Below are positions 1 through 64,000 of a stretch of DNA of 64,000 nt, piece after piece. Source of the stretch: an uncultured Aquimarina sp. (GTDB taxonomy: Bacteria > Bacteroidota > Bacteroidia > Flavobacteriales > Flavobacteriaceae); the NCBI RefSeq assembly GCF_947492965.1, contig NZ_CANLOZ010000006.1:124001-188000 (forward strand), written 5' to 3'. The notes under the pieces are model-generated. The model was not told where the DNA came from, searched no databases, and saw only the letters and a list, made by a program, of their open reading frames with translations. Within the stretch, counting starts at the first letter, position 1. The number at the start of each line of letters is the position of its first letter. Both the position numbers and the translations under genes were made by a program.

Positions 1-381
1 TGCGGAGGTATTGCCTTTGGGGTGGCTTTAGATTATATGAATAGCATTGGTTTTGAAGCTATTGCACAATACGAAAAAGAACTACTAGACTACGGTACAA
101 GTAAACTTCTTGAAATCGAAGGTTTAAAAATCTATGGAACTTCTAAACATAAAACTTCGGTAATTTCCTTTAATGTTGGTGATATCCACCCGTATGATAT
201 TGGTTCTATTGTGGATAAATTGGGTGTAGCAGTACGTACCGGTCACCATTGTGCACAACCCATTATGGATTTTTATAAGATACCAGGAACCATTAGAGCT
301 TCATTTTCTTTCTACAATACAAAAGAAGAAATCGATATTCTTGTAGAGGCTGTTAAAAAAGCAAAAATGATGCTATCGTAA
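1..381 (+). CDS. sufS: Cysteine desulfurase SufS, C-terminal part (5' end outside window)
   Basis: Frame open from base 1; ...VAVRTGHHCAQPIMDFYKIPGTIRASFSFYNTKEEID is the SufS C-terminal signature (RxGHHCAQP). Confidence 0.93.
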   Translation, partial: CGGIAFGVALDYMNSIGFEAIAQYEKELLDYGTSKLLEIEGLKIYGTSKHKTSVISFNVGDIHPYDIGSIVDKLGVAVRTGHHCAQPIMDFYKIPGTIRASFSFYNTKEEIDILVEAVKKAKMMLS

Positions 382-450
382 GTATCATTTCTTAAACTAA
401 TGAATGTTAATTAGTTACTGTTAAAATTTGTTAATTTTTATTGTTTTTCA

Positions 451-486
451 ACACTTAAAATGCTGGTTTTCAGCATAAAAAAGTGT
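451..486 (+). terminator. Stem-loop downstream of sufS (candidate terminator/attenuator)
   Basis: Nested inverted repeat acactt..atgctg-gtttt-cagcat..aagtgt. Confidence 0.4.
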
Positions 487-552
487 TTATTATGCTTGCA
501 TAGTAAAATTTTTCAGGATAGTTTTATCTCACTAACCAAAAAATAAACAATC

Positions 553-1692
553 ATGAAAAATTTAGTACTCACAATTTTCTCATTACTCTTTTTATCCTCA
601 GGTCTAGTAGCACAAGAATATACTATTGGGTTTAGTTCTAAAACTTTTAGAGATGCAGATCGAAGAAATAGAAGAGTAAATGCTCGGATCTACTACCCTA
701 TTTCCAATAACACTTCGCAATCGGTAAATGAGCAATTTCCTGTTATTGTTCTTGGACATGGTTTCATTATGGGCTCTGATGCGTATCAGAATTTTTATGA
801 TACTTTAGTTCCTCAAGGGTATATTGTAGTATTTGTTAATACTGAAGGTTCTATTTTTGCAAATCATATAGCGTATTCCGAAGATTTAGCGTTTATGGTA
901 AACGCTGTTCAGCAAGAAAATGATAATTCTAGTTCCGTATTATACCAATCCGTTGCAGATAAAACTGCGTTAATCGGTCATTCTATGGGTGGTGGAGCTG
1001 CCACTGTAGCTGCATCATTAGTGGAAGTAGAAACACTGGTTACTTTTGCGCCAGCTCAGTTACGTTTCGATACCTTAACTCCTGCATCTGAAGTTACAGA
1101 AGATGCCATTGTTTTTTCTGGAAGTGGAGATGCAGTTACTCCTGCTAATGAAGATCATATCCCAATTTACAATAGTTTAGGTGCTAATTGTAAATACTTC
1201 ATTAATATTTTAGGTGGTGCACATTGTTATTATGCAAACAGTAATTTTGCGTGCGACTTTGGTGAAAACTCTTCTTCAGGAAATATCCAAATAACAAGAC
1301 AAGAACAGCAAGAAATCGTATTTGGTTATCTTAATTCTTGGTTTGCTTACAAGTTAAAAAATGACACCTCAGCACAAGAACAGTTTATAAGTGACTTATC
1401 ATCCGATGCTATTGATTATGAAAATGGATGCTTAGAAAATAATCAGACAACGATTATAGATCAAAACCCTACGGTTGTAATTTCTCCTAACCCTACTACT
1501 CGAAAAATAACAATCGGAACCAAAAATTCGAACACGTTCGAAAAAGTTGAATTTTATAATCAACAAGGAATTCTTATACATACATCTTATAATAAAGAAA
1601 CGTATACTTCTCAGATACAATCAGGTAATTATATCTTAAAAATCTTTACCAAAAAAGGTATTACAACGAAGCAATTGGTTGTTAAAAATTGA
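553..1692 (+). CDS. Secreted alpha/beta hydrolase (chlorophyllase/PAF-acetylhydrolase-like) with T9SS type A sorting domain
   Basis: Signal peptide MKNLVLTIFSLLFLSSGLVAQ; lipase motif GHSMGGG; C-terminus VVISPNPTTRKITI...GNYILKIFTKKGITTKQLVVKN resembles Por secretion tail. Confidence 0.85.
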   Translation: MKNLVLTIFSLLFLSSGLVAQEYTIGFSSKTFRDADRRNRRVNARIYYPISNNTSQSVNEQFPVIVLGHGFIMGSDAYQNFYDTLVPQGYIVVFVNTEGSIFANHIAYSEDLAFMVNAVQQENDNSSSVLYQSVADKTALIGHSMGGGAATVAASLVEVETLVTFAPAQLRFDTLTPASEVTEDAIVFSGSGDAVTPANEDHIPIYNSLGANCKYFINILGGAHCYYANSNFACDFGENSSSGNIQITRQEQQEIVFGYLNSWFAYKLKNDTSAQEQFISDLSSDAIDYENGCLENNQTTIIDQNPTVVISPNPTTRKITIGTKNSNTFEKVEFYNQQGILIHTSYNKETYTSQIQSGNYILKIFTKKGITTKQLVVKN

Positions 1693-1722
1693 ATTGTTTT
1701 CATTTTAATTTGATTAACGGTG

Positions 1723-1756
1723 ACCCAAATGGTATACATCTGTATATCGTTTGGGT
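1723..1756 (+). terminator. Rho-independent terminator candidate after hydrolase
   Basis: acccaaatggtataca-tc-tgtatatcgtttgggt, ~16-bp stem with wobble pairs, followed by ttatt. Confidence 0.55.
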
Positions 1757-1900
1757 TTATTAGTATTTCGTTATGAGAAAACCTGTGAAAGAATCTTCTA
1801 CATTTCAAAAAAACTTCTTTTATTACTATCCTCTTTCTCAAAAATCAATCTCGAAAAGTAAACCAAATAGTTAATACTATCTTATGATTAACCGAAAGTG

Positions 1901-1931
1901 TTGAATAGCAAGGATTCTTGTTGTATTTTTG
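1901..1931 (+). promoter_or_regulatory. Bacteroidota-type promoter upstream of sufE
   Basis: GTTG - N20 - TATTTTTG (TAnnTTTG) ending 17 nt before ATG at 1949. Confidence 0.5.
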
Positions 1932-1948
1932 TAAAAAATTGTAGGAAT

Positions 1949-2371
1949 ATGTCTATACAAAAACTTCAGGAAGAGATTGTTGATGAATTTAGCATGTTTG
2001 ATGATTGGATGCAACGCTACGAATACATGATTGATCTTGGTAAATCCCTTCCTTTGATCGAAGAAAAGTATAAAATCGATGAGAATATCATCAAAGGATG
2101 CCAAAGTAAGGTATGGGTTCATGCAGAAATGAAGGATGAAAAAATAGAATTTACGGCAGATAGTGATGCTATCATTACCAAAGGTATCATTGCCATTCTG
2201 ATTAGAGTTTTTTCTGGTCAGCATCCAAAGGATATTATTGATGCAGACACTGCTTTTATCGATGAGATTGGACTAAAAGAACACTTATCACCTACCAGAG
2301 CCAACGGATTGGTAAGCATGATTAAGCAATTAAAAATGTATGCTGTAGCATATCAAACTCAGTTAAATTAA
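1949..2371 (+). CDS. sufE: SufE family Fe-S cluster assembly protein
   Basis: MSIQKLQEEIVDEFSMFDDWMQRYEYMIDLGKSLP...GCQSKVWV...SPTRANGLVSMI is SufE. ORF track start 1898 likely too far upstream (promoter-like motif lies inside it). Confidence 0.93.
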   Translation: MSIQKLQEEIVDEFSMFDDWMQRYEYMIDLGKSLPLIEEKYKIDENIIKGCQSKVWVHAEMKDEKIEFTADSDAIITKGIIAILIRVFSGQHPKDIIDADTAFIDEIGLKEHLSPTRANGLVSMIKQLKMYAVAYQTQLN

Positions 2372-2423
2372 TTCGCCTTTTATTAATTAAGTTTATTTAG
2401 AAAAAGACGACTAAAAATATACT

Positions 2424-2750
2424 ATGAGCGAAACCCATATAGATACCGCAGAACTAGGAGAAAAAATCGTAAGAGTTCTTAAAACAATCTACGATCCAGA
2501 GATTCCTGTTGATATATACGAACTTGGATTAATATATGATGTGTTTGTGAATGAAGATAATGATGTAAAAATCCTTATGACATTAACTTCTCCAAATTGT
2601 CCAGTTGCAGAATCTTTACCAGAAGAGGTTAGAGAAAAAGTAAAATCATTAGATGCAGTTAATGATGTAGAGTTAGAACTCACTTTTGAGCCTACATGGT
2701 CTCAGGATTTAATGAGTGAAGAGGCAAAATTAGAATTAGGAATGCTGTAA
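2424..2750 (+). CDS. DUF59/MIP18-family Fe-S assembly protein (SUF-associated)
   Basis: IYDPEIPVDIYELGLIYDV...MTLTSPNCPVAESLPEEV...LTFEPTWSQDLMSEEAKLELGML. Confidence 0.92.
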   Translation: MSETHIDTAELGEKIVRVLKTIYDPEIPVDIYELGLIYDVFVNEDNDVKILMTLTSPNCPVAESLPEEVREKVKSLDAVNDVELELTFEPTWSQDLMSEEAKLELGML

Positions 2751-2796
2751 GTAAGCTTCAAAAACCATTCTTTCGCATAGCTGATATACAGTAAAA

Positions 2797-3237
2797 ATGA
2801 ATCTGGAGCATTATCGTAAATTAGAAAAGATGTATTTGAATGCAAATATCAATACGGACATCTTTGATACCACAACAGTTAAGATTTCTGAAGGAATATC
2901 AGAAATTGGACTAACTATATCCGATAAATATTTTCACGCACTAGGTGCAATTCATGGTTCTGTATACTTCAAATTATTAGATGATGCAGCGTTTTTTGCT
3001 GTAAATTCAATTGTTGAAGATGCTTTTGTACTAACCACATCCTTCAATATAAATTTAGTGCGCCCTGCAAACAAAGGAGATATTAAAGCTATTGGAAAAA
3101 TAAAATTCCGATCTCCAAACCTTTATGTTGCGGAATCCGTATTATATAACGAAGATGGCAAAGAAATAGGTTTTGGAACTGGCAATTTTGCCAAAAGTAA
3201 AATAGCCCTTACCGAAAAAATAGGATATAAAATCTAA
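2797..3237 (+). CDS. PaaI-family thioesterase (hotdog fold)
   Basis: Hotdog-like YFHALGAIHGSVYFKLLDDAAFFAVNS...LTTSFNINLVRPANKGDIKAIGKI. Confidence 0.85.
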   Translation: MNLEHYRKLEKMYLNANINTDIFDTTTVKISEGISEIGLTISDKYFHALGAIHGSVYFKLLDDAAFFAVNSIVEDAFVLTTSFNINLVRPANKGDIKAIGKIKFRSPNLYVAESVLYNEDGKEIGFGTGNFAKSKIALTEKIGYKI

Positions 3238-3241
3238 TACC

Positions 3242-3751
3242 ATGGCAGAAGAAATCATTAATAGAGTTGCAAATAACAAAAATCTTATTACCATCGATCT
3301 TGAGGATTACTATCCAGCAGGAGATCGTGTAGTATTTGATATAAAGGATTGGCTTTATGAAGGTTTTATTCTTCGCGAAAAGGAATTTAGACAGCAAGTT
3401 TCCGAACATGATTGGAGTCAATACCAGAACGCATATGTGGCGCTACATTGTTCTAGTGATGCTATTATTCCTGGATGGGCATATTTATTACTCACAACTA
3501 AGTTAACTCCGTTTGCCAAACATGTTGCAGTAGGATCATTAAAGGATCTGGAGACTATACTCTTTTCTGATATTGTTCGTACACTTGATGTCTCAGCATA
3601 TCAGGATAAGCTATTAATCATAAAAGGTTGTGCAAATAAGCCTATTCCTGAAAACGCTTACATACAACTTATCCAAAAACTACAACCAATTGCTAAAAGT
3701 ATTATGTACGGTGAAGCATGCTCTTCTGTACCTCTTTTTAAAAGAAAATAA
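3242..3751 (+). CDS. DUF2480 family protein
   Basis: MAEEIINRVANNKNLITIDLEDYYPAGDRVVFDIKDWLYEGFILREKEFR..., typically next to suf genes in Flavobacteriia. Confidence 0.8.
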   Translation: MAEEIINRVANNKNLITIDLEDYYPAGDRVVFDIKDWLYEGFILREKEFRQQVSEHDWSQYQNAYVALHCSSDAIIPGWAYLLLTTKLTPFAKHVAVGSLKDLETILFSDIVRTLDVSAYQDKLLIIKGCANKPIPENAYIQLIQKLQPIAKSIMYGEACSSVPLFKRK

Positions 3752-3945
3752 CAACTTCATCGTTAAAAAGTGCTTTTTATCGAAAATTTACCCTTGAATA
3801 CTATTATTTTATATCGAAGCGTATTACTTCAATTATATTTGCCAACGCAAAATTTTGCATAAACCTTGAACTTGTTTTACCAAAGTTTATTACTAAATTT
3901 AGAATATCCTTTGTGATAAACAAACTACTTAAAACTATATAGATT

Positions 3946-4893
3946 ATGAAAAAAATCGTATTCACATTTATTTTTCTAGTAGCAGGAATCCAAATAGGGC
4001 TTGCACAAACAGAAGAAGAATTGAAAACAAAATTAGCTGCAAAAAAAGATTCTATTGCTGCAATACAAGGAAGAGCTAACGCAATCCAAGCACAAATAGA
4101 TGCTTTACCAGGATGGAAAATCGGTGCTTTTGGTACCATTGGAGGAAGTCTTTCTGGTTTTAATAACTGGTTTGCACAAGGAATTCCTAATAATGATGCA
4201 GGTACTATTGGAGTAACTGTAAATGCATACGCTAACTTATTAGAAGAAAAGTATTTTTGGAGAAATAGCGCTAACGTAAATTTAGCATGGGTAAAATTAG
4301 ATGATAGAGATGATCCAACAGATGATGATAGCTTTAGAGAGTCTACAGATGTGTTTACTGTTTCTTCTTTATTTGGTTACAAACTGACAAATACATTAGC
4401 GGTTTCAACTTTAGGAGAATATAGAACTACGCTTCTTAACAACTTTAACGATCCTGGATATTTAGATTTAGGTGTGGGTATTACTTGGACTCCTATTAAC
4501 AATCTAGTTGTAGTTGTGCATCCATTAAACTATAACTTTGTATTTAGCAAAGGTGATGCTCAGTACGAGTCTTCTTTAGGTGCTAAAATTGTTGCGGATT
4601 ACACACGTAAGTTTGGTGCTATTAACTTTAAAACCAACTTATCTGCTTTTGTAAGTTATGAAGATGCTGATTATTCTAACTGGACATGGACAAATTCTTT
4701 CTCATACACTTTATGGAAAGCTATAGGAGTTGGATTTGATTTTGGTCTTAGAAGTAACAAGCAAGAAGCATTCAACTATGCATTGGCGCAAGACGCTTTA
4801 CTTGTTCCTCCTCCAACAGAAGTACGTACTTTAGAGAACACGGATAATGAATTACAATCTTTCTGGAACTTAGGATTAAGTTACTCATTCTAA
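3946..4893 (+). CDS. DUF3078 domain-containing outer-membrane protein
   Basis: Signal peptide; GWKIGAFGTIGGSLSGFNNWFAQGIPNN...; C-terminal LGLSYSF beta-barrel end. Confidence 0.8.
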   Translation: MKKIVFTFIFLVAGIQIGLAQTEEELKTKLAAKKDSIAAIQGRANAIQAQIDALPGWKIGAFGTIGGSLSGFNNWFAQGIPNNDAGTIGVTVNAYANLLEEKYFWRNSANVNLAWVKLDDRDDPTDDDSFRESTDVFTVSSLFGYKLTNTLAVSTLGEYRTTLLNNFNDPGYLDLGVGITWTPINNLVVVVHPLNYNFVFSKGDAQYESSLGAKIVADYTRKFGAINFKTNLSAFVSYEDADYSNWTWTNSFSYTLWKAIGVGFDFGLRSNKQEAFNYALAQDALLVPPPTEVRTLENTDNELQSFWNLGLSYSF

Positions 4894-4911
4894 GTAAAAA
4901 AGTAACATAAT

Positions 4912-4948
4912 AAAAAAAGGTCAACTTAAAGAAGTTGACCTTTTTTTA
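4912..4948. terminator. Bidirectional terminator between convergent genes
   Basis: aaaaaaaggtcaactt-aaag-aagttgaccttttttt. Confidence 0.85.
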
Positions 4949-4954
4949 TTTCTG

Positions 4955-5386
4955 TCATTTCACGAGTTTCATATAAAACTCATATAAGTCTTCATCATAT
5001 ATTGAAAAACCATTTCGCTCATATAGAAACTTTGCTGGATTTTCTTTTAGTACTTTAAGTCTTATTTCTTTATTGGTTGCTACAGCTTGTTCTATGACAT
5101 CGCTAAGCACGTAATTTCCAATTCCTTTTCCCTGAAATTTAGGGGTTATCTGAAGTTGAAGAATTTCGATAACACTATCTGTTTCGATATATTTTAGTAC
5201 ACCTATTTTTTCTTTATGCTGTAGAATAATAAATGCATGATCAAAATGAATTCTTACTCTGGCTAAATGCTGTTCTTCTGATAAAAACAGCCCGGCTTTT
5301 TCTAAATGTTCTATCATCGTTTGCTTTCTTAGTTCTAGCAAAAAAGTAATATCATCATTCGTAGCCTTATGCAGTTCGATGTTCAT
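4955..5386 (-). CDS. GNAT family N-acetyltransferase
   Basis: MNIELHKATNDDITFLLELRKQTM...LQITPKFQGKGIGNYVLSDVIEQA...LYERNGFSIYDED. Confidence 0.88.
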   Translation of the reverse strand: MNIELHKATNDDITFLLELRKQTMIEHLEKAGLFLSEEQHLARVRIHFDHAFIILQHKEKIGVLKYIETDSVIEILQLQITPKFQGKGIGNYVLSDVIEQAVATNKEIRLKVLKENPAKFLYERNGFSIYDEDLYEFYMKLVK

Positions 5387-5490
5387 TTTATTTCTAGTTT
5401 ATCTTTCAAATACATGCATACTAATCTAAAAAAATAATAGTTTACATAATACAATCACTGCTACATTAGGTATTAGGTTACGTCTATATA

Positions 5491-5522
5491 TTTGAATAAG
5501 CTATACGCATAAATTATATTTG
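5491..5522 (+). promoter_or_regulatory. Bacteroidota-type promoter
   Basis: TTTG (5491-5494) - N20 - TATATTTG (5515-5522), just before ATG 5544. Confidence 0.6.
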
Positions 5523-5543
5523 TGCCCATATCCGTTGTTACCC

Positions 5544-6569
5544 ATGCGCAAGATTGTTGTATTTATTTTTCTATGCTTTTTACTGATTAAAGCTTTTGGT
5601 CAAGAAAAAAAAGAGGTAAAACAACTAGATTCTATACAAGTTCGATTGGAAAGGTCATTGGATAGTTTACTCCAAAATACTCCCAAAGAACTAAATGTTA
5701 TTGTCCTTAAAAAACTCTTGAACAAACTAAACCCTAAGCCTGTTAAAAAGCCTCATATAGGATGGAAATCCTTCGGAAAGTTTTCTTTCTTTTTTAATCA
5801 ATCTGCATTTAATTATGATTGGCAAGGTGGAGGAACTTCTAACGTAGCTGGAAACCTAGCGCTTAATTATGAGATTAACTACAAAAAGAACAGTTTAACT
5901 TGGGACAATAAAATTTTAGCAGATTATGGTCTTACTTTTCTAAAAGGCGAAAATTTTGCTCGCAAAACGAATGATCGTTTAGAATTGAACTCTCGTTTAG
6001 GACAAAGAATAGGCGAAACGTATTGGAACTACTCATTGTTTGTAAATTTTAGATCTCAATTTGCCAAGGGATATAGCTTTTCCAAAGACCCAGATACCGA
6101 CGAAACGATTCGTACCGAGGAAACTCATTTTTTCTCTCCTGCTTTTTTACAAATAGGTCCAGGATTTCTTTGGAAAAAAAGCGATAACCTAAATATTAAT
6201 ATAGCACCTGTAACCTCTCGTATGATTTTCGTAGACGATCAGTTTACCACTACTCCGGATTATGTAGATGGTGATTATTTTGGTGTAGACGCTGGCAAAA
6301 GCTCACGATTTGAGTTTGGAGGATCTTTAGCGGCTTATGCTAAGTTTCCCATTATCAAAAACATTACAATGGAGCAAATCCTGAATCTGTACTCTAATTA
6401 TATCGAGGATCCTTATAATATCGATATTGATTATACCCTAAATATCAATTTAATTGTAAACAAATATATATCTGGCAGTTTTGCATTCCAAGCCATCTAT
6501 GATGATAATGCTACTAGCGGATTCCAAATCAGAGAAGTTCTTGGACTAGGATTAAATTATGAGTTTTAA
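5544..6569 (+). CDS. DUF3078 domain-containing protein (second copy)
   Basis: MRKIVVFIFLCFLLIKAFGQ signal peptide; GWKSFGKFSFFFNQSAFNYDWQGGGTSNVAGN. ORF track start 5520 overlaps the promoter-like motif; 5544 is preferred. Confidence 0.75.
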   Translation: MRKIVVFIFLCFLLIKAFGQEKKEVKQLDSIQVRLERSLDSLLQNTPKELNVIVLKKLLNKLNPKPVKKPHIGWKSFGKFSFFFNQSAFNYDWQGGGTSNVAGNLALNYEINYKKNSLTWDNKILADYGLTFLKGENFARKTNDRLELNSRLGQRIGETYWNYSLFVNFRSQFAKGYSFSKDPDTDETIRTEETHFFSPAFLQIGPGFLWKKSDNLNINIAPVTSRMIFVDDQFTTTPDYVDGDYFGVDAGKSSRFEFGGSLAAYAKFPIIKNITMEQILNLYSNYIEDPYNIDIDYTLNINLIVNKYISGSFAFQAIYDDNATSGFQIREVLGLGLNYEF

Positions 6570-6576
6570 ATCAAAC

Positions 6577-7785
6577 CTACTCCTCTACAAACTCTGGATA
6601 TAAGAAGTTGTTATAAGGAAAACGGGTTACATGAATATCTCTTACCTCTTTATAAACTCTTTTTCTAAAAGAGTCCATATTTTCTTTATTAATGGCAGAT
6701 ATAAATAAGGCATTATCACCTATCCTACTCATCCAGGTTTGTTTCCACTCATCTAGTGTATAGTGAACTTCCGTTTTTTCTGTAGTAAGATCATCTTCAT
6801 CTATAGTCTTATGCTCGTAAGCATCTATTTTATTAAACACCATAATCGTAGGCTTATCCATACTTTCGATCTCACCTAAGATCTTATTTACAGAAGCGAT
6901 ATGATCTTCAAACTGACCATGAGATATATCTACTATGTGCAGCAATAAATCTGCTTCTCTTACCTCATCTAAGGTACTTTTAAAACTTTCTACCAATTGC
7001 GTTGGAAGTTTTCTGATAAACCCTACGGTATCACTTAATAAAAAAGGAAGGTTGCCAATAACCACCTTTCTTACTGTGGTGTCTAAGGTTGCAAATAGCT
7101 TATTTTCGGCAAATACATTACTTTTTGCAATTACATTCATTAAGGTAGATTTACCCACGTTCGTATATCCTACCAAGGCTACTCTCACCAATTTTCCACG
7201 ATTACCTCGTTGTGTAGCCATTTGTTTATCGATGGTAAGTAGTTTTTTCTTTAATAAAGAAATACGATCTCTTACAATACGTCTATCGGTTTCGATCTCT
7301 GTTTCTCCTGGTCCGCGCATTCCAATACCTCCTCGCTGACGTTCTAAGTGAGTCCATAAACCTGTTAATCGCGGTAACAAATATTGATACTGCGCTAATT
7401 CTACCTGTGTACGGGCATAACTTGTCTGAGCGCGTTGTGCAAAAATATCCAGAATCAAGTTCGTTCGGTCAATGATCTTAGCTTTTAATATACGTTCTAT
7501 ATTACGCTGCTGAGCAGGCGTTAATTCATCATCAAAAACAACAGTTCCGATATCATGTTGTTCTACATACGCCAACACCTCTTCCATTTTACCCGATCCA
7601 ATAAATGTTTTAGAATTGGGCACCTCCATTTTTTGAGTAAATCGCTTCACCACTTCTCCACCAGCAGTATAGGTTAAGAATTCTAACTCATCCAAAAACT
7701 CTGTTAGCTTTTCCTCATCCTGATTCTTTGTAACAATCCCTATTAAAATTGCCTTCTCGTATTTTATTTTTTCCTTTTCTAACAT
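6577..7785 (-). CDS. hflX: GTPase HflX
   Basis: TGLWTHLERQRGGIGMRGPGETEIETDRR; G1 GYTNVGKSTLMN; DTVGFIRKLP. Confidence 0.96.
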   Translation of the reverse strand: MLEKEKIKYEKAILIGIVTKNQDEEKLTEFLDELEFLTYTAGGEVVKRFTQKMEVPNSKTFIGSGKMEEVLAYVEQHDIGTVVFDDELTPAQQRNIERILKAKIIDRTNLILDIFAQRAQTSYARTQVELAQYQYLLPRLTGLWTHLERQRGGIGMRGPGETEIETDRRIVRDRISLLKKKLLTIDKQMATQRGNRGKLVRVALVGYTNVGKSTLMNVIAKSNVFAENKLFATLDTTVRKVVIGNLPFLLSDTVGFIRKLPTQLVESFKSTLDEVREADLLLHIVDISHGQFEDHIASVNKILGEIESMDKPTIMVFNKIDAYEHKTIDEDDLTTEKTEVHYTLDEWKQTWMSRIGDNALFISAINKENMDSFRKRVYKEVRDIHVTRFPYNNFLYPEFVEE

Positions 7786-7905
7786 TAGCGCTTGGTTTTC
7801 TAGCGATCTACTTCTTATGTGCTATTTCAACAATTAATCTACAAAGGTACAATATTGTATGCATTTGAATTTGTACTTTAGGCCTCTACAATAAATTTTT
7901 ATTTC

Positions 7906-8880
7906 ATGTCTTCTAAGCCTTATTTCAAAAAGAAAGATACAAACCTACATACCATTGCTTTTTATAATCTAGAAAACTTATTTGATACCAAAGATGATCC
8001 TAACACTTTGGATGATGATTTCTTACCTGATTCTGAAAAACGATGGAATAAAAAAAGGTATGAGAAGAAACTGTTTAAACTTGGGACTGCTATTTCTAAT
8101 ATTGGATTTGCTAAGTCTGGTAAGGCTCCTGTGATTTTGGGAGTAGCTGAAGTAGAAAATAAAGCTGTTTTAGAAGATCTTGTAAAAACAAAGCACCTGA
8201 TTCATAAAAACTACGGTGTAATCCATCACGAATCTCCTGATGAACGTGGAATAGATGTTGGTTTATTATATCAAAAAGAAAAGTTTACGGTTACCCATTC
8301 AGAAAGTGTTCCTTTACTAGTAATGAATGATCATGGAGAAAGAGATTTTACTCGCGATATTCTGTGGGTAACAGGAGAACTACAGAACGAGGAAATTCAT
8401 ATTTTGGTAAATCACTGGCCATCTAGAAGAGATGGAGCTGAATTAACAGCTTATAAACGTATTGCCGCTGCAGAAAAAAACCGTGAAATCATTCATCGGA
8501 TTACCGAAAAAGATCCAAATGCAAAGATTATTATCATGGGTGATTTTAATGATGATCCTAGTAGTGAAAGTGTGAAACAACATCTTATTGGTCATGATTT
8601 CTATAATCCAATGGAAAGATTACACACTAGATTTCGTGGAACATTAAACTATAAAAACCAATGGAATCTATTCGATCAAATCATTTTTAGCAACAACTTC
8701 CATAAGTTCGAAAAAGGAACACATAGTTTCGCCGAAGCTAATATCTTTGATGATAGCTTCCTTAAAATCTATAAAGGACGATATAAAGGCAAGCCTTTTA
8801 GAACATATGCTGGCGGAAAATATAAAGGAGGTTATAGCGATCATTTTCCTGTTTACATATATCTAAAACACCATATGTAA
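7906..8880 (+). CDS. Endonuclease/exonuclease/phosphatase family protein, no obvious signal peptide
   Basis: IAFYNLENLFDTKDDP...VNHWPSRRDG...IIMGDFNDDPSS...GGYSDHFPVYIYLK: EEP catalytic motifs. Confidence 0.9.
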   Translation: MSSKPYFKKKDTNLHTIAFYNLENLFDTKDDPNTLDDDFLPDSEKRWNKKRYEKKLFKLGTAISNIGFAKSGKAPVILGVAEVENKAVLEDLVKTKHLIHKNYGVIHHESPDERGIDVGLLYQKEKFTVTHSESVPLLVMNDHGERDFTRDILWVTGELQNEEIHILVNHWPSRRDGAELTAYKRIAAAEKNREIIHRITEKDPNAKIIIMGDFNDDPSSESVKQHLIGHDFYNPMERLHTRFRGTLNYKNQWNLFDQIIFSNNFHKFEKGTHSFAEANIFDDSFLKIYKGRYKGKPFRTYAGGKYKGGYSDHFPVYIYLKHHM

Positions 8881-9008
8881 TTCCCATACAAAAGTACCCA
8901 ACAAACACCTTTTTTCTGTAAAGTTATTTCACTTTAAAACGTCGGGACATAAACCCCTTTTTGTTCTGGTAACAAACCCTTTGTTTATTTTTAAATAATT
9001 GATATTCA

Positions 9009-9046
9009 ATATTTTGTTTTGCGGAAATTTCCGCAAAACAAAATAT
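9009..9046. repeat. Perfect 38-bp palindrome
   Basis: atattttgttttgcggaaa|tttccgcaaaacaaaatat, no mismatch, centred between 9027 and 9028. Confidence 0.9.
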
Positions 9047-9050
9047 CTCC

Positions 9051-9081
9051 TTTGCTGATTATACCTACCTCTATACTTTTG
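9051..9081 (+). promoter_or_regulatory. Bacteroidota-type promoter for the lipoprotein gene (long ~200 nt 5' UTR)
   Basis: TTTG (9051-9054) - N19 - TACTTTTG (9074-9081). Confidence 0.6.
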
Positions 9082-9295
9082 AATCCGAATTCAAAAAGAA
9101 AATTATGAGTTCGCATTTTACTTAAAATGAAAAGAATAGTATTAAGATCATCCATCTCATAGGATAAGAAGCTCAAATGGCGCCAAAAGAAGTTTCAATA
9201 ACAATAATCTTCTTTTCAATTAAACAGTAAAAAATAAGGATACTAAGTATCAAAAAACTAAACAAGTCAATTAATTATTCTTAAAAACTAAAAAA

Positions 9296-10024
9296 ATGAA
9301 AAAGTTATTTTATGCATTACCAATCTTTGGATTATTATTCTTTGCTTCCTGTGATAAGGACGAATCCAATGAAATCATAGATGAATCAGCAATAACATCT
9401 GATTTTTCTTTAAAAGACATCTATGACTTTCAAAAAGATGTCACGATTAGCTCAGAAGAAGGTAGTACTGGAGTGGTAAGAATTTATGCAAATAACCAAT
9501 CAGCATTAACCAATTATTCTACTGAAAACCTTAGTTTAATGGAAATTCATTCTAATGAAACTTTAAAAGAGAGCCTAGTACGTCATAACATCATGGATCT
9601 TACAGAAACTACTATTGATTCTGAAGAGGGAGATGCTAAAGATGCCTCTTTTGAAGAAACTGGTAATGATATCGCCTTTGAATTAGTACAGCTTACAAAA
9701 GCGAATCCAAATTCAAAATATGCGATCAACTTTAATCACCCTCAAACAAATGCTTCTAAAGCTAGCTGGCAATACTATACACACTATAGCTCCGTAAATC
9801 AAGCTCAAATCGCGGAAATTGCAAGACATAACTTCTGGAGAAGGGTATATTATGGATTAAAGTACAAAGCATATAGCAACAGTAGTTGGGCTACTATTCA
9901 AAATGAGTGGAAACTAATTTCTAACAATCAAAGTTTCTCTCACACTAAGAATCCTTGTTACCAGTTTAGATTCCGTGTAAAAACTAAAAATAATAGTGCT
10001 TACACTGTAACTTTTGATTATTAA
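9296..10024 (+). CDS. Hypothetical lipoprotein
   Basis: Lipobox MKKLFYALPIFGLLFFASC; no recognised domain. Confidence 0.75.
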   Translation: MKKLFYALPIFGLLFFASCDKDESNEIIDESAITSDFSLKDIYDFQKDVTISSEEGSTGVVRIYANNQSALTNYSTENLSLMEIHSNETLKESLVRHNIMDLTETTIDSEEGDAKDASFEETGNDIAFELVQLTKANPNSKYAINFNHPQTNASKASWQYYTHYSSVNQAQIAEIARHNFWRRVYYGLKYKAYSNSSWATIQNEWKLISNNQSFSHTKNPCYQFRFRVKTKNNSAYTVTFDY

Positions 10025-10047
10025 CGGAACATGTATTAAACCATTAA

Positions 10048-10081
10048 AAAACTCCCTTAAGAAGCTTCTTAAGGGAGTTTT
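10048..10081. terminator. Bidirectional terminator (34-bp perfect palindrome)
   Basis: aaaactcccttaagaag|cttcttaagggagtttt between convergent genes. Confidence 0.8.
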
Positions 10082-10110
10082 ATTATTCGTTGTCGTAAAC
10101 AAAGAAACTC

Positions 10111-11547
10111 TTAGTTTCCTGAGATCTCAATGTTATCGATGTGATATCTTGTTGTTGGTCCAGGATCGGCTCCTGCATAACGGAACGCAATACGAACGTT
10201 ACCATCAATACAAGAGATATTAATAGGTCCGACACCTTCAAAATCTCCAAAACCTCCACTTGGTCCAGTAGGTATAGATGCATCTAATTGCGTCCACTCT
10301 GTAGTGGTTACATCCCCTGTAAAATTATCCGTAATAAATGCTGTAAGAATATTACCGTTATCAAAATTTGCTTGGATATCGAAAGACAGCTCTTCTGCAG
10401 AAGATGCTGTAAGATCAATTTGTGGTGTTACTAACCAAACTTCGAATGGACTTTCTCCAGAGTTAAATCCAGAGATTTGCGCGTATTGGTTACCGCTAAA
10501 ACTACCAACCACATAATCTAAACTTCCACCAGTAGTATTTACATTTAACCATCCTGCACCTTCTAAATCACTAATGCTTAATCCTGTAAAGTCTTCTTCG
10601 AAAACTACATTGGCACCACCACTAGTTCCGTCACACTCTAATACATTAGGATCACAACGGTTTTCATTATCGAATGCTAATCCTGTAACATCATTAAGCA
10701 CTAAATTAAAGGTGTCACCAAAGAAGTTTTTGGTTAAAACTCCTGCGAAACTTCCCTGTTGTGTTGGTAATGTTAATGATTTAAAATCAGCAAAAGTACT
10801 TGTGCTTAATACAGCGGTAGCACCCGTATCACAACTTTCTAAATTTCTTTCTCCATCAAACTCATCACTAGGTTCTCCAGCAAAGGTTAAAGGGTCATTT
10901 CCTAGTACATCATTTCGATTAAACTGTACATTGTTAATCTGTACGTATAAATTAGTTAAATCATCAGAAAACTCCTCAAACGTGATTTCTAAAGGTGTAA
11001 TTTCTGCAACCTCGGAAGATCTAAGAATTCTCTCTTCCTGTGAAAACGAAGGAATCTGATCTACCTCATCACCAGAAAGCACCCCAAGTGTTGCTACTCC
11101 ATTTTCTGTTCCAATTGATAACCCTTCTAAATCGATAAATACTTTACGTCCAAATTCATAACTTGTAAATAACGGATTTACATCAATCAAAACTCTTAAT
11201 CCAGCAGTAGGAGAGGATGGTGAGTTCTGAATTACAAATTCTTCAAAAAAGTTCCCTGCTTTATCACTAGACACAACATAACCTTCTAAATACTGGTTTG
11301 CTACTTCAAAAGTAACTTTAGCATCAGGACCATCATCATTTTGAGCTTGCGCTAAATCACCTAAAATACCACCAATTTGAACAAACGTACTGTTCTCTGG
11401 AAAATCAGGCTCCTCTATCACCAACGCAGGTGTTCTAAAATCATCGTCTTGTACACAAGCAGTAATAGTAACTGCTAAAACTAAAACGCTTATTAGTTTC
11501 TTTAAATTAATTGAATTCATTTTATAATATTTTTTTGTTGTGTTCAT
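10111..11547 (-). CDS. DUF5689 / choice-of-anchor J domain lipoprotein
   Basis: Lipobox VLAVTITAC; YEFGRKVFIDLEGLSIG...; C-terminal VVFEEDFTGLSISDLEGAGWLNVNTTGG...YHIDNIEISGN. Confidence 0.78.
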   Translation of the reverse strand: MNTTKKYYKMNSINLKKLISVLVLAVTITACVQDDDFRTPALVIEEPDFPENSTFVQIGGILGDLAQAQNDDGPDAKVTFEVANQYLEGYVVSSDKAGNFFEEFVIQNSPSSPTAGLRVLIDVNPLFTSYEFGRKVFIDLEGLSIGTENGVATLGVLSGDEVDQIPSFSQEERILRSSEVAEITPLEITFEEFSDDLTNLYVQINNVQFNRNDVLGNDPLTFAGEPSDEFDGERNLESCDTGATAVLSTSTFADFKSLTLPTQQGSFAGVLTKNFFGDTFNLVLNDVTGLAFDNENRCDPNVLECDGTSGGANVVFEEDFTGLSISDLEGAGWLNVNTTGGSLDYVVGSFSGNQYAQISGFNSGESPFEVWLVTPQIDLTASSAEELSFDIQANFDNGNILTAFITDNFTGDVTTTEWTQLDASIPTGPSGGFGDFEGVGPINISCIDGNVRIAFRYAGADPGPTTRYHIDNIEISGN

Positions 11548-11576
11548 TTATTAAAAATTTTTTCAAATTTTTATTT

Positions 11577-11603
11577 AGTTTCCTGCTTTCGCAGGAATGA
11601 CAA
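11577..11603. repeat. REP-like stem-loop element
   Basis: Stem ttcctgc-tttc-gcaggaa followed by tgac; minus strand reads GTCATTCCTGCGAAAGCAGGAAAC. Confidence 0.55.
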
Positions 11604-11614
11604 TCTATATGGAT

Positions 11615-11635
11615 ACTCCAACTCAATGTTGGAGT
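11615..11635 (-). terminator. Short stem-loop between TonB receptor and DUF5689 gene
   Basis: actccaac-tcaat-gttggagt. Confidence 0.35.
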
Positions 11636-11648
11636 GTGTTTTCTATAA

Positions 11649-14600
11649 TTAAAATCTTACATATACATTTAGGTAGTATGAAGTACCAAACCCATAGAAA
11701 TATCTTGGTCCAAAAACAGGTGTGTCGCGCTGAGCTTCTTCTAATGCTAATCTATAATTTGCGTTTCTAGCCTGTTCAAAACCACCAGTTCTATATTCTT
11801 TGTCAAATATGTTATTAATAGTAGCAAAGAACCCTATATAATAATCTTTTACTCTCCAAGACTTACCTCCTACCGCATTTACAAGAATATAGTCATCAAA
11901 TTGTTCTTGTCTTAATAATTCTCTTGCAATGTTTTCATCATAATCGTTAAACGGTAATCCATCTACATCTTGATTAAAGTTCGATGATCTTGCAAACGGA
12001 CTTACATCTATATATGCATTTGAAAAATAGTTTGCTGTTGCTCCAAACCACCAGAATTTAGGGTCTCGATACTCAAAACCAAACTGCGCTGCATTTTGTG
12101 GTCCTCCAGCGATACGATAATCTTCTAGAGAAGATTTTCCAAAGTAACGCACTCTGTCCAAATCTCCTGTAGTTTCTCCCAAGAAATCACTACTGGTACT
12201 TGCCACAAACAAATCAGGATCGTTAGCATATGTAAACTGTCCTATCGCAGCAGCTCCTTTTAATTTAATCGTAGGAGTAATTTGATATTCAATACCTAAT
12301 TCAGCACCTATATGTTGCTTATCTACACCTGTAAGAATCTCCTGAACAAAACCAACATCAGATCCAGAGATAGCTTGCGTAAAGAAGAAAGATAATTCTG
12401 TCGCATCTTGTATCTTCGTATAATACCCTGTTAATCTTGCCTTTAACTTTGGTGTTCTTAAGATATAACTTGCATCAAAAGATTGAACTTTTTCACTTTC
12501 CTGACTTCCAGAAATTGTAGGTTCAGCCTCTATCAACTGAGCAATAGTTCTATTGTTTTGTCTAGAATTTGCAAAAGAGTTACGAATCGTTGGAGCTTTT
12601 GTAAAATATGTTCCATTAATATCAATAAGGTTACGACCATTGATTTTATAAGTAAAACCTCCTTTTGCACCATAATTCGTAAACTCTAACTTATCACTCT
12701 TACCAAAAGATCCTAAACGTCCTTCACCAGGAAAATATCCATTTTCAAATAATCCGTTTCTTTGGTAAGTCGTTTGAGAAACATTACCTCCCAAAAAGAA
12801 GTCTACTCTATTAAATTTAAACTGTGCTTGTGCAAAACCACTAACTACATCAGCATCTATTTCGTAATTATAGTCATATCGATCACCTACTCCAACAACT
12901 CTGTTACGATTTCGTAAATCACTTTGCGCTCGATCAGCTAATTGTTCTGGATTAAGTCTATTTTCTGGAGCTACATCATTATCTTGTTGAGCTCCAAACA
13001 AATCGACATCTAAAAAACCTCTTCCGCCTAATAAATCAGTTACTTCTGCAAAGTTCTCACTTTTTAAGGTTCTATAGTTTACAGCAGCATTTAATGTAAT
13101 ATTATCTGTCAATTGGCTATTTAATATCGAATTAAAAGTCCATTGCGTATCATCTATTCTATCTTCATATAATATGTAGGTAGAATTAACACCTCTTTGG
13201 GCATTTAATTGATTCGCTTGTATTAGCTGATTCCAGTTCAACTGCCCGTTTCTTACAAATTCTTGTTGTGCTAAGAATGCATTTTGAAAATCTAATGGTG
13301 TAGGGTTTGGATCATCTAAAAAAGAACTTGGTAAATAACTAGGATGAATTGGATTAGTATCTCTACTGGCTCCACCACCAGAGTAAGTATCTACTCCGTT
13401 AAAAGTAACTAATTCTGTACCTCCGTTATCAATTCGACTATTTCCTATCTTACCTGTTTGATACCCTATATTGGTATTTAACGTTGTTTTATCGCTGATA
13501 TTCCAAAAGTGATTTAACATGAAAACGGGTTCTTCTATTTCTCGAACTCTTGAGTTTTTCTTTTCACCATCAAAATATCCCCAGTTTGGATTATACTGTC
13601 TTCCTTTTAGCCTAAAAACTTCTTCGGTAATTGCAGTCGATCTACCTCTTCTGTTTGGTGTATAAAAACTAGTTACATTAATGCTGTGTTGGTCATTAAT
13701 TTTTTTCTCTACGGCTGCAAAGATAGAATTAGCATCATATAAGGTTCCTTCGATATATCCCTCGTTACCCATTCTTCTAGCCAGAGAAATGGTATATGCC
13801 CAACCATTACTCATTAATCCGGAACTATAGCTACCCATTACTCTACCGGTATAACTTCTATTAGAAGCTGCATAAGATAATCGACCTCCTTGTCTGTATT
13901 GAGAAGCTCTCATAATAATATTAGTCGATCCTGCCAGATCACCGAAAGTATAATCATTGGCAGAAATTCCCATGGAGAATTCCTGATTACGCTGAACATC
14001 ATTTAGTCCACCCCAGTTACTCCACTGTGGTCTTCCATCGTTCAATTTATTCATTTCAATTCCATTGATCAATACCTTGGCATTTTCGTTACCAAGACCT
14101 CTTGGGCGGAAAAATGTAGCGCTAAAATCAAACGCTGCCGCACTAAGGAATACATCTCTTGATGCTTGTAATAATCCCGATACATTAGCAGATGCATCGT
14201 CATCACCATCATCTAATTCGTTATCCGTAAGGCTTATCGTACCTATTTGGATTTGTTCCTGATTTACATCATAATTTAGATCTATCGTTTTTAGATCTAA
14301 CACACTTCCTTCATTAATAATTATAGGAAAACGCTTAGTGATATATCCATCTTTGGATATAACTGCTATTTGTTCTCCTAATGGTAGTTGTACGCCTCCA
14401 AAATCAAACTCCCCTAGATTATTAGTCGTTGCAGAAAGCAAAGTTCCTTCAATTGTAATAAGTACTTGAGTTAGATTTTCATTGGTAGATGCGTCAACAA
14501 TTTTACCCTTTAATCCTGTTTGCTGAGCATTAGTCATAGCAACAGAACTTAAAAAAATCATTAAAAAGAAAAGATTCTTTTTGAGTTGTGACACTTTCAT
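11649..14600 (-). CDS. TonB-dependent receptor with carboxypeptidase-regulatory-like N-terminal domain
   Basis: Signal peptide; GLKGKIVDASTNENLTQVLITIEGT; plug LLQASRDVFLSAAAFDFSATFFRPRGLGNENAKVLINGIEMNKLNDGRPQWSNWGGLND; C-terminal aromatic YYLNVYVRF. Confidence 0.93.
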   Translation of the reverse strand: MKVSQLKKNLFFLMIFLSSVAMTNAQQTGLKGKIVDASTNENLTQVLITIEGTLLSATTNNLGEFDFGGVQLPLGEQIAVISKDGYITKRFPIIINEGSVLDLKTIDLNYDVNQEQIQIGTISLTDNELDDGDDDASANVSGLLQASRDVFLSAAAFDFSATFFRPRGLGNENAKVLINGIEMNKLNDGRPQWSNWGGLNDVQRNQEFSMGISANDYTFGDLAGSTNIIMRASQYRQGGRLSYAASNRSYTGRVMGSYSSGLMSNGWAYTISLARRMGNEGYIEGTLYDANSIFAAVEKKINDQHSINVTSFYTPNRRGRSTAITEEVFRLKGRQYNPNWGYFDGEKKNSRVREIEEPVFMLNHFWNISDKTTLNTNIGYQTGKIGNSRIDNGGTELVTFNGVDTYSGGGASRDTNPIHPSYLPSSFLDDPNPTPLDFQNAFLAQQEFVRNGQLNWNQLIQANQLNAQRGVNSTYILYEDRIDDTQWTFNSILNSQLTDNITLNAAVNYRTLKSENFAEVTDLLGGRGFLDVDLFGAQQDNDVAPENRLNPEQLADRAQSDLRNRNRVVGVGDRYDYNYEIDADVVSGFAQAQFKFNRVDFFLGGNVSQTTYQRNGLFENGYFPGEGRLGSFGKSDKLEFTNYGAKGGFTYKINGRNLIDINGTYFTKAPTIRNSFANSRQNNRTIAQLIEAEPTISGSQESEKVQSFDASYILRTPKLKARLTGYYTKIQDATELSFFFTQAISGSDVGFVQEILTGVDKQHIGAELGIEYQITPTIKLKGAAAIGQFTYANDPDLFVASTSSDFLGETTGDLDRVRYFGKSSLEDYRIAGGPQNAAQFGFEYRDPKFWWFGATANYFSNAYIDVSPFARSSNFNQDVDGLPFNDYDENIARELLRQEQFDDYILVNAVGGKSWRVKDYYIGFFATINNIFDKEYRTGGFEQARNANYRLALEEAQRDTPVFGPRYFYGFGTSYYLNVYVRF

Positions 14601-14726
14601 TCAATAATTGTTTTAGTTAAAAAATTAACATTTCTGCCGCGCAAAAGTACATGTTTTAAATAGAAAAGCTAATTTTGGCTCAAATTTTGGAATGTATTTT
14701 ACAATAAGTTAATAATCAATTACATA

Positions 14727-15782
14727 ATGAACGCAAAATATTTATTCATTTTTGCTTTTGTGCTTAGTCCTTTGTTTACTGTTCTTTCTCAAGAAAAGAA
14801 AACATATAAAGTTAATACAATTGCATTTTATAATGTGGAAAATCTTTTTGATACTCTGGATGATCCTATTACGTATGATGATGATCGTACTCCGAATGGA
14901 AAAGATCATTGGACAGAAGAAATTTATAAGGACAAGCTAAAAAATATGGCCAAGGTCATTTCTGAAATAGGTGCTGACGTAACAAAAAACGCTCCCGCCA
15001 TCTTAGGAGTTGCTGAAATTGAAAATAGAAAAGTTTTGGAAGATCTTGCAAATGAACCCGTTCTTCTACCAAAAGACTATGGAATTGTGCAGTTTGATTC
15101 ACCTGATCGAAGAGGTATTGATGTGGCACTATTATATCAGAAATCTCTATTTAGACCAGTGAATACTAGTGTGCATGAATTGCTTATTTATAGTAATAAT
15201 GACGCCAAAAAGCGAGTGTATACCAGAGATCAATTACTGGTAAGCGGATATTTAGACGGTGATTTAATACATGTCATTGTGAATCACTGGCCTTCTAGAA
15301 GTGGTGGAGAAGCACGAAGTCGATATAAAAGAGAGGAGGCTGCCGCTTTAAACAAAAAGATTATTGACTCCTTATTTGATATTGATCCCTACGCCAAAAT
15401 AATTACAATGGGCGACCTGAATGATGATCCAGATAATGATAGTGTGAAAAAAGTATTAGGTGCAAAATCTGAGAAAAAGGACGTAAAACTAAAAGGCTTA
15501 TATAATCCGATGTATAATATGTCTAAAAAAGGAATTGGATCACTTGCCTGGAGAGATAGTTGGAACCTTTTTGATCAAATTATTGTTTCTAAGGGACTGT
15601 TAGATAAAGACTACAGCTCTTACAGATATTATAAAGCAGGAGTTTTTAATAAAAACTATCTTGCCAATCCAAGAGGAAGATATAAAGGTTATCCGTACCG
15701 AAGTTTTGCAAATGGAGCTTATACAGGAGGATATAGTGATCACTTCCCGGTTTATGTATATCTTATAAAAGAAAATAATTAA
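14727..15782 (+). CDS. Secreted endonuclease/exonuclease/phosphatase family protein
   Basis: Signal peptide ...LSPLFTVLSQ; IAFYNVENLFDTLDDP...VNHWPSRSGG...ITMGDLNDDPDN...GGYSDHFPVYVYL. Confidence 0.92.
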   Translation: MNAKYLFIFAFVLSPLFTVLSQEKKTYKVNTIAFYNVENLFDTLDDPITYDDDRTPNGKDHWTEEIYKDKLKNMAKVISEIGADVTKNAPAILGVAEIENRKVLEDLANEPVLLPKDYGIVQFDSPDRRGIDVALLYQKSLFRPVNTSVHELLIYSNNDAKKRVYTRDQLLVSGYLDGDLIHVIVNHWPSRSGGEARSRYKREEAAALNKKIIDSLFDIDPYAKIITMGDLNDDPDNDSVKKVLGAKSEKKDVKLKGLYNPMYNMSKKGIGSLAWRDSWNLFDQIIVSKGLLDKDYSSYRYYKAGVFNKNYLANPRGRYKGYPYRSFANGAYTGGYSDHFPVYVYLIKENN

Positions 15783-15806
15783 TGGATAAGAAAAGTAGAG
15801 GTATAA

Positions 15807-15832
15807 AAAAAGGAGGCAATTGCCTCCTTTTT
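15807..15832. terminator. Bidirectional terminator
   Basis: aaaaaggaggcaattgcctccttttt perfect palindrome between convergent genes. Confidence 0.85.
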
Positions 15833-15853
15833 CATTAATGTCATATATAGATT

Positions 15854-16141
15854 TTAGTTTCCTTGACCTGCTGTTGAACAATCTTCAGGTAAAGCATCTC
15901 TTTGTGCTGCATAAGCATCAGCAGTACCACAATCACTAGATCTAAAAGAATCAATTGCGTCTTTTAACGCACTACAAGTTGCTGGAGTTTCTTCTGCCTG
16001 CCAATCAGCAAATGCTGAATCTACGTCAGCTCTAAGTTCCTCTACTACAGCATCACAAACGAAATCAACAACATCGTCCTCACCACAAGAAGTGAATCCT
16101 AAAGCCATACCGAAAACGGCAACAAACATAAGTTTTTTCAT
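15854..16141 (-). CDS. Small Cys-containing putative lipoprotein
   Basis: MKKLMFVAVFGMALGFTSC lipobox; 95 aa, several Cys residues. Confidence 0.7.
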   Translation of the reverse strand: MKKLMFVAVFGMALGFTSCGEDDVVDFVCDAVVEELRADVDSAFADWQAEETPATCSALKDAIDSFRSSDCGTADAYAAQRDALPEDCSTAGQGN

Positions 16142-16237
16142 AATTTGGGTTTTAAAATTTAAATGTGAGCGAATATAGAGTAATATTTTATAATTAACAA
16201 AATATTTTGTTAATTATGAGTATTTTATCGAATTTTC

Positions 16238-18088
16238 CTACTTTTTATCGATTAGACCAACTTCTTCTACATCTATTGGTTTTCCAATATAAACTAAGAA
16301 GCTACCCTCATCGATTTGTTCCATTTTTTCGCTATAGGCTGAAATAATTCTTATAGAATTATTTGGTCCTTTAATAAAGAGAGGGATAATATCTTCATCT
16401 TCTTTAGTCAATTCAATTAATGAATCGTATTCCGCTCCATCATTAATTTTAATCTCCTGAATACTTGGATACTTTTCTGCTAGATTCATTAAAGTGTTGT
16501 AATCATCTGTATGTGAAAATAAACCCTCATCCGGATTATTATCAGGATCATTCATTTCTTCAGAACTTACTAGTCTAAATGATCCATTTTCGCCAAACTG
16601 ATCTTTAAATTGTTGAATGGCAAACTTATTGATATCACTGTTACCAGTAAGCGCCATTAAAAATCCAATATCATTTAATTCTATATTGTTTTTTAATTGA
16701 TCATTATAAATACTTCCTTCTAGCGCTTCTAAACCAAGGCTCTTAGCTTTCTTTATATTCTCTCTGTTACTATCTACTAATACAACATGGCGTTGATTCT
16801 TTTTTAAATATGAAGCAATCAAACGAGAAACCTTAGATGCTCCTATGATGAGTATACCTTCTGATTTCGTTAAAAACACACCTACCACTTTGGCAAATAA
16901 TCTTGCAGTAGTAGCATTTAAAAGAACGGTTCCTAAAACGATCATAAAGACCAAAGGAGTAATATACTCCGCTTCTGGAATACCATTTTTAGCTAATTTC
17001 AAGCCAAATAACGATGCAATACCAGCAGCAACTATCCCTCGAGGACCTACCCAACTAATAAATAATTTCTCGTTTGTTTTTAATCCCGAGTTCATCGAAC
17101 TCAGAAAAACACCCAAAGGTCTTACAATAAAAACAACAGCGGCAAAAAGTAAAATAGCATCCCAGTTATATATTAATTGTAATTCTTCAATATTGATATT
17201 TGCAGAAAGAAGAATAAATAAGATCGAAATCAATAATACACTTAATGATTCTTTGAAATATAACAATTCATCAAAATTAGGAAGATTCATATTTCCTAAA
17301 ACCATACCCATTACTACCACAGATAATAAACCAGACTCATGAGCAAATACATCCGATAATACAAACACCCCAAGAACCACAGCAAGAGTAAAAACATTTA
17401 ATAGATAATGTGGAATTATTTTTCTTTTGATTCCAAAAGCTAAAGCATACGCAAATGTGAAACCGAATGTGAAACCAAACAAAACAATCTTACCAAATTC
17501 TATAAACGCCTTTTTGGTAAAAGCTTCTCCCTCACCTACACTAATAAATTCAAAAACTAATACCGCAACTAAAGCACCTATCGGATCAATTAAAATACCT
17601 TCCCATTTCAGAACTGCAGAAATATCTTTTTTGAGAGGTATATTTCTTAGAATAGGAGTAATTACTGTTGGACCCGTAACAATAATTAGAGATGAGAATA
17701 AAAAGGAAATTGGCCAACTAAGATCAAAAATATAGTGCGCCGCAAATCCTGCTCCAAAAAATGTTACCACCACAGCAACAGTAATAAGCTTCAGGATTAC
17801 TGGCCCCACATTAAGAATTTCATCTCTTCTAAGCGTTAATCCTCCTTCAAAAAGAATAATACTAATTGCTAAGGATACAAAATAAAATAAACTCTCTCCA
17901 GGAAAAAGTCCTTCGGTTCCATTATAAATAGGCTGTATCAGTTTTGTGCCGTCTTCAGTATATAATGTTGCAATAGGACCTACTAAGAGGCCAATAAGGA
18001 TAAGAGGTAATATTGCAGGAATTTTAAATTTCCAAGCAACCCATTGTGCCAAAATTCCTAAAATAATAATACCGGCTAATTCAACCAT
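16238..18088 (-). CDS. Cation:proton antiporter (CPA1-like) with C-terminal TrkA-N-like NAD-binding region
   Basis: Multiple TM segments; IILFEGGLTLRRDEI, GPTVITPILR, SWVGPRGIVAAGIASLFG; GILIIGASKVSRLIASYLKKNQRHVVLVDSNREN. Start MVELAGII preferred over the longer ORF start (18187). Confidence 0.9.
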   Translation of the reverse strand: MVELAGIIILGILAQWVAWKFKIPAILPLILIGLLVGPIATLYTEDGTKLIQPIYNGTEGLFPGESLFYFVSLAISIILFEGGLTLRRDEILNVGPVILKLITVAVVVTFFGAGFAAHYIFDLSWPISFLFSSLIIVTGPTVITPILRNIPLKKDISAVLKWEGILIDPIGALVAVLVFEFISVGEGEAFTKKAFIEFGKIVLFGFTFGFTFAYALAFGIKRKIIPHYLLNVFTLAVVLGVFVLSDVFAHESGLLSVVVMGMVLGNMNLPNFDELLYFKESLSVLLISILFILLSANINIEELQLIYNWDAILLFAAVVFIVRPLGVFLSSMNSGLKTNEKLFISWVGPRGIVAAGIASLFGLKLAKNGIPEAEYITPLVFMIVLGTVLLNATTARLFAKVVGVFLTKSEGILIIGASKVSRLIASYLKKNQRHVVLVDSNRENIKKAKSLGLEALEGSIYNDQLKNNIELNDIGFLMALTGNSDINKFAIQQFKDQFGENGSFRLVSSEEMNDPDNNPDEGLFSHTDDYNTLMNLAEKYPSIQEIKINDGAEYDSLIELTKEDEDIIPLFIKGPNNSIRIISAYSEKMEQIDEGSFLVYIGKPIDVEEVGLIDKK

Positions 18089-18412
18089 GTTGCATTTATA
18101 AGTGTTACGATTAGCAAAATATGAGATTTTTTTTAGAAATTCATAGCGCAAATCAAATTTATGATCACTTAAAAGGTTTCCTAACATTTTTTACAAATAA
18201 CAACTTTAGTGATCTGATGGATTACTTTCGCAAAAAACGTATATAAATAAGGACCTATTTTATGATTATTGCAGTAAAACCTAGAAAGATTGTTAAAAAG
18301 TCGAAAAATTAAATACTGATCCTTAACATTTTTTCTATTTTGCAAAAATTTTGAACCCACTTTAGAATATATAATGAGTGAATTTGATTTCTAAAATTAA
18401 TCATATCAATAG

Positions 18413-19273
18413 ATGAAATTACACGCTGTAAAAGCAGGAAACTTTAAACTAGATGGTGGAGCAATGTTTGGTGTTGTTCCAAAAGTTTTATGGAATAAAA
18501 CGAATCCTGCTGATGCAAACAATCTAATAGATATTGCCGCCAGATGTCTCTTAATAGAAGAAGGAAATCGATTAATTCTTATTGATTCTGGTATGGGAGA
18601 CAAACAATCTGATAAATTTTTTGGTTATTACTCCTTGTGGGGAGATGATAATTTAGATAAATCTTTGAAAGAAAAGGGATTCCATAGAGACGATATTACC
18701 GATGTATTTATTACCCATTTACACTTCGACCATTGTGGAGGTGTCGTAACATGGAATAAAGATAAAACGGGTTACGAAATGGCATTTAAAAATGCAAAAG
18801 TATGGAGTAATGAAAATCACTGGAAATGGGCCACCGAACCTAATGCTCGAGAAAAAGCATCTTTTCTATCAGAAAACATATTACCAATTCAGGAAAGCGG
18901 TCATCTTAATTTCATTTCTAGAACAGGAGAAGCCTTCCAAAGACAAACTGAATTAGGTTTTGGCGTGCTATTTGCTGATGGTCATACAGAAAAACAAATG
19001 ATTCCACATATAACCTATAAAGATCAAACCATTGTGTTTATGGCGGATCTTTTGCCAACTGCGGGTCACATACCTTTACCGTATGTAATGGGATATGATA
19101 CCAGACCGCTATTAACATTGCCTGAGAAAAAACTATTTTTGGAAAATGCAGCTAAAAATAATTGGTATTTGTTTATGGAACATGATGCTCATAACGAAAT
19201 AATAACTGTACAGGAAACCGAAAAAGGTGTACGATATAAAGAAACATTTACTTGTAATGAAATATTTAATTAA
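18413..19273 (+). CDS. MBL-fold metallo-hydrolase
   Basis: THLHFDHCGG, ADGHTEKQM, MADLLPTAGH zinc-ligand motifs. Confidence 0.92.
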   Translation: MKLHAVKAGNFKLDGGAMFGVVPKVLWNKTNPADANNLIDIAARCLLIEEGNRLILIDSGMGDKQSDKFFGYYSLWGDDNLDKSLKEKGFHRDDITDVFITHLHFDHCGGVVTWNKDKTGYEMAFKNAKVWSNENHWKWATEPNAREKASFLSENILPIQESGHLNFISRTGEAFQRQTELGFGVLFADGHTEKQMIPHITYKDQTIVFMADLLPTAGHIPLPYVMGYDTRPLLTLPEKKLFLENAAKNNWYLFMEHDAHNEIITVQETEKGVRYKETFTCNEIFN

Positions 19274-19280
19274 AAATGCT

Positions 19281-20960
19281 ATGAACCCCAAGTCTAATAA
19301 AATAATCTTTGCTTCCGTTGCCTCATCAATGCTATTGGTGGGTTGTGGTGCTCCTACAATAGTTTCTACTCCGATAGAAAATATTGATACAATTCCCTTA
19401 AAAAACATTGTATTAACAGAAGCACAATTAAAAAACTGGAATTCTGCGGATCTAAAGACAGACACAATTCCCGGAATGAGTGTAGATAGAGCTTACAATG
19501 AATTACTCAAAAACAAAAATGGACAAACCGTTATTGTTGCTGTGATTGATAGCGGTGTTGATATTGAACATGAAGACTTAGATGGTGTTATCTGGACGAA
19601 TCCAAAAGAAATTAAAAATAATGGTAAAGATGATGACAAAAACGGGTATGTTGACGATATCCATGGTTGGAATTTTCTTGGAGATTCTGAAAATGAAAAC
19701 CTCGAATATACTAGAATCGTAAAGAAGCTAAAACCAAAATTTGAAGGGAAAAACTTTGCTTCAGTAAGCGCTTCAGATAAGGAAGAATATCAAACATATA
19801 TTTCCGCCAAAGCAGAACTAGAAGAAGAATATCAAAAAGCTGTTGGAACCAAAACACGATATGAGCAGATCGTGCAACAGGTAAAACCTTCTCATCAAAA
19901 AATAGCCGAAGTTTTAGGAAAAGAAGATTATAGTCAAAACGAACTATTAAACGTAAAAGCTGAAACCCCACAAATGCAACAACATGTTGCTTTGTTATCT
20001 CAAATGTTTGGTTTTTTAGAAAAAGGAGAAACAATTCCAGATTTGATTCATAATTTAGAAGGTGGTATCGAATACTTTACAGAACAACTAAACTATCATC
20101 TAAACCTAGACTTTAATGGAAGAACAATCGTAAAGGATAATGTAGATGATATTTCGGATGTTAATTACGGAAATAACAATGTTATGGGACCTAATCCAGA
20201 TAAAGAAGGAATAAAACATGGAACACATGTGTCTGGTATCATTGCAGCAGAACGTAATAATGGAAAAGGAGTTAATGGAATTGCTAAAAATGTAAAAATT
20301 ATGGCTATTAGAGCCGTTCCTAATGGCGATGAGTATGACAAAGATATTGCACTTGCTATAAGATACGCAGTAGATAATGGAGCTAAGGTAATTAACACAA
20401 GTTTTGGAAAATACTACTCTACACATCCAGAATGGGTTAGAGACGCGATAAAATACGCAGGAGAAAAAGATGTTTTAATTGTGAATGCTGCAGGAAATGA
20501 AGGTTTAGATCTAGATCAAAAAGCAGTGTATCCAAATGATCAAACGGATAACACCTCTGAAATTTCTAATAACTTTATTACCATCGGTGCTTTGAATTAT
20601 GAATATGGTTCTAATTTAGTGGCAAGCTTTTCTAATTACGGAAAAAGTAATGTAGATGCTTTTGCTCCAGGAGTAAAAATATGGGCTACTACTCCATCAA
20701 ATTCGTATGAATATCTCCAGGGTACCTCAATGGCAGCTCCTGCGGTATCTGGTGTGGCAGCATTAATTAGATCTTATTATCCTAAATTAAAGGCCACACA
20801 AGTAAAACAAATTTTAATGGATAGTGGTTTAAGTACAACTGCAACAGTTGTAGTAGGATCAGACGGTATCAAGTCTGATAAATTTACCGAATTATCCAAA
20901 TCCGGTAAAATGGTTAATCTATATAACGCCCTTATTTTGGCTGAAAAACTATCAAAATAA
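19281..20960 (+). CDS. S8 family (subtilisin-like) serine peptidase, lipoprotein
   Basis: VIDSGVDIEHED / HGTHVSGIIAAE / GTSMAAPAVSG triad motifs; lipobox SSMLLVGC. ORF track start 19227 overlaps the upstream gene; 19281 preferred. Confidence 0.92.
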   Translation: MNPKSNKIIFASVASSMLLVGCGAPTIVSTPIENIDTIPLKNIVLTEAQLKNWNSADLKTDTIPGMSVDRAYNELLKNKNGQTVIVAVIDSGVDIEHEDLDGVIWTNPKEIKNNGKDDDKNGYVDDIHGWNFLGDSENENLEYTRIVKKLKPKFEGKNFASVSASDKEEYQTYISAKAELEEEYQKAVGTKTRYEQIVQQVKPSHQKIAEVLGKEDYSQNELLNVKAETPQMQQHVALLSQMFGFLEKGETIPDLIHNLEGGIEYFTEQLNYHLNLDFNGRTIVKDNVDDISDVNYGNNNVMGPNPDKEGIKHGTHVSGIIAAERNNGKGVNGIAKNVKIMAIRAVPNGDEYDKDIALAIRYAVDNGAKVINTSFGKYYSTHPEWVRDAIKYAGEKDVLIVNAAGNEGLDLDQKAVYPNDQTDNTSEISNNFITIGALNYEYGSNLVASFSNYGKSNVDAFAPGVKIWATTPSNSYEYLQGTSMAAPAVSGVAALIRSYYPKLKATQVKQILMDSGLSTTATVVVGSDGIKSDKFTELSKSGKMVNLYNALILAEKLSK

Positions 20961-20966
20961 AAAAAC

Positions 20967-22814
20967 ATGATCTCTAAAATAATCTCCATTGGATTTTTAA
21001 TATCCATTTTCAGTGTTACGGCACAAAATAACACCAGCTACTGGCAACAACACGTTGATTATAAAATGAACGTGGATATGAATGTAAAAAATTTCCAGTA
21101 TACCGGAACCCAAGAACTGGTTTATACCAATAATTCTCCAGATTCATTAAATCAGGTTTTTTATCATTTATACTTCAATGCATTCCAACCAGGAAGCGAA
21201 ATGGATGTAAGATCCCGAAATATTGCTGATCCAGATCCTAGGGTAATGGATAGAATTAGTAAGCTTTCTCCAGAAGAAATAGGGTATCTAAAAGTATCTT
21301 CTTTAAAGCAAAATGGAAAAAAAGTACAATATGAGGTTGCGGGAACTATTTTAGAGGTACAACTCAATAAAGCAATTGCGCCAGGAGAAAAGGTAACCTT
21401 CTCAATGGAATTTAACGGTCAGGTTCCAAATCAAATTCGTCGATCTGGACGCAATAGTAAAGAAGGTGTTGCCTTGTCTATGACACAATGGTATCCGAAA
21501 ATTGCCGAATATGATTTCGAAGGATGGCATGCAGATCCATATATAGCACGAGAATTTCATGGTGTTTGGGGTAATTTTGACGTAACTATTAACATTGATA
21601 AAAACTATATTCTCGGAGGATCAGGGTATCTTCAAAACCCAGAAGAAATTGGATACGGATATGAAAAACCTGGAACCAAAGTAAAACAAAAAGGAAAAAA
21701 GCTTGCTTGGCATTTTATTGCGCCAAATGTTCATGATTTTACGTGGGCAGCAGATCCAGAATATATTCATGACGTTGTACAAGTTCCTGATGGTCCTGTT
21801 CTTCATTTCTTATATAAGAAAAGTGACGATAAAGCATTTATAGAAAACTGGAAAAAGCTACAGCCTAAATCAGTAGATTTAATGAACTATTTTAGTACTA
21901 CTATAGGAAAATATCCATACGATCAATATTCGATAATACAAGGAGGAGATGGTGGAATGGAATATGCGATGTGTACATTAATAACTGGAAAAAGAAGTTT
22001 TGGTAGTTTAGTTGGCGTAACGGCTCATGAAATGGCACACGCGTGGTTTCAGCATATTTTAGCAACAAATGAAGCTAAACATGAATGGATGGACGAAGGG
22101 TTTACAAGTTATATTTCTACTTTAGCGATGGATAAGGTAATGGAGCAAAACAAACCAAATCCTATGAAAGGTATGTATCAAGGATATTTTCAATTAGCCA
22201 CATCCGGAATAGAGCAACCGCAATCTACTCATGCTGATCGTTTCTCTAGAAACGGAGCCTATGGCGCATCTGCTTACGCAAAAGGTGCCGTTTTTATGGC
22301 ACAACTTGGATATGTTATTGGACAAGAGAACCTAACCAAAACTATTAAAAAATACTATAATCAATGGAAATTTAAACATCCTACACCCAATGATTTCAAA
22401 CGTATTGCTGAGAAAGTTTCAGGAATGCAGTTAGATTGGTATTTAACTGATTGGACACAAACTACAAATACTATTGATTATAGTATTAAAGATGTTTCGG
22501 AAAAAGGAAATACCACCGCAGTAACCTTAGAACGTTTAGGACTAATGCCAATGCCTATAGATATTTATGTAGAATATAACGATGGTAGTAAAGAATCATT
22601 TTATATTCCTTTAAGAATGATGAGAAAAGAAAAAGCAAACCCTTTTCCTAAAACAAAGAGAGCTGTTCTGTCGGATTGGACATGGACGCACCCAACATAT
22701 ACATTTAGTATTTCTAAACCTAAATCTGACATAAAATCCTTGAAAATTGATATTACCGAGCAAATGGCGGATGTAGACAAAAAGAATAATGAATATTCTT
22801 CAACACAACCGTAA
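20967..22814 (+). CDS. M1 family metallopeptidase
   Basis: HEMAHAWFQH...NEAKHEWMDEGFTSY; signal peptide; GGMEYAM. Confidence 0.93.
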   Translation: MISKIISIGFLISIFSVTAQNNTSYWQQHVDYKMNVDMNVKNFQYTGTQELVYTNNSPDSLNQVFYHLYFNAFQPGSEMDVRSRNIADPDPRVMDRISKLSPEEIGYLKVSSLKQNGKKVQYEVAGTILEVQLNKAIAPGEKVTFSMEFNGQVPNQIRRSGRNSKEGVALSMTQWYPKIAEYDFEGWHADPYIAREFHGVWGNFDVTINIDKNYILGGSGYLQNPEEIGYGYEKPGTKVKQKGKKLAWHFIAPNVHDFTWAADPEYIHDVVQVPDGPVLHFLYKKSDDKAFIENWKKLQPKSVDLMNYFSTTIGKYPYDQYSIIQGGDGGMEYAMCTLITGKRSFGSLVGVTAHEMAHAWFQHILATNEAKHEWMDEGFTSYISTLAMDKVMEQNKPNPMKGMYQGYFQLATSGIEQPQSTHADRFSRNGAYGASAYAKGAVFMAQLGYVIGQENLTKTIKKYYNQWKFKHPTPNDFKRIAEKVSGMQLDWYLTDWTQTTNTIDYSIKDVSEKGNTTAVTLERLGLMPMPIDIYVEYNDGSKESFYIPLRMMRKEKANPFPKTKRAVLSDWTWTHPTYTFSISKPKSDIKSLKIDITEQMADVDKKNNEYSSTQP

Positions 22815-22840
22815 ATATTAAATTTGTTTTTAAAAGATAA

Positions 22841-22873
22841 AACCCAGAATTGACACGATCAATTCTGGGTTTA
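22841..22873 (+). terminator. Rho-independent terminator
   Basis: aaacccagaattg-acacgat-caattctgggttt. Confidence 0.75.
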
Positions 22874-22913
22874 TAATTGTAAATAACGTTTAAATCAGTA
22901 CATTTATCAGTAT

Positions 22914-23294
22914 ATGACAACAACTTTTAGCGCTAAAGAACGATTGAAAAGTAAAAAGGAAATTGATTTAATTTTTTCCGAAGGCAAATCTATTGCTAGA
23001 TATCCTGTACGTCTCATATATAGAAAAACTTCATCTAAAAATGAGTCTTCGATACAAACATCAGTTTCGGTCAGTAAACGTAATTTTAAAAAAGCTGTAC
23101 AAAGAAATCGTATAAAACGTTTGTTGCGCGAAAGTTATCGAAAAAATAAGTATCTTGTGATCAATAACACTTCTCATCACTTTACTTTTATGTTCTTGTA
23201 TACAGGAAAAGAAATGCCTGACTATATATTAATAGAATCTAAAATAAAAGAAATACTACAAAAGTTTGTTGTAAAGGAAATAGAGACTTCTTAG
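22914..23294 (+). CDS. rnpA: Ribonuclease P protein component
   Basis: ERLKSKKEIDLIFSEGKS...SVSKRNFKKAVQRNRIKRLLRESYRKNK. Confidence 0.95.
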   Translation: MTTTFSAKERLKSKKEIDLIFSEGKSIARYPVRLIYRKTSSKNESSIQTSVSVSKRNFKKAVQRNRIKRLLRESYRKNKYLVINNTSHHFTFMFLYTGKEMPDYILIESKIKEILQKFVVKEIETS

Positions 23295-23331
23295 CTTTAA
23301 TATCCTTTCACTTATTAAAAAAATAAAAAGT

Positions 23332-24954
23332 ATGAAAAAGAAAATCCTTTATTCTACCCTTGTCGTAGCCATTTTATTTTCTACTGTTAGTTTTAAATCT
23401 GATTTTTTTGAAATAGCAAAACAGATTGAAATTTTCACTACCATGTTCAAAGAATTAAATATGAACTATGTAGATGAAACCAATCCTGCTGAACTTATGG
23501 ATACTGCTATAAAGGCAATGCTAGATGATTTGGATCCATATACCAAATATTGGAATGAACAGGATGTAGAAGCTTCTAAAATTAGAAATGCAGGAGAATA
23601 TACAGGTATTGGTGCTTCTGTAAAAACAGTGAAAGATAAAATAATCATTGTAGAACCCTATAAAGATTATCCCGCCGATAAAGCTGGTCTGAGAGCGGGA
23701 GATGAAATAATCAAAATAGGTGATGTAACAGTGTCAGATTTTGAAGAAGATGCCGGAGAGCTTCTTAAAGGAGCTAGCGGTACCGAAGTAGAAATTAGTT
23801 ACAGAAGACAAAATCAAATTAAGACAACCACACTAACCAGAGAAGAAATAGAAGTAAAAGCAGTACCATTTTTTACGTTACTAGATGATAATTCTGGATA
23901 TATAGTATTATCAAAGTTTAATAACAAAGCCTCATCCGAAACTATAGCTGCCTTAAAAGATTTAAAAGCTAAAGGAGCTGATAAGATTATATTAGATCTT
24001 CGAGGAAATCCTGGTGGTTTATTAAGTGAAGCCATAAACGTAACGAATATTTTCGTACCCAAAGGAGAGTTAATTACAACTACAAAATCTGTTGTAAAAA
24101 AATACAATAAGGAATACTTTACTAAAAAAACTCCTATTGATACCGAAATTCCTTTAGTAGTACTTGTAAATGGTCGAAGCGCTTCTGCAAGTGAAATTGT
24201 TGCAGGAAGTATCCAGGATTTAGATAGAGGAGTAGTAATAGGAGCCAGAAGTTTTGGAAAAGGATTGGTACAAAGACCGAAAAAATTAACGTACGGTACG
24301 CAGCTTAAAATTACTATTTCCCGATATTATACACCAAGTGGTCGATGTATTCAAGCATTGGATTATTGGAATCGAGATGAAAACAATAAAGCAGTTCGAA
24401 TCAGTGAAAAAGATTTTAAAGCTTTTAAAACAAAAAATGGAAGAACCGTTTATGATGGAGGAGGAATACAACCAGATATTGAAATGGAAACTTCTAAATT
24501 TAGTAATATAACCACTTCATTATTACAATCAGACGCAATATTTGATTATGGTACAAAGTATTATTATGAACATGAGAACATGGATGTTAACAAGTTTAAG
24601 TTTACCGATAAAGATTATGAAGACTTTAAAAAATTCGTAAAAGAAAGTGGTTTTGATTATGAAACAGCAACAGAAAAATCTTTAAAAAAATCATTAGAAG
24701 TTGCTAGAAGAGACAAGCTGGATACCGATATTAAAGAAAGTTATAATGCATTACTTGCTACAATAAAAACCTCTAAGGCAAAAGGATTAGATACTTATAA
24801 AACTGAAATTGCAAACTTGCTTACAGACGAAATTGTAAAACGTTATTCGTATAGAGAAGGATTGTATAACTATTATATCAATAATAATCCTGAAATTGAA
24901 AAAAGTAAAGAAATATTAGGTAATAAATCTAAGTATGAAAGTATATTAAAATAG
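23332..24954 (+). CDS. S41 family C-terminal processing peptidase (PDZ + protease)
   Basis: DDLDPYTKYW; PDZ GIGASVKTVKDKIIIVEPYKDYPADKAGLRAGDEIIKI; LDLRGNPGGLL; NGRSASASEIVAGSIQD. Confidence 0.95.
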   Translation: MKKKILYSTLVVAILFSTVSFKSDFFEIAKQIEIFTTMFKELNMNYVDETNPAELMDTAIKAMLDDLDPYTKYWNEQDVEASKIRNAGEYTGIGASVKTVKDKIIIVEPYKDYPADKAGLRAGDEIIKIGDVTVSDFEEDAGELLKGASGTEVEISYRRQNQIKTTTLTREEIEVKAVPFFTLLDDNSGYIVLSKFNNKASSETIAALKDLKAKGADKIILDLRGNPGGLLSEAINVTNIFVPKGELITTTKSVVKKYNKEYFTKKTPIDTEIPLVVLVNGRSASASEIVAGSIQDLDRGVVIGARSFGKGLVQRPKKLTYGTQLKITISRYYTPSGRCIQALDYWNRDENNKAVRISEKDFKAFKTKNGRTVYDGGGIQPDIEMETSKFSNITTSLLQSDAIFDYGTKYYYEHENMDVNKFKFTDKDYEDFKKFVKESGFDYETATEKSLKKSLEVARRDKLDTDIKESYNALLATIKTSKAKGLDTYKTEIANLLTDEIVKRYSYREGLYNYYINNNPEIEKSKEILGNKSKYESILK

Positions 24955-24981
24955 TTAGTACACTTTCATAGTAAATATATA

Positions 24982-25007
24982 AAAACCCAGCAATAAAGCT
25001 GGGTTTT
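24982..25007. terminator. Bidirectional terminator
   Basis: aaaacccagc-aataaa-gctgggtttt between convergent genes. Confidence 0.8.
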
Positions 25008-25012
25008 ATTTT

Positions 25013-25462
25013 TTATGAAGTTATCATTGCTATATGAGGAATTCCATCTTCTAAATACTCCTTACCTTGTTGTATAAATCCATGTTTTTCATAGAATCTT
25101 TTCAAATAACATTGGGCAGAAATTTTTATTTTATCGGTTTTATAGTGCTCTTTTATTGCTGAGATACTATGTTTTATAAGATCGTGTCCGTAACCATATT
25201 TTCGTTCCTTTTCTGAAACTACAACTCTACCAATACTGCTTTCATCAAAATAATCACCTGCATCGAATATTCTTGTGTATGCCACAATATCATCGTTCTT
25301 ATAACCTATAACATGAAGTGCTTTTTGGTCTTTGTTATCTATATCTTGATAAACGCAATCTTGTTCAACAACAAAGACTTCTGCGCGTAAGCGCAAAATT
25401 TTATACAACTCCTGAGTTGACAATCCATCAAAACGCTTAATTTCAAAATTTATATCGCTCAT
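25013..25462 (-). CDS. GNAT family acetyltransferase (ElaA-like)
   Basis: YKILRLRAEVFVVEQDCVYQDIDNKDQKALHVIGY...IGRVVVSEKERKYGYGHDLI...YLKRFYEKHGF. Confidence 0.9.
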   Translation of the reverse strand: MSDINFEIKRFDGLSTQELYKILRLRAEVFVVEQDCVYQDIDNKDQKALHVIGYKNDDIVAYTRIFDAGDYFDESSIGRVVVSEKERKYGYGHDLIKHSISAIKEHYKTDKIKISAQCYLKRFYEKHGFIQQGKEYLEDGIPHIAMITS

Positions 25463-25474
25463 AAAAGAAAATGA

Positions 25475-25906
25475 TTAACACATAGAGATCTTATTAACTC
25501 TATTCTCGTGTCTTCCACCTTCGAAATCAGTAGCCAAAAACGTTTTAACCATTTCTACCGCCTGTGGTAACGAAGTATATCTAGCAGGTATACTAATCAC
25601 ATTAGCATTGTTATGTAAGCGGGTCAATTCCGTTATTTCTTTAGTCCAACATAGACCAGCTCTAACATTTTTATATTTATTTGCTGTCATAGAAACACCA
25701 TTTCCACTTCCACAAATAAGTATTCCATAATCTACAGTTCCATTATCAACATCTTTCGCAACCGGATGAACAAAATCTGGATAATCTACGCTACTATTTT
25801 CATCTGTTCCGTAATTAACAACCTCTATTCCTTGTGATTTTAAATAAGTTATTATTCCGAATTTATATTCAGTTCCTGCGTGATCATTTCCAATAGCTAT
25901 TTTCAC
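25475..25906 (-). CDS. rpiB: Ribose 5-phosphate isomerase B
   Basis: MKIAIGNDHAGTEYK...DYPDFVHPVAKDV...YGILICGSGNGVSMTANKYKNVRAGLCW. Confidence 0.96.
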   Translation of the reverse strand: MKIAIGNDHAGTEYKFGIITYLKSQGIEVVNYGTDENSSVDYPDFVHPVAKDVDNGTVDYGILICGSGNGVSMTANKYKNVRAGLCWTKEITELTRLHNNANVISIPARYTSLPQAVEMVKTFLATDFEGGRHENRVNKISMC

Positions 25907-26482
25907 AACTTTTAAATTTTTATTTTATTAAAGATTCTAGATTTATAATTTGAAAACAAAGATACTTCAAACAAAAAAAGTAAACTTCAAAAAATCAATA
26001 AATTACCTTAACGTTACCCCAATGTTAATAACTCCTTACCTTCTGTTAACATTGGGTGTGAATAAATAGTTGCTAAATTAAAGAAACTTTATTTGGACAT
26101 CTTAATTTAAATTAGAATACAAAGGTCTTGACATCAAATCAAAATTTATTAATGACTTTTTCTTGTGAAGTTTTTAAACATTAATTTATTGTTATCAACT
26201 GTGATTTTTATGCAAAAATATCAATAAAAAGATGTGTTTATAAACTATGAACATCTGTTAATTAAAATTAATTCTAATAAGATTATCAAGTATTTAACCT
26301 TTTTATATGTTGTTAATATATTTCTGAAAAATCAATCTAACTTAAAAAGCAAAAAAAAAATAGAAAAGTTATACCGCTATCAACACTATATTATAATCAT
26401 CATTTTTATTTTAAATTTTAAAAAAAGAAAAAGATATATATATGATATATGTTGAAAACTATAAAAAGTATGGATAATAAGA

Positions 26483-26722
26483 CTAGATAATTCTTAGATG
26501 AGAATTTGTGTTAAGATCATCTATGATTTCTTGAACTCTAATTTTATCCTTTGGATGGATTTTTAGATGGATTCCGCCAAGAGCGTTTGAGTAAAATGGA
26601 AATACGCCAATCATTGTTTCATTCTCAAAAAAATAAGAAATTCCTTCTCTTTCCAAAAGAAGTCGTAATATTGCATAATCGTTTGGATATGTAAAGGTTG
26701 CTATAGTTATAAAATCTTTCAT
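26483..26722 (-). CDS. DUF2007-like putative signal-transducing protein
   Basis: TIATFTYPNDYAILRLLLEREGISYFFENETMIGVFPFYSNALGGIHLKIHPKD. Confidence 0.7.
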   Translation of the reverse strand: MKDFITIATFTYPNDYAILRLLLEREGISYFFENETMIGVFPFYSNALGGIHLKIHPKDKIRVQEIIDDLNTNSHLRII

Positions 26723-26777
26723 GAAAAAAGTCCAGATAATTGATGATTTACAATATACAAATTATCTAAAAAAAGAC

Positions 26778-26990
26778 TTAGTTGATTTGTGTTGCTTCCT
26801 TATCGGATAAGATCGTACCGTTTATTTCTGATTTTTTATTGGTATCTGTATGTTCGTCCATTGTGTTTCCAATATATACTGTAGCATAATATAAGCCTAA
26901 TAAAAATATTAGGGTAAACAGAAATATTATCTTATGAATTTTTTTGACTTTAGGTATCATACTACTTAGTACCAAACGAATAAATAACAA
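26778..26990 (-). CDS. Small hypothetical membrane protein
   Basis: Short ORF with one TM segment (IIFLFTLIFLLGLYYATVYIG). Confidence 0.5.
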   Translation of the reverse strand: MLFIRLVLSSMIPKVKKIHKIIFLFTLIFLLGLYYATVYIGNTMDEHTDTNKKSEINGTILSDKEATQIN

Positions 26991-27196
26991 TCTTCGTATT
27001 TTAAAATTAAGTAAATTTTAAGAAAAATAATAAGATTTGTTTAAATATTTTAAACGTAAACATTTGATTTACAGATATAATATTTTTTTAACTTTAAACA
27101 AGAATAAAATTTAATATTAAATAAAAGTTTATATAGAAAACAGTGAACCTAAAAAGATAAGCTGTAATTTTATATGATAAAATTTAAAAGACATTA

Positions 27197-29401
27197 ATGA
27201 AAAGAAAAAGAAGAAGAGGAAGAAGGAAAAAGTCTCCCAAAATTGAAAACATTACACAAGGAATACTTAAGATACTTAAATCAGAACCTAACAAAACTTT
27301 TAATTATAAACAGATTGCCGCCAAGTTTGGGGTAGATGATCCTAGTAGTAGGAATCAAATAATTAAAAAGTTGACGCAATTAGCGGCTAAAAAAGAGATA
27401 GAAGAGGTAGATAGAGGAAAATTCAAAATAGTTCCTAATATCAACACCTATACAGGAGTATTAGAATTAACTTCTAAAGGAACAGGATATGTGATTGTAG
27501 AGGAATTAGAGGATGATATTTTTGTACCCAATAATAATCTTAACAAAGCACTAAATGGTGATGAAGTAGAGGTTTATGTATACAAAAGAAAACGCAGAGG
27601 TAAGAGCGAAGGAGAAATTTCTAGAATCATTTCTAGAAGTAAAAATGAGTTTGTTGGAGTTATAGAAATACAGAAGAACTATGCATTTGTAAATATGCAA
27701 GATTCTAGAATGTATACGGATATTTTTATCCCTAAGAACAAGATAAAAAATGCTGAGGATGGAGATAAGGTTTTAGTAAAGCTTGAAGATTGGCCAGAAA
27801 AGGCAGATTCTCCATTTGGAAAAGTAGTAAAAGTACTTGGTAAACCTGGGGAACATAATACAGAAATTCATGCAATTTTAGCCCAATATGGATTACCTTA
27901 TGAGTTTCCATCTGAAGTTGAAAATTATGCAAATGAACTAGATACTTCCATTCAGGAATCAGAAATCAAAAAAAGGAGAGATATGCGTAAAACGCTAACG
28001 TTTAGTATCGATCCTAAAGATGCTAAAGATTTTGATGATGCACTTTCTTTTGAAATATTAGAAAATGGAAATTACGAAATAGGAATTCATATTGCAGATG
28101 TTTCTCATTACGTAAAACCAGGAACTATTCTGGATGATGAGGCTTATGAAAGAGCTACATCGGTGTATTTAGTAGATAGAGTAGTTCCCATGTTACCAGA
28201 AGTATTATCAAATAATGCTTGTTCGTTAAGACCTCATGAAGAAAAGTATACGTTTTCTGCTGTTTTTGAATTAAATAACAAAGCAGAAATTAAAAAACAA
28301 TGGTTTGGGAGAACAGTAACCTACTCAGATGCACGTTTTGCGTATGAAGAAGCACAACATATCATCGAGACTGGTAAAAACGGTATTCCAAAGGAGATTT
28401 CGCTTACAGGAAAAGCATATAACGCTGATCAAAAAATAGCTGATGCGGTATTAAAATTGAACGAATTAGCAAAAATAATGCGGACTCAAAGAATGGGGAA
28501 AGGAGCTATTTCTTTTGATAAAGTCGAAGTTAAATTTAGTTTAAACGAAGAAAAGAACCCAGTAGGAGTGTTTTTTAAGACTTCTAAGGACGCTAATAAG
28601 CTTATTGAAGAGTTTATGTTATTAGCTAATAAAAAGGTCGCAGAATTCGTTGGAAAACAAAATCCAAAGAAAACATTTGTATATAGAGTACATGATGAAC
28701 CTAATGATGAAAAACTTGCTGCTTTACAAAACATAATTGGAAGGTTCGGATATAAGTTGGATTTGCGAGATCGAAAAACAACCACAAAATCATTAAATGG
28801 TTTGTTAAAAGATGTTCAAGGAAAAAAAGAACAAAATTTGGTTGATACCCTTGCAATTCGAAGTATGAGTAAAGCAGAATATACTACTCATAATATTGGA
28901 CATTATGGATTAGCCTTTGATTATTATTCACATTTTACTTCACCGATTAGAAGATATCCTGATGTTATGGCACATCGTTTGTTACAACATTATTTGGATA
29001 ATGGAAAAACTGTGGCAGAAGAAGAATATGAAGAAAAGTGTAATCATAGTAGCTCAATGGAGAATTTAGCTGCAAGTGCAGAAAGAGATTCCATTAAATA
29101 TATGCAGATCAAATTCATGAAAGATCATGAAGATGAAGAGTTTTTAGGTGTAATTTCTGGAGTAACAGAATGGGGGATTTATGTAGAAATTATAAGTAAT
29201 AAATGCGAAGGAATGATCAGATTAAAAGACATGAATGACGATCACTATATTTTTGATCAGGATGAATATGCTATAATTGGTCAACGTTCTAAAAAAATGT
29301 ATCAGTTAGGAGATGAAGTGTATGTAAAAGTTAAGAATGCAGATCTAGTGAAGAGACATTTAGATTTTACATTGCTTGGTAGTAAAGAAGAATTAGAATA
29401 A
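27197..29401 (+). CDS. rnr: Ribonuclease R
   Basis: N-terminal basic/HTH region; TFSIDPKDAKDFDDALSFE...IGIHIADVSHYV...YSHFTSPIRRYPDVMAHRLL; C-terminal S1. Confidence 0.96.
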   Translation: MKRKRRRGRRKKSPKIENITQGILKILKSEPNKTFNYKQIAAKFGVDDPSSRNQIIKKLTQLAAKKEIEEVDRGKFKIVPNINTYTGVLELTSKGTGYVIVEELEDDIFVPNNNLNKALNGDEVEVYVYKRKRRGKSEGEISRIISRSKNEFVGVIEIQKNYAFVNMQDSRMYTDIFIPKNKIKNAEDGDKVLVKLEDWPEKADSPFGKVVKVLGKPGEHNTEIHAILAQYGLPYEFPSEVENYANELDTSIQESEIKKRRDMRKTLTFSIDPKDAKDFDDALSFEILENGNYEIGIHIADVSHYVKPGTILDDEAYERATSVYLVDRVVPMLPEVLSNNACSLRPHEEKYTFSAVFELNNKAEIKKQWFGRTVTYSDARFAYEEAQHIIETGKNGIPKEISLTGKAYNADQKIADAVLKLNELAKIMRTQRMGKGAISFDKVEVKFSLNEEKNPVGVFFKTSKDANKLIEEFMLLANKKVAEFVGKQNPKKTFVYRVHDEPNDEKLAALQNIIGRFGYKLDLRDRKTTTKSLNGLLKDVQGKKEQNLVDTLAIRSMSKAEYTTHNIGHYGLAFDYYSHFTSPIRRYPDVMAHRLLQHYLDNGKTVAEEEYEEKCNHSSSMENLAASAERDSIKYMQIKFMKDHEDEEFLGVISGVTEWGIYVEIISNKCEGMIRLKDMNDDHYIFDQDEYAIIGQRSKKMYQLGDEVYVKVKNADLVKRHLDFTLLGSKEELE

Positions 29402-29467
29402 AATAAACGTAATAATCGTTTATTAAATAAAAATCACACAATTATCAAATTTAAAAGTAATAGGGAA

Positions 29468-30142
29468 ATGAAAAAAGTAATAATTCTTACATTTTTATTG
29501 GTAGTATCAGGATTGCAAGCGCAAAAAGTAATCACTAAAAATGTAGGTGATTTTAGTGAACTAAAAGTTTTTGATAAGATAGAAGTAAAATTATTGAAGG
29601 GTTCAGAAAACAAGGTTGAAATTTCGGGGATTAGTAGAAGAGAAGTAGATGTAGTGCTTAAGGATGAAGTATTAAAAATAAAAATGTCATTAAGTAATAC
29701 TTGGGATAATAATGATACAGAAGTAATTGTCTATTATAAGTCAATATCAAAGTTAGATGTGAATGAAGGAGCAAAGATTATGGTGAAAGATATGATCTCT
29801 GCAGATGAATTAGATTTACGAGCGCAAGAAGGTGGTGATATCTATGCTGAAATTAAAACTGGTAGATTGTTGGCTAGAGCTGTTAGTGGAGGTGGATTGC
29901 ATTTAGAAGGTAGTGCTGATGAGCAAGAAGTCACTGTAAAAGCTGGTGGACAATTTATGGGAGAAGATCTAAAAACAAAAAGTACTCAGGTTAAAATTAG
30001 CGCAGGAGGAAGAGCTAATGTTAATGCAAGTGAATATGTAAAAGCAAATACTGCGGCTGGTGGAACAATTAGAATTTATGGAAATCCGAAGGAAGTAGAT
30101 GGAAAAAAAGTTTTTGGTGGTAAAATTATAGAGGTAAACTAA
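29468..30142 (+). CDS. Head GIN domain-containing protein (DUF2807)
   Basis: VGDFSELKVFDKIEVKLLKGSENKVEISG...GGQFMGEDLKTKSTQVKISAGGRANVNASEYVKANTAAGGTIRIYGNPK. Confidence 0.85.
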   Translation: MKKVIILTFLLVVSGLQAQKVITKNVGDFSELKVFDKIEVKLLKGSENKVEISGISRREVDVVLKDEVLKIKMSLSNTWDNNDTEVIVYYKSISKLDVNEGAKIMVKDMISADELDLRAQEGGDIYAEIKTGRLLARAVSGGGLHLEGSADEQEVTVKAGGQFMGEDLKTKSTQVKISAGGRANVNASEYVKANTAAGGTIRIYGNPKEVDGKKVFGGKIIEVN

Positions 30143-30183
30143 GTAGTATTTTCTAACTTTGTAAGAAATATATCTACTTTTCT

Positions 30184-30879
30184 ATGTTTCAAGATGCTCA
30201 AGCAGCAATATTTTTAGGTTTTGTGCTTGCCTTTTTAATTGGACCTGTTTTTTTTGTTTTATTAGAAACTGCGGCAATCAAGGGGTTTAGAGCAGCATTG
30301 GCTGTAGATCTTGGAGTTATTTTTGCAGATATTGTCTTCATTTTAATTGCATATTTTAGTACCAATCAAATATTAGAAAAAATAAAGGATGATCCTGCGC
30401 TTTTTGTATTTGGAGGTATGCTTTTAGCTACCTATGGTGCTATATCTTTTATCAAGGAACGAAAAAATTACAATAAGCTTAGAGATACTTCCGTAGAAAT
30501 TATTAATAAGAATAATTACTTGGTATTGTTTATAAAAGGGTTCTTATTAAACTTCATCAATATTGGTGTTTTAGGATTTTGGATTGGCATTATTGTAGTA
30601 GCTGGACCTCAGATGGACATGAATACAAATAGAATCATTGTATTTTTTGCAATGGTTTTAATTACCTATCTATTTGTTGATATACTTAAGATGTTACTTG
30701 CAAAAAGACTAAAAAGAAAACTAACTCCAAAGCGGACATACCTAATCAAAAGAAGTATTAGTATGATTATGGTTGTTTTTGGAATTTTTTTGATTGTAAA
30801 AGGAGTGCTTCCTGATACAATGGAGCAGAAAATTCAAGATAGAATAGAGAAAATTACACCAGATTCTGGTTTTAAATAA
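30184..30879 (+). CDS. LysE family translocator
   Basis: FLGFVLAFLIGPVFFVLLETAAIKGFRAALAVDLGVIFADIVFI; six predicted TM segments. Confidence 0.85.
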   Translation: MFQDAQAAIFLGFVLAFLIGPVFFVLLETAAIKGFRAALAVDLGVIFADIVFILIAYFSTNQILEKIKDDPALFVFGGMLLATYGAISFIKERKNYNKLRDTSVEIINKNNYLVLFIKGFLLNFINIGVLGFWIGIIVVAGPQMDMNTNRIIVFFAMVLITYLFVDILKMLLAKRLKRKLTPKRTYLIKRSISMIMVVFGIFLIVKGVLPDTMEQKIQDRIEKITPDSGFK

Positions 30880-30912
30880 AAAAAGTCCTGTTAAATAACA
30901 GGACTTTTTTTT
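30878..30912. terminator. Bidirectional terminator shared by lysE (+) and tRNA-Cys (-)
   Basis: aaaaaagtcctgtta-aa-taacaggactttttt. Confidence 0.85.
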
Positions 30913-30913
30913 G

Positions 30914-30984
30914 AGGTGTCGAGCGGATTCGAACCGCTGTAGATGGTGTTGCAGACCACTGCCTAGCCACTCGGCCACGACACC
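30914..30984 (-). tRNA. tRNA-Cys(GCA)
   Basis: Reverse complement GGTGTCGTGGCCGAGTGGCTAGGCAGTGGTCTGCAACACCATCTACAGCGGTTCGAATCCGCTCGACACCT: acceptor GGTGTCG/CGACACC, loop CTGCAAC (GCA), T-loop GTTCGAATC, discriminator T, no encoded CCA. Confidence 0.95.
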
Positions 30985-31038
30985 CTTTTTGATCTTAGAC
31001 GGCAAATGTAAAAAAATTTATGAATACTTCAGATGTAT

Positions 31039-31395
31039 TTATCTTTTTTTACTTCTGGTAATTGTAACCATTTGTACATTTCCGCCAATAGGTGGATTAA
31101 TTTTAGAGACATCTACCGTAGCTTTTTCAACCAATGGTAACTCTTCTAATATACGATTTAAAATTCGTTCTGCGGCATGTTCTAGTAGTTTAGAACGTAT
31201 AGCCATTTCTTCTTTTACGATAAGATTAAGATGCACATAATCAACAGTATCTGAGAGCTGGTCAGAATGAGCTGATGTGTTTAAATCAGCTTTAACTTTT
31301 AGATCAACCCTGTAATCAGAACCAATTTTTTTCTCCTCTACAAGGCATCCATGATATGCATAAACCTTGATGTTTTTTAGTGTAATTAACCCCAC
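31039..31395 (-). CDS. folB: Dihydroneopterin aldolase
   Basis: MGLITLKNIKVYAYHGCLVEEKKIGSDYRVDLKVKADL...KINPPIGGNVQMVTITRSK. Confidence 0.93.
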   Translation of the reverse strand: MGLITLKNIKVYAYHGCLVEEKKIGSDYRVDLKVKADLNTSAHSDQLSDTVDYVHLNLIVKEEMAIRSKLLEHAAERILNRILEELPLVEKATVDVSKINPPIGGNVQMVTITRSKKR

Positions 31396-31547
31396 AAAAT
31401 TTTTTTACAAAGGTAATAGAATCTTTGCAAAGAATTTACAAGGAAACACCCCTTTTGTATTAGGTTATTGTAACAATTAAAGAGTAATTATATAATTGTT
31501 GTGTATCATTGGAAATATTAGGTAGTTTTGTGTTTTATTTTTATCAA

Positions 31548-33596
31548 ATGACAGAAGAAAAAAAATCACTCAATTTTTTAGAGCATATTGTCGAAGAAGA
31601 TTTGGCCAATGGAATGAATCAAGAAGATTTACGTTTTCGTTTTCCTCCAGAACCAAATGGATATTTGCATATCGGTCATACTAAAGCTATAGGAATTAGT
31701 TTTGGTATGGGTTTAAAATATAATGCTCCAGTAAATTTACGTTTTGATGATACCAATCCTGCAAAAGAAGAACAAGAATATGTAGATGCGATTAAAGAGG
31801 ATATTAGTTGGTTAGGATATCAATGGGATAAAGAATGTTATTCTTCAGATTATTTCCAGCAGTTATATGATTGGACTGTTCAATTAATAAAGGATGGAAA
31901 AGCCTATGTAGATAGTCAATCTTCAGAGGCTATAGCAGAACAAAAGGGGACAACTACAGAACCTGGTATTAATAGTCCATTTAGAGATAGGACAGTGGAA
32001 GAAAATCTGGATCTATTTGAAAAAATGAAAAATGGGCATTTTGAAGAAGGAGAGCATGTTGTAAGAGCCAAGATTGATATGGCAGATCCTAATATGCTTA
32101 TGAGAGATCCTTTGATGTATAGAATCCTTAAAAAATCTCATCATAGAACGGGTGATGAATGGTGTATTTATCCTATGTATGATTGGACACATGGAGAAAG
32201 TGATTACATAGAAAATATATCACATTCTTTGTGCTCTTTAGAATTTAAACCACATAGAAAATTGTATGATTGGTTTTTGGATCAGGTGTATGATAACACA
32301 AGTATTAGACCTAAACAACGAGAGTTTGCCAGACTAAATCTAAGTTATACTATTATGAGTAAACGTAAGTTGCTTAGATTGGTGAATGAAGGTGTAGTAA
32401 AAGGGTGGGACGATCCTAGAATGCCTACAATTTCTGGATTAAGAAGAAGAGGATATACTCCTGCATCAATTAGAAAATTTGTAGATACTGTTGGTGTGGC
32501 AAAAAGAGAGAATGTGATAGATGTATCATTACTTGAATTTTGTGTTCGCGAAGATTTAAATAAAACAGCACCAAGAGTAATGGCTGTTTTAGACCCAGTA
32601 AAGCTGGTTATAACTAATTATCCTGATGGTGAAGAAGAATGGTTAGAGGCTGAAAATAATCCAGAAGATGAAGCTGCAGGAAATAGAAAGGTACCTTTTT
32701 CTAAAGAATTATATATAGAGAGAGAAGATTTTAAGGAGGAAGCTGGGCGTAAATATTTTAGACTTACATTAGGTAAAGAAGTACGACTTAAGAATGCCTA
32801 TATTATTAAAGGTGAGAATGTTATAAAAGATAGTAATGGAGTAATAACTGAGATTCATTGTACGTATGACCCTAAGAGTAAATCGGGTAGTGGCACAGAG
32901 GAATCTAAACGTAATGTAAAAGGAACATTACATTGGGTATCTATACAACATTCTATTCCAGCAGAAATAAGATTGTATGATCGTTTATTTAACGATGAAG
33001 CTCCTGATAGTCACAAGGAGAAAGATTTTATGGAATTCTTGAACCCAAGTTCTTTAAAAATAATTACGGGTTATGTAGAGCCTAGTTTAAAAGAATCAAC
33101 ACATTTAGAAAGATTTCAGTTCCAGAGATTGGGTTATTTTAATGTGGATCCTGATAGTACTTCGGACAGCCTAATTTTTAATAAAACTGTCGGTTTAAGA
33201 GATACTTGGGCTAAAGTTAAACCTATTACCCAGAATACTAATAACAATACTCAAAAGCCTCAGAATACAAAGATAGAAGTGTCTGCTATTAATGAGATTA
33301 AAAGAGCAGGGAAGAAGTATACCAACTTATCAGAAGAGAAGAGAGAGGCTCTTAAATCGAAAATATTGGAAGCGGCTAAAGATGTTGATATTGATGAATT
33401 GGTTCCGTTATATGCAACAGCTGCTAAGAAAATAGGAACGAGAATAGTGACAACTTTAGCGCTTGGTGTTATATTAGAACATAAGGGTTTAACGCCTAAT
33501 CAGGATGCTATTGATTTTATAAAGAAAGGTAGAGAAGATGCTAACGAGTTATTAAGAGCAGAGGCTGAGCAAGTAGCGAGTGGATTAGGATTATAA
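31548..33596 (+). CDS. glnS: Glutamine--tRNA ligase
   Basis: RFPPEPNGYLHIGHTKAI; YDWTHGESDYIENISHSLCSLEF; TIMSKRKL; C-terminal YqeY-like extension. Start MTEEKKSLN preferred over the ORF start at 31509. Confidence 0.96.
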   Translation: MTEEKKSLNFLEHIVEEDLANGMNQEDLRFRFPPEPNGYLHIGHTKAIGISFGMGLKYNAPVNLRFDDTNPAKEEQEYVDAIKEDISWLGYQWDKECYSSDYFQQLYDWTVQLIKDGKAYVDSQSSEAIAEQKGTTTEPGINSPFRDRTVEENLDLFEKMKNGHFEEGEHVVRAKIDMADPNMLMRDPLMYRILKKSHHRTGDEWCIYPMYDWTHGESDYIENISHSLCSLEFKPHRKLYDWFLDQVYDNTSIRPKQREFARLNLSYTIMSKRKLLRLVNEGVVKGWDDPRMPTISGLRRRGYTPASIRKFVDTVGVAKRENVIDVSLLEFCVREDLNKTAPRVMAVLDPVKLVITNYPDGEEEWLEAENNPEDEAAGNRKVPFSKELYIEREDFKEEAGRKYFRLTLGKEVRLKNAYIIKGENVIKDSNGVITEIHCTYDPKSKSGSGTEESKRNVKGTLHWVSIQHSIPAEIRLYDRLFNDEAPDSHKEKDFMEFLNPSSLKIITGYVEPSLKESTHLERFQFQRLGYFNVDPDSTSDSLIFNKTVGLRDTWAKVKPITQNTNNNTQKPQNTKIEVSAINEIKRAGKKYTNLSEEKREALKSKILEAAKDVDIDELVPLYATAAKKIGTRIVTTLALGVILEHKGLTPNQDAIDFIKKGREDANELLRAEAEQVASGLGL

Positions 33597-33620
33597 AGTT
33601 TTGATTACCATCATAAAAAG

Positions 33621-33648
33621 AAAAAGACGGATGTTAGTCCGTCTTTTT
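33621..33648. terminator. Bidirectional terminator
   Basis: aaaaagacgga-tgttag-tccgtcttttt. Confidence 0.85.
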
Positions 33649-33666
33649 TTGTTTTAATGTATACTG

Positions 33667-34176
33667 TTAGAAATCTGCAATTTGCTCATCTTGAGGAATT
33701 TCTATATCAGTATTGAAATTTTTAAATACTTTTTTAGTATCCTCATCATCTAGTAATTTATTGGCATCTATAAAGTACCATTTTTCTTTTTTCTTATTAT
33801 AGAATCCGAATAAAGAGGATTTAAATTTCACCGTACGACCATTATAATCCATCTCTATGGTATTTTTTACTAGACAGCGATATTCTTTTTTTTCTTTTCG
33901 TATATCAGTTACTTCATCAACCTGTGAGCTAACAATTTTAATTTTTTGAGCAGTCATAGCTCTAAAGGTATCTTCTAATTCTTGTTTCAATTGTTCGTTT
34001 CCTATCTTTTTGGATATTTTAGGATGTGTATGAAGTAAAAGAGTATTAACATCTTTTTGTACAGAAGCTTCGGATACGATCTTTGCATCTCGTAAAGCTA
34101 GTTTTTCTAATTTGGACATGCTTTGGGAAAAAACACTTCCTGAGATTAATAGAAAGAGGAGTAAGTAATTTTTCAT
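33667..34176 (-). CDS. Hypothetical secreted protein
   Basis: Signal peptide MKNYLLLFLLISGSVFSQ; no confident domain. Confidence 0.7.
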   Translation of the reverse strand: MKNYLLLFLLISGSVFSQSMSKLEKLALRDAKIVSEASVQKDVNTLLLHTHPKISKKIGNEQLKQELEDTFRAMTAQKIKIVSSQVDEVTDIRKEKKEYRCLVKNTIEMDYNGRTVKFKSSLFGFYNKKKEKWYFIDANKLLDDEDTKKVFKNFNTDIEIPQDEQIADF

Positions 34177-34412
34177 GACTTGCGATTATAAGTGACTGTT
34201 TTTTGTGTATAAGAAAAATTGATTAATTATTTTTCTTAATTAATTCTATCTATCATAAACGGATCTATATAAAAGACTATGAGCTTAAATAAAAGTTGCA
34301 TAGTATGATTTTATATCTTTTTTTTAAAATGCGCTTAAAACCGTTTATTTTAGTTTTTTTACAAAATTAGTAATTTATCTCATTAGATATTTTGAAAATT
34401 AGGAAAAAAATA

Positions 34413-34438
34413 AAATCCGATCATTAATGATCGGATTT
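34413..34438. terminator. Terminator-like perfect palindrome downstream of SPFH gene (- strand)
   Basis: aaatccgatcatt|aatgatcggattt. Confidence 0.65.
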
Positions 34439-34458
34439 AGTTTTGTAATAAGAAATTC

Positions 34459-35403
34459 TTATTCTTCTGTGTTTTTTCTACCAATACCTTTTTTGGCATT
34501 TTGGCGTTTCATTTCTTCTCCTATTTGGTTGGATGCTGTAAAGGATGCAATCATATTGTTTAGCATATCACTTCCTGCCTGAGGAGAGTTTGGTAGTAAA
34601 ATTAAATTACTGTTGGTTTCTTCACCTATAGATTGTAAAGTATCATAGTGTTGGGTAACCACAATTAAAGCAGAGGCTTCTTGAGAATTGATACCTACGT
34701 TATTTAAAACATCCACACTTTCTTCTAGACCTCTAGCAATTTCTCTTCGTTGATCTGCAATACCTTGACCTTGTAATCTCTTACTCTCTGCCTCAGCTCG
34801 AGCTTTTGCTACAATCTTAATACGTTCGGCTTCAGCCTCATACTCGGCTGCAACTTTTTCTCTTTCTGCAGCGTTAATTCTATTCATTGCTTCTTTTACT
34901 TGAAGATCTGGATCGATATCAGTAACAAGAGTTTTTATGATATCATAACCATAATTAACCATCGCTTCATTTAATTCTTGTTTTACAGCGATAGCAATAT
35001 CGTCTTTTCTTTCAAAAACATCATCAAGTTTCATCTTTGGCACTTCTGCACGTACTACATCAAATACATAAGATGTAATTTGATCATGTGGATTTTCTAG
35101 TTTATAGAAAGCGTCATAAACCTTATCCTTTATAACTTGGAATTGTACTGATATTTTTAGACGCACAAATACGTCGTCCTTTGTTTTTGTTTCAACAATA
35201 ACGTCTAATTGCTGTATTCTTAGATTAATACGACCGGCAATTCGATCAAAGATTGGAATTTTAAAATGTAATCCGGAGTTACGAATACTTAAAAATTTTC
35301 CAAATCTTTCAACAACAGCTGCTGTCTGTTGTTTTACTGTAAATATCCCGGATACCAGTATAAGAAATCCTAGGATAATTATTGGTATAAAATATAGTGT
35401 CAT
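34459..35403 (-). CDS. SPFH/Band 7 (stomatin/paraslipin-like) protein
   Basis: Single TM then VKQQTAAVVERFGKFLSIRNSGLHFKIPIFDRIAGRINLRIQQLDV...INAAEREKVAAEYEAEAERIKIVAKARAEAESKRLQGQGIADQRREIARG. Confidence 0.93.
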   Translation of the reverse strand: MTLYFIPIIILGFLILVSGIFTVKQQTAAVVERFGKFLSIRNSGLHFKIPIFDRIAGRINLRIQQLDVIVETKTKDDVFVRLKISVQFQVIKDKVYDAFYKLENPHDQITSYVFDVVRAEVPKMKLDDVFERKDDIAIAVKQELNEAMVNYGYDIIKTLVTDIDPDLQVKEAMNRINAAEREKVAAEYEAEAERIKIVAKARAEAESKRLQGQGIADQRREIARGLEESVDVLNNVGINSQEASALIVVTQHYDTLQSIGEETNSNLILLPNSPQAGSDMLNNMIASFTASNQIGEEMKRQNAKKGIGRKNTEE

Positions 35404-35467
35404 TGGTTTTGATATTAAATGTTATTAGATACTTTGAATTTACTAATTAATTGTAAATAGATAAATT

Positions 35468-35656
35468 TTATTTCGCAATAGTAATCATGGCGGTGGACAT
35501 TCCAGAGCTGCTAGAGGTACCGAATGCTACAGAAATTATTTCCCATCCATCTTTGGACGCTTTATTAAGAGTATCTTCAACCTGTTTGCGAAGTTTTTCA
35601 GTAGACCAAAGATTTGATATTTTAAGTACTTTATATTGTTTTTCCATAGATGACAA
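35468..35656 (-). CDS. Small DUF4177-like protein
   Basis: MEKQYKVLKISNLWSTEKLRKQVEDTLNKASKDGWEIISVAFG. Confidence 0.6.
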   Translation of the reverse strand: MSSMEKQYKVLKISNLWSTEKLRKQVEDTLNKASKDGWEIISVAFGTSSSSGMSTAMITIAK

Positions 35657-35717
35657 AGTTTAAGATCATTACTTTATCTGTATGATTTTAGTCATAAACG
35701 TTACAGAATAAAACAAA

Positions 35718-35745
35718 ATAGCCTGTTAATTGTGTAACAGGCTAT
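35718..35745 (-). terminator. Stem-loop upstream of the small gene / downstream of gltX
   Basis: atagcctgtta-attgtg-taacaggctat. Confidence 0.6.
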
Positions 35746-35770
35746 AGTAAGATAATGCGTAAAATAGATG

Positions 35771-37282
35771 TTATATTTTTTCTATTGTAGATTCAATTCT
35801 TTTAATCGTTTCTTCTTTTGAAATGATGGACATGATCTCAAATAGGTCTGGACCTTGTAGAGATCCAACTAATGATATTCGAAGAGGCATCATAATTTTA
35901 CCAAAACCAATTTCTTTTGATTTGATCCAACTTTTAACGATGTTGGAAACATTTTCTGATGAAAAATCATCAATATCAGTTAGTATCCTTGTTAGTTCAT
36001 GCATGAGAGATGCTGTGTCTTCTTTCCACGCTTTTTTAATTGCTTTTTCATCATATTCAGAAGGAGCAATAAATAGGAAAGAGCTAAGATCCCAAAGGTC
36101 ATTTGTAAAAACGGCTCTTTCTTTAATAAGACCAACAATTTTGTTTAAATCAAAGGAAGAAGATATGTTCTTATTTTGTAGAATATTTTTTAATTGTTCC
36201 ACGTGTAGAGAGTCGTCTGTATTTTGAAAATGTTGTTGTTGAAACCATTTTGTTTTTTCAGGATCAAATTTGGCTCCCGCTTTATTCACTCGTCCAAGGT
36301 CAAATGATTGAATAAGTTCCGTTAAGGAAAAGATTTCTTGTTCTGTTCCTGGATTCCATCCTAAGAACGCTAGCATGTTAATAACAGCTTCTGGTAGATA
36401 ACCATCTTCTCTATAACCAGAGGCGATTTCTTTCGTTTTTGGATCTATCCATTGTAGGGGAAATACAGGAAAACCTCCTTTGATACCATCGCGTTTTCCT
36501 AACTTACCTTTTCCAGTAGGCTTCAGGATAAGTGGTAGGTGAGAAAAACTTGGAGTTTCCCATCCTAATGATCTATATAATAGCACATGTAATGGTAGAG
36601 AAGGTAACCACTCTTCACCGCGAATTACATGAGTAATTTCCATAAGATGATCATCCACAATATTAGCTAGGTGATATGTTGGCATACCATCACTTTTAAA
36701 AAGGATTTTATCATCAAGTACATTAGTTTCGATAGTTATAGTACCGCGTACTTCGTCAATAAGTTGAAGAGTTTCGTCGACAGGACATTTAAAACGAATA
36801 ACATAAGGTTCGCCAGAATTAATTTTTTGCGATATTTCATTCTCCGATAAGGACAGTGAGTTATTCAGTTTTTCTCTATTATGCCAGTTGTAAACGAATG
36901 TTTTTCCGTTTTCTTCATGTTGTTTACGATGTAGATCTAATTCTTCTGAAGTATCAAAAGCATAATAGGCATGACCATTTTGGATAAGTTGGTCAGCATA
37001 TTGTTTGTATAAATGTTTTCGTTCACTTTGTCGGTAAGGGCCGTAATTGCCTTCTTTTCCTGGACCTTCATCAAAAGGAATATTGCACCAGTTTAATGCG
37101 ACGATTACATAATCTTCAGCTCCAGGAACGTAACGGTTTTGATCTGTATCTTCTATACGAAGAACAAAAGTTCCTTGATGTTTTTTAGTAAATAAGTAAT
37201 TAAATAAAGCTGTTCTTACACCACCAATATGTAGCGGACCGGTAGGACTTGGAGCAAATCGTACACGTGGTTTGTTTGTCAT
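35771..37282 (-). CDS. gltX: Glutamate--tRNA ligase
   Basis: MTNKPRVRFAPSPTGPLHIGGVRTALFNYLF; GKLGKRDGIKGGFPVFP. Confidence 0.96.
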   Translation of the reverse strand: MTNKPRVRFAPSPTGPLHIGGVRTALFNYLFTKKHQGTFVLRIEDTDQNRYVPGAEDYVIVALNWCNIPFDEGPGKEGNYGPYRQSERKHLYKQYADQLIQNGHAYYAFDTSEELDLHRKQHEENGKTFVYNWHNREKLNNSLSLSENEISQKINSGEPYVIRFKCPVDETLQLIDEVRGTITIETNVLDDKILFKSDGMPTYHLANIVDDHLMEITHVIRGEEWLPSLPLHVLLYRSLGWETPSFSHLPLILKPTGKGKLGKRDGIKGGFPVFPLQWIDPKTKEIASGYREDGYLPEAVINMLAFLGWNPGTEQEIFSLTELIQSFDLGRVNKAGAKFDPEKTKWFQQQHFQNTDDSLHVEQLKNILQNKNISSSFDLNKIVGLIKERAVFTNDLWDLSSFLFIAPSEYDEKAIKKAWKEDTASLMHELTRILTDIDDFSSENVSNIVKSWIKSKEIGFGKIMMPLRISLVGSLQGPDLFEIMSIISKEETIKRIESTIEKI

Positions 37283-37380
37283 AGTTAAATGTTTTAAACC
37301 GTAAGGTTATAAAAGAAATGACAAAGATACGATCTTATAAAAGTGTAAAAAAAGGATTTAAAGTAATTAATTATGTAATG

Positions 37381-38421
37381 TTACATAGGTTTCATTTCAC
37401 GTGGAACACGTTTATTCATTAACATAAACCATAATGGTGGAAATAAAGAAAGTACCATGGAGGTAGGGTAGCCAAAGGGTAGTTGAGGGCTTTGGTCATG
37501 GTGATCAAGAATTTGATATTTTTTAGAGGCTCTATAATGATGATCGCTATGGCGAGTAAGTTCAAAAAGAAGAATACGGCCTAGTAGATGATTGGAGTTC
37601 CAGGAATGTATTTCGCGAACTCTTTCGTAACGTCCGGAGTTATTTTTCTTACGAACAAGACCATAATGTTCTATGTAATTGATAGTTTCTAGAAGTAAAA
37701 AGCCAACAGTACCACATGATATAGCAACCCATAGTCCTGTTAAACCGAATAAAGAATAGGTTATGCCTAGATAGCATGTTGTGATAATCATATACCAAAA
37801 CATATCGTTTTTGAAGGAAAAAAATGAACGATTCTCTTTTTTAAGAAGTGTTTTTTGAATTTTCCAAGCACTTATATATTGTCCAATTACAGATGTGATC
37901 CAAAAAATGTATACAGGTTGGTTATAACGAGCTGTAGCAGGGTCATCTTTAGTAGCAGCTTTAAGATGATGTCCAAAATTGTGTTCTATATAAAAGTGCA
38001 TGTATAATGAAGGAAGTAGAAGAGCTTTAGCGATAAATCTTTCGTTAGAAAATCTATGCCCTAATTCATGACCGACGTTTATTCCATTGGCACCAAGAAC
38101 TATTCCGGTCGATATAATAATTCCTACTATTTCAAAGGTTTTTAAATCATTGGAGGAAATGGTATAAAGAGCATAAAATAGTATTAAATAAATCAAAGGG
38201 AGATTTATATATAAAAGCCAATCGAATAGTTTTTTCTTGGATATAGTTAATCGGGTATCAGGGTCTAAATTTTCTTCAGACGAAGGAGTAAAAAGTTCAA
38301 TTATTGGTATAATACCAAAAACATAGATTGGGGTTAGGTAGGTATAAATATCCATTAGATAGATACTTAAAACTGCAACTAAAGGTATGCTATATGCAGA
38401 TATGTATTTAAGATCTTTCAT
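37381..38421 (-). CDS. Alkane 1-monooxygenase / fatty acid desaturase-fold membrane di-iron hydroxylase (AlkB-like)
   Basis: His boxes HELGHR, HNFGHH, RHSDHHYRAS, plus NYIEHYG. Confidence 0.9.
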   Translation of the reverse strand: MKDLKYISAYSIPLVAVLSIYLMDIYTYLTPIYVFGIIPIIELFTPSSEENLDPDTRLTISKKKLFDWLLYINLPLIYLILFYALYTISSNDLKTFEIVGIIISTGIVLGANGINVGHELGHRFSNERFIAKALLLPSLYMHFYIEHNFGHHLKAATKDDPATARYNQPVYIFWITSVIGQYISAWKIQKTLLKKENRSFFSFKNDMFWYMIITTCYLGITYSLFGLTGLWVAISCGTVGFLLLETINYIEHYGLVRKKNNSGRYERVREIHSWNSNHLLGRILLFELTRHSDHHYRASKKYQILDHHDQSPQLPFGYPTSMVLSLFPPLWFMLMNKRVPREMKPM

Positions 38422-38522
38422 AACAAGTTATAATCTAGGGTTTTGAATTATAATAAATATAACAAATCTATAAGAAATAAAGTTGTAGTTTTATAAATTA
38501 CTGAAAAAGAAAAGGTGAAGTT

Positions 38523-41500
38523 ATGAGCAGTTTTGAGTTAATCAAGAATAAACTAGAAAGTTTTATAAGGAAATATTATACAAATGAATTGATTAAAGGC
38601 GTAATTCTTTTTGCCGCTATTGGGTTGTTGTATTTTTTGATTACACTGTTAATAGAATATGTTTTTTGGTTAAGTAAACTATGGAGGACTATATTATTTT
38701 GGATGTTTGTTATTGTAGAGTTAAGTCTGTTTTCGAAGTTCATAGTGATTCCTTTGTTTAAATTATTCAAGCTTGCGAGGGGTATAGATTATGAAAGTGC
38801 TTCGAAAATTATAGGAGATCATTTTCCAAAAGTAAATGATAAATTGTTAAACCTGTTACAGTTAAGCGAAAATAATTCCTCATCTTCATTATTGTTAGCG
38901 AGTATAGAACAAAAATCCCAAGAGTTAAGTCCTGTACCGTTTAAAACGGCAATAGACTTTAAGAAAAATGTGAAATATCTTAAGTATATCATTATTCCGG
39001 TTTCCGTTTTTTTACTAGTAAGTTTATTTAATGAAAGAAACTGGTATTCAGAAAGTTATAATAGAGTTATTAACTATGGAACGGCATATGAACCGCCGGC
39101 ACCATTTCAATTTTTTGTGGTAAATGATAATTTAAATGCATTGGAGAATGAAGATTTTGTTGTAAAAGTACGCACCAGTGGTGATGTGATTCCCGAGAGT
39201 GTGAGTATCAATTATGAGGGAGAAACTTATTTCATGAAAAGTAAGAAGGTGGGGGAGTTCGAATATACTTTTATACAGCCAAAGAAGTCAATGAGTTTTA
39301 GGTTATCATCGAGTGATGTGTTTTCTAAGGATTATGAATTAAAAGTTGTTCCAGTGCCAACATTGTTGGATTTTAAAATGAATCTTGATTATCCAGAGTA
39401 TACACAAAAGAAGGATGAAAGTGTTAATAGTTCGGGAAATGCAATAGTTCCGGAAGGAACAAAGGTGTCTTGGTCAGTGAATACAAGAAATACGGAATAC
39501 GTTAGTATGATTTCGAAAGATTCGGTAATAGCGTTTATGAAGGATAAATCTACTTTTAAATATGGAAATAGGTTATATGGAAATTGGGATTATCAGATAA
39601 CATCATCGAATAAGAATATTAAGGATTATGACAATTTATCTTTTAGCATAAATGTTATTAAGGATCAGTATCCAGAAATTAATTTAACTTCAGAGAAGGA
39701 TAGTATAGATAATAGTACACTTTATTTTTTTGGAAGAGTAAGTGATGATTATGGTTTAAGAGGTCTGAATTTGGTGTATTATAATAGCGATAAAGATGAT
39801 GTAAAAATAAAGAAAAAGATTGGTATTAATTCTTCTGTTTTTGACGAATTTATCTATGTTTTTCCAGGTGATATTGATTTGGATAATGGGATTAATTATG
39901 ATTTTTATTTCGAGGTATATGATAACGATGGAGTGAATGGAAGTAAATCAACAAAAAGCCAAGTTTTTAGTTTCAGAAAATTGACAAATTTAGAGGAACA
40001 TAGGAAAAGGTTAAATGAACAAAACGAGGCGATTTCAGGTTTGAATAAATCATTGAAAAAATTCGAGGAACAGGAAAGTGATCTGAAGGAACTTAGTAAG
40101 ATTCAAAAGGAAAAAAAACAATTAGATTTTAACGATAAAAAGAAATTAGAGGACTATCTAAAACGACAAAAGGAACAGGAAAAGATGATGCAGAATTTCT
40201 CTAAAAAGCTAAAAGATAATCTTGAGCAATTGGATGATAAGAAAGAGGAGGAACCTTTTAAAGATGCATTAAAAGAAATGATGGAGCGTAATGAGGAAAA
40301 GCTAAAGAAAAATGAAAAGTTATTAGAAGAGATAAATAAGTTATCAGAGAAGATCCAGAAGGAGGAATTAACAGAAAAGTTGGAGGAGCTTGCGAAAGAA
40401 AATAAGAATTTGAAGAAGAATTTAGAACAGCTTTTGGAGCTTACTAAAAGATATTACGTTATTCAGAAACATGAGAAATTAGCAGAGGAGTTGAGTCAGC
40501 TTGCTAAAGAACAGGAAGAGTTGTCTGAAAAGGAAGAAGAAAACACCAAGCAGGAGCAGGATAAATTAAATGAAAAGTTCGAGAAGTTTCAGGAGGAAAT
40601 GAAGGAGTTAAGAAAGGATAATGAAAAACTAAAGAAGCCTATGAACTTGGATCAGGAGCAAAAAGATGAGGATGGGATTAAAGAGGAACAAGAGAAAGCG
40701 AGCGATAACCTAGATAAAAACAACAAATCTGATGCTAAGAAAAATCAGAAAAGTGCAGCTCAGAAAATGAAACAAATGAGTAGTGGAATGCAGATGCAGA
40801 TGCAAATGGCTGGTGGAGAACAGCAACAGGAAGACATGGAAATGTTGAGGCAGATTCTAGATAATCTGGTAGATTTTTCAATGGAACAAGAAGGGCTAAT
40901 GAAAGGTTTCAAAGGAATAAATAATAATAATCCAACTTATTCATCAAAACTAAAAAAGCAAAGTGTATTAAGAGAAAATTTTATTCATATAGATGATAGT
41001 TTATATGCATTAGCGTTACGTCAACCTAAGATATCTGATGAAGTGACTAGTAAATTAACGGATATAGAGTTTAATATTGATAAATCATTAGAGCGCTTAT
41101 CTGAGAATCAAGTAATACAAGGAACCGCTAATCAACAATATGCAGTAACGGGTTCTAATGACTTAGCGTATTTTTTAAGTAAGGCATTGGACCAAATGCA
41201 AAACAGCATGTCTGCTGCAGGTAAGGGGAATAGTGGAAAATCAAGAGGTTTTCAGTTACCGGATATTATAAAGAAACAAGGAGAATTAAATGAGCAAATG
41301 AAAGATGGAACTGAGAAGGGTGAGAAGCAAGGTAAAAAGGAAGGGCAACAACAGGGTCAGTCTAACCAGGGCGGTTCCGGAGAAAACGGAGAAAAAGGAA
41401 AAGGAGAAAGCGGGAAGAAAAAAGGACAAAGTAAAGATGGTAAAAATGGTAACGGAAAGGCCGATAGTGAACAAGAAAATAATGATGGAGAGCTATATGA

Positions 41501-41894
41501 GATATATAAGCAGCAACAGCAATTAAGGATTGCGTTACAAGATAAACTTAAAAAAGAAGGAATAGGAGGGAGTAAAGGTAGTGCGTTGTTAAAGAAAATG
41601 GAGCAAGTGGAAAATGAGTTATTAGAAAAAGGATTTAATAATAACACGCTTAGTAAGATGTTGAATCTAAAACATGAGTTATTAAAACTAGAAGACGCCA
41701 CATTAGAACAGGGTGAAGAGAACAGAAGAGAAAGTAAAACAAATCAAACATTGTTTAAAAACGACACAAATAGTCAACTTCAAAAGGCGCAACAATATTT
41801 TAATACTACTGAGATATTAAACAGACAAGTATTACCTTTGCGGCAAAATCACAAAAGAAAGGTTCAAGAATATTTTAAAAAGGAAAATGATTAA
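38523..41894 (+). CDS. DUF4175-like membrane protein with long charged coiled-coil region
   Basis: N-terminal TM segments, coiled coil LNEQNEAISGLNKSLKKFEEQ..., Met/Gln-rich and Gly/Lys-rich segments; matches the flavobacterial DUF4175 architecture. Confidence 0.8.
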   Translation: MSSFELIKNKLESFIRKYYTNELIKGVILFAAIGLLYFLITLLIEYVFWLSKLWRTILFWMFVIVELSLFSKFIVIPLFKLFKLARGIDYESASKIIGDHFPKVNDKLLNLLQLSENNSSSSLLLASIEQKSQELSPVPFKTAIDFKKNVKYLKYIIIPVSVFLLVSLFNERNWYSESYNRVINYGTAYEPPAPFQFFVVNDNLNALENEDFVVKVRTSGDVIPESVSINYEGETYFMKSKKVGEFEYTFIQPKKSMSFRLSSSDVFSKDYELKVVPVPTLLDFKMNLDYPEYTQKKDESVNSSGNAIVPEGTKVSWSVNTRNTEYVSMISKDSVIAFMKDKSTFKYGNRLYGNWDYQITSSNKNIKDYDNLSFSINVIKDQYPEINLTSEKDSIDNSTLYFFGRVSDDYGLRGLNLVYYNSDKDDVKIKKKIGINSSVFDEFIYVFPGDIDLDNGINYDFYFEVYDNDGVNGSKSTKSQVFSFRKLTNLEEHRKRLNEQNEAISGLNKSLKKFEEQESDLKELSKIQKEKKQLDFNDKKKLEDYLKRQKEQEKMMQNFSKKLKDNLEQLDDKKEEEPFKDALKEMMERNEEKLKKNEKLLEEINKLSEKIQKEELTEKLEELAKENKNLKKNLEQLLELTKRYYVIQKHEKLAEELSQLAKEQEELSEKEEENTKQEQDKLNEKFEKFQEEMKELRKDNEKLKKPMNLDQEQKDEDGIKEEQEKASDNLDKNNKSDAKKNQKSAAQKMKQMSSGMQMQMQMAGGEQQQEDMEMLRQILDNLVDFSMEQEGLMKGFKGINNNNPTYSSKLKKQSVLRENFIHIDDSLYALALRQPKISDEVTSKLTDIEFNIDKSLERLSENQVIQGTANQQYAVTGSNDLAYFLSKALDQMQNSMSAAGKGNSGKSRGFQLPDIIKKQGELNEQMKDGTEKGEKQGKKEGQQQGQSNQGGSGENGEKGKGESGKKKGQSKDGKNGNGKADSEQENNDGELYEIYKQQQQLRIALQDKLKKEGIGGSKGSALLKKMEQVENELLEKGFNNNTLSKMLNLKHELLKLEDATLEQGEENRRESKTNQTLFKNDTNSQLQKAQQYFNTTEILNRQVLPLRQNHKRKVQEYFKKEND

Positions 41895-42309
41895 TTTTTT
41901 TTATGAATCGGTGGCTACGAATATTAATGAGTTGTCCACTGTAAGTTGGTTGAACAAGGTGGCTGTTTCCGAGAAGAAGTCAATTGGTGAGATTAGTTTA
42001 ATATTGTGTTTAGATGATTATTTATTGGACATTAATCAGAAATATTTAAACCACGACACCTATACAGATATAATTAGTTTTGATAATACGATGGGAAATA
42101 AACTGGCTGGTGATATTTTTATATCTGTAGATCGTGTAAAGGAGAATGCTGAGATATACGAAGTGGATTTTGAGGAAGAATTAAGGCGGGTTATGGTTCA
42201 TGGACTGTTGCATTTTTGTGGTTACAAAGACAAAACAGAAGAAGATAAATCTGTTATGAGACAAAAAGAAAATGAAAAACTAAAGATGTTCCACGTGGAA
42301 CATCTTTAG
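41887..42309 (+). CDS. ybeY: rRNA maturation RNase YbeY
   Basis: LNHDTYTDIISFD...LAGDIFISVDRV...RVMVHGLLHFCGYKD; C-terminus KMFHVEHL encoded by a parS-like palindrome. Confidence 0.95.
   Translation: MINFFYESVATNINELSTVSWLNKVAVSEKKSIGEISLILCLDDYLLDINQKYLNHDTYTDIISFDNTMGNKLAGDIFISVDRVKENAEIYEVDFEEELRRVMVHGLLHFCGYKDKTEEDKSVMRQKENEKLKMFHVEHL
42281..42308. promoter_or_regulatory. parS-like site 1 within a perfect 28-bp palindrome
   Basis: taaagaTGTTCCAC|GTGGAACAtcttta; core 16-mer 42287-42302. Confidence 0.85.
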
Positions 42310-42324
42310 TTTGTTTTTATAGTT

Positions 42325-42340
42325 TGTTCCACGTGGAACA
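42325..42340. promoter_or_regulatory. parS-like site 2
   Basis: TGTTCCACGTGGAACA; palindrome extends to 42323-42342. Confidence 0.85.
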
Positions 42341-42360
42341 AATTTTTTATATAATTTAAA

Positions 42361-42376
42361 TGTTCCACGTGGAACA
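42361..42376. promoter_or_regulatory. parS-like site 3
   Basis: TGTTCCACGTGGAACA in the 5' leader of mnmG. Confidence 0.85.
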
Positions 42377-42390
42377 AATGTAGATCAGGT

Positions 42391-44262
42391 ATGTTTGATA
42401 AAGAGTATGATGTGATTGTTGTTGGAGGAGGACACGCAGGAAGTGAAGCTGCGGCGTCAGCCGCTAATTTAGGTTGTAGCACGTTGTTGATTACAATGAA
42501 TTTGCAAAATATAGCTCAAATGAGTTGTAATCCAGCAATGGGTGGTATAGCGAAAGGACAAATAGTAAGAGAGATTGATGCTTTAGGAGGTTATAGTGGT
42601 ATTGTAAGCGATAGAACTGCTATACAATTTAAGATGTTGAATAAATCAAAGGGGCCAGCTATGTGGAGTCCAAGAGTTCAGAGTGATAGAATGAGATTTG
42701 CTGAAGAATGGAGATTGCTTTTGGAACAAACACCAAATTTGGATTTCTATCAAGAAATGGTGAATGGACTTTTGATTGAAGGAGAAAAAGTTGTGGGAGT
42801 AAGAACATCATTGGGAATTGAGGTAAAAGCAAAAACAGTTGTGTTAACGAATGGAACTTTTTTGAATGGTTTGATTCATATTGGAGAAAAACAATTTGGA
42901 GGTGGAAGAGCAGGAGAAAGAGCCGCAACTGGTATTACAGAACAATTGATAGATTTAGGTTTTGATTCAGGAAGAATGAAAACCGGAACTCCACCCCGTG
43001 TAGATGGAAGATCTCTAGATTATTCTAAAATGATAGAACAACCAGGTGATGATAATCCAGAAAAGTTTAGTTATTCCGATTTATCAAAACCACTTACTGA
43101 GCAAAGATCTTGTTTTATGACATACACTTCTCCGGAGGTTCATGATTTACTTAGAGAAGGGTTCGATAGATCTCCAATGTTTAATGGAAGAATTAAAAGT
43201 ATCGGGCCTAGATATTGCCCTTCAATAGAAGATAAGATTAATAGATTTGCCGATAAAGAAAGACATCAAATGTTTATTGAACCAGAAGGGTGGAATACAG
43301 TTGAAGTATATGTAAATGGATTTTCTACATCTTTACCAGAGGATGTTCAGTTTAAAGCATTACGTTCAGTTGTCGGGTTTGAAAATGTAAAATTCTTTAG
43401 GCCAGGTTATGCAATAGAATATGATTATTTTCCACCTACGCAGTTAACACATACTTTAGAAACAAAGTTAATTGATGGTTTATTTTTCGCAGGACAGATA
43501 AATGGAACTACAGGGTATGAGGAAGCAGCTTCTCAGGGTTTGATGGCAGGAATAAACGCAGCGCTAAAAGTTAAAGAAGAGGAGTCATTTATTTTAACTA
43601 GAAGCGAAGCTTATATTGGAGTTTTAATAGATGATCTAATAACTAAGGGAACAGAAGAACCATACAGAATGTTTACATCAAGAGCAGAGTATAGAACTTT
43701 ATTAAGACAAGATAATGCAGACTTTAGGTTAACTCCTGTTGCTCACAAGATCGGATTGGCTTCAGATGATCGTTTATTAAGAATGGAAGAAAAGCAAAAG
43801 AAGTCCGATAATTTTGTTCAGTTTTTTAAGGAGACAAGTGTAACTCCGACTGAGGCGAATCCAGTATTGAAAGAAAAAGGATCTTCTCCTATTAACCAAA
43901 GTGGTAAAATGTTTAAGATTTTTGCACGACCTCAAATTAATTTAGAAGATATGAGACGCTTGGAAAAAGTAGCGGATTATATTGAAAAAAATGAGTTGGA
44001 TAAGGAAGTGTTAGAACAAACAGAAATACAGGTTAAGTATTCGGGTTATATAGAAAAAGAAAAGAACAATGCTGATAAACTAAATCGATTGGAAAATATT
44101 AAAATTCCAAAAGATTTTGATTATACAAAACTGAAGTCATTATCTTATGAAGCTTGTGAGAAGATGACGAGAATAAAGCCTGCTACGATTTCTCAGGCAT
44201 CAAGAATAAGTGGAGTGTCGCCTAGCGATATTTCAGTTCTTTTAGTTTATATGGGTCGATGA
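42391..44262 (+). CDS. mnmG: tRNA uridine-5-carboxymethylaminomethyl(34) synthesis enzyme MnmG
   Basis: YDVIVVGGGHAGSEAAASAANLG...MSCNPAMGGIAKGQIVREIDALGG...GTPPRVDGRSLDYS. Confidence 0.97.
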   Translation: MFDKEYDVIVVGGGHAGSEAAASAANLGCSTLLITMNLQNIAQMSCNPAMGGIAKGQIVREIDALGGYSGIVSDRTAIQFKMLNKSKGPAMWSPRVQSDRMRFAEEWRLLLEQTPNLDFYQEMVNGLLIEGEKVVGVRTSLGIEVKAKTVVLTNGTFLNGLIHIGEKQFGGGRAGERAATGITEQLIDLGFDSGRMKTGTPPRVDGRSLDYSKMIEQPGDDNPEKFSYSDLSKPLTEQRSCFMTYTSPEVHDLLREGFDRSPMFNGRIKSIGPRYCPSIEDKINRFADKERHQMFIEPEGWNTVEVYVNGFSTSLPEDVQFKALRSVVGFENVKFFRPGYAIEYDYFPPTQLTHTLETKLIDGLFFAGQINGTTGYEEAASQGLMAGINAALKVKEEESFILTRSEAYIGVLIDDLITKGTEEPYRMFTSRAEYRTLLRQDNADFRLTPVAHKIGLASDDRLLRMEEKQKKSDNFVQFFKETSVTPTEANPVLKEKGSSPINQSGKMFKIFARPQINLEDMRRLEKVADYIEKNELDKEVLEQTEIQVKYSGYIEKEKNNADKLNRLENIKIPKDFDYTKLKSLSYEACEKMTRIKPATISQASRISGVSPSDISVLLVYMGR

Positions 44263-44741
44263 GAGATTATGTGATATGTAAACAAGAAAGAGCGATAAAA
44301 GGGAAGATATTAGTAACAGTAGTTTTTGTGTTTTCTGTGTTAATGCTTTTTTTTGGAAGAGAAGAATTGTGGTCAAGAATAATGTTAGTTGTAGTTTCTT
44401 CCCTTTTTTTTGGTTTTTCAACCTCTTATAAAATTAGCAAGGATTTTGAAAACTATAAATTGTTTTCTGTTTTTGGGTTGGTGCTTTATAAAATAAAACT
44501 GAACTTGGATTTTCCAGATTATGTTTCTGTATTTTCTGGAAGTTTTGTGCAGAATAATGATTGGAGTACGGTAAGTGCCATTGGAACAAAAGAAAGGCAT
44601 GATAAATATGTTGTTCGTTTTTTTAAGGAAAATAGAAAAACAACGTTGTTTCAATCAGAGAAATATGATAAAGCTTTAGAAAAGGCCAAAGAATTAAGCA
44701 AACTCTTAAATATTGAAGTTTTTGATGCTACAAAATCTTAG
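44259..44741 (+). CDS. Hypothetical membrane protein, translationally coupled to mnmG
   Basis: ATGA overlap with mnmG stop; two TM segments then soluble domain. Confidence 0.65.
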   Translation: MRDYVICKQERAIKGKILVTVVFVFSVLMLFFGREELWSRIMLVVVSSLFFGFSTSYKISKDFENYKLFSVFGLVLYKIKLNLDFPDYVSVFSGSFVQNNDWSTVSAIGTKERHDKYVVRFFKENRKTTLFQSEKYDKALEKAKELSKLLNIEVFDATKS

Positions 44742-44755
44742 TTCCACGTGGAACA
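44740..44755. promoter_or_regulatory. parS-like site 4 (15/16)
   Basis: AGTTCCACGTGGAACA overlapping the stop codon of the upstream ORF. Confidence 0.75.
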
Positions 44756-44863
44756 TTCAACACTTGATTATAATTTTCGATGTATAGAACAAAACTAATA
44801 TTATGTCAATCAGTGAACATAAATAGAAATAGTAAAGGATTTTTAGTTGGTTTAGAATAGATA

Positions 44864-45709
44864 ATGAATAACGAAAACGAATATTATTTAGAATGTAAAG
44901 ATTATACAGTTTCTGGTGAGCTGTTTAAATTGTATAAGGATGAAAAATATGATATGCTTGTAACAGTCCCTAAACCATCCGAAGATGTCTTGGGGAAATA
45001 TTATGAAAGTGATGATTATATTTCTCATACCGATTCCAAAAGAACGTTTTTCGAAAAGTTGTATCACATTGTAAAAAGTTACTCATTAAGAAAAAAGGTT
45101 CGTCTAATAACTGAATTAAATAATCAACCAGGCATTCTGTTAGATATTGGTGCTGGAACTGGAGATTTTTTGATGCAAGCCCAAAAACAAAAATGGGATG
45201 TAATAGGAGTTGAGCCCAACGATCAAGCTAAGGAGCAAGCAAAAAAGAAAGGAGTCTTGTTAGAAACTACGACCTCTAACTTATCTTCTAATAATTTTGA
45301 CGTGATTACCATGTGGCATGTTCTTGAGCACGTACCCGATTTGTCTGCTCAAATTAAAGAATTGAAGAGACTCTTAAAACCAAATGGTCACCTCATAATC
45401 GCTGTTCCCAATTTTAAGTCGTACGATGCAGAATACTATAATTCGCATTGGGCTGCTTATGATGTACCTAGGCATTTATGGCATTTTTCTGAAAAGGCGA
45501 TAGAAAACCTTTTTCAGGAAGAAAAAATAAAACTTCAAAAAACATTACCACTTTTATTTGATTCCTTTTATGTCTCATTATTATCAGAAAAGTATAGGAA
45601 TGGGAAAATGAATTTTATAAAAGCTTTTCGGCTAGGTTTTATATCTAATCTTAAAGCGCGAAGATCAAAACAGTATTCTTCACATATTTATGTGCTAAAA
45701 AACGATTAA
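44864..45709 (+). CDS. Class I SAM-dependent methyltransferase
   Basis: GILLDIGAGTGDFLMQAQKQKWDVIGVEPN...VITMWHVLEHVPDL...GHLIIAVPNFKSYDAEYY. Confidence 0.92.
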   Translation: MNNENEYYLECKDYTVSGELFKLYKDEKYDMLVTVPKPSEDVLGKYYESDDYISHTDSKRTFFEKLYHIVKSYSLRKKVRLITELNNQPGILLDIGAGTGDFLMQAQKQKWDVIGVEPNDQAKEQAKKKGVLLETTTSNLSSNNFDVITMWHVLEHVPDLSAQIKELKRLLKPNGHLIIAVPNFKSYDAEYYNSHWAAYDVPRHLWHFSEKAIENLFQEEKIKLQKTLPLLFDSFYVSLLSEKYRNGKMNFIKAFRLGFISNLKARRSKQYSSHIYVLKND

Positions 45710-45937
45710 TTCTGTTTTTAAAGTTTTTTAAGGATATTTTTGCAATAAAAGTTACCCAATCTATAGGAAATTTCTAAAAACAGCTTAAAACGCTTTGTTT
45801 TGAGTCGTTTTTAATTGATTTTGATAATTGTAAAAGATATAATTATTGTTTTTTCTTATAACATGGTAATTTGATGATGTTATAATGATAACATATACTG
45901 AACTTTGATATTTTTGCGCAGAACTAAATTTAGAATA

Positions 45938-46468
45938 ATGAGAAAATTTTTATGCATCGCTATAGGATTACTTGTAATGACTTCATGTAATCAGCAGACG
46001 GAAAAAACAGGATTTGTAAATAATACAAAAGTTGTTTCAGATTTTAAAGAAATGAAAGCTGCGAAAGAAAAATGGACAAAAAAGAATAATGAAGTAAGAG
46101 CAGAGTTAGAGGAAAAAGCAAAGCAATTTCAAATTGAGGTTCAAGGATATCAAAATATAATGAAATCCATGACACAATCAAATAGAGAGAAAAAGGAGCA
46201 GGAGTTAATGGTAAAACAGCAAACACTGCAAAGAGAACAACAAACTAGAATGCAAGAGATTCAACAAGGTAGCCAGACCGAGATTGATTCGATAATAGCA
46301 AAAGTTGAAGATTTTATCAAAGACTACGGTAAAAAGAATGGGTATACATACATTTATGGTGAGACAGAAGTAAAGAATATCTTTTACGCTAAAGAAGAGT
46401 TAGACCTAACTGATAAAATTATTGCTGAACTTAATGGTGAAAAGCCATCAGAAGAAAGTAAAGAATAG
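45938..46468 (+). CDS. OmpH/Skp family lipoprotein
   Basis: Lipobox IGLLVMTSC; FVNNTKVVSDFKEMKAAKEKW...; helical body; IIAKVEDFIKDYGKKNGYTYIYG. Confidence 0.85.
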   Translation: MRKFLCIAIGLLVMTSCNQQTEKTGFVNNTKVVSDFKEMKAAKEKWTKKNNEVRAELEEKAKQFQIEVQGYQNIMKSMTQSNREKKEQELMVKQQTLQREQQTRMQEIQQGSQTEIDSIIAKVEDFIKDYGKKNGYTYIYGETEVKNIFYAKEELDLTDKIIAELNGEKPSEESKE

Positions 46469-46491
46469 TGCCAAGTTAAACATCATACCGT

Positions 46492-46515
46492 ACCCTATAA
46501 TATTAATTATAGGGT
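46492..46515 (+). terminator. Rho-independent terminator
   Basis: accctataat-atta-attatagggt followed by TTTTTT. Confidence 0.8.
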
Positions 46516-47227
46516 TTTTTTATGTTTGGTTGTTAAAATTAAGAAAAGGATTGAATGAAGCTTAAGGAAAATTGCGGGAATGTTTTTACTTGTATAAATA
46601 AACACAAAAAAGAATGATTTTGGTTTGTTTTACTAGTATAAATATCGTTTTAAGTCGTTTTATATTCAAGTAAGGATGTGCAAAATTGCATAGTAAAGTG
46701 TGTTCTTTTTTTTATATTATTTTAAGGGAAAATTCCCTAAAATATTTTTACTGACATATATTCTAGATAAGCTATAAAAATTAGTTCAAAAAAGGAATAA
46801 AAAAAAACACTTAATCGGATAAAGTTGCCGTTTTTAGATTTTTTTCAACCCTACAAAATGTCAGAATATCAATGGTTTTTTTAGGAAATTTGGATTAAAA
46901 TTTTGTTTTTTTTCAGATTTATCTACTGTTTTCCTAGTTTTTTGAACCACATTTGTTGTAAAATGATTATATTTAAGTATTTGGTTAATAATGCTTTACT
47001 ATCTTTTTAATGATGTATCAACTACGGTTTTCACACATGTAATTATTGTCTTCAACTTTTAGTAAGAATATTATTACAAAAAAAAATGAAAATTTGGTTT
47101 GATATAAATTTTTAATTTATAATTTTATGACTTTAGTATATTTATATTAACAATATTATTAACAAACGCCCCAAATCGTTTGATTAGTAGTGCATATTTT
47201 CACACGTATTTAAGTGATATAATCGCT

Positions 47228-49288
47228 ATGAGAAGGAAACTTAACTTAGTCTTTGTCTTGATTGTTTTGGCTCTTGGATTTCAAGAAGCCTTTGCCCAAG
47301 TACGAAATATTGGGGCTCCTACTTTGGTATCAGGTGCTCAGGCTTGTGGTACATTAACTAATAGTTTCGACTTTACAGCGGATTTGTCAGCAGGTGCTGC
47401 GTTAGATTCAAACAATCAATTCATTTTACAACTTTCCAATCCTTCTGGAAGTTTTGCAAATGCATCCGAAATTACGGATTTAGCCTCAGCAGATGGTCCT
47501 AATGAAGCAAGTGGCGCAGGAGCGGTTATTGAATTTTTTGATGTCACGGTACCTCAGGATGCAAATAGTGACGATTACAGATTAAGAGTGATCGCTACAG
47601 ATACCAATGCTACTATACTAAATGAAATATCTGATCCAATTCCATTTCATTTTTTTGATGATGATAATCTTTTAATTCGTTTGAATAGCGGTGACGATAT
47701 CATTTTTTGTAATGTGGCTTCATTCGCTAAAGAAGTTGCGGTTGTTGTTCTAGATCAAAATAATAATGAGGTAGATGTTAATAGTTTTAACTGGGAATGG
47801 TTAAGAGATGGAGCATTAATACCTGGTGAAAATAGTCCAAGGCTACTGATAACGGAAGAAGGAGATTACCAAGCACGAGTTTCGGTGGGTTTATGTAACA
47901 ATGTTTTTGTTTTCAATAAATCAAATAGAATATCCGCATCTTTGGTAAACCAAGGGGAAATTTCTATTGTTACAACAGCTCCGGATTTTTCTTTTTGTCC
48001 AGATGAGACGAAGATTTTACGAGCTAGTGTGGAAGATCCTTCATATGGCTATCAATGGAGTAAAGATGGAGAAGAATTGGAAGGCGAGGTATTATCTTTT
48101 TTAGTTCTACCTGATAATGATTTTGGTGGTGAATACGTTTTACAGATCGAGCTTAGTGAAGATTGTACTTTACCAACACCTCCAGTAACCGTTACAAATG
48201 AAGGATCGAGTATTACAACTCCTTTACCACCAGGATTGGTACTACTACCAACACAAATATTAACACTAACTGTAGAGACGGATGCCCCAATAGGAAGTAC
48301 ATTTAGGTGGATACGTGATACTAATATCATAATTCAAGGAGTTACTACTGGCTCAACTATTACGTTCGATGTTCCTGCAAATGGAGTAGGAGATTATAGA
48401 TTAGAAATTGATGCTTTATTTCCGGATGATCCTTGTATGTCAGAACTAGTAACAGAAACGGTTGTGGTAGCAGCAGAAAGATTTGATATAACGATTGCTC
48501 CTGGAGAGGTCGTCGACTGTGACCAGGATACCATAACCATTGCTTTAGAAGAAATGGTAGGTATCACATCTACTAACGACCGAGTTCCTTTAACTACAGA
48601 ACAATTTGATTTTTTTGATTTTGAGTGGTTTAATGATGGAGTCTCTACAGGTGAGACTTCTTTGTCATTAGATGTTTCTCGTGCTGATAATGGAGGAAGT
48701 TTCGAGTTGAGGGCTATTTTTAATCCAGGAGGTTTACCAGATACGGTTTCTAACAATTTACCTATTGACTTTTTATCCAATAGCATTGTTTTAGATATAA
48801 ATCCTGCTGTTTTGGAAGATGGACAAACAGTTACGCTAACAGCTCCAGCGAGTACCAATTTTACGTATGAGTGGTATGTAATTCAAAATGGGACAGAAGT
48901 ATTAATCGATGGAGAAACAACCAATACGTTAACGGTTTCTGAAGAAGGAGATTACTTTGCAAGAATAAGTTCCTCTTTATGTACTACAGATACACTAATA
49001 GCAGAAGTTAGAGGACCTGGAGCATTATCAGAATTAATACCGAATGTCGTAACACCCGGAGGAAATGCTGCAAACAATTCATGGGTTTTGCCAAATTCCT
49101 TTACAGATAATGATGTCGAAGTAAGCATATATTCATCCAACGGAAAGTTAGATTTCCAAAAGAATGGTGGCTATAATGCTGATTGGCCAAATGAGTCTGC
49201 CTCACAAGCAAGTGAACTTATTTACTATTATATAATATCAAGAAGTAATACAGTTGTTAAAAAGGGGACAATTACAGTAATGAGATAA
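47228..49288 (+). CDS. Secreted multi-Ig-like domain protein with T9SS type B / gliding-motility-associated C-terminal domain
   Basis: Signal peptide MRRKLNLVFVLIVLALGFQEAFAQ; repeated WxxDG..GDYxxRxSxxxC Ig-like modules; C-terminus ELIPNVVTPGGNAANNSWVLPNSFTDNDVEVSIYSSNGKLDFQKNGGYNADWPNESASQASELIYYYIISRSNTVVKKGTITVMR. Confidence 0.85.
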   Translation: MRRKLNLVFVLIVLALGFQEAFAQVRNIGAPTLVSGAQACGTLTNSFDFTADLSAGAALDSNNQFILQLSNPSGSFANASEITDLASADGPNEASGAGAVIEFFDVTVPQDANSDDYRLRVIATDTNATILNEISDPIPFHFFDDDNLLIRLNSGDDIIFCNVASFAKEVAVVVLDQNNNEVDVNSFNWEWLRDGALIPGENSPRLLITEEGDYQARVSVGLCNNVFVFNKSNRISASLVNQGEISIVTTAPDFSFCPDETKILRASVEDPSYGYQWSKDGEELEGEVLSFLVLPDNDFGGEYVLQIELSEDCTLPTPPVTVTNEGSSITTPLPPGLVLLPTQILTLTVETDAPIGSTFRWIRDTNIIIQGVTTGSTITFDVPANGVGDYRLEIDALFPDDPCMSELVTETVVVAAERFDITIAPGEVVDCDQDTITIALEEMVGITSTNDRVPLTTEQFDFFDFEWFNDGVSTGETSLSLDVSRADNGGSFELRAIFNPGGLPDTVSNNLPIDFLSNSIVLDINPAVLEDGQTVTLTAPASTNFTYEWYVIQNGTEVLIDGETTNTLTVSEEGDYFARISSSLCTTDTLIAEVRGPGALSELIPNVVTPGGNAANNSWVLPNSFTDNDVEVSIYSSNGKLDFQKNGGYNADWPNESASQASELIYYYIISRSNTVVKKGTITVMR

Positions 49289-49291
49289 TTT

Positions 49292-52200
49292 ATGATAAAA
49301 AAAATACTCTATATATCTATTTTCATTTTTTGTGCACATCTAGTATCTGCACAAGATGGATCTTCTAATACATCAGGTATATTACCTTCGGATATTCCTT
49401 TACATAATTCTTTAAAATATAATAGGTTTTTGTTTAATCCTACCTTTTCTTTAGTAAGAGAAAACAAAAACTCTATAAACATCTATAATAGAAACCCTCG
49501 TTCCAGTTTTAGCGATAATTCTCAGACATATTTTCTTAATTATTCCGCGAGATTTGAAGAAAAAACAGGAATTGGAATTGGATTATTTCAACAGAATGTT
49601 GGAATTTTTAGGTTTTTTGGGACTACATTAAATTATGCATACAATCTCGAACTAAACAGAGATATGAATTTCACTTTTGGTGTAAATTTAAATTATTCTC
49701 AAAGTGCTTTAAAAAGTAACCTAGACCAAGCACAAGCAAATGATGACATCATAAATAATTATGAAAACAGTTCGGTTTTTCTTCTTAGACCAGGTGTAAA
49801 TTTTAATTACGGAAGTTTTGATGTAGGGGTTTCTGTTGGAAATTTAGTTACTTATAATGTTACGGCTAGTGAATTGCTTACAGATAATTTCGAATATTCT
49901 GGACATGTAATGTATACTACTGAATTGGATTGGAGAAGAACAGAAAACGAATTAAGAGGGATGGTTTACGCCTCTAAACCAGGTGAGCAAGATTTAAGAT
50001 ATGGTGGAAACGTGTTATTTGAAATTCAAAAATATGGATGGGCTCAATTAGGTTATAATAGTTTCTATGGAGGATCAATAGGTATAGGTGCTAATATTAC
50101 CAAAGTGGTTTCTGTGGGATATACTGTAGAACCTGGAATTGGAGGAGATGCAAGTGTAGCAGAATTTGGCGCAACTCACGAATTTGGTTTAGCATTTAAT
50201 TTCGCTAAAGAAGAGCGTAGAAGAAAAAGAAGAAACTTATCATCAAAAAGTTCTTTACAAAGAGATTCTGAAATAAGAAGATTGAAGAAAGAAATTTTAG
50301 ATCAAAATAAACTAATAAGAGAATTACAAAGTACTAGGAATGACTCTCTAAGTCAGGCTCAACGAGCTATGAATAAATTAGAGAGATCAATTCAGGAAGC
50401 AAAAGAAGAGGAAGCGAGAAAGGCAAGAGAGCTTGCGCTACAGAGAGAAGAGGAAGTAAAATTACTGAATAAGAAAAAAGAAGAAGAGCTTGCTGCTCAA
50501 AGGAAATTGGAGTTGGAGATGGCTGAGCAAAAAGCAGAAGAAGAAAGATTAGCAGCACAGAAGAAGATTCAGTTAGAATTAGCTGAGCAGAAAAAAGCAG
50601 AAGAAGAAAAAGAAGCTCAAGAAGCGGCAGCGAGAGAAGCAGAAGAAGCAAGAATAGCTGCTGAAGAAGAAGCTGGAAGACAAGCTGAGGAGGCAAGAAT
50701 AGCTGCTGAAGAAGCTGCCAGAGAAGCGGAAGCAGAAAGACAAGAAGCAGAAGCGGAAGCAGAGGCTGAAGCGAAAAGACAAGCTGAAGAAGCAGCTAAA
50801 GAGGAAGAGGCTAGACAAGCACAAATTGCTGAGGCAGAAGCTAAGCAAAAAGCAGAAGAAGAAGAGCAATTAGCTGCACAGAAAAGGCTAGAACAGGAGA
50901 TGGCAGCGCAAAAGGCAGAAGAAGAGCGATTAGCTGCACAGAAAAAGCTTGAGTTGGAGATTGCAGAACAACGAGCTGAGGAAGAAAGATTAGCCTCTCA
51001 GAAAAAACTGGAGCAGGAAATGGCCGAGCAGAGAAGAAGAGAGCAATCTCAGAAATCATTAGAAAGAGAAGTTTCTGTACAGAAAGATGAAGAAGAGAGA
51101 TTACGTCAGGAAGCAGAATCTGCTAGATTAGCTGAGGAAGAGAGATTACGTCAAGAGGCTGAGGCTGCTAGATTAGCTGAAGAAGAGAGATTACGTCAAG
51201 AAGCAGAAGCTGCTAGACTTGCTGAAGAAGAAAGACAACGTCAAGAAGCTGAGGCTGCTAGATTAGCTGAAGAAGAGAGATTACGTCAAGAAGCGGAGGC
51301 TGCAAGACTAGCTGAAGAAGAAAGACAACGTCAAGAAGCTGAGGCCGCTAGATTAGCTGAAGAAGAGAGATTACGTCAAGAGGCTGAGGCTGCTAGATTG
51401 GCTGAGGAAGAGAGATTACGTCAAGAAGCTGAGGCTGCTAGATTGGCTGAGGAAGAGAGATTACGTCAAGAAGCTGAGGCTGCTAGATTAGCTGAAGAAG
51501 AAAGACAACGTCAAGAAGCTGAGGCTGCTAGATTGGCTGAGGAAGAGAGATTACGTCAAGAAGCTGAGGCTGCTAGATTAGCTGAAGAAGAAAGACAACG
51601 TCAAGAAGCTGAGGCTGCTAGACTTGCTGAGGAAGAAAGACAACGTCAAGAAGCTGAGGCTGCTAGATTGGCTGAGGAAGAAAGACAACGTCAAGAAGCT
51701 GAGGCTGCCAGACTAGCTGAAGAAGAAAGACAACGTCAGGAAGCAGAAGCTGCAAGACTTGCTGAGGAAGAAAGACAACGTCAAGAGGCAGAAGCTCAAG
51801 AAGATAGTAGTGAAGATCTTGAACAGATTCAGAGAGAAATCGATAATAGTAGTAGAATTACTGATAGATTGATTGCATCTAGAGATTCCTTATTAACTTC
51901 TTCTGTGAATCTAGATAAAAGAGAATTTAATAAACTATTAGAATCTCTTGTTAATATGAGTGATGAAGCTGAACAGGTGAAAAACAATCCTGATCCAAGT
52001 AGCTCGAAAAGATTAACTTCTAGAAATAGATTTATCAAGTTCGCTGAAGCTACTAGACCAGAAGCTAAGTATGCAACTAAATATATTCCTGGATATCCAG
52101 AAGGATACTACCTAATAGGTAATGTGTTCAGAGGTGGAGTATATGCAGAAAGTTTTACGAATAAGTTAAAAGATCTTGGATTTAATGATGCTCAAGTGAT

Positions 52201-52681
52201 TCTAAATCCAGAAAATCAGTATCAATATGTTGCTATTACGTATTATGCAAATAAAGAAGAAGCAGCTGAGAATTATCTGAATAATATTGGAAACAAATAC
52301 TTTGGTGATATGTGGATCTTAAATATTGCTAAAAGTAGAGTAGAATCATTGAAAAGATTAGTGCAAGAATCACGTATTATAAAAGATACAGTTAAAGACG
52401 ATACCGTATTAACAGAGAATCTGTCATATATCGGAGGACATAATATTGAAAACGGATATTATTTAATTACCAATATCTTTAAAAGAGAAAATTATTTTGA
52501 ACGAGGAATGAATCAACTTAGATCTCAGGGGCTAGAGCCTAAGTTTTTCAGGAATCCAAAAGACAATTACATATATGTGTATTTAGATAGGTTTGATAGT
52601 ATTGATCAAGCAAAACAGAGTTTATTCTCTAATGTAAATAACACATACGACGGAGATCTATACATTTTAAAGATACAATAG
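49292..52681 (+). CDS. PorP/SprF-like outer-membrane protein fused to long Glu/Ala/Arg helical repeat region and two C-terminal SPOR-like domains
   Basis: Signal peptide ...IFCAHLVSAQ; LPSDIPLHNSLKYNRFLFNPTFSLVRENKNSINIYNRNPRSSF...GIGLFQQNVGIF PorP-like; EEERLRQEAEAARLA repeats; GYYLIGNVFRGGVYAESFTNKLKDLGF... and GYYLITNIFKRENYFERGMNQLRSQGL.... Confidence 0.85.
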   Translation: MIKKILYISIFIFCAHLVSAQDGSSNTSGILPSDIPLHNSLKYNRFLFNPTFSLVRENKNSINIYNRNPRSSFSDNSQTYFLNYSARFEEKTGIGIGLFQQNVGIFRFFGTTLNYAYNLELNRDMNFTFGVNLNYSQSALKSNLDQAQANDDIINNYENSSVFLLRPGVNFNYGSFDVGVSVGNLVTYNVTASELLTDNFEYSGHVMYTTELDWRRTENELRGMVYASKPGEQDLRYGGNVLFEIQKYGWAQLGYNSFYGGSIGIGANITKVVSVGYTVEPGIGGDASVAEFGATHEFGLAFNFAKEERRRKRRNLSSKSSLQRDSEIRRLKKEILDQNKLIRELQSTRNDSLSQAQRAMNKLERSIQEAKEEEARKARELALQREEEVKLLNKKKEEELAAQRKLELEMAEQKAEEERLAAQKKIQLELAEQKKAEEEKEAQEAAAREAEEARIAAEEEAGRQAEEARIAAEEAAREAEAERQEAEAEAEAEAKRQAEEAAKEEEARQAQIAEAEAKQKAEEEEQLAAQKRLEQEMAAQKAEEERLAAQKKLELEIAEQRAEEERLASQKKLEQEMAEQRRREQSQKSLEREVSVQKDEEERLRQEAESARLAEEERLRQEAEAARLAEEERLRQEAEAARLAEEERQRQEAEAARLAEEERLRQEAEAARLAEEERQRQEAEAARLAEEERLRQEAEAARLAEEERLRQEAEAARLAEEERLRQEAEAARLAEEERQRQEAEAARLAEEERLRQEAEAARLAEEERQRQEAEAARLAEEERQRQEAEAARLAEEERQRQEAEAARLAEEERQRQEAEAARLAEEERQRQEAEAQEDSSEDLEQIQREIDNSSRITDRLIASRDSLLTSSVNLDKREFNKLLESLVNMSDEAEQVKNNPDPSSSKRLTSRNRFIKFAEATRPEAKYATKYIPGYPEGYYLIGNVFRGGVYAESFTNKLKDLGFNDAQVILNPENQYQYVAITYYANKEEAAENYLNNIGNKYFGDMWILNIAKSRVESLKRLVQESRIIKDTVKDDTVLTENLSYIGGHNIENGYYLITNIFKRENYFERGMNQLRSQGLEPKFFRNPKDNYIYVYLDRFDSIDQAKQSLFSNVNNTYDGDLYILKIQ
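51089..51796 (+). repeat. 45-bp (15-aa) tandem repeat array, 16 units (last partial)
   Basis: EEER[L/Q]RQEAEAARLA unit repeated; near-identical codon usage across units. Confidence 0.95.
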
Positions 52682-52707
52682 TGAGTAGTACCCCAAAATA
52701 TACTAGA

Positions 52708-55700
52708 ATGAACAACACAACTCAAACAAAGCAGCTTATGAAAACACTATTACCCAAAAAAGCTGTACTAATAATAGCGGTGATTATTATTGGTGCCATA
52801 AGCAAGATGAACGCGCAGGAATCAGTTCCTTTAACCCCAAGAGCAGGAGCCCAGTTTAATAACCTTAGGGGTAACATGGTGATGACAGGTAATGATATTG
52901 TTGGTGTTATTGAAGATTCAAACGGTAACACTTTTACTAACCCTAATCGAAACTACAACGGTAATGCTAATAACGGAAACTATGTTACTGCTTTTATAGA
53001 TGTGGATAATGATCCTACTACATTTAGTTCTAGTGAAGCAGGTTTAACTGTTCCAAGAGAAGATTGTAGCCGACTAGTGTATGCTGGACTGTATTGGTCT
53101 GCGAATTATTATATGGCTCGAAGAAATAGCCCTAATAATTTTTCCAACGATCAAATTTCTAGTAACTCTGATACGAATACTGCATTGATCATTAATAACG
53201 GTCCATTAGCACAGCAGTATACGGTTAGAAATTCGGAGTTTGATAATGATATTTCTGATATTCAATTAAGTCCTGTTACCTCTTATATGGTCGTTGCACA
53301 ACCGGTAAATGGATGCGGTATTACTAATGCTGCCGAGTTAGCAGGTAATATTGCGGTTATCAGAGAAGGAGGCAGCTGTTCTTTACGAGAAAAAGTAGTC
53401 AATGCTGAAAACGCCGGAGCGGTCGGTGTAGTTATAGTAAATACAAATGGTAATCTTCCAAGAATGACTGGAAATGGGCCACAGATTACAATTCCCTCTG
53501 TGTCCATTGGTAATAATGATATTACAAATGCTAATTTTACTGGGGGAGATTTAATACCGTTATTACAGGCTGAGACACATGTAGTTTTGGGTACATTGTC
53601 TACAGACCAAGGAGATGATATTTTAACAGGGTTACCGCTTACAGATCCTAGAAAACAGGGTCCTGCTGATTTTAGAAATATAAAGTTTAAAGTACCTGGT
53701 GGTTCTTATATAGATGTAACAGCAAGTAGTGTGGTATTTGATGGATATCGTAATACACCAACAAACCCTTTGGGAGATGCTGCTAATGATGAATTGCCTT
53801 ATGTGTGTTATGCAGATGTTACAGCCTTATTAGACCCAGATAATCCATTTGGTACCTATACGGTTGCAAACATGAATGCGACCCAAGGATTTTCTAGTGG
53901 TGGTGATGGTGCCTGTGGAGGATGGTTTCTAGTAGCATATTACGAAGATCAACAGGAAACAGCAAAGTTTATAAGTACAAGTGATGGGTTTGTTCAGATC
54001 TTTAGAGACCAAGCTCCATTGCGTTTTACATATAGCGGATTTACTACTCCTACAGGAGCTAATGAACCAGTGAGTGTACGATTTGGTACCTCTTCATTAG
54101 AAGGAGATACAAGTTTAGGAGGAGATCAATTACGAATTATAAACACTTCTGGTAACCCTACAGCACTAGGGCAAGGAAATGCATCTGCGAATCCAACAAC
54201 TAACTTCTTTAACGGATCTATTTCGGTAAATGGTAATTACATAACTGATCGAACACCAAACTCTGAAAATACACAAGGGTTTGATATGGATTTGTTCGAG
54301 TTGCCGAATGATTCAAAGGATCTTGTGGATAATGGTCAAACTTCGGCTACTTTTGAATTATTTACAAATGCTGATCGTTATAGTGTATTTTTTAATGCAT
54401 TTTCTGTAACTATTATCGAACCAGAATTACGGATCATTAAAAGAGTCTTTGAGTTAGATGGATCTACCGAGATAACAGGTGGAAATGTAGAGTTGGGTGA
54501 TGAGATATTCTACGATTTAGAAATTGAAAATATAGGTAATGAGGATTTTGTAGATGGAACGGTTACAATTACCGATGTTCTCCCTGCAAATACTAACTTA
54601 TTAGGAGTTGTAGATGCTACTTTGCCACCAGGAGTTACGTATACTGAGATATCACCAGGAGTTTTACAATTTAATATTCCAGCAGATCTGGTAGAAACAC
54701 CAAACGATGCTCCTGTTGGAGATGGAGATGCCCCAATTTTTATAAGATTTAGAGCACAGTTGGTTAGCAGTTGTGAGGAACTTAGAGATGCATGTTCTGA
54801 TGTAATTACAAACTCTGCAACAGCAACCTACACTGGATTACAATCTGGAACAATGGGAAGTACCACAAGTAGTTCTCAGGTGGGAGTCTGTGGTGATCAA
54901 GAAAACGAAGCTTCAAACATACTTGTAAATATACCAGCATGTCAGTTAGATGTTACTTTTTGTGATGATGATTTATTATTAGTCGCAGGTACAGGTTATA
55001 ATCAGTACACTTGGTCTGGACCTGGGATTACAACGCCTGTGGTAACAAATGTTAATTTTTACCAGGTTCCTAATCCACAAACGGGAGTATATACTGTGCT
55101 TAAAGAAGATACAGATGGTGTGGAACCAAGTTGTATGGCTCTTACGGAAGAATTTACAGTAACTGCTTTTAGAGATATTACTAACCCAGTCTTAGATTAT
55201 GTAAATGGAACTACTATAGTAACAGAAGATTGTAGCGGTATACCGATTCCACAAATTCTATTATGTGGTGATCAAACACAACTATTAGAAACAAATTTTG
55301 ATCCATCTACGTTAGACGATATTTCATGGCAGAGACTAACTCCATCAGGATCTTGCGTACTAGATCCAAATGACCCATGTTCTTTGTTAGATGGTAACTG
55401 TACAGATGCAAATTGGGTAGAAGTAACAGGAGGTGATACACCTAACTATACCGTTTCCGAAGCGGGAGATTATAGAATCTTAGCAGAGTTTGATGGAGGA
55501 TGTATTATTCCTTTCTATTTTAGTGTATTTAAAAATGATTACCAGCCAGATTTAACCATGAATCCGATAGAGTGTGGTAGTGATGGTAGTGTTAGTGTGG
55601 TTAATGTACCTACTAACTTTGCGTTTAGTTTAACTTCTGGAGGCCCATACACAAATACGACAGGGGTTTTTCCAATATCTACAGCTGGTGATGTAACCGT

Positions 55701-58700
55701 ATATGCAATTGATACTACATTTCCTGGATGTGAGTATTCAGAAACCATAAATGTACCTTCTATAGATCCAACTTTTAGTGTAACTGGAGTTGATCCAAGT
55801 TGTGTAAATAACGATAATGGTACTGGTGTCGGTAGAATTAATATTAGCGTAACTGGTGGTATACCTGAATATCAGTATACTATTTCTAGTCCTGCATTAG
55901 GAGCTGCTGATCCAATAATAGTCCCTAATAGCAGTGCTAATAATGGTAATTATACACAGAATAATTTACCTCCTGGAACGTATACTGTTGAAGTGATTTC
56001 AAACAGACCAACACCAGAGTGTGTTTTTGATGCGACAGTTACTATTAATCCAGCTCCAGCTTTTGATGCTGAGGTGGTGTTATTAGCTCCAGAAACTTGT
56101 GATAGTGGAGCATTGGTACAAGTAAACGTTTTAAATGGTTCGGGGAATTACTTATTTGATAATGGAGATGGAAATTTTGTAGCTTGTAATATTTTTGAAA
56201 TACCTTCTCCTGCAGACCCTACAGCAACATATACATTTAGAGTAAGTGATCAAAATATTCCAAGTGGAACAGCTGCTTGTATTATATCAGCAAGTATTGA
56301 TAATATTACACCGTACGAACCTATAGTAATTGATAATGTTACGGTTACCCAGCCTGCATGTCCTGGAGATACTGGTCAAATTCAAGTGGATGTTTCTCCA
56401 ACAGTCGCTGGTAGATTATATACCTATCAATTATGGGATTGTGCCGCGGATCCAAATTGTGGAAATGGGATTAGTGACCCTGCTGATCCGTTGAATGATG
56501 AAGATCCTAGTTTATGGACTTTAGTTAATGATATCGGTCCTACGGGAAGCCAAACAGTTACATTTACAGGAGTTCCAGATGGCAATTCATATGTGGTTCA
56601 AGTCGTTCACGCGAATACTACACCAGTAATTAATAATCCGAACTGTACATTCCCAGCACCTGAGGCTACCATATGTCCAGTAACAGAATACGGATTTTCT
56701 ATCAGCTCTCCTGTAGGAATTACAGCTGATGTTACTTTAGACAGACCACTAAGTTGTATTGTAGGAAGTGAGGATGCATTAATATTGGTTGATAATATTG
56801 CTGGAGGTTCTGGAACATATGAATGGAGTTTAGACAATGTTACTTTTACCAATATCACTACAACTCCTTTTACAATTCCAGTAAGTACAGATGGGTCTTA
56901 TACGGTGTATATAAGAAATCAAGGTTCAGGAGATTGTGCAGTTCCATTCCCAGTAAATGTTCCTGCATTGGTTCCAATTACTGCAATTACGTTTACTCCA
57001 GGTGATGGAGATTGTAATAGTCAAAGTTCAGAAGTTACCTTTGAAGCGCAACCTGCATTATCTGCAGCAGATATTTCGGCAGGTGTAGTATATGAGTATG
57101 ATGTTTCTCCAGATCCTGCAACCGGAGCAGCTGCAACCGGAAACACAGGTTTCTTAACAACAAATACCTATACAATAACACAGGGAATTACGTATACAGT
57201 TACCGCCAGAAGAAGTGATGATCAATGTACATTTAGTGATGATTATAGAGTAGATGTAATAGATCCAATAGAGATTACTAATGCAGTGGAAACAACACCT
57301 GTTGTCTGTGTTGGAGATAGTAATGGAGCTTTATCTTTTACGGTTACGAATAGTACTTCTTTCGATTATGTTGTTACATTAACATCTAGTGGAGCTGTTG
57401 TAGATTCTGGAAATGGAATTACTACAAGTCCTGTAAATGTAACAGGATTAGCAGCAGGAAATTATACAATAACGGTTACAGATACCAATCCAGGTGGATC
57501 AGGTTCACCATTAAATTGTTCTGATACAGCAACTGTAGATGTAACAGAACCTGCAACACCACTAACATTCACAACCGTTGCTACAGACACAAATTGTGGT
57601 GCTAATACAGGTACTATTACCGTAACAGCTAACGGAGGTAGAGGAAATTATCAATATAGATTAGTAGATAGCGGAGGAACAGTGATTGTTGATTATCCTA
57701 ATACTAACAACACTTTTACTGGCTTAGCAGCTGACACCTACACTGTTTTTGTTAGAGATGGTAGTAATCCAGCTACGGCTTGTGAGATTAGCAATACAGA
57801 AACTATAGGAACATTCGCTTCACCAACTATTGCTTTAACTGCTGGTGGAGATGTTTGTTATGACGGAACAAATCAGGCAAGTCAAATAATTACAATTACT
57901 CCTGGAATTGATCCTCCTCTTGGTCCATTTGAATATATTTTGGATAGAGGTACAGGACCAGAAACTCCAGTAGCGATTACATTAACAACGCCACCTTATA
58001 CATTTGAAATAACAGGATTGACTCCTGGAAATTATACAGTGTTTGTAAGAAATACGAATACACAATGTATTACGAATACAGAAAGTTTCACAATAAATCC
58101 TGAACTTACAATTACAGCGGTTCTAGATAAAGATATCGACTGTAATGGTGATGCTGAAATATCATTTACAGCAGCGGACGGAAGTGGAACGTATACTCAA
58201 TATGACTTATATGTTCAAGGAACACCACCTGTTCTATCGCAGGCTAATATTACATCGGTTCATACGATAGGAACACCTGGTGTTTATTTGGTACAGGTTA
58301 CTGATGATTTAGGATGTACAGCATTTTCTAATCCTGTTACGGTTACCGCATATGAAGCATTAGCGGCTACCCCTTCGGTAACAAACCCAGATTGTCCAGC
58401 AGATGGAGGAGACATTACAATAACAACAACCGCGGGTGAAGGACCATTTACTTATGTGTTAGATGGTACTACAACGATAGGCCCTACTAGCGATACTTCT
58501 GTAACGTTTAACAATGTTGCTGTGGGTACACACACCGTAGTAGTAACTGATGGTTCTGGAGGAACTCCTGCTTGTACCTTAGATCTTACAAATATTCAAA
58601 TAACTGCGCCGACACCTATCTCTACTACTGCTAGCGAAACGCAAGAGTATCGTTGTGATGTGGCAGGGTCAAGTACGACTCCTCAGTTAGGAGAAATTAC

Positions 58701-61700
58701 TGTGGTAGTACCAACAACAGGAACGCCACCTTATGAATATAGTATTGATGGTGTAAACTGGCAGGCATCAAATGTATTTACTGGTTTAACGGATGGTATT
58801 TATACAATACAGGTTCGAGATGCTGCAACAGTATCTTGTCCAGTTACGTTAGCTCCAGTTACAATAGATCCATTAGTACAGGTTACAGATTTATCTTTTG
58901 CAGTTACTCAAGTGCAATGTCCAGCACTTACAGGAGATGTTACCATTACTCCAACTTTAAATGGAACTAGTACTGTAGAATATGAAATTACCGCTCCTAT
59001 AACCGTAGGGCCTCAAGCTTCGAATGTGTTTACTGGACTTACTTCAGGAACTACCTATACATTCTTAGCAAGAACGGACGTTGATGGTTGTGTATATACG
59101 GAAACATTTACGGTACCTACAGTTGACTTTATAGCGGTTAATGCTACTATTGTAAATGAGCCATTGTGTAATGGACAAAGTAATGGAGAATTATCTTTTA
59201 CTGTTTTAGGAATTGATTTAACTACAGAAACTTATGAATATGAAGTTTCTCTTGGAGGAACAATCGTAGCACAAGCTACGGGTCAGAATACTGCAACCAT
59301 CCTTACAGGTGATATTTTAGCAGCAGGAACTTATGACATTTTAGTTACAGATGAAAGAACTAACTGTACAGATACTGCGCAGGTGATCATTGGAGAACCT
59401 GATGTGATCACCTTTACAATTGATCCTATCGATCAGGATTGTGCTACAAATACAAATACAGTAACTATTAGCAATGTAATGGGTGGAAGTGGAGTTGGCT
59501 ATACTTGGATATTAAATGATTCTGGAGGAACTCCAGTAGGTCCAAGTAGACCAGTTACAGACCCTTACTTAAACGTTCCTAATGGAACGGGATATGAAAT
59601 TATAGTTACAGATAGTAATTCTTGTGTATCTGCACCTCAGAATTTAGATATTAATCAATTACCACAAATTGCCGCTACGATCGATGCTGGTTCAGATTTC
59701 TGTTTAGATGACGGCGCGGTGAGTTTTACCATAAATATAGATGGAACAAATTCTGGAACACCAGATTACATTTATAACGTTTCACTTGGTGGAACGATTG
59801 TAATACCTGATACCAATGTAGGAGCATTAACTACGTTTACTACAACACCTGCATTAACGCAAGCAGGTACATATACCATTACAATTACTGATAGTAATGG
59901 ATGTCCTGTTACACTTACAGAGACTATAGAAGAAGCTGTAAGCTTAGATGTTACTCAAGTTGCTGATATAACTTGTGATGCGTCAGGTAATCCAGTGGAT
60001 GCTTCTTTCTCATTCGTGGTAAATGGAGGATATACACCATACGATATTGCTGTATCATTCAACGGAGGAGCATTTGTAGATCATATTACAAATGGAACGG
60101 CACCATTTGCTAATTATGTGGCTACATCAGGAGCTGGAACATACGTTTTCAGAGTTACTGATGATAGAGGATGTTCTTTTACAACGTCTCCTTTTACAGT
60201 TACAGATCCAGTGGCTCCGACAATCACTGCACCACTTGTAAATGTGGATTGTTTTGGAGATACAGGTACGGCTGTGATAACTGTTACAGGAACAGAAACC
60301 CCATATGAAATTGATTTCGGAAATACAACGACTTTCGTGCCAATTACGGGTACACAAATAACTTTCCCTAATTTAGCCGAGAATACTTATAGCTTTACTG
60401 TAAGAAGTAGTAGAGGGTGTTTATATCCAGGAACTGTAGAAATTGCTGCTCCAGATGAGATACTAGAGGTAAGTAGAGTGGAAACACCTGTTACTTGTGG
60501 TGGATCTGTTATTATTACAGACCTTGGAGCTATAGATCTTACAATATCTGGAGGAACAGGACCATATACGTATACGTTGGTCGATGCAAGTAATGTGTCG
60601 GTAAGACCATTAGTGCCTTCTACAACAGCCGCATCAACACCAAATCCTACTACGATTGCTTCAACAACTGTTCGTTTTGAAGGTTTAAATTTTGGTCAAT
60701 ACTTTATTTTTGTAGAAGATGCAAACGGCTGTGTGTCTAATCCTGACCCTATTGGTCCTGCAGGTGGTCCATCAGAACCATTTAATATTTTCTCTCCGCC
60801 TACGGATTTAGTGCAAAATATTACTGTATCGGCTACGTGTCCAGGAGGAGTAACATTCGATATTGATGTACAAGGAGGTTCTGGTATAAATCCTCCAGCA
60901 AACCCACCACCTGGATTTGATATTCGTATTGTGGGAGAACCATCACCAGGCTTAGGAGATTTTGTTCCTTTAAACGATCTGGTAACTGGACCAACAGCAG
61001 TGGATGCGAATACGCCAATCAGAAATCATAGATATACAGGATTAGATTTTAATAGAACCTATATTTTAGAAGTAAGAGATAATGCAACTAATTGTTTGTA
61101 TCAAGAGTTAGTTGCTCCTGTGGATCCTCCTTCTTCTCCTAATATTGATAATTTTGTTGCTACTGATGTAACTTGTAATGAGGTCCCTGCATTAGACGAC
61201 GGAGAAATCAGTTTTGAAATTTCTGGATATGATCCTACGGTTACACAAGTCTCTTGGGAGGTGTTTGATCAATTTACTAATGTTTCTTTAGGAGCTGGTT
61301 TTTCAGGTTCTTCTGCGGTTGTAAGTCCTGCGGCTCTTCCAGTGACAATTTCTAACTTCCCTCCAGGAAATTATTACCTAGTAATTAGGGAAGATAATGG
61401 AACTTTATGTCCAAACAGACAAGACTTTGTAATTGACATTCCGGATCCATTAACTTCGGTTGCTACCAACCTTACAGCTGCCAATAGTTGTGGTACAAAC
61501 GCACAAGTAATTATGGATACAGATGGTGGAACACCATTTGCTATTCCTCCAACAGCTGATGGATACACGTACGAAGTAGTTGCTAACGGAGCGGGTGATC
61601 CAGGAGTATACACACTAAATAGTAATGTAATCGATCTAGGTAATGTAGCTGGTGACTTTGACATCTGGGTAGCTGATCTGAATGGATGTAGTTTTGGACC

Positions 61701-64000
61701 AGTGGATGTTACTGTAGTGGTAAACCCATTACCAACGGTAGTTGCTAGTTTTATTGATGATTGTACATACGATAATAGTAATATCATTGATGTAGATGGA
61801 ACAGGTTTGGGAACTTTATTATATCAAATAGATGGCGGAACTGCTGTTACAGGTAGTATTGATAACAATAACCATGAGTTTATTGTATCTACTCCAGGAA
61901 CCTATACAATTACGGTTACAGATGAGTCAGGATGTTCTGCAAGTACAAATGTTACCGTATATGACGAATTAGTGATTAGTGCAGCATTTACTGCGGCTCC
62001 AGATTGTGAAACCGCGGATGGAGAAATAACAGCAACTATTACATCTGGTAATGATCAAGGAGCTTTGACATTTGAACTACAGGACTCCTTCGGAGGTGTT
62101 GTTCAAGCAGGAGTTGTAGGAACGAGTCCATTCTTATTTACAGGAGTAGCACCAGGAGATTACGTTGTTGTAGTTACCGATGCTGGAAGAGGAACAGCTC
62201 CTTTTTGTTCGTTCTCTGCACCAGTTAGTATTGATGCACCAACACCACCAGTATTAGTACCAGAGACAACATTTGTTACTTGTATTGGTGATACTGATGG
62301 TGTAATTACAGCTGCATTAACTGGACCTTCTACAGATTCGGACCCAACAGTTATTTATGAATATAGAATTTCTGCACCAGTAGCAAATGTAACTCCATTC
62401 CAAACAAGTCCTGTATTCTCAGGTTTGGGTATTGGAACGTATACTATTGAAGTAAGGGTTACTAAGCCAAACGGAGCTTTAAATGTGATTTGTTTGGATA
62501 CTGAAGATTATATAATCGATCAGCCTACATTTGCTACAGCTAGTGTTACTTTAGAGTCCCCATATGGATGTACTGGGGCTGATATTAATTTACCTGTAAT
62601 TACAGTAGATAACTTTAGTGGAGGTAATTCACCATATACTATTTCATATACAGATCCATCTGGAAATGTGGTGGGTCCTGTAGATCCTGCAACATTGGAT
62701 ACAGATTCAGGAATAGCAGGTATTCAGATTATAGCGAATGAAGCTGGTAATTACACTTTCACAATCTTTGATACTAATGATTGTCCGAATGTATTAGCAC
62801 CGTTTAATATACCTCCATTCCCGATAATGACGGATGCGGTAGTTAATCAGGTAACACCAATTGATTGTGCTACAAATACTGAAGAAGTTACAGTAACAGT
62901 AACTGGAGGAACAGGACCATATGATTTTGTTGAAATTAATGGAGCAGTTCCTTCTCAATTAGGAGTTGCGTCAGGAGGTGCGACTACTACTAGTGCATCA
63001 TTCTTCCTTCCTGGAGTTGGTAATTATATCTTTAGGGTAACGGATACAGGAACTGGTTGTTCAATAGAAACAGCTCCTTATGAAATATTGCCTTATGATA
63101 CTATTGAAGCTAATATTGCAGTAGTTACTCCAGATATTCTATGTTTTGGGGACGCAACTGGTAATATAGAACTTACGGTTACTGGACATACAGGGCCTTA
63201 TAATTATACAGTGACTAATACTACAACAGGTACGGTTACCGGACCAATAGGAGCGGATACTACTGTACAGAACCCAATTACCATTAGCGGTCTCGAAGCA
63301 GGTAATATTCAGGTGTCTATTGTGGATCCTGCATCTACCTGTAATGATGACTCAAATGTCGTTACAATTAACCAGCCTACAGAAGTATTATTAAGTTTGA
63401 TTTCGAACACAAATGCTGATTGTAATAGCGATGGAAGAGTTGTTGTAGAAGCAAGTGGAGGAACTTCTCCTTACACGTTTACAGCAACCGATGTGCCTTT
63501 TGGAGGAACATTTACAGCTACAAATAGCACAGGAGAATTCTTATTGCCTGCATTACCAACTACTGGAACAACGTATAGAATTTCTGTAGTTGACGATAAT
63601 AGTTGTACATCTAATCCTGCATCAATAGACGTGTTGGTAGAAAGAACAGATGATCCAACATTGAATCCACTAACGGTGGACGATGTATGTACTCATGATG
63701 GAAGCTATGTGATCACAGCGACAGGAACGAGCAACGTACCAGCGCCAGGAACTGGTGCTTTAAGGTTCCAGTTAGACGGAGGTACTATAGTAGATGCAAA
63801 TAATGGATTAAATTCTCACTTATTTACGGTGTCTACATCAGGAACATATCAAGTGACTGCTTACGACGAAAATAACTGTCCTACAAATACAGAATCGATT
63901 ACTATTTTACCAGAATTGATTGCTTCAGCTGATTTTACTGCTGATCCTACTTGTAGAGATTTCGACGGAACGGTAACGGTTACTGTTTCTGGAGGTTCAG
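52708..64000 (+). CDS. Giant cell-surface adhesin (SprB-like repeat protein) with PA and DUF11-like domains; 3' end beyond window
   Basis: ATG at 52708 (MNNTTQTKQLMKTLLPKKAVLIIAVIIIGAISKMNAQ) in frame 1; sampled translation stays open to FDGTVTVTVSGGS at the window edge. More than 25 modules of type xxCxxDGxxxVxVxGGxxPYxYxx. Not in ORF track because no stop occurs in the window. Confidence 0.93.
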   Translation, partial: MNNTTQTKQLMKTLLPKKAVLIIAVIIIGAISKMNAQESVPLTPRAGAQFNNLRGNMVMTGNDIVGVIEDSNGNTFTNPNRNYNGNANNGNYVTAFIDVDNDPTTFSSSEAGLTVPREDCSRLVYAGLYWSANYYMARRNSPNNFSNDQISSNSDTNTALIINNGPLAQQYTVRNSEFDNDISDIQLSPVTSYMVVAQPVNGCGITNAAELAGNIAVIREGGSCSLREKVVNAENAGAVGVVIVNTNGNLPRMTGNGPQITIPSVSIGNNDITNANFTGGDLIPLLQAETHVVLGTLSTDQGDDILTGLPLTDPRKQGPADFRNIKFKVPGGSYIDVTASSVVFDGYRNTPTNPLGDAANDELPYVCYADVTALLDPDNPFGTYTVANMNATQGFSSGGDGACGGWFLVAYYEDQQETAKFISTSDGFVQIFRDQAPLRFTYSGFTTPTGANEPVSVRFGTSSLEGDTSLGGDQLRIINTSGNPTALGQGNASANPTTNFFNGSISVNGNYITDRTPNSENTQGFDMDLFELPNDSKDLVDNGQTSATFELFTNADRYSVFFNAFSVTIIEPELRIIKRVFELDGSTEITGGNVELGDEIFYDLEIENIGNEDFVDGTVTITDVLPANTNLLGVVDATLPPGVTYTEISPGVLQFNIPADLVETPNDAPVGDGDAPIFIRFRAQLVSSCEELRDACSDVITNSATATYTGLQSGTMGSTTSSSQVGVCGDQENEASNILVNIPACQLDVTFCDDDLLLVAGTGYNQYTWSGPGITTPVVTNVNFYQVPNPQTGVYTVLKEDTDGVEPSCMALTEEFTVTAFRDITNPVLDYVNGTTIVTEDCSGIPIPQILLCGDQTQLLETNFDPSTLDDISWQRLTPSGSCVLDPNDPCSLLDGNCTDANWVEVTGGDTPNYTVSEAGDYRILAEFDGGCIIPFYFSVFKNDYQPDLTMNPIECGSDGSVSVVNVPTNFAFSLTSGGPYTNTTGVFPISTAGDVTVYAIDTTFPGCEYSETINVPSIDPTFSVTGVDPSCVNNDNGTGVGRINISVTGGIPEYQYTISSPALGAADPIIVPNSSANNGNYTQNNLPPGTYTVEVISNRPTPECVFDATVTINPAPAFDAEVVLLAPETCDSGALVQVNVLNGSGNYLFDNGDGNFVACNIFEIPSPADPTATYTFRVSDQNIPSGTAACIISASIDNITPYEPIVIDNVTVTQPACPGDTGQIQVDVSPTVAGRLYTYQLWDCAADPNCGNGISDPADPLNDEDPSLWTLVNDIGPTGSQTVTFTGVPDGNSYVVQVVHANTTPVINNPNCTFPAPEATICPVTEYGFSISSPVGITADVTLDRPLSCIVGSEDALILVDNIAGGSGTYEWSLDNVTFTNITTTPFTIPVSTDGSYTVYIRNQGSGDCAVPFPVNVPALVPITAITFTPGDGDCNSQSSEVTFEAQPALSAADISAGVVYEYDVSPDPATGAAATGNTGFLTTNTYTITQGITYTVTARRSDDQCTFSDDYRVDVIDPIEITNAVETTPVVCVGDSNGALSFTVTNSTSFDYVVTLTSSGAVVDSGNGITTSPVNVTGLAAGNYTITVTDTNPGGSGSPLNCSDTATVDVTEPATPLTFTTVATDTNCGANTGTITVTANGGRGNYQYRLVDSGGTVIVDYPNTNNTFTGLAADTYTVFVRDGSNPATACEISNTETIGTFASPTIALTAGGDVCYDGTNQASQIITITPGIDPPLGPFEYILDRGTGPETPVAITLTTPPYTFEITGLTPGNYTVFVRNTNTQCITNTESFTINPELTITAVLDKDIDCNGDAEISFTAADGSGTYTQYDLYVQGTPPVLSQANITSVHTIGTPGVYLVQVTDDLGCTAFSNPVTVTAYEALAATPSVTNPDCPADGGDITITTTAGEGPFTYVLDGTTTIGPTSDTSVTFNNVAVGTHTVVVTDGSGGTPACTLDLTNIQITAPTPISTTASETQEYRCDVAGSSTTPQLGEITVVVPTTGTPPYEYSIDGVNWQASNVFTGLTDGIYTIQVRDAATVSCPVTLAPVTIDPLVQVTDLSFAVTQVQCPALTGDVTITPTLNGTSTVEYEITAPITVGPQASNVFTGLTSGTTYTFLARTDVDGCVYTETFTVPTVDFIAVNATIVNEPLCNGQSNGELSFTVLGIDLTTETYEYEVSLGGTIVAQATGQNTATILTGDILAAGTYDILVTDERTNCTDTAQVIIGEPDVITFTIDPIDQDCATNTNTVTISNVMGGSGVGYTWILNDSGGTPVGPSRPVTDPYLNVPNGTGYEIIVTDSNSCVSAPQNLDINQLPQIAATIDAGSDFCLDDGAVSFTINIDGTNSGTPDYIYNVSLGGTIVIPDTNVGALTTFTTTPALTQAGTYTITITDSNGCPVTLTETIEEAVSLDVTQVADITCDASGNPVDASFSFVVNGGYTPYDIAVSFNGGAFVDHITNGTAPFANYVATSGAGTYVFRVTDDRGCSFTTSPFTVTDPVAPTITAPLVNVDCFGDTGTAVITVTGTETPYEIDFGNTTTFVPITGTQITFPNLAENTYSFTVRSSRGCLYPGTVEIAAPDEILEVSRVETPVTCGGSVIITDLGAIDLTISGGTGPYTYTLVDASNVSVRPLVPSTTAASTPNPTTIASTTVRFEGLNFGQYFIFVEDANGCVSNPDPIGPAGGPSEPFNIFSPPTDLVQNITVSATCPGGVTFDIDVQGGSGINPPANPPPGFDIRIVGEPSPGLGDFVPLNDLVTGPTAVDANTPIRNHRYTGLDFNRTYILEVRDNATNCLYQELVAPVDPPSSPNIDNFVATDVTCNEVPALDDGEISFEISGYDPTVTQVSWEVFDQFTNVSLGAGFSGSSAVVSPAALPVTISNFPPGNYYLVIREDNGTLCPNRQDFVIDIPDPLTSVATNLTAANSCGTNAQVIMDTDGGTPFAIPPTADGYTYEVVANGAGDPGVYTLNSNVIDLGNVAGDFDIWVADLNGCSFGPVDVTVVVNPLPTVVASFIDDCTYDNSNIIDVDGTGLGTLLYQIDGGTAVTGSIDNNNHEFIVSTPGTYTITVTDESGCSASTNVTVYDELVISAAFTAAPDCETADGEITATITSGNDQGALTFELQDSFGGVVQAGVVGTSPFLFTGVAPGDYVVVVTDAGRGTAPFCSFSAPVSIDAPTPPVLVPETTFVTCIGDTDGVITAALTGPSTDSDPTVIYEYRISAPVANVTPFQTSPVFSGLGIGTYTIEVRVTKPNGALNVICLDTEDYIIDQPTFATASVTLESPYGCTGADINLPVITVDNFSGGNSPYTISYTDPSGNVVGPVDPATLDTDSGIAGIQIIANEAGNYTFTIFDTNDCPNVLAPFNIPPFPIMTDAVVNQVTPIDCATNTEEVTVTVTGGTGPYDFVEINGAVPSQLGVASGGATTTSASFFLPGVGNYIFRVTDTGTGCSIETAPYEILPYDTIEANIAVVTPDILCFGDATGNIELTVTGHTGPYNYTVTNTTTGTVTGPIGADTTVQNPITISGLEAGNIQVSIVDPASTCNDDSNVVTINQPTEVLLSLISNTNADCNSDGRVVVEASGGTSPYTFTATDVPFGGTFTATNSTGEFLLPALPTTGTTYRISVVDDNSCTSNPASIDVLVERTDDPTLNPLTVDDVCTHDGSYVITATGTSNVPAPGTGALRFQLDGGTIVDANNGLNSHLFTVSTSGTYQVTAYDENNCPTNTESITILPELIASADFTADPTCRDFDGTVTVTVSGGS

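Follow-up and report, generated by a model that had tools for sequence, protein, structure and literature searches.

The locus lies at 47228..64000 of the window, the 64,000-nt stretch of DNA that was analysed (G000:C6:124001-188000), and comprises three co-directional genes on the + strand: the first encodes a type-B cargo of the type IX secretion system (T9SS), the second a PorP barrel followed by a charged helix and two SPOR-fold domains, and the third a giant adhesin with SprB repeats. The open reading frames (47228..49288, 49292..52681 and 52708 onward) agree with a sequence-only reading of the region, which had described three co-directional genes separated by 3 nt (genes 1 and 2) and 26 nt (genes 2 and 3). 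This reading had also placed about 750 bp of AT-rich DNA and a terminator upstream; the AT-rich intergenic region (46469..47227), the presumed site of the operon promoter, measures about 760 nt, has no Rfam match and contains a terminator-like hairpin (46492..46515, + strand) that is followed by a T run and closes the upstream gene. The contig continues past the window end and, when read further, reveals a fourth gene that is separated by 5 nt from the stop of the third.

The first gene, sprC, encodes 686 residues from its ATG, with a signal peptide, an Ig-like domain and a type-B (CHU_C) sorting domain, as read from the ORF and from profile matches. SprC scores 36.1 bits on Ig_7 (cut-off 27.3) and 30.3 bits on CHU_C (cut-off 27), in line with the type-B Ig-like protein proposed earlier, and 15.9 bits on TIGR04131, under the cut-off of 35. 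Its type-B CTD (49037..49276, + strand; profile and alignment with orthologs) has a degraded motif, GGNAAN, whereas the orthologs keep the canonical NGDG. The third gene, sprB (52708..64000, + strand, open at the window end), encodes a giant gliding adhesin of 5,008 residues in full: the gene ends at G000:C6:191734, with its stop 3,734 nt past the window and no internal stop in 5,008 codons. The profile content of SprB includes many SprB repeats and a PA domain (53284..53520, + strand; Pfam PA, 52.1 bits), which sits within an insertion of ~190 residues near the N-terminus; among the genomes examined, this insert is common to G425 and G405 only. Following the gene to its end, as had been suggested, we found the T9SS CTD outside the window, with 82.2 bits on TIGR04131 (cut-off 35). 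The giant SprB-like adhesin is thus confirmed, and a T9SS type-B surface-display module is supported (CHU_C in gene 1, a TIGR04131 CTD in gene 3 and a PorP-family gene 2). The fourth gene, sprF (G000:C6:191740-192717, + strand), encodes a 325-residue PorP/SprF protein (183.5 bits) whose tail, CRQSKCGCTY, carries the canonical Cys-x-Cys, a tail also found in 57/57 relatives. In G425 (L175/L176), a second SprB-like ORF directly after sprF is 71% identical to the N-terminus of SprB, which suggests a tandem sprB paralog.

The locus is therefore a run of four neighbouring genes, sprC, sprD, sprB and sprF in that order, all read in the same direction. The type-B CTD on gene 3 and the presence of SprF as gene 4 identify the set as the published gliding operon sprCDBF of Flavobacterium johnsoniae, which is credited to Rhodes et al. 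(2011) in passages of PMC9870892, PMC5879114 and PMC12635249. The description as an under-described system no longer applies; gene 4, which lay outside the view of the first reading, changes the interpretation. The operon itself, which places the giant gliding adhesin on the flavobacterial surface, is already known, and the locus is this well-conserved operon in a further member, with some variation. Gene order, type-B SprC and SprB, PorP-like SprD and SprF, the Cys-x-Cys tail of SprF and the C-terminal end of SprD are all as in F. johnsoniae, whereas the PA-domain insert of SprB and the degraded CTD motif of SprC are differences. One part of the operon is little described: SprD, a carrier in the outer membrane whose very long helical arm bears two SPOR-fold domains at its end.

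Shibata et al. (PMC9870892) listed primers for the deletion of F. johnsoniae sprD, and these can be placed on the sprD gene of [Flexibacter] sp. ATCC 35103 (L133): the site of primer 1296, with a single mismatch, precedes the stop by exactly 33 bp, and that of the reverse primer 1295, with six mismatches, has its end at base 57, both positions being as published. The published primer encodes GKMAIVK, the same as the C-terminal end of the L133 protein, a SprD ortholog of 1,598 residues that shares the barrel, the charged helix and the SPOR-like end with gene 2. The comparison, made through the primer sites of this ortholog, indicates homology between SprD and the gene that was deleted experimentally in F. 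johnsoniae. Exact primer 1296 has no match in the genome contigs searched, and a search of 400 family genomes for primer 1297, allowing up to 3 mismatches, found none either.

The operon is conserved across many genera. An alignment scan with the N-terminus of SprB gave 80 named loci, nearly all of them Flavobacteriaceae by name. Upstream sequence of at least 6 kb is available for 68 of these loci, and in 66 of them SprD precedes SprB, generally directly before it and after SprC, as would be expected from the co-conservation that had been proposed. Of the 67 SprD genes found, 64 have the SPOR-like end and three are apparently shortened by N runs or fragmentation; 53 of 54 named loci have SprF after SprB. 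Within the genus of the window, the SprD tail occurs in 46 of 55 genomes with 67–94% identity, and two single-contig genus mates carry the complete operon (71–73% identity for SprC, 86–87% for the N-terminus of SprB and 92–95% for SprF).

SprD (49292..52681, + strand) has 1,129 residues. Its outer-membrane PorP/SprF barrel (49298..50203, + strand; residues 3-304) is above both curated cut-offs of the PorP/SprF shuttle proteins, with 130.5 bits on TIGR03519 (cut-off 90.55) and 136.7 bits on PF11751 (cut-off 22.3; E = 1.4e-39), but SprD differs from these proteins by ~800 extra residues. Most of this extension is a predicted long helix (50219..52066, + strand) in which E, A, R and Q are abundant and Pro and Gly nearly absent (residues 310-925), with one Pro and one Gly in residues 331-900. 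Part of it is encoded by a 45-bp tandem repeat (51088..51786, + strand), the unit of which gives EEER[LQ]RQEAEAARLA; it counts 15.5 copies as assembled in a 40-contig assembly, so that the exact copy number may differ. That the array is an assembly artefact was considered and set aside, as the SprD proteins of the single-contig genus mates have 1,126 and 1,130 residues. Across orthologs, the helical part varies from ~300 to ~1,200 residues; the L133 protein, with 1,598 residues overall against 1,129 here, has a longer helix. The mature SprD is Cys-free, as are 75/77 SprD orthologs beyond residue 30. Searches of PDB sequences with the SprD barrel, the SprD tail, a tail profile and SprF gave no meaningful match. 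The other nine PorP genes of the genome are open frames of 306-361 residues without a long extension, SprD being ~800 residues longer. The ten carriers (L035-L043 among them) are of three kinds: SprF, L040 and L043 have a Cys-x-Cys tail, six are short and lack it, and SprD is armed.

The tail of SprD comprises two units that share 35% identity, unit 1 at 52103..52327 and unit 2 at 52454..52675 (both + strand). The PorP part of the PorP–helix–SPOR fusion claimed by the sequence-only reading holds, while its SPOR part is borderline by profile: the isolated tail scores 21.4 bits on Pfam SPOR (PF05036; cut-off 21), and a scan of the full-length protein reported no SPOR match. Orthologous tails score up to 26.8 bits, several of them above the cut-off. 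In the AlphaFold model, the tail folds into two SPOR topologies, with a mean pLDDT of 73 for the whole and of 84 for unit 2 taken alone, and both units are predicted to have an RNP-like fold, with an antiparallel sheet and two helices on one side. Foldseek ranks DedD first for unit 2 (probability 1.00), with the SPOR domains of CwlC, RlpA, FtsN and DamX lower in the list, none of the SPOR matches of unit 2 or of the whole tail having E <= 0.001. A SPOR fold is thus supported by these predictions for the tail units. Most named loci have one such unit, as do the Flavobacterium orthologs L133, L142 and L143, whereas there are two here and in several other genera.

SPOR domains are typically peptidoglycan-binding, and in RlpA the residues that contact denuded glycan are Gln270 and three arginines. 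SprD shares with this family the fold and, in several orthologs, an above-cut-off Pfam score, but not these contact residues. In an alignment with two recognised SPOR domains of the same genome, the SprD units have no glycan-contacting Gln, both candidate positions being occupied by I/V or G/T/A/I; with the same reference domains, neither the SprD units here nor those of relatives have an Arg at the aligned basic-patch positions. This apparent loss is read from sequence only, and the units may still be compatible with peptidoglycan binding.

How do the two carriers relate to the two cargos? According to PMC12618676, a type-B cargo is the cognate partner of the PorP-like carrier whose gene lies directly downstream; the natural pairs are therefore SprC–SprD and SprB–SprF, the former being, from gene order, most likely. 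The sequence-only reading had proposed gene 2 as a dedicated exit and anchor for both gene 1 and gene 3. The first half most likely stands, but we rejected gene 2 as the carrier of gene 3: SprB owns SprF (53/54 loci), and SprD most likely serves SprC only. In F. johnsoniae, a disulfide ties the Cys-x-Cys tail of SprF to GldK, a component of the moving track. The genome analysed here contains GldJ and GldK, both far above cut-off, and the number and spacing of Cys276 and Cys332 of GldK resemble the two described non-lipid cysteines. Without Cys in its mature part, SprD is unable to use a disulfide of the SprF–GldK type. A passage of PMC12635249, which cites a thesis, nevertheless describes SprC as moving on the gliding track, and the helix–SPOR arm is therefore a plausible coupling element between SprC–SprD and the track.

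From its genes, we hold it highly probable that this is the gliding operon in which SprB is held by GldK-linked SprF, while SprD most likely carries SprC and would dock non-covalently by its arm. SprB would be exported by the T9SS and then stay bound to its carrier SprF, the Cys-x-Cys tail of which would form, to judge from the conserved parts, a disulfide with GldK in the moving track. SprC would be the smaller type-B cargo, with SprD, encoded directly downstream, as its most likely dedicated carrier. In place of a periplasmic Cys, the arm of SprD would dock SprC–SprD non-covalently on the track or on the adjacent cell wall, and the docked SprC would travel with and support the SprB machinery. 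More tentatively, SprD may stand for a second, Cys-free means by which a T9SS carrier is coupled to the moving track: a long helical arm whose SPOR-fold domains have been repurposed to bind a track protein and not glycan.

What the arm contacts can be read in several ways. It is possible, if somewhat short of probable, that the arm binds the track lipoproteins GldJ, GldK or GldN directly, as a non-covalent stand-in for the cysteine link of SprF. The SPOR fold without a glycan-binding signature is consistent with this, as is a track-mobile SprC, even though 75/77 SprD orthologs are Cys-free compared with C-x-C in 57/57 for SprF. On the other hand, an arm that ranges from ~300 to ~1,200 residues argues against a ruler-like fit, and we know of no SPOR domain that binds these lipoproteins. 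Somewhat less likely is that the arm spaces or guides the track, touching peptidoglycan only transiently and without binding it firmly; the degenerate glycan site would agree with this, as would a very long, strongly charged and Pro-poor helix whose length is changed by tandem repeats, but the good conservation of the tail (67–94% in the genus) suggests a specific partner. A fixed peptidoglycan-to-outer-membrane anchor for both gene 1 and gene 3, and with it the continuous linkage from peptidoglycan to adhesin first proposed, is very unlikely: it would suit the SPOR fold of the tail, the bridging of Porphyromonas gingivalis PorP to peptidoglycan by PorE (PMC9143113) and the SprD-like SPOR units that PorE-like OmpA proteins have in other genera, but SprB has its own SprF, and a static tether is at odds with the missing RlpA-type contact residues (no conserved Gln in any aligned unit and no Arg at any aligned basic-patch position) and with the mobility of SprC reported in a passage of PMC12635249.

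Among known systems, the PorE–PorP–PG1035 complex of P. gingivalis (PMC9143113) is close to the arrangement proposed for SprD. In that complex, as proposed here, a PorP barrel holds a type-B cargo; there, however, PorP is linked to a separate periplasmic, peptidoglycan-binding OmpA-type protein, whereas in SprD the SPOR-fold arm is fused in cis. The literature searched contained no paper combining PorP, a SPOR domain and type IX secretion. The SprF–GldK disulfide model leaves unexplained how a Cys-free SprD lets SprC ride the same track, and the contrast between SprF (C-x-C in 57/57) and SprD (75/77 without Cys in the mature part) sets a clear question that is testable in a gliding laboratory strain.

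Units related to the SprD tail also occur outside sprD. In other genera, PorE-like proteins with PD40 and OmpA domains (L046:8221-11016, minus strand, and L050:6193-8724) have such SPOR-like units near their N-terminus; a search with the tail found no PorE-like protein with units of this type in the genome of the window. In this genome, L045:6559-8686 (G000:C3, ~256.6-258.7 kb, minus strand) consists of an ORF of ~609 residues, putatively M56/BlaR1-like, and after it, in a different frame, a unit with 62% identity to SPOR unit 2 of SprD. In genus mates, ORFs of ~700 residues in a single frame match the same unit, and the L045 copy may therefore be frameshifted or misassembled.
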